IMG/VR virus record: IMGVR_UViG_3300037882_000593
Coordinates: 1 to 25,729 of that record
Strand: one strand, 5' to 3'
Length of the DNA: 25,729 nucleotides
DNA from: a virus
Position numbers and translations under genes: made by a program. Every line of letters begins with the position of its first letter. Positions within the stretch are counted from its first letter, which is position 1. The notes beneath the pieces are model-generated. The model was not told the origin of the DNA. It saw only the letters and a program-made list of their open reading frames with translations, and made no database searches. This document shows positions 1 to 25,729 of the stretch, in pieces.

Positions 1-2
1 CA

Positions 3-320
3 GTGGCAAATCTTACCGGACAAATGCTATATCAACGCGGCCAGCCCCGCAAGAAGCGCAACGACCCTACCCCGGCGCAGCGGAAAAAGTGGGAGCGTAT
101 ACGGGCGATAGGCTGTATCATCTGCTCAGGCCAAGCCTCTATCCACCATTGCGAAACCGGAATGGGCGGCAGGAAAGACCACGACAAGGTTATCCCGCTA
201 TGCTACGCTCACCATCAGGGCTATATCGGAATACACGAAATAGGCCGCAAGCTATGGCAGGAACAATTCGGAACCGAGCAGGAACTGATGGAAAAAACAG
301 ATAGGCTGCTGAATGCCTGA
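3..320 (+). CDS. Ref-like / DUF968-type HNH protein
   Basis: A 105-aa basic protein read from GTG at base 3. The true start may lie upstream of the window, and an internal ATG lies at base 24. The sequence has a Cys pair (C38, C41), a double His (H48-H49) followed by a Gly/Arg/Lys turn, then a C67-x2-HH pair and H78. The C-terminus carries a KLWQEQFGTEQEL stretch. This order of Cys/His residues plus the FGTE tail is what I know from Ref (phage P1 recombination enhancement nuclease, RecA-dependent) and DUF968-type HNH proteins of phages. The inferred role is a nicking or D-loop nuclease in phage recombination. It overlaps the next gene by 8 bp, so it belongs to the same operon. Family recognition is fairly secure; the biochemical role is inferred. 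Confidence 0.72.
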   Translation: MANLTGQMLYQRGQPRKKRNDPTPAQRKKWERIRAIGCIICSGQASIHHCETGMGGRKDHDKVIPLCYAHHQGYIGIHEIGRKLWQEQFGTEQELMEKTDRLLNA

Positions 321-708
321 CTTAGAAAAACACGCTATATTCCTCTGCGGGTTCATCACCGGCACTTACGACATAAAAGGCGGAGAAACGATTCCTAAGA
401 CCATACAGGCGCATATAGACGCAATCATGGGGGTAGGTAGCCAAGAGCTAGTAAAAGCTATCACTGAGCCAGTTATGTGGCAACCAGAGCCTATTGAAAA
501 TGTAATAGACAGGGTGAAGCTAGTTAAAAGGGATTTTAATTTAGATGATATTACCGACCCGACATGGCCTGAGGAGAAGGTTAACAGGTTGATTGAAATG
601 AAAGAAAACGGGGAATCGGTGGATAATATAGCGAAAGAGCTTGGGAAAACGTATAATCAGGTTACTAGTAAGTGGTCGCATATGAACAGGAAAAAGAAGC
701 ATGGATAA
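313..708 (+). CDS. HTH protein with GcrA/Myb-like C-terminal domain
   Basis: A 131-aa protein whose ATG sits inside the last codons of the preceding gene. The N-terminal 80 residues are not recognised. Residues about 85-126 (WPEEKVNRLIEMKENGES, then NIAKELGKTYNQVTSKW) read as a compact three-helix HTH domain. It resembles the N-terminal domain of the alphaproteobacterial cell-cycle regulator GcrA and SANT/resolvase-type HTHs: Trp, a helix, then 'IAxELGKT' and a basic recognition helix. The likely role is DNA binding, perhaps control of late genes or a packaging accessory, given its place upstream of terminase. The full-length protein is not a GcrA orthologue, because the domain is at the wrong end. 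Its 3' end overlaps the next ORF by 8 bp. Confidence 0.6.
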   Translation: MPDLEKHAIFLCGFITGTYDIKGGETIPKTIQAHIDAIMGVGSQELVKAITEPVMWQPEPIENVIDRVKLVKRDFNLDDITDPTWPEEKVNRLIEMKENGESVDNIAKELGKTYNQVTSKWSHMNRKKKHG

Positions 709-892
709 GATGGAAGAGTTTGTGAGGGAAACAGAGTTAGCCGCTGTCGAAAAATTAAGAAGTTATATCCACCTTTCCCCATCTCCTGATGTGAGCGGGC
801 TGGCTCATTCGTTGCTTCCAAATACATTTGCGGTATCTATTGCGTATCTGGCCGAGGAAATCAGGAAAATCAACCGGAGGTTGGATGGATGA
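701..892 (+). CDS. Small phage protein, function unknown
   Basis: A 63-aa acidic/basic mixed protein starting with MDKMEEFVRETELAAVEKL and ending with a charged helix (AEEIRKINRRLDG). It shows no signal peptide, membrane segment or recognisable motif. The middle contains a Pro/Ser-rich turn (LSPSPDVSG) between two probable helices. It overlaps the upstream gene by 8 bp and the downstream ATG (885) by 8 bp. This tight coupling is the main reason to believe it is real. I do not recognise the family. Confidence 0.55.
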   Translation: MDKMEEFVRETELAAVEKLRSYIHLSPSPDVSGLAHSLLPNTFAVSIAYLAEEIRKINRRLDG

Positions 893-1325
893 TGAGGGGG
901 TGAATCACTATCAGCTTGCCACCGGGCAATTACTGGTACTAACCACCGAGAAGGGGGGGTTGCAGTATCGCCGCCGGAATGATTGGCCTTTAAATAAATA
1001 CTACGGCAGGGATTTAATCACGCAATTACAATACCGCGCCGGGAATAAACTTTACCGGCTTTATGTTACGTCCTCCCATGTCCACACCCCGGTACAAATG
1101 CGTTATGATGATTTCGGGGAAGTCTTAGCAAACTACGAACGCAAGTTTGAAATCAATCAGGAATACATGGAGGCCATTATGGCGATAGCTACGGCAAAGC
1201 AAAGGCTGGCGGTGCAGAGGGTTTGCCTTGACGGATTACCTGCCGGTCGCCGGAGGGGGATGGTCTACTTGCGCGAGGGACTAGATTCACTTGTCAAGCA
1301 TTTTCGCTTGTACGATGGCGCGTAA
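885..1325 (+). CDS. Hypothetical protein, possibly DUF6456-like
   Basis: A 146-aa protein. The open frame extends upstream to 828, but the ATG at 885 is preferred: a GGAGG box lies about 5 bases before it and it overlaps the preceding stop as its neighbours do. The N-terminal half is aromatic and basic. The C-terminal half is helical (residues about 90-146) and ends with GRRRGMVYLREGLDSLVKHF. That ending resembles the 'LRLALDALARHY' end of DUF6456, a family I know mainly from alphaproteobacteria and their phages. The match is by eye and weak. It lies directly before a 30-bp gap and the glycosyltransferase gene. Function unknown. Confidence 0.6.
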   Translation: MDDEGVNHYQLATGQLLVLTTEKGGLQYRRRNDWPLNKYYGRDLITQLQYRAGNKLYRLYVTSSHVHTPVQMRYDDFGEVLANYERKFEINQEYMEAIMAIATAKQRLAVQRVCLDGLPAGRRRGMVYLREGLDSLVKHFRLYDGA

Positions 1326-1355
1326 AGTAGTAATATTCTCTAGAATTGGATTATT

Positions 1356-2057
1356 ATGTGGTTTCTGATTAGTTACAATCGCCCTGAGCGTTGTCGGGGA
1401 TTAATCGAGCAAATAAAAAGTCTTGGTGATTGCGATGAGGGTATCCTTGTTGTAAACGGCGGCGATGTAGCAAAATACCGCGATATAGAATTGCCCGCCA
1501 ACTGGTCGCGCTTGGAGTTACAAGATAATCTGGGATTACTCGGTGCTGCCAATTATATGTTTCAGCAAATGCCCGACGAGGATTGGTATGGGTTTATCAC
1601 GGATGACGAGATTCCCCTTACACCTGGCTGGAGTCAGACCCTAGTAAAAGAGGCAGGAAGCTGGAATATTTCACATGGTAATACGCAGTGGCAGTCACAC
1701 TGTAGGTTACACGGTGCGCCGGTTATGGGTGGGGAATTGTTACGGGCGGTAGGATACGTTGCCCCTACAGGATTATGGCATTGGTACGGGGATGACGTAT
1801 GGGAGCAGATAGCTTTCTTGTGTGGGTTGAGGCGTTTCTGTCCCGATATAATTATCGAGCATCGGCATTGGTTAAACGAGACAGCCAAGAAAGACGAGAC
1901 TTACGAGTCCAGTGAATCAAAGGCGTTTCAAGATAAAGATATTTACGAGAAGTGGCATAAAGACGAGTTTCCCAAAGTAATCGGCAGGATATGGGAAAAG
2001 ATGGCGTTAGCCACGGGGAACAAGCAGTTCATCCCTAATTATGAGAAACGGGCATGA
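1356..2057 (+). CDS. GT-A type glycosyltransferase (family 2-like)
   Basis: A 233-aa cytosolic protein. The N-terminus (WFLISYNRPERCRGLIEQI) is the first beta-strand and helix of a GT-A Rossmann-like fold. A 'NLGLLGAAN' segment follows at about 58-66, then the presumed metal/nucleotide-sugar acidic motif ITDDEIPLTPGW with D83-D84-E85. Further on come G145-D146-D147 and H169/H171, which could be the late acidic and His ligands of such enzymes. The expected reaction is sugar transfer from a nucleotide sugar to a phage or host acceptor; the acceptor cannot be read from the sequence. No good Shine-Dalgarno precedes the ATG. It overlaps the GroES gene by 4 bp (ATGA), so the two are translationally coupled. 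The fold assignment is good, the substrate unknown. Confidence 0.75.
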   Translation: MWFLISYNRPERCRGLIEQIKSLGDCDEGILVVNGGDVAKYRDIELPANWSRLELQDNLGLLGAANYMFQQMPDEDWYGFITDDEIPLTPGWSQTLVKEAGSWNISHGNTQWQSHCRLHGAPVMGGELLRAVGYVAPTGLWHWYGDDVWEQIAFLCGLRRFCPDIIIEHRHWLNETAKKDETYESSESKAFQDKDIYEKWHKDEFPKVIGRIWEKMALATGNKQFIPNYEKRA

Positions 2058-2338
2058 TTAGACCCCTTACCGATATTGTCATAGTCCGCAGGATTGACGA
2101 CAGCGAGACTAAAAGCAAGGGCGGGGTTATCATTCTTGAGTCAAACCCTGAATATTACCGCGCAGAAGTTGTTTACGCAGGGACGGGAAAGAAATACAGG
2201 AATCACCGTGTACCATTGGACGTAAAACCCGGTGACATACTGCTTTACGACAACTGGACAGGACAGAAAACAAACATCAACGGCGAAGAGCTTTGGGTTA
2301 TGAGACAAGACCATGCTTTAGGGGTTTTAGATGCTTAA
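2054..2338 (+). CDS. GroES/Cpn10-type co-chaperonin
   Basis: A 94-aa protein matching the length and layout of GroES (about 97 aa). It opens with MIRPLTDIVIVRRIDD, the usual 'RPLxDrVxVrr' beta-strand. A mobile loop follows (ETKSKGGVIILES), with a hydrophobic tripeptide-like VII/IIL segment that would bind GroEL. Then comes AEVVYAGTGK, PLDVKPGDILLYDNW and the C-terminal strand EELWVMRQDHALGVLD. GroES caps the GroEL chamber. A phage copy, as with T4 gp31, would retarget host GroEL, usually to fold capsid protein. No GroEL gene is present here. It is coupled to the glycosyltransferase before it (ATGA) and to the next ORF (TAATG). Confidence 0.92.
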   Translation: MIRPLTDIVIVRRIDDSETKSKGGVIILESNPEYYRAEVVYAGTGKKYRNHRVPLDVKPGDILLYDNWTGQKTNINGEELWVMRQDHALGVLDA

Positions 2339-2601
2339 TGAGATTGACGCAGGGCTGGCTAGTGATTGAGGTAAAAGACAGGGATTCAATGCCGTGGCAA
2401 GCCCAAAACGGTGTTGATATTGTCTGCGACTCGCCGAGTGACAAAAAATATTCCAAACCGGCATTAGATGCTTTAAGAACCAATGTAGAGGCGTCGGGGT
2501 ATAAATACTACTTCGATTTAGGTTGGAGGCGGGGCGGCGCTAATATTTGGCGCAGGGATTGGCTGCTATCCAATGGTGTAGAACATGACGAAGCCGCTTA
2601 A
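2338..2601 (+). CDS. Hypothetical 87-aa protein
   Basis: The open frame extends back to 2293, but the ATG at 2338 sits in a TAATG junction with the co-chaperonin stop, so I use it. The protein is compact, aromatic-rich and soluble: GWLVIEVKDRDSMPW near the start, a Ser/Lys-rich middle, and YYFDLGWRRGGANIWRRDW near the end. The tail end suggests a short basic beta-hairpin. I do not recognise the family. The position between GroES and terminase is compatible with a head-assembly or packaging accessory role, but nothing in the sequence proves it. Confidence 0.55.
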   Translation: MRLTQGWLVIEVKDRDSMPWQAQNGVDIVCDSPSDKKYSKPALDALRTNVEASGYKYYFDLGWRRGGANIWRRDWLLSNGVEHDEAA

Positions 2602-2630
2602 CTATCAGATATTTAAGGAATTGTAAAACA

Positions 2631-2978
2631 ATGGTATGGAAAAAGGGCGAGAGCGGTTGCTCTGAAGGGCGCGGAAAAGGAAACCGTGATAAGCTATCGC
2701 GGGCTTTCATGCGGGCGCTTGTGGTTGACTTTGATGAGAACGGCGTTGCGGCTATTACTAAGGTTAGAAACACTGACCCGGCTTCTTATCTGCGTGTTAT
2801 TGCTTCAGTACTCCCGAAAGAACTTGAGGTTACCAATGTCGATAAAGATTTAAGCGATGAGCAACTTGCAGACATTATCGCTGCCCTGCGCTCCGGAATT
2901 AGCGCTGGCATCATTAGAGAGGCTGCAAAAGCAGAGGGCGAGCGAGAACAAGCTCAAGACATACCGGCCTTACACTAA
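2631..2978 (+). CDS. terS: Probable terminase small subunit (DUF5681-like)
   Basis: A 115-aa protein opening with WKKGESGCSEGRGKGNRDKL. This is the Gly/Lys/Arg-rich 'KKGQSGNPxGRPKGSRNKL' start of DUF5681 proteins. It is followed by FMRALVVDFDENGVAAI and DPASYLRVIASVLPKELEV, also characteristic of that family, which commonly sits directly before the large terminase. It would recognise the packaging site on the DNA and regulate the large subunit. An AAGGA box lies 12-17 bases upstream of the ATG, slightly far. Its last 122 bp overlap the large terminase ORF in another frame, an unusually long overlap. Confidence 0.75.
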   Translation: MVWKKGESGCSEGRGKGNRDKLSRAFMRALVVDFDENGVAAITKVRNTDPASYLRVIASVLPKELEVTNVDKDLSDEQLADIIAALRSGISAGIIREAAKAEGEREQAQDIPALH

Positions 2979-4269
2979 GCAGAAAGACTTCCACGCTGCG
3001 ATATTCCGTGAACGCTTGTTTATGGCGGGGAATCAGCTCGGAAAGACTGTAGCTGGTGGTTATGAGGCGGCGATGCACGCTACGGGATTATATCCCGATT
3101 GGTGGACTGGCAGAAGGTTTGATAAGCCGACGAAGGGCTGGGTTGCTGGTGTTACTGGCGAATCGACAAGGGACAACCCACAGCGTATTTTGATGGGCGA
3201 GCCTGGGAAGTTCGGGACTGGCGCAATACCAAAGGATTGCATAATAAGTCATAGTTCGGCGCGGGGAATAGCGGATGCAATCGACACGGTAAGGGTTAAG
3301 CATGTTTCCGGTGAGCCATCGGTTATAGCTTTCAAGAGCTACGAGAAAGGCCGGGAAAAGTGGCAGGGCGAAACGCTTGATTGGATATGGTTTGACGAGG
3401 AGCCGCCTTTAGATATTTACACTGAGGGATTGACGAGAACCAATGCCACGCAGGGGATTACGTTTATTACCTTCACGCCCCTGCTCGGCATGTCAGACAC
3501 GGTTATGAGATTCATAGGCGATGCCAAGGCTCCTAACACGCACGTTACCACGATGACGATTGATGACGCCGAGCATTATACGAAAGAACAAAGAGAGGCG
3601 ATTATTGCCAGTTACCCGCCGCATGAATTAGAGGCGCGGGTAAAGGGAACGCCGATGCTGGGAAGTGGTAGGGTATTCCCGGTTGCTGAGGATAAGATTA
3701 CCGAGGACAGGGTTGAAATACCCAAGCACTGGCCTAGAATTGTAGGGCTAGACATAGGCTGGGATCATCCTGCTGCCGCTGTGTGGATAGCGTGGGACAG
3801 GGATACCGACACGATACACATTTACGATTGCTGGCGGGAGAGAGAGACAACCCCCGCGATGCAAGCCCCTATAATCAGGGCTAAGGGCACATGGATACCC
3901 GTTGCATGGCCGCATGATGGATTGCAGCACGATAAGGGCAGCGGAGAGCAGTTAGCCGAGCAATACCGGCAGGCTGGATTAAACATGCTACACGAACGCG
4001 CCACGTTCGACGATGGAACAAACGGCGTAGAGGCCGGGGTATTGGATATGCTCCAACGGATGCAGACCGGGCGAATGAAAGTGGCAAGGCACTTGAACGA
4101 GTGGTTTGAGGAATTTCGCTTATATCATAGGAAAGACGGTAGGTTAGTTAAAGAGCGTGATGACTTAATGAGTGCCACGCGCTACGGGATTATGATGCTG
4201 CGCTTTGCTGAAACGGAAATGAAGCGGGTAAAGCAGAGCGCAAATCACACATCAAGCTGGATGGGTTAG
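2857..4269 (+). CDS. terL: Terminase large subunit
   Basis: A 470-aa packaging motor with ATPase and nuclease domains. Visible motifs are a Walker A at 57-64 (AGNQLGKT), a Walker B at 174-182 (LDWIWFDEE, catalytic D180/E181) and a coupling motif TFTP at 205-208. The RNase H-like nuclease has D299 in LDIGWD, D354 in PHDG and D435/D436 in ERDDLMSATRY. All expected catalytic groups are intact. It cuts concatemeric DNA and drives it through the portal into the prohead. The N-terminal 'KTYRPYTKQKDFHAA' is the usual adenine-binding start of the family. The ATG at 2857 is the only ATG upstream of this conserved part, so the 122-bp overlap with the small subunit seems real. Confidence 0.95.
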   Translation: MSNLQTLSLPCAPELALASLERLQKQRASENKLKTYRPYTKQKDFHAAIFRERLFMAGNQLGKTVAGGYEAAMHATGLYPDWWTGRRFDKPTKGWVAGVTGESTRDNPQRILMGEPGKFGTGAIPKDCIISHSSARGIADAIDTVRVKHVSGEPSVIAFKSYEKGREKWQGETLDWIWFDEEPPLDIYTEGLTRTNATQGITFITFTPLLGMSDTVMRFIGDAKAPNTHVTTMTIDDAEHYTKEQREAIIASYPPHELEARVKGTPMLGSGRVFPVAEDKITEDRVEIPKHWPRIVGLDIGWDHPAAAVWIAWDRDTDTIHIYDCWRERETTPAMQAPIIRAKGTWIPVAWPHDGLQHDKGSGEQLAEQYRQAGLNMLHERATFDDGTNGVEAGVLDMLQRMQTGRMKVARHLNEWFEEFRLYHRKDGRLVKERDDLMSATRYGIMMLRFAETEMKRVKQSANHTSSWMG

Positions 4270-4285
4270 TATCATAGGTTGAATA

Positions 4286-4787
4286 TTATCGATAATCGGT
4301 TTCATGCCTATTGTTTTTAGACTTATTGCATGGCCAGCACAGAACTTGGAGATTGCTAAATTCCATAGCTAATTCAGGATACTTTGATTTTGGTTTGATG
4401 TGGTCGATATTGATGTTTTTGGTTGAGCCACAACACATGCAAATCGCGCCGTAGAAGTGTAGGACTCTCCTACGTAGTAACTGCCAATCAGGGCAATTAT
4501 TGAGGCGATTTGACTTCTTCTTTTTCTTTGGTTTAGTTCTGAATTCAAGGTGTTGGGCTAATTCATTGGATTTTTCGGGGCTAACAACCCTAAGCCTTAA
4601 GTATAATTTACGGGTTTTTCTTGTTTTGCACCAAGCAGGAAGTGGGTATTTTTTTACGTGTTCCTCTCTTTCGGCATCTGTCGGAACAAAACGTGGCGTC
4701 CTTACGGGCATAGAATTCCTTTCCGCATGTTTTGCATGTGATTAGGCGGGCTTTTAGTGGTCTGTCACAGTGTGGGCATATATTCAT
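4286..4787 (-). pseudogene. Frame-split HNH homing-type endonuclease with N-terminal zinc ribbon
   Basis: Two overlapping minus-strand frames make one recognisable protein. The 5' part starts at ATG 4787 (MNICPHCDRPLKARLITCKT) with two CxxC-type pairs and a CSDRC motif, a zinc ribbon common in phage HNH enzymes. The 3' part (ATG 4711, stop 4286, 141 aa alone) has the HNH core: CMCC, then NIDHIKPKSKYPE, then N-LQVLCWPCNKSK. The frames meet at a run of seven A (minus strand; bases 4649-4655). Removing one A gives a single 166-aa protein. It is therefore a recent frameshift, a sequencing error, or a slippage-expressed gene. The 141-aa part could still be made from its own ATG. The insertion between terminase and portal, on the opposite strand, is typical of a free-standing homing endonuclease. 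Confidence 0.75.
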
Positions 4788-4796
4788 ATGGCCGAC

Positions 4797-4825
4797 ATTA
4801 TACCGAATTAACCCGGACAAGTAAA
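4797..4825 (-). promoter_or_regulatory. Sigma70-type promoter for the reverse HNH gene
   Basis: On the minus strand a perfect TATAAT (4802-4797) lies 17 bp downstream of TTTACT (4825-4820), four of six matches to TTGACA. Transcription would start about seven bases further on, nearly at the ATG at 4787, so the message would have almost no leader. No Shine-Dalgarno precedes that ATG, which agrees with leaderless translation. The box sits just upstream of the portal start on the other strand. Confidence 0.5.
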
Positions 4826-4846
4826 TATAAAAATCAGGAATTATGA

Positions 4847-7015
4847 ATGGACAAAGACATCGTTGCCGAAGCAAAGGAAGCGTTCAAGGAGTGCGAAGAG
4901 GCGGAGCGCGACAACCGCGATGAGGCCTTAGACGACATTCGCTTTGCACGTTTGGGTGAGCAATGGCCTAGCGAGGTCATGGAACAGAGGAAAAGGGAAA
5001 GACGGCCTTGCCTTACGATTAACAAGCTCCCGGCGTTCTTGCGCCAGGTTATCAACGAGACACGGCAGAACAAGCCCTCGATTAAGGTGCATCCGGTTGA
5101 CAGCAATGCCGATGTTAAAACGGCAGAGATTATCAGCGGATTGATACGGAACATTGAATATACCAGCAACGCAGATGTTGCTTATGACACGGCAGCGGAT
5201 TTCGCAGCCACGATGGGCTTTGGTTATCTACGTATAGGGCTAGACTACGCCTGCGATGATACTTTTGACATGGACTTAAAGATTGACCGTGTTTCTAATC
5301 CGTTCACGGTTTACGGCGACCCTTACTCTACGTCAGCGGATAGCTCTGATTGGGATACGTCTTTCATAACCGATATGTTATCGGATGACAGATTCGAGCA
5401 ACGCTTCCCCGAAGCTGAAAAGATAGACTGGCAAGCCGACGGGGATAGCAACGCCGACTGGTTTGAAGATAAGCAAATCAGGGTAGCGGAATACTGGAAG
5501 CGCACGAAGGTCAAAAAGAACCTGTTAAAACTTTCGGATGGCAATATCGTTTACGAGGACTTCTTTCTACAGCCTGACCCGCAGACCGGCCTTTCAATGG
5601 CCGAGATTGCACAGGCTCAGGGCGTTCAGGTAGTCGGACAGCGATTAACCGATAGCTTTGAAGTCAAGCAATATACACTAAACGCCAAAGAGGTTTTAGA
5701 GGAAACCGACTGGGCGGGGCGTTATATTCCTATCGTTCCTGTGTACGGCGAGGAAGTGAACGTCGAAGGTAAAAGGCATTTTCTAAGCCTGATTCGTCAG
5801 TCAAAAGACGCGCAGAGAATGTTTAATTACTGGCGCACGGCGACGACTGAATTAGTGGCATTGGCTCCAAAGGCTCCTTACATCGGTGAGCAGGGAGCGT
5901 TTGACGTTGACAACAAGTGGACTACTGCGAACACCGACACCCATGCTTATCTTGAATACAAGAAAGGTTCGCAGATGCCGCAGCGCCAGATGTTCGCAGG
6001 GGTTCCAGCCGGGGCATTACAAGAGGCATTAAACGCCTCTGACGACATGAAAGCCATCATGGGCTTATATGATGCTGCTTTGGGAGCGAGAAGCAACGAG
6101 ACTTCCGGCAAGGCGATTATTGCAAGGCAACGTGAAGGTGATGTTTCTACCTTCCACTTCGTGGACAACGTCACCAGGGCGATACGTCACACCGGCAGGA
6201 TATTAATTGACATGATACCGCACGTTTACAGCGAGGAAAGGGTTGTCAGGGTTTTAGGTGAAGATGGTACACCGCAGACTGTAACACTGAACAAAGAACA
6301 GCCGCAGATTGACCCGAAAACCGGCCAGCCGATGATGCAGCAAACCCCGCAAGGGTTACAACCTATCATGGCGATTTATAACGTATCTGCCGGGAAATAT
6401 GACTTAACGGTTACGAGCGGGCCGAGCTACACGACAAGGAGGCAGGAAGCGGCTGAACACATGACGCAGTTGATTCAGTCCTTTCCTCAATCCGCTGCTA
6501 TTATCGCGCCGAGACTAGCTAAGAACCTGGACTGGCCGGAGGCTGATGAAATAGCCGCTGACTTTGAAAAGATTAGCCCGCTCAATCAACCGCCGCCTGA
6601 CCCGATGAAAGACCCGAAGGTTATGGTGGCGATGAAAACCGCTGAGTTCAAGCAGCAAGAGGCTGCCGCTGATATGCAACTTAAACAGCAGGAAGCTGGA
6701 CTCAACCAGCAAAACCAGCAAGCAGAATTGCAGATGAGTCGCGAGGATCTTGAAATAAAGAAGCAGAACGCCGAACTTGACGCGGCCATTAAGATAGCTA
6801 ATTTCAAGATTGATATGATGAGCAAGGACTCGACGCAGCAACAAAATATAGTAGAGGATAAACCTGATTCCGGGGCTATTCTGGCGCAAGCAGTAACCGA
6901 AGCTGCAAAATATATAGGTGATAGCTTACAGGCCGTTGCCGCTCAGTCAGCGCAGCCCAAGCAAGTGACGATGGTAAATTCACAGGGTAAACAACTCACC
7001 GCCACGGTGCAGTAA
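4847..7015 (+). CDS. Portal protein, P22 gp1 type
   Basis: A 722-aa protein, the length of P22 gp1 (725 aa). It starts with an acidic helix (AEAKEAFKECEEAERDNRDE), then RFARLGEQWPSEV and RPCLTINKLPAFLRQVINE, which I recognise as the N-terminus of the P22-type portal family. NPFTVYGDPYS is a further family block. The C-terminal 100 residues are Gln-rich and strongly helical (MQLKQQEAGLNQQNQQAEL onward), matching the coiled-coil barrel of P22-like portals. Twelve copies form the vertex ring that nucleates head assembly, takes the terminase motor and later the tail. AGGAA lies seven bases before the ATG. The next gene starts in a TAATG overlap. Confidence 0.92.
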   Translation: MDKDIVAEAKEAFKECEEAERDNRDEALDDIRFARLGEQWPSEVMEQRKRERRPCLTINKLPAFLRQVINETRQNKPSIKVHPVDSNADVKTAEIISGLIRNIEYTSNADVAYDTAADFAATMGFGYLRIGLDYACDDTFDMDLKIDRVSNPFTVYGDPYSTSADSSDWDTSFITDMLSDDRFEQRFPEAEKIDWQADGDSNADWFEDKQIRVAEYWKRTKVKKNLLKLSDGNIVYEDFFLQPDPQTGLSMAEIAQAQGVQVVGQRLTDSFEVKQYTLNAKEVLEETDWAGRYIPIVPVYGEEVNVEGKRHFLSLIRQSKDAQRMFNYWRTATTELVALAPKAPYIGEQGAFDVDNKWTTANTDTHAYLEYKKGSQMPQRQMFAGVPAGALQEALNASDDMKAIMGLYDAALGARSNETSGKAIIARQREGDVSTFHFVDNVTRAIRHTGRILIDMIPHVYSEERVVRVLGEDGTPQTVTLNKEQPQIDPKTGQPMMQQTPQGLQPIMAIYNVSAGKYDLTVTSGPSYTTRRQEAAEHMTQLIQSFPQSAAIIAPRLAKNLDWPEADEIAADFEKISPLNQPPPDPMKDPKVMVAMKTAEFKQQEAAADMQLKQQEAGLNQQNQQAELQMSREDLEIKKQNAELDAAIKIANFKIDMMSKDSTQQQNIVEDKPDSGAILAQAVTEAAKYIGDSLQAVAAQSAQPKQVTMVNSQGKQLTATVQ

Positions 7016-7461
7016 TGCTCGGCTTTCACAGCCTATCCGCTCAGGCGATTAGCGCCTTAAAGCGGAGGCGGGCGCAAGCCGCTCAGGTAGCGGGCGCAAT
7101 ATCCGGCGCTGTTGCCCTGTGGTTGCTGAACAAGAAACGCAAATGGTCGGTTGAAACGCCTTTAGGTGATAAGCACTTCGATACACGCGAAGATGCCCTG
7201 GCTTATTACATTGAATTACTGGAAGGCCCGAAACCTTCCCGCAAAGCCAAGAAGATACGCAAGCTCGGCAAGGTAGAAGTCAGATACCTTGGCAAGAACA
7301 TTGAATCGGTAGAAGTAAAAGGTAAACGGGGAATAGAAGTTTTCCGCGAGCCTATACTTTCACTGGAATTACAGCGTTTAATTGAAATCGAAATAGCCCT
7401 TGCCCTTCAGAGAATAGAGGACGAGGAGCTACTCTTATTGGCGGCAGCCCTTACCGCCTAA
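7015..7461 (+). CDS. Hypothetical protein between portal and scaffold
   Basis: A 148-aa protein coupled to the portal stop (TAATG). Residues about 23-38 (AQVAGAISGAVALWLLN) form a short hydrophobic segment, followed by a basic stretch KKRKW. It could be a single membrane or buried helix. A central beta-rich part follows (EVRYLGKNIESVEVKGKRG), and the end is an acidic Leu-rich helix (EIEIALALQRIEDEELLLL). I do not recognise a named family. The position between portal and scaffold suggests a head-related minor protein. Downstream lies a terminator-like hairpin. Confidence 0.6.
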   Translation: MLGFHSLSAQAISALKRRRAQAAQVAGAISGAVALWLLNKKRKWSVETPLGDKHFDTREDALAYYIELLEGPKPSRKAKKIRKLGKVEVRYLGKNIESVEVKGKRGIEVFREPILSLELQRLIEIEIALALQRIEDEELLLLAAALTA

Positions 7462-7499
7462 GGAAATGCACAGTCGGCAAGACCAAGTGCAGAAACCCG

Positions 7500-7524
7500 C
7501 CCCGCTCCTAGCGGGGTTTATTTT
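7500..7524 (+). terminator. Intrinsic terminator-like hairpin
   Basis: A perfect 7-bp GC-rich stem, CCCCGCT (7500-7506) with AGCGGGG (7510-7516) around a CCT loop, is followed by TTTATTTT. It lies between the 148-aa gene and the scaffold gene, whose AAGGAG box begins right after the T-run. Partial termination here would change the ratio of portal to scaffold and coat transcripts. Alternatively it could be an RNA 5'-end stabiliser for the scaffold-coat message. Confidence 0.7.
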
Positions 7525-7536
7525 AAGGAGCATTGT

Positions 7537-8409
7537 ATGAACACGACCAATCCCGAAACGGAAGTCGAAACCCAAGAAACTGAAGCTAATCCTGTTGAGG
7601 CAGTCGAAACGGAAGTCAAAGACCAAGCAGAAGAGCAGGATGCCGACCCGGAAGGTGAAACCGAGGAAACCGCCGACGATGAAACCGAAGAGGTTGAAAT
7701 CGAGGGTGAGAAATACGCATTGCCGAAAAAGCTCAAAGACAAGTTCATGATGAATGCGGATTATACCCGTAAAACCAGCGAACTCGCGGAGACAAAAAGG
7801 CAATTCGAGTCTCAACAGGCAGAGGCGAAGCAGACCTTAGAGAAACATAACAAGTATCTCAAGGATTTCGCTGAACTACAGGCAATCGACGGACAATTGC
7901 AGCAATTCGAGAGCGTGAACTGGACGCAGTTAATTAACGACGACCCGATTCAGGCTCAACATTTGCAGGCGCAATTTAACTCGTTGCACATGGCTCGCGG
8001 AAAGCGGGCTAACGATTTATCTCAGAAAATGCAAGAGGACGCTCTGAAAACGCAGCAGGACACTGCCAAGCGCGTACAGGAAGGCCAAGCCAGATTGCAG
8101 CGCGAGATTAGAGACTGGTCGCCGGAGAAAGAAAGGAATCTTCGTGATTACGCCAAGGCGGAATACGGCATAGACGTTCAGGAGAACGAGCTATCCCTTC
8201 TGCCTGGACATACGAAGGCTCTGCATAAAGCCTTTCTTTACGACCAACTCATGAAGAAACAGGCGCAGAAGCCAATAACGCCGGAAGTAAAACCTGTGAG
8301 AGCAGTTGGTGGGGCGGCGAAAGCCACTTCCGCACTTCCATCCGATAAAGACTCCATAGAAGTATGGATGCGTAAGGAGAAGGCGCGTTTGGCGAAGAAG
8401 CAAACGTAA
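7537..8409 (+). CDS. Capsid scaffolding protein (probable)
   Basis: A 290-aa protein directly before the coat gene, the place of the scaffold in P22-like phages. The first 55 residues are extremely acidic (Glu/Asp/Thr-rich). The segment VEIEGEKYALPKKLKDKFM follows, a block I know from putative phage scaffold/head-assembly proteins. Then comes a long charged, Gln-rich helical region (about 80-230) and a basic C-terminus ending in RKEKARLAKKQ. In P22, a basic C-terminal helix-turn-helix of the scaffold binds coat. This basic tail may do the same, by inference. A strong AAGGAG lies seven bases upstream of the ATG. Confidence 0.75.
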   Translation: MNTTNPETEVETQETEANPVEAVETEVKDQAEEQDADPEGETEETADDETEEVEIEGEKYALPKKLKDKFMMNADYTRKTSELAETKRQFESQQAEAKQTLEKHNKYLKDFAELQAIDGQLQQFESVNWTQLINDDPIQAQHLQAQFNSLHMARGKRANDLSQKMQEDALKTQQDTAKRVQEGQARLQREIRDWSPEKERNLRDYAKAEYGIDVQENELSLLPGHTKALHKAFLYDQLMKKQAQKPITPEVKPVRAVGGAAKATSALPSDKDSIEVWMRKEKARLAKKQT

Positions 8410-8429
8410 CCTAACTTTGGAGTAACAAA

Positions 8430-9671
8430 ATGAGTAACTCAATCCTAACGCCTACCGCAGTCACGCGGAAGGCGCTGATGATTCTGCACCAAAAGTGCAA
8501 CTTCATCGGCACAATCAATCGTCAATACGACGATAACTACAAGAACGGCGGTGCATCGACCAATGGTAAAAGCGGCCCGGATTTGAAAATCCGCCTGCCT
8601 AACCAATACACGGTACGCACTGGTGCGGTTATGGATGTTCAGGACACTGCTGAACTCTCCGTGACTCTCACATCTTCGACGCAAAAGGGCGTGGACGTGA
8701 ATTTCACCTCGGCTGACTTAACGCAGTCCTTGGATGATTTCTCCGAACGCATCCTTGACCCGGCGATGTCGGCTTTAGCTGCGGGTTTAGAATCCGACGC
8801 TATGAGCATGTACAAGGATGTGTATCAGGAAGTATCGGACGTTGGCGCTGCTATTTCGGCATCGGGCAGCTTAGCCCATGTGCTGAATGGCGAAAAAGTG
8901 TTGACGGATAGCCTGACGCCGACCTCTAGCCGAACCCTTAACCTGAATACGCGGGATAACGCGGATTTGGTTGGTTCGCTTGCCGGTTTGTTCAATGACC
9001 CCAAGAAAATCAGCTCGAACTTCCGTGAGGGCATGGTGGCCAATGAATTTCTAGGCTATCAAGGGGTTTTCCGCAACACCATCTGGCCGCTTCACACGAC
9101 CGGAACGGACGACGGCACTGGCGATTATCTCGTCAACCAGTCGAGCGTTTCGGAAGGTGCGACGAGCATTACGGTCGGTACTGGTGCGGGTACTTGGAAA
9201 CAGGGTGACATTTTCTACTTCGATTCTGTCAATAGTGTTCACCCGGAAACCAAGGAATCAACCGGCGTACTAGCCCCGTTTGTTGTAACGGCTGATGTTG
9301 GCGTAAGCGCAACCACGATTAACTTCTCACCGGCTCTTTATTCAACCGGCGGGCGGCAGAACGTGAGTGCAATGCCTGCATTGAACGCGAAGCTCAATAA
9401 ACTTGAATCTGACCGCAGCACTGCAATAGGTGCATCGGCGGATTACAAGATTTCGATGGGCTACCATAAAGATGCCTTTGCCTTTGCGACCGCAGATTTA
9501 GTCATGCCGAAAGGTGTGGATTTCTCTGCCCGCGAAGTATTGGACGGCATCTCGCTGCGTGTCGTTCGCCAGTACGACATCAACAACGACAAGCTCCCTT
9601 GTCGTATGGATGTTCTCTACGGCAAAAAGGCGATTCGCCCGCAATTGGCTGTTCGTTACGGCTTCAACTAA
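8430..9671 (+). CDS. Major coat protein, P22 gp5 family
   Basis: A 413-aa protein (P22 coat is 430 aa). The N-terminus SNSILTPTAVTRKALMILHQ is the signature start of P22-type coat proteins. It is followed by the N-arm/E-loop-like block PDLKIRLPNQYTVRTGAVMD and the ERILDPAMSALAAGLESD helix, all in the family order. It would assemble with the scaffold into a T=7-like shell with the HK97 fold. GGAG lies eight bases before the ATG. Codon use is more even and GC-richer than in flanking unknown genes, as expected for a highly expressed protein. Confidence 0.93.
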   Translation: MSNSILTPTAVTRKALMILHQKCNFIGTINRQYDDNYKNGGASTNGKSGPDLKIRLPNQYTVRTGAVMDVQDTAELSVTLTSSTQKGVDVNFTSADLTQSLDDFSERILDPAMSALAAGLESDAMSMYKDVYQEVSDVGAAISASGSLAHVLNGEKVLTDSLTPTSSRTLNLNTRDNADLVGSLAGLFNDPKKISSNFREGMVANEFLGYQGVFRNTIWPLHTTGTDDGTGDYLVNQSSVSEGATSITVGTGAGTWKQGDIFYFDSVNSVHPETKESTGVLAPFVVTADVGVSATTINFSPALYSTGGRQNVSAMPALNAKLNKLESDRSTAIGASADYKISMGYHKDAFAFATADLVMPKGVDFSAREVLDGISLRVVRQYDINNDKLPCRMDVLYGKKAIRPQLAVRYGFN

Positions 9672-9683
9672 TAGGAGGACACT

Positions 9684-9977
9684 ATGACTATCAAGCAACT
9701 TTCTGACGGCAATCCTGACGGAACGGTACTAGGCCAGAGCGATACTGACCTAGTAGGTTTCTACGGGGAAACGCCTCTCGCCCAGCCTTCCGGCTCGGCG
9801 CAGGCAGCGGTTACTGATTTGTCTGCCGGCACTGCCGCAGCTACAAACGGTATCCTGACCATTACCGCTACGTTCGTTTCGAGCGTAGTGGCTAATGCGA
9901 TAGCGACCTTAGCTGCACAGACCAATGCGATTAGAAACGCACTGGTTTCTGTCGGTATCATTAAAGGTTCTGCATGA
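9684..9977 (+). CDS. Small structural protein, possible head decoration or head fibre
   Basis: A 97-aa protein starting TIKQLSDGNPDGTVLGQSDT, followed by DLVGFYGETPLAQPSGS. This 'NPDGTxLGxSxTDxVxFYG' opening is familiar from small phage proteins encoded right after the coat gene and often annotated as head fibre or structural. The C-terminal half is Ala/Thr-rich and could form a trimeric helical bundle (NAIATLAAQTNAIRNAL). An AGGAGG box lies eight bases upstream of the start. The last codons overlap the glycosyltransferase start (ATGA). The decoration role is inferred from position. Confidence 0.6.
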   Translation: MTIKQLSDGNPDGTVLGQSDTDLVGFYGETPLAQPSGSAQAAVTDLSAGTAAATNGILTITATFVSSVVANAIATLAAQTNAIRNALVSVGIIKGSA

Positions 9978-10624
9978 GTGTTTATGTCTCCATTCCTTCC
10001 CATGATAGGAAGGTAACGGTCGAAACTGTTCGTTGTTTATTAAACGAGCAACGGACAGCCGACTCAATGGGACTAAACATGACTATAGCATTTGCCCCCG
10101 GCTGTTCTTTAATTACCCATGCCAGGAATCACGCGGTACAGGATTTTTTGGATAGCGATAGCGACCAATTAATCTTTATCGACAGTGATGTGGCGTGGGA
10201 GCCGGGGGACATGCTTAAACTGCTTACTAATTCAGAGGAATTAGTCGGAGGGGCATATCGCTATAAAGACGAAAACGAAGGCTACCCGGTGGGATGGATG
10301 GATAAACCGGAATTACACGCTGACCCCGTGACGGGGCTGTTAGAAGTCGCCATGTTACCGGCGGGATTTTTGGCGATAAAACGAAGCGTATTTACTAAGC
10401 TAAAAGAGAAATTCCCCGAAAGGGCGTATCAATTCGGGGGCAGGGTTTTTCAGGCGTATTTCCATTGTCCTCCCGGAGATGGAGAGGATGGAGCGTTTTG
10501 TCGTGATTGGCGTGAAGTGGGTGGGAAAGTTTGGTTAGAACCGCGCCTTACTCTTACGCACGTGGATAGCGGTAGAAAATATATAGGAAACATAGGCAAC
10601 TGGCTTAAATCGAGGATAGCATGA
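9974..10624 (+). CDS. GT-A type glycosyltransferase within the head operon
   Basis: A 216-aa enzyme. Its N-terminal strand VYVSIPSHDRKVTVETVRCL and the helix ARNHAVQDFL lead to QLIFIDSDVAWEPGDM, with a textbook DxD motif (D70-S71-D72) that binds the metal and nucleotide sugar. EELVGGAYRYKDE follows the motif. LPAGFLAIKRSVF is a family acceptor-side block. Near the end, DGAFCRDWREVGGKVW carries acidic residues and then His in LTLTHVDSG, a usual third metal ligand. It overlaps both neighbours by ATGA, so it is made in step with the decoration and adaptor proteins. It may glycosylate the virion or the host surface. It is unrelated in detail to the glycosyltransferase at 1356. Confidence 0.85.
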   Translation: MSVYVSIPSHDRKVTVETVRCLLNEQRTADSMGLNMTIAFAPGCSLITHARNHAVQDFLDSDSDQLIFIDSDVAWEPGDMLKLLTNSEELVGGAYRYKDENEGYPVGWMDKPELHADPVTGLLEVAMLPAGFLAIKRSVFTKLKEKFPERAYQFGGRVFQAYFHCPPGDGEDGAFCRDWREVGGKVWLEPRLTLTHVDSGRKYIGNIGNWLKSRIA

Positions 10625-11259
10625 CGATTTCAACATATACAGAGCTAAAAGCCGCCGTTGCCGACTACATGAATCGTAGCGACCTGACTTCGCAGATTGT
10701 CGATTTTATCACGATGGCCGAGGGGGATATAAACACCGTTTCAAGGCTGATTCATCAAGAAACCACCGCGACGGTCACTATAGTCGCGGGACAGGATTAT
10801 AACACCCTCCCCACGGGTTTTCAGGAGGCGATTGATTTTTACTATTCCGATACACTGGAAAAACTAGAGCAGATTCCCTTTGGAAAATTAAACGATTATC
10901 GCCTTCTTTCATCGTCTACTACGAGGCCAGAATATTACGCTGTTTCGGATAAGATTTACTATGAGGCAACGCCTGACGCCGGATACACGGCTAAGATGGC
11001 ATATCTAAAGAAATGGGATATTGCCTCCGATTCTACAAACTGGTTACTGACAAATCATCCCGCTGCGTACTTATACGGGGCTTTAGTACATGCCGAGCCG
11101 TTTCTTGCCAATGACGCGAGAATCGTGACATGGAAGGCCATGTGGCAGGATAAATTGGATATGCTTAATCGCCTGAGTGCTAAAAACCGTGGCAATGCAA
11201 AACTAGGAGTAGATGTCGGCATGGTGACGGGGCGTTATAATATTTACACGGATTGCTGA
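10621..11259 (+). CDS. Head-tail adaptor protein (SU10/P22 gp4-like)
   Basis: A 212-aa protein opening STYTELKAAVADYMNRSDLT, then QIVDFITMAEGDINTVSRLI. This helical start is common to short-tail adaptor proteins, as in SU10 and analogous to P22 gp4. The middle has beta-segments (VTIVAGQDYNTLPTGFQEAI) and ends with HPAAYLYGALVHAEPFLAND and a long helix. Twelve copies would bind under the portal and close the filled head before the tail hub attaches. Its order directly before the gp10-like gene fits P22-type head completion. The start overlaps the preceding stop (ATGA). Confidence 0.82.
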   Translation: MTISTYTELKAAVADYMNRSDLTSQIVDFITMAEGDINTVSRLIHQETTATVTIVAGQDYNTLPTGFQEAIDFYYSDTLEKLEQIPFGKLNDYRLLSSSTTRPEYYAVSDKIYYEATPDAGYTAKMAYLKKWDIASDSTNWLLTNHPAAYLYGALVHAEPFLANDARIVTWKAMWQDKLDMLNRLSAKNRGNAKLGVDVGMVTGRYNIYTDC

Positions 11260-11260
11260 T

Positions 11261-12736
11261 ATGCTGATAGAGTTCGGGGAATATTTACCGGATTTGCCGA
11301 GCTTGGGAAACCCAGGTCTTGTTACTGCTAAGAACGTATTACCGAGGGAAAACAGTTACGACCAGTTTCCCGGATTGTCGGAGTTATACGATGCGCTTTC
11401 AGTTAGATGTTACGGGGCTTTCGGGACTCGCGATGTCGATGGGAATGCCTTTAATTTCGCCGGGGATGACACAAATTTATACAACCTTCAGGCTGGTGTA
11501 TGGACGGACGTAAGCGGTGCGACATACGCTACCCCTAGCGATGGGTTTTGGAGATTTACGCAGTATGGACGTAACGTCATGGCGACGAATTACGGAAACG
11601 CCATACAAAACTGGCTGATGGGTACGAGTTCGGCTTTTGCTAATTTGGGAGGCTCACCCCCGAAGGCACGTTATATCACCACGGTCAAGGATTTTGTGCT
11701 TCTGGGGAACATAGACGATGCTGTAGATGGCGCTGTGCCTAACCGTATTCATTGGTCGGCTTTGGGCGACCCTACGGACTGGACACCGGACGCTGCTACG
11801 CAATCCGACTTCCGAAACCTCGATGCCTCTAAGGGATGGGTGACACAGGTTGTCGGTGGTGAATATTTTACGGTATTTCAGGAGCGGGCTATTTCTCGCG
11901 GGAGTTATGTCGGCTCCCCGATAGTGTTTCAGGTTGACGAGGTAGAAAGCGGCAGGGGTACTCAAGCACAGGGAAGCGTTGCAAAATTCGGTAATCTTTT
12001 GCCGTATTTAGGTCTTGACGGGTTTTATATTCACAACGGGCAATCCTCGGAGCCTATCGGGGCGGGTAAGGTAGACAAGACATTCTACGCTGATTTAGAC
12101 CAGAATTATTACTACAGAATCACGTCCATTATCGACCCGATTAATAAATTATACATGATGGCCTATCCCGGCGCGGGTAATACCGCTGGGCGACCTAACA
12201 AGATAATGATTTTCAATTTCTCGCCTAATGCAAGAAAGAGGTGGGCTTATGCGGAGGTTGATACCGACGTTATATTTCCGTTTGTATCTCCGGGTTATAC
12301 GCTTGATGAACTGGATGCGTTCGGTAACATGGACACTCTGGCTTTCTCTTTAGACAGTCGGGTGTGGACGGGTAATTCCTCTATTCTGGCGGCGTTCAAC
12401 TCAAATAAGAAACTCGCTACGTTTACCGGCGATGCCTTAAGTGCTATTCTGCAAACCGGAGAGGTGAATTTGCTCGCGGGCTACCGTGCGCTTGTTACAT
12501 TGCTCAAGCCCCTTATTACGGGGGCCAGTGCGGCTGTGACAATGAACACGATAACCCGAAACACACGGCAGGAAAGCCAGACGGTGAGTTCGCCTATTTC
12601 CCTTAATGGAACGGGGAACGCGCCTTGCAGAAGTAATGCGTTTTATCACGGCTTCCGGGCGAATATATCCGGCGGGTTTGATGAAGCGCAGGGGATTATT
12701 ATACCGGATGAGTCAATTTCACGGCAGGGGATGTGA
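11261..12736 (+). CDS. Tail hub / packaged-DNA stabilisation protein, P22 gp10-like
   Basis: A 491-aa beta-rich protein, close to P22 gp10 (472 aa). It begins LIEFGEYLPDLPSLGNPGL, the normal start of this family ('PDLPsxxnPG...'). It then carries repeated beta-propeller-like segments, including HWSALGDPTDWTPDAATQSD and YFTVFQERAISRGSYVG, which I recognise as family blocks. It plugs the channel after packaging and forms the tube or nozzle of the short tail. It starts one base after the adaptor stop and ends in a TGATG junction with the next gene. Confidence 0.85.
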   Translation: MLIEFGEYLPDLPSLGNPGLVTAKNVLPRENSYDQFPGLSELYDALSVRCYGAFGTRDVDGNAFNFAGDDTNLYNLQAGVWTDVSGATYATPSDGFWRFTQYGRNVMATNYGNAIQNWLMGTSSAFANLGGSPPKARYITTVKDFVLLGNIDDAVDGAVPNRIHWSALGDPTDWTPDAATQSDFRNLDASKGWVTQVVGGEYFTVFQERAISRGSYVGSPIVFQVDEVESGRGTQAQGSVAKFGNLLPYLGLDGFYIHNGQSSEPIGAGKVDKTFYADLDQNYYYRITSIIDPINKLYMMAYPGAGNTAGRPNKIMIFNFSPNARKRWAYAEVDTDVIFPFVSPGYTLDELDAFGNMDTLAFSLDSRVWTGNSSILAAFNSNKKLATFTGDALSAILQTGEVNLLAGYRALVTLLKPLITGASAAVTMNTITRNTRQESQTVSSPISLNGTGNAPCRSNAFYHGFRANISGGFDEAQGIIIPDESISRQGM

Positions 12737-13083
12737 TGAGTGACTTTGAGGGCGTACCCCCGCACATGGCCGACACTAACGAATGGTGCAGGCGCATTGC
12801 TTTGATATTGAACCGGACGCTCACCGGGAAGATGAACTGCACGGGTACGGTTACGCTGACGGCAAATGCCGCGAGTACGGTAGTCACACTGGCAAAAGGC
12901 CGGTTAGGGCAAAACACGGTTATAAAGTTCGACCCGCTCACGGCTAATGCGGCGGCGGATTTATACGGCGGCGGGATGTACGTCACAACGGCCAATCGGG
13001 ACGTTTTAGATAATCAGTTCACCATCACGCATCCTAACACTGCCGCAGTTGATAAATCCTTTCGTTTTGCTCTCGTAGGCTGA
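12736..13083 (+). CDS. Small tail/structural protein
   Basis: A 115-aa protein. An upstream GTG at 12733 is in frame, but the ATG at 12736 in the TGATG junction is preferred. The N-terminal 30 residues are helical (TNEWCRRIALILNRTL). The rest is a beta-rich, Ala/Thr/Asn-rich domain: TVTLTANAASTVVTLAKGRLG, with NQFTITHPNTAAVD near the end. Such small proteins recur after the gp10-like gene in related phages and probably form a small trimeric beta domain on the tail, but I know no assigned function. It ends in a TGATG overlap with the next gene. Confidence 0.6.
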   Translation: MSDFEGVPPHMADTNEWCRRIALILNRTLTGKMNCTGTVTLTANAASTVVTLAKGRLGQNTVIKFDPLTANAAADLYGGGMYVTTANRDVLDNQFTITHPNTAAVDKSFRFALVG

Positions 13084-13493
13084 TGTTTACCGGGGTTACG
13101 CACGAACACATTGATGAGGTGTGGCCGGAAGTTTTGCCGTGGGTTGAGCAAGCGTGTGGAAGGATGCGGGGACGGTATGAATCGCCCCACATAAAAGAGC
13201 GTTTAATTAGTGGTGCAATGCAGCTTTGGGTTTACCGAAATGCACATGGCGTGGCAGCTATTTGTGTAACACACATTGAAACATATCCGACAGGAAAAAA
13301 ATATTGCCGGATTTTCATTGGTACAGGACGGAAGCGCCGGGAGTGGCAGCAATACGTTTTCGTTATTGAGGCGTGGGCTAAATCTATTTTTTGCAATGGG
13401 TGTGAATCGTTCGCCCGCATCGGCTGGTGGCGGGCGTTCTTTAAATCAATTGGGTGGCAGCGCACTCATGAAATAATTGAAAAGGAGTTCTAG
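13083..13493 (+). CDS. GNAT-like internal virion protein A analogue
   Basis: A 136-aa protein with GNAT-fold features: QLWVYRNAHGVAAICVTHIE (two strands), a basic IGTGRKRREWQQYVFVIEAW segment in place of the acetyl-CoA loop and helix, then ARIGWWRAFFKSIGW, the closing strand-helix. In T7-like phages the acetyltransferase-like gp13 is encoded directly before the internal core proteins, and this gene has the same relative position. The usual R/Q-x-x-G-x-G/A acetyl-CoA loop is present only as TGRKRR, so catalysis is doubtful and a structural or assembly role is more likely. Both junctions are tight. Confidence 0.6.
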   Translation: MFTGVTHEHIDEVWPEVLPWVEQACGRMRGRYESPHIKERLISGAMQLWVYRNAHGVAAICVTHIETYPTGKKYCRIFIGTGRKRREWQQYVFVIEAWAKSIFCNGCESFARIGWWRAFFKSIGWQRTHEIIEKEF

Positions 13494-13494
13494 T

Positions 13495-14346
13495 ATGGGA
13501 TTTGGCGGCGGAGGCGGTGGTTCGACCACTTCAACAGTAACGAACAAGGCCGACCCTTGGGAGGGGATTCAGTCTTATCTGAAACAGGCCGCTGGTGACA
13601 TTGGAAATCTATATGATTCGGGAAAATTACAATATGAGTATTTTCCCGGTTCAACCATAGCACCGCAGTCACAGGCCACAAAGGATGCGCTGCAAAAGCA
13701 GATTGACCTAGGAATGAACGGCTCTGCTTTGACGAATCAGGCCAAAGATTTCACATCGGGAATACTAGCCGGGAACGACTTAAACCCAGACAGCAATCCG
13801 TATCTTAAAAACTACGTTGACCAAGCCATGAATCAAGTCAAGGGCAAGGTGAACAGCACCTTTGCCAGCGGTGGAACAGGGGCTTACGGTAGTGGTATTA
13901 ATACGCAAGTTCTAGGCAAGGAGCTAGGCAACACCGCCGGGAATATTTACGGGCAGGCTTATCAACAAGGAAAGCAGAACCAGCTTGCGGCAGCAGATTT
14001 GACTAACAAATTCGCCGGTCAGGACTTCCTTAACCTTGGGCAGCTTCAGTCCGCCGGCGCAGCGCAAGACCAATACGGCCAGAGCCAGCTAAACGAGCAA
14101 ATCAACAAGTTTAATTTTGACCAGCAATCACCGACCAACGCCTTGAAGAATTTCATCGGGCTACTTAACCAAACCGGCGGGCAATATGGACAGAGCCAAG
14201 GCACTACCGCACAGCCTTATTACGGTGGCGGTAGCGGTGTAAATGCTCTTGGTCTGCTGGGAAGCCTAGGCGGTAGCTTCTTCGGGCCATTTGGTAGTGC
14301 TGCTGGCGGCGCAGCAGGAAACTGGCTAAGTGGATTATTCAGCTAG
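13495..14346 (+). CDS. Internal virion / ejection protein (Gly-rich N-terminus)
   Basis: A 283-aa protein. The open frame begins earlier with a TTG, but AAGGAG sits seven bases before the ATG at 13495, which I choose. It starts MGFGGGGGGSTTSTVTNKAD and continues PWEGIQSYLKQAAGDIGNLY and YFPGSTIAPQSQATKDALQ, a set of blocks common in phage virion proteins next to DNA-ejection genes. The middle is Gln/Asn-rich and helical. The end (LGLLGSLGGSFFGPFGSAAGG) is a Gly-rich hydrophobic tail able to insert in membranes. It probably travels inside the virion and enters the envelope with the DNA, like T7 gp14, by analogy. Its stop overlaps the opposite-strand lipoprotein stop by two to three bases. Confidence 0.65.
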   Translation: MGFGGGGGGSTTSTVTNKADPWEGIQSYLKQAAGDIGNLYDSGKLQYEYFPGSTIAPQSQATKDALQKQIDLGMNGSALTNQAKDFTSGILAGNDLNPDSNPYLKNYVDQAMNQVKGKVNSTFASGGTGAYGSGINTQVLGKELGNTAGNIYGQAYQQGKQNQLAAADLTNKFAGQDFLNLGQLQSAGAAQDQYGQSQLNEQINKFNFDQQSPTNALKNFIGLLNQTGGQYGQSQGTTAQPYYGGGSGVNALGLLGSLGGSFFGPFGSAAGGAAGNWLSGLFS

Positions 14347-14597
14347 TAGCACTGCACGTTAGTCCATATGCCGGTTTTGTGCGCGATACACTGCACAGGA
14401 GGCTGGGCGATAGGAGCATAATTGTTTGGCTGGTAGCCGTTGTTTATAAGCACGGCATCTGCCAGAACGTTTTTCGGATAAGGCGAAGGCTGGTTAGCTT
14501 GAAGCAAGGCATTACCAAAATTCTGCATAGCGTTCGGCTGACCATAAGGCTGCGGAGCGCAGGCACAGACTAAAAATATGAGCGGTAAAAATCGCAT
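14343..14597 (-). CDS. Small lipoprotein moron, function unknown
   Basis: An 84-aa protein on the minus strand inside the + strand virion operon. MRFLPLIFLVCACAPQP is a signal sequence with a lipobox-like L-V-C-A-C, so the mature protein would be an outer-membrane lipoprotein starting at Cys12 or Cys14. The mature part is Asn/Gln/Pro-rich, with NALLQANQPSPYPK and two Cys pairs near the end (VQCIAHKTGIW, VQCY). The first segment is nearly identical to LLKANQPSPYKK in the adjacent + strand ejection protein. It has its own strong promoter and no Shine-Dalgarno. Small phage lipoproteins with this layout often block superinfection (Llp of T5, Cor of N15-like phages); that role here is inference. 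Confidence 0.72.
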   Translation of the reverse strand: MRFLPLIFLVCACAPQPYGQPNAMQNFGNALLQANQPSPYPKNVLADAVLINNGYQPNNYAPIAQPPVQCIAHKTGIWTNVQCY

Positions 14598-14605
14598 AGT
14601 TCATA

Positions 14606-14634
14606 ATTAAAACATTATTAACGTTTATTGTCAA
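14606..14634 (-). promoter_or_regulatory. Near-consensus sigma70 promoter for the reverse lipoprotein gene
   Basis: On the minus strand a perfect TTGACA (14634-14629), a 17-bp spacer, and TTTAAT (14611-14606, five of six matches to TATAAT). The predicted start is within about two to four bases of the ATG at 14597, so the message would be leaderless or nearly so. This is the best promoter seen in the window. It should be active without phage late factors, for example in a lysogen. Confidence 0.72.
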
Positions 14635-14647
14635 TGGGGATTGATAG

Positions 14648-15619
14648 ATGCCTGGATTTATGGATATATTACAGCAGCTTTTAGGCGGCAATCAGCAGGG
14701 CTTAGGCGCATTAGGAGGCCAGCAGGGCATGATGCAGCCCCAGCAAGGCATGATGGCGCAGCAGCAGTCAAACCCCCTGCGCGACCTATCTCTAGGGCTT
14801 TTGAAGGCCAATCAGCCGTCACCGTATAAAAAGGGATGGTCAGGGCTTTTGGGAGAGGCGGTATTAAACGCAGATGAAATGGGGCAGAAAAGGCAGCAAG
14901 ACCAGTTACAGCAGCTTATGTTACAGGCTAAATTGCGCCAGTCAATGCAGCCGGATTTACCGCAGGGCTACCGCATGAACCCACAGACAGGACAAGCAGA
15001 GCTTGTACCGGGTGTTGACCCTTCTTTTGGTAAGAAGTCAGACCCCTTTGCCAGCCTGATAGCTGGAGCCTATGGGCCGCAAAAGCCCCCTACAGGCTAT
15101 CAATATAGCCCTGATGGAAATTTAACAGCAATACCGGGCGGCCCTGATGACCCTAATTCCCCCAAGCGATTCACTCCCGAACAAGCGGGTAAAGTGAGCA
15201 TGAATCAAAACGCCCTTGATGCCGTAAAGAAGGCAAGGGATATGATGTTAGGTGAGGATGGGAAGGTTGATACTAAGAAACTGCTTTCCGCTCAAATGAA
15301 TCTTCCTAATACTGAGGGAAGGCAAATAAGAAACCTCATGAAAAACGCTATTGAAGCGCAGCTTCGCTTAGAATCTGGGGCTGCTGTTCCCGAAACGGAA
15401 GTAGAGAGGGCTTTAGATAGATTTTTACCGTCTGTTCTCGACTCTGAACCAACAAAATTACAAAAATTTCAACAACTAGAGAATCTCTTAAGCGGTGGAT
15501 TAGGGGCTATGGGTGTTGCGCCAAATCAACCAGCAACGGCATCTAAGCCGGTTAATTTAACAAAAACCGTCGGCGGGAAAACCTACATTCAAGTAAACGG
15601 CGAGTGGTACGAGCAATGA
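14648..15619 (+). CDS. Ejection/internal virion protein with Gln/Met-rich start
   Basis: A 323-aa protein. The first 45 residues are Gln/Gly/Met-rich (QQLLGGNQQGLGALGGQQGM). Next comes LRDLSLGLLKANQPSPYKK and GLLGEAVLNADEMGQKRQQD, a short-helix motif shared with the reverse lipoprotein gene. A helical QDQLQQLMLQAKLRQ region follows, then Pro-rich linkers with two beta-repeat-like pieces (YRMNPQTGQAELVPG and YQYSPDGNLTAIPGG). A charged helical domain lies at about 180-280, and the end KTVGGKTYIQVNGEWYEQ is typical of phage structural proteins. It is likely one of the proteins ejected ahead of the DNA. It overlaps the next gene by four bases. Confidence 0.65.
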   Translation: MPGFMDILQQLLGGNQQGLGALGGQQGMMQPQQGMMAQQQSNPLRDLSLGLLKANQPSPYKKGWSGLLGEAVLNADEMGQKRQQDQLQQLMLQAKLRQSMQPDLPQGYRMNPQTGQAELVPGVDPSFGKKSDPFASLIAGAYGPQKPPTGYQYSPDGNLTAIPGGPDDPNSPKRFTPEQAGKVSMNQNALDAVKKARDMMLGEDGKVDTKKLLSAQMNLPNTEGRQIRNLMKNAIEAQLRLESGAAVPETEVERALDRFLPSVLDSEPTKLQKFQQLENLLSGGLGAMGVAPNQPATASKPVNLTKTVGGKTYIQVNGEWYEQ

Positions 15620-17667
15620 AGAAAGTAACTGACCCGGCGCTGCTACATCAATTAGGTGGGTTTGACGAAGGTGCGGCTATGCGGGAATTATACCCAGATG
15701 AAACTCCGGTTAGGAACAAGGTGAGTGACCCCGCTATTCTCGCACAATTAAACGGCGAGAAGAATCAGCCAAAAATAGGTATGGGCGAAACCCTCCGTGA
15801 TAATGCCCTACAAGGCGCTACGTTTGGCCTCGGAAACAGAGCGCAGGCAGGGCTTGCCGGACTAATACAAAGCGGAATAACCGGCCAGACTTTATCTGAA
15901 ACATACAAGCAAGCAAGAGAAGTTGGTAGCCAGCGCATGAAAGCTGGCATGGAAGAAAACCCCGGCACAGCGATTGTTGCCAATATTTTAGGAGCATTGG
16001 GAACAGGTGGACTCGCAGCAGGAACAAAAGCAGGAGCCGCTCTTGGCGGTAGCCTTCGGTCTGGCGGTTTGGGGGCGCGTGCTCTCAAGGGTGCAGCTTC
16101 AGGTGCAGCATCCGGCGCGGCTTATGGCGCGGGTACTGCCGACTACGGAAAGTCGGGAGAAGGCGCTATCCAAGGCGGCATTTTTGGTGGCGCTATTGGC
16201 GGGGCTGCTCCCCTTGCTGGTGCTGCGTATCGTGGGGTAAGGGGCGCACTATCAAAATCAGTGCCGGGGGTAAAAAATCTAGTTCTCCCGCCTGAGCCAA
16301 GGAAATTTGCAGAACAAAAGGTTTTACAGAGATTGTCTGACGACAACATGACTATTGGAGGGCTGTCCTCTAGGTTACAAAAATCTCCCAGCGGTTCCGC
16401 TATTGTAGATGTCGGCAGGACAAACATAGAACGGCTTGGTGAGTCAGCGGCTAATATTCCAGGGAGCGGGGCGAATACGGCTGGAAGATTTATTGCTCAA
16501 CGCGCATCGGAAGCATCAAAACGAATAAAGGGAGATATTAGCCAGTATGTCGGCAGGGGGGATTTGTCCACCGTAGCGGATGACATTATGAAGAAGGGCG
16601 AAGAATTGGCCTCACCTTTGTATGAAAAGGCATTTACATCAAATAAAGATATAAGCTCGCCTGTTGTCAACAGGATACTAAAGACGGATGCCGGTAAAAA
16701 GGCTCTCTCGTACGCAGCGCAGAGAATGAATAATAAAATGGCGCTAATGGGAGTTCCGGATAAAGAGTTGGCGGAGCAAGCAAAACTAGCTGGTACATAC
16801 GCATCTGGCGGAATATCGCGGGGATTAAAACTCAGAACCCTTGATTACGTTAAGCAAGGTCTTGATGACCAAGTTGGGGCGCTATACCGAGCGGGCGAGA
16901 AGGGCGCGGGGAACGATATTAGAAACCTCGCCCGTGGTCTAAGAAACGAATTAGATAATCTTGATGTATCCGGTGCGTATAAAGAAGCTCGTAACGTGTG
17001 GGCTGGCACTATGCAGGGGCAAGAGGCTCTGGAATCCGGCAGAAATTTCCTTAAATTCGACACCCCGGAATTGAGAAAATTCTACTCAGGAATGGGGGTT
17101 GCGGAGAAAGAGCTTTTTCGTGTTGGTGTTGCCCAGAAACTTAGGGATGCCGTGAATAACACGCCTGACCGTGGCAATATAGCCAAAAATATATTCGGCA
17201 GGCAGGAGTACAGGGATAAATTACAATCCGTATTGGAACATGGGGAATTTGGCAAACTTCGAGCATCGCTTATGCGAGAAGATAAGATGCATCTATTGCA
17301 TAACAGATTAATCGGCAACAGCCGAACCCTGCTGAGACAAGAGGAAATAGCCGACCTTATGAAAGACCCCAGCGAACTTGTGGCGGCTGTTGGCAGCGGG
17401 GGAAAATCCCTTGGCCTAAAGGCGGCAAAAAATTACATAGTCAATCGCTATCAGGGGATAAACAGGGAAACGGCAGGGGAAATTGCCAACATTCTGTTTG
17501 AACGCTCACCTGACAAGCAAAGACAAATAATCCAAAGGCTTCAAAACAGAGCATTAGCCGGAAGCAAGCAGGATATGCGAGCCTATGTCCTGTTAAATAA
17601 TATTTCCCCAAACAAAAATTCCATACCGCTCATCCCCGGTAACATAGCCGGGATGCTGGCACAATAA
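15616..17667 (+). CDS. Large DNA-ejection / internal virion protein
   Basis: A 683-aa protein. A GTG at 15604 is in frame, but the ATG at 15616 in the ATGA junction is preferred. The N-terminus holds two copies of a short motif: VTDPALLHQLGG (about residue 4) and VSDPAILAQLNG (about 36). Residues about 55-215 are Gly/Ala-rich amphipathic and hydrophobic segments (GALGTGGLAAGTKAGAALGG and following) that could form a membrane channel. The remaining two thirds are charged and helical. This build matches P22 gp16/gp20 or T7 gp15/gp16-like ejection proteins in general terms. No transglycosylase motif is visible. The role in envelope penetration is inferred. Confidence 0.68.
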   Translation: MKKVTDPALLHQLGGFDEGAAMRELYPDETPVRNKVSDPAILAQLNGEKNQPKIGMGETLRDNALQGATFGLGNRAQAGLAGLIQSGITGQTLSETYKQAREVGSQRMKAGMEENPGTAIVANILGALGTGGLAAGTKAGAALGGSLRSGGLGARALKGAASGAASGAAYGAGTADYGKSGEGAIQGGIFGGAIGGAAPLAGAAYRGVRGALSKSVPGVKNLVLPPEPRKFAEQKVLQRLSDDNMTIGGLSSRLQKSPSGSAIVDVGRTNIERLGESAANIPGSGANTAGRFIAQRASEASKRIKGDISQYVGRGDLSTVADDIMKKGEELASPLYEKAFTSNKDISSPVVNRILKTDAGKKALSYAAQRMNNKMALMGVPDKELAEQAKLAGTYASGGISRGLKLRTLDYVKQGLDDQVGALYRAGEKGAGNDIRNLARGLRNELDNLDVSGAYKEARNVWAGTMQGQEALESGRNFLKFDTPELRKFYSGMGVAEKELFRVGVAQKLRDAVNNTPDRGNIAKNIFGRQEYRDKLQSVLEHGEFGKLRASLMREDKMHLLHNRLIGNSRTLLRQEEIADLMKDPSELVAAVGSGGKSLGLKAAKNYIVNRYQGINRETAGEIANILFERSPDKQRQIIQRLQNRALAGSKQDMRAYVLLNNISPNKNSIPLIPGNIAGMLAQ

Positions 17668-17687
17668 TTTCATCACAGAGGTAACAC

Positions 17688-19040
17688 ATGGGAATAGATA
17701 CATACTCCACAACCGCTGCAAGTAACACCGCGCTTTTCCCTGAGAACATGAACCCCTCAGCGGTGAACGACGGGATGCGTCAGGTACAGGCTGACATCAG
17801 GGCGGATTTTCAGGATGCGGAATGGAAAAACTGGGGTTATACCCATGTTTATGTCGGTGCGACACAGTTCAAGATTGCCGGTACTGACGTAACCTCGACT
17901 TACACCGTAGGACGCAGGGTTAAACTTGTCGCCGCCACTCCCGGCACGATTTACGGAAAAATCACCGTCAGTTCATTTTCGACTGATACGACTATAACGA
18001 TTGCATGGGATAGCGGCTCACTTAGTAACGAAGCCATAACTTCGGTTTCTCTCGCTACTGTAAAAGGAGCGTCTACCGGGCGTTCGGTTGACCTTGACGC
18101 GGTGACGTTTTACGGAACGGCTGTTGCTTCAGCTACCACGATAAATCTTGATTCCGCGACGGGCGATTATGTACATGTCACGGGAACGACGACCATTGAG
18201 GCTGTCACGCTCGCTTCCGGCAGGGAGAGAAAAGTAGTTTTTGATGACGCGCTAACCCTTACGCATAACGCTACGTCCCTGATTCTCCCCAGCGGCACTA
18301 ATATCACCACGGCGGCGGGAGACGTTGCTGTATTCAGGGGCGAGGGTTCGGGAAATACCCGTTGCATTTCATATACTAAAGCAAGCGGTTTACCAGTTAT
18401 CACCACCACTATTCCCTTTACAGCAGCCAGTGCATCAGGCGCGGCTTCGCTTGAATTTGCCGAGGATACGGATAATGGAAGCAATAAAATCACTCTAAAG
18501 GCTCCGGCGGCGGTTACGAGTGATGTAGACGTTACATTCCCGGATAAGACCGGCACGATTGCCATGACTTCCGACTTATTAACCCTGGGAACTGCTCAGG
18601 CTACAACTTCCGGCTCGGCAATAAACTTTACCGGCATCCCGGCGGGGGTTAAGGAGATAAAAGTAGTTCTCAACGGGGTAAGCAGAAGCGGGGCATCGCC
18701 TCTTTTAGTCCAGATAGGTGATTCCGGCGGCATAGAAAACACCGGCTACGAAAGCAGCGCAGCGCGGGCTTCGGCATCGGAAACCCCGGTTACTTCAACA
18801 GCGGGATATGTTCTCGATTCTGGCACGGGTGTGGACGGGGTTACATTCAATGGAATTGTGACATTGGTTAATGTATCGGGGAATATATGGGTGGCTTCCG
18901 GCTCTATAGGTGAATACAGCAGCGGCTACGCTTATGCGTCTGGAGGCACGAAAACCCTTTCCGCTACTTTGGACAGAGTTACACTTACTATGGCAAGCGG
19001 TTCATTCGATGCCGGTTCTATGAATATTACATACCAATAG
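17688..19040 (+). CDS. Tail fibre / receptor-binding protein
   Basis: A 450-aa beta-rich protein, preceded by AGAGG seven bases before the ATG. The N-terminal block (ALFPENMNPSAVNDGMRQVQ) is a virion-attachment start frequently seen in phage fibres. The middle is a beta-repeat shaft with VDVTFPDKTGTIAMTSDLLT, a known fibre linker block. The C-terminal domain (TSGSAINFTGIPAGVKEIKV, VQIGDSGGIENTGYESSA, then FDAGSMNITYQ) is a widely shared phage receptor-binding tip module. It likely recognises the host surface. It stands two bases before the second fibre gene, so the two may form a branched or two-part fibre. Confidence 0.8.
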   Translation: MGIDTYSTTAASNTALFPENMNPSAVNDGMRQVQADIRADFQDAEWKNWGYTHVYVGATQFKIAGTDVTSTYTVGRRVKLVAATPGTIYGKITVSSFSTDTTITIAWDSGSLSNEAITSVSLATVKGASTGRSVDLDAVTFYGTAVASATTINLDSATGDYVHVTGTTTIEAVTLASGRERKVVFDDALTLTHNATSLILPSGTNITTAAGDVAVFRGEGSGNTRCISYTKASGLPVITTTIPFTAASASGAASLEFAEDTDNGSNKITLKAPAAVTSDVDVTFPDKTGTIAMTSDLLTLGTAQATTSGSAINFTGIPAGVKEIKVVLNGVSRSGASPLLVQIGDSGGIENTGYESSAARASASETPVTSTAGYVLDSGTGVDGVTFNGIVTLVNVSGNIWVASGSIGEYSSGYAYASGGTKTLSATLDRVTLTMASGSFDAGSMNITYQ

Positions 19041-19042
19041 CT

Positions 19043-21442
19043 ATGACCCTCCTATTCAACGACCGCGTAAGGGAAACAGCGACAGCACCGGGAACGGGAG
19101 TTGTTACCTTATTAGGCGCTGAAACCGGATTTGAAACCTTTCTCGATGGCATAGGAAACGGAAATACCTGTTATTACTGCATAGAGGCGGTTGACAGCGA
19201 CGGGATACCAAACGGGGGATGGGAAGTTGGTTTAGGAACGATAGGGGCGGGGACACTTACTAGGGATACGGTTTATCAATCCAGCAACGGTGACGCAGCG
19301 GTAGATTTCGGCGGCGCTGTAGTTATATTTTGCACCATCCCCGCTGAATTTATTTCCAGCGTTGTAGTCGGCCCCGCATCTTCTACTGACAACGCCATCG
19401 CCCGTTATGATGGAACAACCGGCAAGCTGATTCAAAACAGCGCGGCCACGGTAGATGACACCGGAAACTTCACGGCGGGCACGTATAACGGCAATACGAT
19501 TGGTGTGGGTTCGACCTCTGGTACGAACACGGGTGACCAGACATCTATTGTTGGCATTACCGGAACCAAGGCCGAGTTTGACACAGCGGTCACGGATGGA
19601 GACTTTCTCTATGTCGGGGATGTAACTCAATACACTGATGAAATGGCTCAAGACGCAGTAGGGGGCATACTTGCTGACTCTACTGAGATAGACTTTACCT
19701 ACAACGATGCAACACCGTCCATCACCGCCTCGATAGTTGCTGGCAGCATTGACGAAACGAAACTTGATACTTCCGTAAACGCAAGTCTAGACCTTGCTGA
19801 TTCTGCCACACAGCCGGGTGATGCAGCGACAACGCTTAATGTTTCAGCAACAGACCGCTTGCTTGGCAGAGACACTGCCGGAGCCGGTGCGGTAGAGGAG
19901 CTAACTGTTGGTGGGGGTGTAGAATTTACTGGCTCTGGCAGCATACAACGTTCTGCTATATCTGGTGATGTAGTTATTGCGGCTGGTTCAGGCACTGCGG
20001 CAATAGGTACAGGCGTTATAGTAAATGCCGATATAAATGCATCTGCTGCCATCGCTCTTTCAAAATTAGCAACACAAGCAGCTAACTCAATAGTTGCTAA
20101 CGCCACCACCGGGGCCGCTGTTCCTACAGCAGTTTCCATAGCAGCCTCTCGTCTTGTCGGGCGTGATGCCTCAGGCAACATTACCGGACAGACAGTCGGG
20201 GGTGGTATAGAATTTACTACGGGCGGTATTCAACGTTCGGCTCTAACCGGGGACGTTACGGCCTCAGCCGGTAGCAACACCACAGCGATAGGTGCCGGGG
20301 TCATAGTCAATGCTGATATAAACGCCTCGGCAGCGATTGATGCCACGAAAATTGCCAACGGTACTGTTTCCAGTACCGAATTTCAGTTTTTAGATGGCGT
20401 TACCTCGGCCATTCAAACGCAGCTCGACGGCAAGCAGGCTACAGGCAGCTACATTACAGCCCTTACGGGTGATGTTACGGCAAGCGGTCCAGGTTCGGTA
20501 GCGGCCACCATTGCGAATGACGCAGTAACGTTTGCTAAATTCCAAAATATTGCCGCCTCGCGCCTTTTAGGTAGAACTTCTGTCGGATCAGGCAATACGG
20601 AAGAAATATCAGTAAATTCGCCTCTCGTGCTGCAAATTGGAGCGTTGAGTCTTGACACAGTGCCGGTGACCAAAGGAGGAACAGGGCAGGTATCATATAC
20701 CAACGGCCAGCTTCTAATCGGCAACACCACTGGAAATACTCTAACCAAGGCGACACTTACCGAAGGCGAAGGCATTGACGTTACCAATGGTGCTGGTTCA
20801 ATCACCATCGCCGGAGAAGATGCCAGTTCCAGCAATAAAGGCATCGCCAGTTTCGATGATGATTATTTCACTGTAACTTCTGGCGCGGTAAGCACCAAAA
20901 CAGCATCAATCCACCCCGGATATTCTTCCTCCCGCTATTATTGCCCGTTTAACACAGGCGACCAGAGATTTACTACCGTTGTTCTTGCTGCTGGCATTGT
21001 GCTTTATGTACTCCATGAAATAAAAACGCCAGTTACTTTAGATAAGCTTTCCATCGAGGTAACAACTGCGGCGGTGGGAGCCACGAACCTTGCAAGACTA
21101 GCTTTCTATTCCGCTTCAAGCGGATACCCTGCAACCAGATTAATAGACGCTGGAACAGTGGATATTTCTGGAACAGGTGTAAAGGAAATTACTGGTCTTT
21201 CTACGGCTTTAGAGCCGGGTTGGTATTATGCAGCAATTCTACCAAGCGATATTGTAACAGTCCGTGGGTACGGAAGCACTACGATTGGCGGGGATAATTT
21301 CTCTATAATCGGCACGACTACTTTCCAAGGCCGCTCACCGGCTATATTTCAAATTCAGGCATACGCCTCAGGTATGCCATCAAGCGCAAGCGGAAGCGAA
21401 GCACTCAACACCGCAAACCCCGACATCAGTTTTAGGTTATAG
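19043..21442 (+). CDS. Long tail fibre with internal repeats
   Basis: A 799-aa fibre-like protein. The N-terminal domain (LLFNDRVRETATAPGTGVVT, then GIPNGGWEVGLGTIGAGTLT) is a compact beta module often found at the start of phage fibres. SSTDNAIARYDGTTGKLIQN begins a shaft of beta-repeats. Within it a repeat starting 'A-S-R-L-V/L-G-R' occurs three times, with TVGGGIEFT, IQRSALTGDVTAS and VIVNADINASAAI. SSTEFQFLDGVTSAIQTQL and DGKQATGSY form a linker seen in many fibres. The C-terminal about 190 residues (after SIHPGYSSSRYYC) form a globular beta domain that would be the receptor-binding tip. It starts right behind the first fibre gene with no strong ribosome site. Confidence 0.8.
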   Translation: MTLLFNDRVRETATAPGTGVVTLLGAETGFETFLDGIGNGNTCYYCIEAVDSDGIPNGGWEVGLGTIGAGTLTRDTVYQSSNGDAAVDFGGAVVIFCTIPAEFISSVVVGPASSTDNAIARYDGTTGKLIQNSAATVDDTGNFTAGTYNGNTIGVGSTSGTNTGDQTSIVGITGTKAEFDTAVTDGDFLYVGDVTQYTDEMAQDAVGGILADSTEIDFTYNDATPSITASIVAGSIDETKLDTSVNASLDLADSATQPGDAATTLNVSATDRLLGRDTAGAGAVEELTVGGGVEFTGSGSIQRSAISGDVVIAAGSGTAAIGTGVIVNADINASAAIALSKLATQAANSIVANATTGAAVPTAVSIAASRLVGRDASGNITGQTVGGGIEFTTGGIQRSALTGDVTASAGSNTTAIGAGVIVNADINASAAIDATKIANGTVSSTEFQFLDGVTSAIQTQLDGKQATGSYITALTGDVTASGPGSVAATIANDAVTFAKFQNIAASRLLGRTSVGSGNTEEISVNSPLVLQIGALSLDTVPVTKGGTGQVSYTNGQLLIGNTTGNTLTKATLTEGEGIDVTNGAGSITIAGEDASSSNKGIASFDDDYFTVTSGAVSTKTASIHPGYSSSRYYCPFNTGDQRFTTVVLAAGIVLYVLHEIKTPVTLDKLSIEVTTAAVGATNLARLAFYSASSGYPATRLIDAGTVDISGTGVKEITGLSTALEPGWYYAAILPSDIVTVRGYGSTTIGGDNFSIIGTTTFQGRSPAIFQIQAYASGMPSSASGSEALNTANPDISFRL
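19841..20650 (+). repeat. Three-copy fibre-shaft repeat
   Basis: The coding sequence repeats a module: copy 1 about 19841-20065, copy 2 about 20138-20350, and a shorter, degraded copy 3 about 20549-20650. Copies 1 and 2 share 'RL-L/V-GRD', 'TVGGG-V/I-EFT', 'IQRSA', 'GDV', 'AIG-x-GVIVNADINASAAI'. The DNA has drifted at third positions, so the duplication is old and kept at protein level. Repeat number may set fibre length. Confidence 0.65.
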
Positions 21443-21444
21443 AT

Positions 21445-21864
21445 ATGGTAGCAGAATCATTTATAAAAGTTCCAGTCAATCCCTTTGGAAAGCATGAGAG
21501 TTATTCCAAAGACGGCAAGGTGAAGGTCGCCTACACCGGCAACTTGCAAGACAATAAGGACGGTAGGATAAACCGCCTAAAAGAGGATTGCTACAAAGCC
21601 ATACAAAGCAAGTATCCTTGGTGGAAACAAACCGATGCGTCAATGACGCTTGCCCTCTATGTGCTGGATTTATTTAATACCGTTCAAGGGGACTTGAGCA
21701 GCATAAGTAAAAGTGACACACCGCAGCCGCCAACGGAGGCGATAGAAATTTGCAAGACCATAAAAACCTATATGACTCTTTGTAATCAGTACGAGACACA
21801 AATTAACGCATGTCAGACATTAGAGGCTGTGTGGGATGTCCACATAGATTTCAGCGATGTCTAG
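21445..21864 (+). CDS. Hypothetical protein after the fibre genes
   Basis: A 139-aa soluble protein starting two bases after the fibre stop. The first 50 residues are basic and polar (VPVNPFGKHESYSKDGKVKV), with beta character. The rest is helical and aromatic: YKAIQSKYPWWKQTD, then LALYVLDLFNTVQGDLSSI and ICKTIKTYMTLCNQYETQI. No domain is recognised. The location after fibres would fit a fibre-assembly chaperone, but this is guesswork from position. It overlaps the next gene by eight bases. Confidence 0.55.
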   Translation: MVAESFIKVPVNPFGKHESYSKDGKVKVAYTGNLQDNKDGRINRLKEDCYKAIQSKYPWWKQTDASMTLALYVLDLFNTVQGDLSSISKSDTPQPPTEAIEICKTIKTYMTLCNQYETQINACQTLEAVWDVHIDFSDV

Positions 21865-22342
21865 AGCGTGGTTCATCCCCCTCGGTGCTATTCTCTACCG
21901 CCTGCGTGGAAGCGCAGGACCGGGAGGCTGGTTTGAAAAGCTGTTCGGATTCGCAATAGGGACGTTCCTAGGGCGGTTTCTCTGGTGCGTGCCTGTTGCC
22001 TACCTGCTGGCCGAAACATGGCTACAATTCGCTCTCTATGCGATTCTGGCTTATATCGGGGTTATGTTCGGGTATTGGGGTGGGCAGTTTGACCTTTCCC
22101 TACCCAAAAACCGTCATTTAAACAATTACCTCATATTAACAGTCAGGGGTGGATTTATACCCCTTCCACTGGCAATGGCCACTGGGGCATGGTGGTCGGT
22201 GGCGGGTGGGATGCTGTTTGTACCGTGTTACCTCCTTGGCGGGGTTATCAGCAGATACGCAAAGCTCCCGTTATTGCATGGACATACTGAATGGGGTGAG
22301 GCGCTTTTGGCAGCTTGTATTGTGGGGGGGATTATTTTATGA
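21857..22342 (+). CDS. Polytopic membrane protein (possible lysis or holin-associated)
   Basis: A 161-aa protein with about four hydrophobic segments: FGFAIGTFLGRFLWCVPVAY, QFALYAILAYIGVMFGYWGG, PLPLAMATGAWWSVAGGMLF and EALLAACIVGGIIL. The N-terminus carries AILYRLRGSAGPGGW, a 'YRLRG' block I have seen at the start of small phage membrane proteins of unknown role. It lies at the start of what looks like the lysis region, so it may be a holin-like or host-envelope protein. The start overlaps the previous stop, and the end overlaps the next ATG (ATGA). Confidence 0.55.
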   Translation: MSRAWFIPLGAILYRLRGSAGPGGWFEKLFGFAIGTFLGRFLWCVPVAYLLAETWLQFALYAILAYIGVMFGYWGGQFDLSLPKNRHLNNYLILTVRGGFIPLPLAMATGAWWSVAGGMLFVPCYLLGGVISRYAKLPLLHGHTEWGEALLAACIVGGIIL

Positions 22343-22635
22343 ACGAGCGCAACCGGCATTACGACAAGAGCCTTATCGGAAGATTCTGGCATGAATCTAA
22401 ATTCATTGTTCACGTTATCATTCTTGTGGCATCTGTCTCAGCCTCCGCTGGTATAGCGTGGCAAGTATTCGCTGGTGATGTGGAAAAAATAAAGGAGCAA
22501 AGCGAAGAACATGGAAAGAACTTGGAAAAGCTGAATAATATTGTCATCGAGCAGGCCGTACTTAATGGCCGCATAGACGAGAACCTGAAGGCAATTAAAG
22601 AGAACATTCAAGAGATTAAGAGAAACACGCGATGA
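22339..22635 (+). CDS. Single-TM coiled-coil protein
   Basis: A 98-aa protein. The open frame begins at 22315, but the ATG at 22339 overlaps the preceding stop as ATGA, so I use it. Residues about 22-45 form one membrane helix (KFIVHVIILVASVSASAGIA). The rest is a charged heptad-like coiled coil (VEKIKEQSEEHGKNLEKLNN, then IDENLKAIKENIQEIKRNTR). Such topology is typical of accessory lysis proteins: an XhlA-like protein in reverse order, or a holin partner. It is also compatible with a minor envelope protein. The end overlaps the DUF5675 gene start (ATGA). Confidence 0.55.
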   Translation: MNERNRHYDKSLIGRFWHESKFIVHVIILVASVSASAGIAWQVFAGDVEKIKEQSEEHGKNLEKLNNIVIEQAVLNGRIDENLKAIKENIQEIKRNTR

Positions 22636-23027
22636 CACTGGCAAAACTATACCGCGGCCCATCTTCCGATAAAGGCACTTTCGGGATGCTTTGCTTAGGA
22701 GATATGCCGCTCTGCGTTACTTGCGAGGATCCTTGGAATGACAATGCGAGGGAAATATCCTGTGTCCCTGCTGGTACTTACGCCTTTCATAAATTCGATG
22801 GGAAACGCTTTAGAGATGTCTGGGAGCTTACGAACGTTCCCGACCGCAGCGCTATTCTTATCCATGCCGGAAATACCATAGATGATACCCACGGATGCAT
22901 CTTAGTAGGCCGAGCATTTCATCATTTAGGAAATCTGCCAAGCGTCATGCAATCGCAGGAAGCCATGCAGATGCTTCGGGAACAGTTACCCGATGAAGGC
23001 GTTATCGAGATTATCAACCCACCATAG
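22632..23027 (+). CDS. DUF5675 family protein, candidate cell-wall lysis enzyme
   Basis: A 131-aa protein with the DUF5675 pattern: LYRGPSSDKGTFGMLCLGD, CEDPWNDNAREISCVPAGTY, VWELTNVPDRSAILIHAGN, then DDTHGCILVGRAF. Many phages carry this family near lysis genes, but to my knowledge its chemistry is not established. The late THGC is the [S/T]HGC catalytic motif of L,D-transpeptidases (YkuD fold), with a conserved His nine residues earlier (LIHAGN). No other endolysin is visible here, so this could be the peptidoglycan-acting enzyme. It has no signal peptide and would need a holin. Confidence 0.72.
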   Translation: MTLAKLYRGPSSDKGTFGMLCLGDMPLCVTCEDPWNDNAREISCVPAGTYAFHKFDGKRFRDVWELTNVPDRSAILIHAGNTIDDTHGCILVGRAFHHLGNLPSVMQSQEAMQMLREQLPDEGVIEIINPP

Positions 23028-23035
23028 GAGATTTT

Positions 23036-23227
23036 ATGGAAATACTACCATGGCTTTTATCTACTGAGTACGGCCCGTACCTCTTGGCGTTCCTGACCGT
23101 CTTAGGCGCTTTGGTCACGGCTGCTTCGGCGATTGTGCCTTTCACCACCACCACGAAAGATGATGAATTTGTCGGCAAGGTGAAAGCCCTGCTGGCGAAG
23201 TTCTCCGTGTTTCAGCCTAAAGCATAA
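23036..23227 (+). CDS. Small membrane protein, holin candidate
   Basis: A 63-aa protein with one clear membrane helix (YLLAFLTVLGALVTAASAIV) followed by PFTTTTKDDEFVGKVKALLA and a basic amphipathic end. Short proteins with this 'VTAASAIxxxTxTxKDD' pattern are frequent in lysis regions of phages and are often annotated as holin or holin-like. AGGAG lies six bases before the ATG. It is linked by TAATG to the i-spanin gene, which supports a lysis function. A single-TM protein could be a class III holin or a pinholin. Confidence 0.6.
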   Translation: MEILPWLLSTEYGPYLLAFLTVLGALVTAASAIVPFTTTTKDDEFVGKVKALLAKFSVFQPKA

Positions 23228-23451
23228 TGCCAACCGGCGTTTACCTTGCTATCGGCTTTGTCGTCCTTCTGGCTGCTGTGGTATTTGTCTCCCGTAAATG
23301 GGGCAAATCATCGGCCAAGGCCGACATTGCCGGTGAAGCCGCCAAGCGACAGGCAAAACTTATGGAGGTTTCCAATGCGATTGAGCGCGAAGTTGATGCT
23401 ATGCCCATTGCTGATGCTCGCCGCGAGTTGTACCGCGACGCCACAGAATGA
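23227..23451 (+). CDS. i-spanin (Rz-like)
   Basis: A 74-aa protein with an N-terminal membrane anchor (VYLAIGFVVLLAAVVFVSRK) and a charged helical periplasmic part (AGEAAKRQAKLMEVSNAIER), the topology of inner-membrane spanins. It overlaps the holin candidate stop (TAATG). A lipoprotein gene in the +1 frame begins inside it at 23375, the classic nested Rz/Rz1 arrangement. It would bridge inner and outer membranes with the lipoprotein and fuse them after peptidoglycan is cut. It is shorter than lambda Rz (153 aa) but in the range of other phage i-spanins. Confidence 0.72.
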   Translation: MPTGVYLAIGFVVLLAAVVFVSRKWGKSSAKADIAGEAAKRQAKLMEVSNAIEREVDAMPIADARRELYRDATE

Positions 23452-23566
23452 TTTTTGCCTGATAGCCAAGGACATTCGCATTAGCAAGCGCGATGTTCTA
23501 ACGGATGCTACTGTGCTTAAGATATTAGAGCATCGGCGGAAAGGTCAGGAATTATGCGGCTGGTAG
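23375..23566 (+). CDS. o-spanin (Rz1-like lipoprotein), embedded start
   Basis: A 63-aa lipoprotein whose ATG at 23375 follows a GGAGG box by seven bases, inside the i-spanin gene but in another frame. MRLSAKLMLCPLLMLAASC is a signal sequence with a lipobox (A-A-S-C; Ala rather than Leu at -3, a mild deviation) and acylation at C19. The mature part is about 45 residues: TATPQNDFCLIAKDIRISKR and then a charged helix, with no Pro-rich stretch as in lambda Rz1. It extends 115 bp beyond the i-spanin stop, so this is an overlapped rather than fully embedded pair. Confidence 0.72.
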   Translation: MRLSAKLMLCPLLMLAASCTATPQNDFCLIAKDIRISKRDVLTDATVLKILEHRRKGQELCGW

Positions 23567-23676
23567 CCATTCTTCTACTGCTCTCCGCCTGTGCTCCTAT
23601 GCCCGATGCTTTGACCGACTGGCATTGCGTTTGGGCAGATACAAACAGGGATTGTGCTATTATCAGCGTACCGTAG
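23554..23676 (+). CDS. Tiny second lipoprotein (40 aa)
   Basis: ATG at 23554, overlapping the o-spanin stop by 13 bases. MRLVAILLLLSACAP is a perfect lipoprotein signal with lipobox L-S-A-C (Cys13). The mature peptide is only about 28 residues (CAPMPDALTDWHCVWADTNR, then DCAIISVP), with two further Cys that could form a disulfide. An AGGA precedes the start. Its role next to the spanins is unknown; it may be an alternative o-spanin or an outer-membrane effector. The 3' end overlaps the opposite-strand 42-aa ORF by 14 bases. Confidence 0.6.
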   Translation: MRLVAILLLLSACAPMPDALTDWHCVWADTNRDCAIISVP

Positions 23677-23791
23677 TATCCTGCAACGGCTGCTCCGTCA
23701 CCTCATGCGGGAACATATCCCAAAACACATCCCGCTTGTAGAGCAGCGCGGCGAGGATTATCAGCGCCAGGATGATGAGCAGGGGTTTCAT
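23663..23791 (-). CDS. Small single-TM protein (42 aa), last gene of the reverse operon
   Basis: A 42-aa minus-strand ORF starting at ATG 23791. It has one strong membrane helix (MKPLLIILALIILAALLYKR) and an acidic/aromatic tail (DVFWDMFPHEVTEQP). GC-rich third positions support coding. There is no Shine-Dalgarno, but its ATG overlaps the stop of a 16-codon ORF as ATGA, which in turn overlaps the Lar-like gene stop in the same way, so translation would be coupled. The role is unknown. It could be a small inner-membrane regulator of host or lysis proteins. Confidence 0.5.
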   Translation of the reverse strand: MKPLLIILALIILAALLYKRDVFWDMFPHEVTEQPLQDTTVR

Positions 23792-23838
23792 GTCTTAGCC
23801 GAGCGGAGATTACTGAGCAGCTTATCTGGTTGGGTCAT
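23788..23838 (-). CDS. Very short coupled ORF (16 aa)
   Basis: A minus-strand ORF from ATG 23838, encoding MTQPDKLLSNLRSAKT. It starts in an ATGA overlap with the stop of the Lar-like gene and stops in an ATGA overlap with the 42-aa membrane protein. It may simply hand ribosomes from one gene to the next, or encode a functional micro-peptide. The evidence is only the two perfect overlaps. Confidence 0.35.
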   Translation of the reverse strand: MTQPDKLLSNLRSAKT

Positions 23839-24071
23839 GCTTTTAACCTAAATCTATTCCATGAATCTATACCCGCAGTACGAGCAATTTCTTCTGTATG
23901 TCCGGCAGGATGTAATGAATGCCCACATGAATAACACTTAGCATTCGCCTGATATTTTAAGCCAGGGTACCTTTCAACGCCATCTGGCATTACTATTTCT
24001 AAACCAACATCTTTGCTATGGCAAACGGGGCAATTCTTCATTTCTGGATTATTGATTGAATTATCGGCCAT
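23835..24071 (-). CDS. Lar-like zinc-ribbon protein (restriction alleviation family)
   Basis: A 78-aa protein with two CxxC pairs, C14-P-V-C17 and C46-Y-S-C49-G, separated by a beta-rich part (VGLEIVMPDGVERYPGLKYQ). It ends with ARTAGIDSWNRF, the 'A-I-x-x-W-N-R' tail shared by Lar-type proteins and related phage zinc ribbons. Lar of Rac alleviates EcoK restriction by stimulating modification. Whether this one does so cannot be read from sequence. A perfect AAGGAG (24084-24079) lies seven bases before the ATG. It overlaps the upstream 46-aa gene. Confidence 0.72.
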   Translation of the reverse strand: MADNSINNPEMKNCPVCHSKDVGLEIVMPDGVERYPGLKYQANAKCYSCGHSLHPAGHTEEIARTAGIDSWNRFRLKA

Positions 24072-24201
24072 CGTTTAACTCCTTAGCTTCCCATTGAGCG
24101 TAGGCTACGGCAACTTCCGGCGCATCAAGAACGTCTAGAAGCCACCACCCGGTGAACTTCACGCGATAAAGTCGCCAAATCTCTTTAATCAGCTTTTTCA
24201 T
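24061..24201 (-). CDS. Small protein (46 aa), unknown
   Basis: A minus-strand ORF from ATG 24201 to TAA 24061, with AAGGA five bases before the start. The sequence MKKLIKEIWRLYRVKFTGWW is basic and amphipathic with a Trp pair, followed by an acidic helical half (LLDVLDAPEVAVAY, WEAKELNDG). It could bind a membrane surface or a protein partner. It overlaps the start of the Lar-like gene by 11 bases and the upstream 58-aa gene by 17 bases. The family is not recognised. Confidence 0.6.
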   Translation of the reverse strand: MKKLIKEIWRLYRVKFTGWWLLDVLDAPEVAVAYAQWEAKELNDGR

Positions 24202-24361
24202 CGGCATCCTTATTGTTCGTCCAGTTTGGTTGTATTTTGCTTTTTCTCTTTATCCCCTGTTTTTGCTTTAGATGGTGTGTGCAAAGCTCATTTCCCCAGT
24301 ATGTTTTAAATTCACATTGGGTTCCGTATATAGTCTTGGCTATACATCTTTTCCTTTCCAT
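24185..24361 (-). CDS. Small Cys/His zinc-finger protein (58 aa)
   Basis: A minus-strand ORF from ATG 24361. MERKRCIAKTIYGTQCEFKT continues with a segment ending in LCTHH. The spacing C6-x9-C16-x10-C27-x2-H30 fits the small 'RCxAxTxxGxxCxxxxxxGxxxCxxH' zinc-binding motif found in many phage and bacterial proteins. The C-terminal half is Lys-rich. A GGAG abuts the ATG directly, a poor spacing, and an in-frame stop lies close upstream, so no earlier start is possible. The structured RNA domain lies just upstream and may affect its translation. Function unknown. Confidence 0.6.
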   Translation of the reverse strand: MERKRCIAKTIYGTQCEFKTYWGNELCTHHLKQKQGIKRKSKIQPNWTNNKDADEKAD

Positions 24362-24390
24362 CTCCGCTAATCACTTTCTCGTTATAATGG

Positions 24391-24494
24391 TGGGAGCCGA
24401 TAAAGGGTATTCACCATAGCTCTATCCCCGCCTTCGCCGTATTGGTTCTATGTATTCCCATACGATCTACTCTATTTCACCGGCTCGGCTCCCA
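24391..24494 (-). ncRNA. Structured RNA domain B (candidate)
   Basis: A perfect 10-bp closing stem pairs TGGGAGCCGA (24494-24485, minus strand) with TCGGCTCCCA (24400-24391). Inside it, a GTAT/ATAC hairpin at 24463-24452 is capped by GGGA, a GNRA tetraloop if read on the minus strand. GCCG/CGGC (24484-24481 with 2439x positions 24439-24436) and GGT/ACC pairs can form around it. No convincing ORF covers this stretch on either strand. It ends about 30 bases before the start of the 58-aa gene, so it could act as its leader or be part of one larger RNA with domain A. Confidence 0.5.
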
Positions 24495-24516
24495 TACTGG
24501 ATATTATCTTGGTTAA

Positions 24517-24703
24517 TCTTAGCGAATAGCGGGCTGCATTCGTAAACGATAGGTCTGCATAGTCACTATCGCTGTACCCATGTCGTCTAGCCTCGGCTGG
24601 AAGTCCCCTATGCGGGAGCCAGCAACTTCAACTAGAACCTTCAGACACAGCAGCTTCTAAGGTCTATGATCTCGGTATGCCGAGCCACCGCTATTCGCTA
24701 AGA
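24517..24703 (-). ncRNA. Structured RNA domain A (candidate)
   Basis: On the minus strand TCTTAGCGAATAGCGG-type arms (24703-24688 and 24532-24517) pair over 16 bp without a mismatch, enclosing 155 nt. Inside are a CTCGG/CCGAG hairpin with CATA loop (24684-24671) and a 10-bp helix (24651-24642 with 24580-24571). That helix encloses a 7-bp helix (24636-24630/24592-24586) and a GCTGG/CCAGC hairpin (24623-24596) with an inner four-pair extension. A GATAG/CTATC hairpin (24570-24548) stacks next to the 10-bp helix, and its loop CTATG can pair with CATAG at 24668-24664. Several helices need G-U pairs that exist only in a minus-strand transcript. No known family is recognised. Confidence 0.6.
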
Positions 24704-24725
24704 CAAACTCCTTTCGATAAATACT

Positions 24726-25115
24726 TTAGTTGGGTATGTAGACGGGTTTCCCCGCCTTAATATCCGCAAGAGCCGCTTCGCCTTTATCAGTCAAGACGCA
24801 ACGTGACTTGTGAATTGGATTGTGCGGCGGTGAATCATATACAAAGCCCCACTTCTCCAGCTTCGCAAACATTGCTGGTGCAAGCTCCCAATGACAACCT
24901 TTATACATTCCGTTTTCACATGACTTCGGGTATGTCATAGCCTTGCGTAATTTCTTACCCATGATCTGACCGCTAGAAACTAGCTTGACAGGGCTTGGCT
25001 TATCATCCTTGGCGCATGAAGCGCACGACCTAGGGAAGCCATCACCTTCACCGAGATATTCACCGCAATACTGACAGTCATCACCGTTCAATATGTATTC
25101 TGCATATTCACCCAT
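24726..25115 (-). CDS. Phage zinc-ribbon protein (129 aa)
   Basis: A minus-strand protein from ATG 25115 with a good AAGGAG seven bases upstream. GEYAEYILNGDDCQYCGEYL and DGFPRSCASC form a zinc ribbon (C14, C17, C31, C34). This 'CxYCGEYxGxGxGxPRSC' pattern recurs in small phage proteins of unknown function. The C-terminal half has a winged-helix-like look: PAMFAKLEKWGFVYDSP, then CVLTDKGEAALADIKAG, close to the 'LTxxGxxAL' wing of HTH proteins. It may be a small DNA-binding regulator. It is followed by the structured RNA region. Confidence 0.65.
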   Translation of the reverse strand: MGEYAEYILNGDDCQYCGEYLGEGDGFPRSCASCAKDDKPSPVKLVSSGQIMGKKLRKAMTYPKSCENGMYKGCHWELAPAMFAKLEKWGFVYDSPPHNPIHKSRCVLTDKGEAALADIKAGKPVYIPN

Positions 25116-25142
25116 AATTATCTCCTTTCTGTTATCACGAGG

Positions 25143-25352
25143 TTATTTAGGTTGTTCATTCGTTCTGCGTATTGTCAGCACGACACCGCCGTTACTTGGA
25201 GTTTCATGAATTTCATAGGAAGAAATATCATCGTACACCTGACCATACCAAGATTGAGATAGGGCGACCGACCCATTCTCCCCCACGAAATGAAGAAGGA
25301 GCGCCACAGCCTTATGGAAATTGTCTTTGTTCATTTTTGCTAAGTCTGTCAT
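25143..25352 (-). CDS. Small hypothetical protein (69 aa)
   Basis: A minus-strand ORF from ATG 25352. NKDNFHKAVALLLHFVGENG is helical, and VALSQSWYGQVYDDISSYEI plus GGVVLTIRRTNEQ is beta-rich, so it looks like a compact alpha/beta domain. The upstream box (GGATGAT) is weak; a second ATG seven codons in is possible. It lies 13 bases downstream of the 83-aa gene in the same operon. Family not recognised. Confidence 0.5.
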   Translation of the reverse strand: MTDLAKMNKDNFHKAVALLLHFVGENGSVALSQSWYGQVYDDISSYEIHETPSNGGVVLTIRRTNEQPK

Positions 25353-25365
25353 ATCATCCGTCTTT

Positions 25366-25617
25366 TCAGTGTTCTACAAAATCACATTTTATTTCATCCA
25401 GCTTGAAGGCCAAATCGGTGCGCCCTTCCTTACGAAATATGGCGGCAGCCTCGTCAAGCGTATATTTAGCAACTTGCAGGGGTATTCTATAATCCGCCGA
25501 TGAGCCAACATAATCCCCATTTTTCCTAGACCGACTATGTAATTCCTTCCGCAAATCTTCGGTGGATATGTCGCAAAGCACATCCTCAGCATCTACATGA
25601 ACACTAACGTATGGCAT
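25366..25617 (-). CDS. Small hypothetical protein (83 aa)
   Basis: A minus-strand ORF from ATG 25617, preceded by GAGAGGA at a good distance. MPYVSVHVDAEDVLCDISTE followed by DLRKELHSR resembles small phage proteins that open 'MPYVxVxVDxxDxLxxISDEDLxxEL', usually of unknown role. The middle (YRIPLQVAKYTLDEAAAIFR) and the end (FKLDEIKCDFVEH) are helical and acidic. It is the second gene visible in the reverse block. Confidence 0.55.
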   Translation of the reverse strand: MPYVSVHVDAEDVLCDISTEDLRKELHSRSRKNGDYVGSSADYRIPLQVAKYTLDEAAAIFRKEGRTDLAFKLDEIKCDFVEH

Positions 25618-25644
25618 ATCATCCTCTCAAACTCGGTTTCAGTG

Positions 25645-25729
25645 TTATTTTAGATACGCCGATTGCAGGCTCTCGATACTATCGAGGACGCTCTTAATTA
25701 CGGCGGGGCTAACCTTATGCTTCGTAGGG
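25645..25729 (-). CDS. 3' end of a reverse-strand gene (partial)
   Basis: On the minus strand one frame is open from the window edge to a TAA at 25647-25645, giving 28 codons that end in KSVLDSIESLQSAYLK, a helical segment. The other two minus frames have early stops. It is in line with the other reverse genes and 27 bases before the 83-aa gene start. Too little is visible to name it. Confidence 0.45.
   Translation of the reverse strand, partial: PTKHKVSPAVIKSVLDSIESLQSAYLK

Follow-up and report, generated by a model that had tools for sequence, protein, structure and literature searches.

Why does an operon of small phage genes contain a long perfect inverted repeat in a stretch that carries no gene? 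The stretch lies in a virus record of which 25,729 nucleotides, referred to here as the window, were analysed, and an initial annotation took it for an undescribed structured RNA. In our view the leftward operon probably carries here a lineage-specific structured RNA domain, a reading to which we give about an even chance. Accident, a DNA-level function, a mobile-element remnant and a decayed gene were weighed against it.

A gene-free stretch in the leftward operon

According to protein-family annotation, the 25.7-kb virus record is a fragment of a P22-like podophage, and its portal shares less than 48% identity with the nearest named portal. The following products were assigned:

2857-4269: large terminase
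4847-7015: portal
7537-8409: scaffold
8430-9671: coat
11261-12736: virion protein
19043-21442: tail-fibre-like protein
23227-23451: spanin-like gene

In addition, a phage-borne GroES/Cpn10 co-chaperonin gene (2054-2338, plus strand, E 4e-16) is located shortly upstream of the terminase gene, and an HNH endonuclease gene (4286-4711, minus strand) lies backwards between terminase and portal.

The minus-strand genes run leftward from the right end, from 25617 down to 23835, and their products are small, family-less proteins except for a Lar-like one at 23835-24071. The gene-free stretch sits between genes 24726-25115 and 24185-24361, all on the same (minus) strand of this operon. Gene 24185-24361 encodes a small Cys/His protein (RCIAKTIYGTQCEFKTYWGNELCTHH) that resembles short zinc-binding phage proteins, and its sole Pfam match is a weak one to WRC (E 0.04).

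The absence of a convincing gene, as annotated initially, was borne out: all six frames contain stops, codon scores are near zero, and the read-through peptides found no protein counterpart at E<=10 in PHROGs, in Pfam or among 50,697 phage records. On the minus strand, directly before the inverted repeat, a Shine-Dalgarno-like motif GAAAGGAG (24715-24708) is found 6 nt ahead of a TTA at the expected start-codon position, and the upstream gene 24726-25115 likewise carries GAAAGGAG 6 nt ahead of its ATG. Judged by this shared motif and spacing, the motif may be either a lost gene start or a motif that is now part of the RNA. The first possibility includes a decayed small gene, i.e. a minus-strand frame TTA GCG AAT ... 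CGC TAA inside 24701-24517 that is interrupted by a TAG and has lost its start. Such a frame is correctly placed behind the motif and has a weakly gene-like codon score (0.074); however, it matches nothing in the above databases at the same threshold and leaves the inverted repeat unexplained, and we consider it very improbable. An alternative code with read-through of TAG was rejected as well, since TAG is the stop of seven genes listed here and there is therefore no recoding.

The closing stem and its predicted interior

The 16-bp perfect inverted repeat described initially (24517-24532 with 24688-24703) was found by sequence inspection and repeat search to be exact in both coordinates and perfection. 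A repeat finder lengthens its arms to 21 nt (24512-24532 and 24688-24708, 90% complementary with two mismatches, 155 nt apart), and 20 of the 21 positions pair once a G-U pair is allowed. Among inverted repeats with arms at most 400 bp apart, no other in the window approaches this one in perfect length. The initial estimate that such a pair arises once in 70,000 cases is about right for one isolated 338-base stretch (some 57,000 position pairs divided by 4^16), but it ignores the search space of 25.7 kb: dinucleotide-shuffling the entire window 4223 times gave four sequences with perfect arms of 16 bp or more lying within 400 bp, or about 1 in 1000. About five loci in 1.95 Mb of related phage sequence carry perfect repeats of at least 16 bp, which we read as repeats of other kinds: L012 and L019 have dispersed repeats, L047 tandem units, L109 a near-continuous hairpin and L143 an unexplained 21-bp pair. 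The long inverted repeats of L012 (5022-5424) and L019 (4187-4520) lie just 3' of the portal gene and are apparently copies of one dispersed repeat (GTCATACTCGGACCCGAG...).

On the minus strand, the direction of the operon, the predicted fold consists of a long closing stem and four inner hairpins:

24512-24708, minus strand: domain A, candidate structured RNA of 197 nt, no Rfam match
24688-24708, minus strand: closing stem P1, 5' arm GUUUGUCUUAGCGAAUAGCGG, perfect over the 16 bp 24688-24703 (repeat finder, predicted fold)
24512-24532, minus strand: closing stem P1, 3' arm CCGCUAUUCGCUAAGAUUAAC, perfect over the 16 bp 24517-24532 (repeat finder, predicted fold)
24667-24687, minus strand: predicted hairpin 1, 8 bp, loop CAUA
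24636-24664, minus strand: predicted hairpin 2, 9 bp
24587-24635, minus strand: predicted hairpin 3, hexaloop GCAUAG at 24613-24608
24537-24582, minus strand: predicted hairpin 4, CUAUGC in the loop at 24562-24557
24383-24511, minus strand: domain B, a weaker 3' part with a 10-bp pair (24391-24400/24485-24494)

On the operon strand, the predicted folding energy of the 197-nt unit is -80.1 kcal/mol (z -5.0, with none of 300 shuffles as good), compared with z -3.9 on the plus strand. The 155-nt interior alone reaches z -1.1, and when the arms were fixed, 40 of 300 shuffled interiors folded equally well and 38 of 300 were equally well defined. The closing stem supplies nearly all of the folding-energy signal; the interior is ordinary in stability and only moderately well defined. 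Therefore, the nested inner helices noticed in the initial annotation are present in the MFE structure but stand at chance level in stability, and they are not evidence by themselves. The 10-bp pair, also noticed initially, is present and forms part of the predicted fold, but it is near chance: in 150 shuffles of the 338 bases, the longest pair measured 9 bp nine times and 10 bp five times, and the region 24383-24494 containing it is no more stable than its shuffles (z -1.3).

A loop pairing had been proposed between CATAG (24668-24664) and CTATG (24562-24558). Both motifs are present, but CATAG is partly helical, and the proposal is better replaced by one with the free hexaloop of hairpin 3, in which GCAUAG (GCATAG in the DNA, 24613-24608) is complementary in all six bases to CUAUGC (CTATGC, 24562-24557) of hairpin 4, giving a 6-bp kissing pair. 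Of 2000 shuffled interiors folded between the unchanged arms, 7 had two hairpin loops with at least six complementary bases, and 9 of 2018 interior-length windows elsewhere in the contig had a loop-loop pairing of at least 6 bp, making the feature rarer than about 1 in 220, a figure computed after the pair had been spotted. The loop of hairpin 1 and the bases next to hairpin 2 contain the short motif CAUA as well. Although it was seen prior to the test, the kissing pair is the best independent sign of design in the element.

These frequencies bear on the possibility of chance or a functionless spacer, in which an accidental inverted repeat in a gene-free stretch was picked out of the many windows read. 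With about one window in 1000 yielding such a repeat, many windows scanned, ordinary interior stability and nothing conserved, an accident is conceivable; however, the repeat falls in a gene-free operon stretch, its pairing extends to 20 bp, and it coincides with the loop-loop pairing as a second rare feature, so that we hold chance to be unlikely.

Relatives of the element and DNA-level alternatives

In line with the initial annotation, the stretch matched no described family: an Rfam covariance search gave no family, whether at the gathering score or at the lax threshold of E<=10, with GOLLD, ROOL, OLE, the lysine riboswitch, group I/II introns, tmRNA and 6S among the models. ARAGORN detected no tRNA or tmRNA gene in the fragment. 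No homologue of the element was found by blastn in phage and plasmid records, by blastn/nhmmer across 160 loci, or among portal and DUF5675 relatives (157 loci). A covariance model of the element (R1), which was built from one sequence so that distant relatives could be missed, found nothing credible in the full records of 88 related viruses (best 9.6 bits, E 0.25) or in the remaining related loci, and no match in 274 genomes of one class. Pattern searches of viral contigs with the stem, the kissing loops and hairpin 1 gave DNA matches that were not homologous. Meanwhile, the stem pattern matched 24 times in 84,980 genomes; many of these matches are heptamer repeat arrays, their interiors are unlike that in the window, and the best R1 score among them (20.8 bits) was carried by the stem.

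Among the neighbouring genes, 24726-25115 has a sole homologue (L002, 69%), which is directly followed by another gene with the element absent; the 14 nt that do match in the L002 record appear to be coding and were discarded. Gene 25366-25617 has only a short partial match (L160). The arrangement in L002, together with a Shine-Dalgarno-like motif that precedes TTA rather than a start codon, is consistent with a MITE-like remnant whose arms are terminal inverted repeats and which, inserted behind the Shine-Dalgarno motif, displaced the start of a gene. However, besides the TIR-like arms, neither a target-site duplication at either arm end nor several copies could be seen: there is no second copy in the window and none in viral contigs with arms at the same spacing, and the 24 genome matches differ inside. 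A mobile-element origin thus seems quite improbable to us.

Alternatively, the arms could act at the DNA level, as inverted recombination sites flanking a 155-bp invertible segment such as an invertible promoter, or as paired protein-binding sites. With arms of 16-21 bp separated by about 155 bp, the repeat fits the general form of invertible promoters, a DNA repeat requires no stable interior (matching z -1.1), and a 9/12 sigma70-like match lies inside the element on the plus strand (24642-24670). However, the promoter-like count in the region resembles that of shuffles (5 vs 3.6), no recombinase is present among the proteins scanned in the fragment, and the arm sequences occur at no other place in the window; we consider a DNA-level function improbable. 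No convincing promoter or terminator was found at the edges of the candidate RNA.

As to the heptamer arrays, those of GCGAATA and those of TATTCGC face each other over short intergenic distances. They occur in several unrelated phyla, including Rhizobiales and near kin (L188, L192, L193, L194, L198, L199, L201, L203, L208), Ignavibacteria (L195, L200) and Bacillota (L186, L187, L202), and also in a phage contig (L169). A literature search did not find these arrays themselves; a comparable heptamer case is that of the TAACTGA repeats (PMC4679880). In a Chlamydiae MAG, a very long near-perfect hairpin (L196 5746-5929, -172 kcal/mol) ends in GCGAATAGCGG arms similar to those of the window.

A possible role and comparison with known RNAs

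An undescribed structured RNA, as originally suggested, is the best reading of a stretch with no Rfam match, no gene, a lower z on the operon strand and a rare loop pairing, although the interior has no excess stability and no homologue was found in which compensatory changes could be sought. We infer that the domain would be co-transcribed on the minus strand between genes 24726-25115 and 24185-24361, where the stem of about 20 bp would clamp both ends, four hairpins would radiate inside, and the kissing loop would lock hairpins 3 and 4 into a compact body. A stable RNA would most likely be released or protected from the operon transcript. It may act by binding a partner, either a protein of host or phage origin or a second RNA, because a clamped, loop-locked body in an operon is the usual form of a partner-binding RNA; it may also, or instead, shield the transcript between the two gene groups. 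Nothing in the analysis speaks specifically for the packaging or host-factor-decoy roles proposed at first. It is possible, though doubtful, that the element represents a new compact phage RNA class, defined by a five-way junction, a long clamp stem and a kissing-loop lock, that is produced from the leftward operon and targets a host factor. Few phage structured RNAs are understood beyond a handful of families, and a short RNA whose closing stem is plain and whose kissing loop can be tested would make an easy subject; as a single orphan sequence, it is at present a lead and not a discovery.

The GOLLD and ROOL ornate RNAs are phage or prophage RNAs in gene-free regions, with an elaborate fold, kissing loops and no known function; they frequently neighbour tRNA islands, are supported by covariation and are represented by Rfam models (PMC12286853). 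The candidate is similarly phage-encoded and gene-free, with a predicted elaborate fold and kissing loop, whereas it is only about 200 nt long compared with the far larger GOLLD and ROOL, has no tRNA in the fragment and matches no Rfam model. The phi29 pRNA is another phage RNA with loop-loop pairing, as predicted for this phage-borne candidate, but here there is no Rfam match and no link to packaging. An inverted repeat from end to end is a feature of retron msr-msd RNA as well as of the candidate, and the string CUUAGCGA resembles what we take to be the branch-point region of retron Ec86; unlike in a retron, the pairing continues through the supposed branch site. No reverse transcriptase (PF00078) was found in the fragment, which is an incomplete genome, while 3 of 14 control genomes were positive. 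In the lysine riboswitch (RF00168), a five-way junction is combined with a long P1, and the neighbouring hairpins P2 and P3 kiss. In the candidate it is the last two hairpins (P4/P5) that are predicted to kiss, and no Rfam model matched at E<=10, but its predicted fold has the same three elements, a five-way junction, a long P1 and kissing neighbour hairpins.
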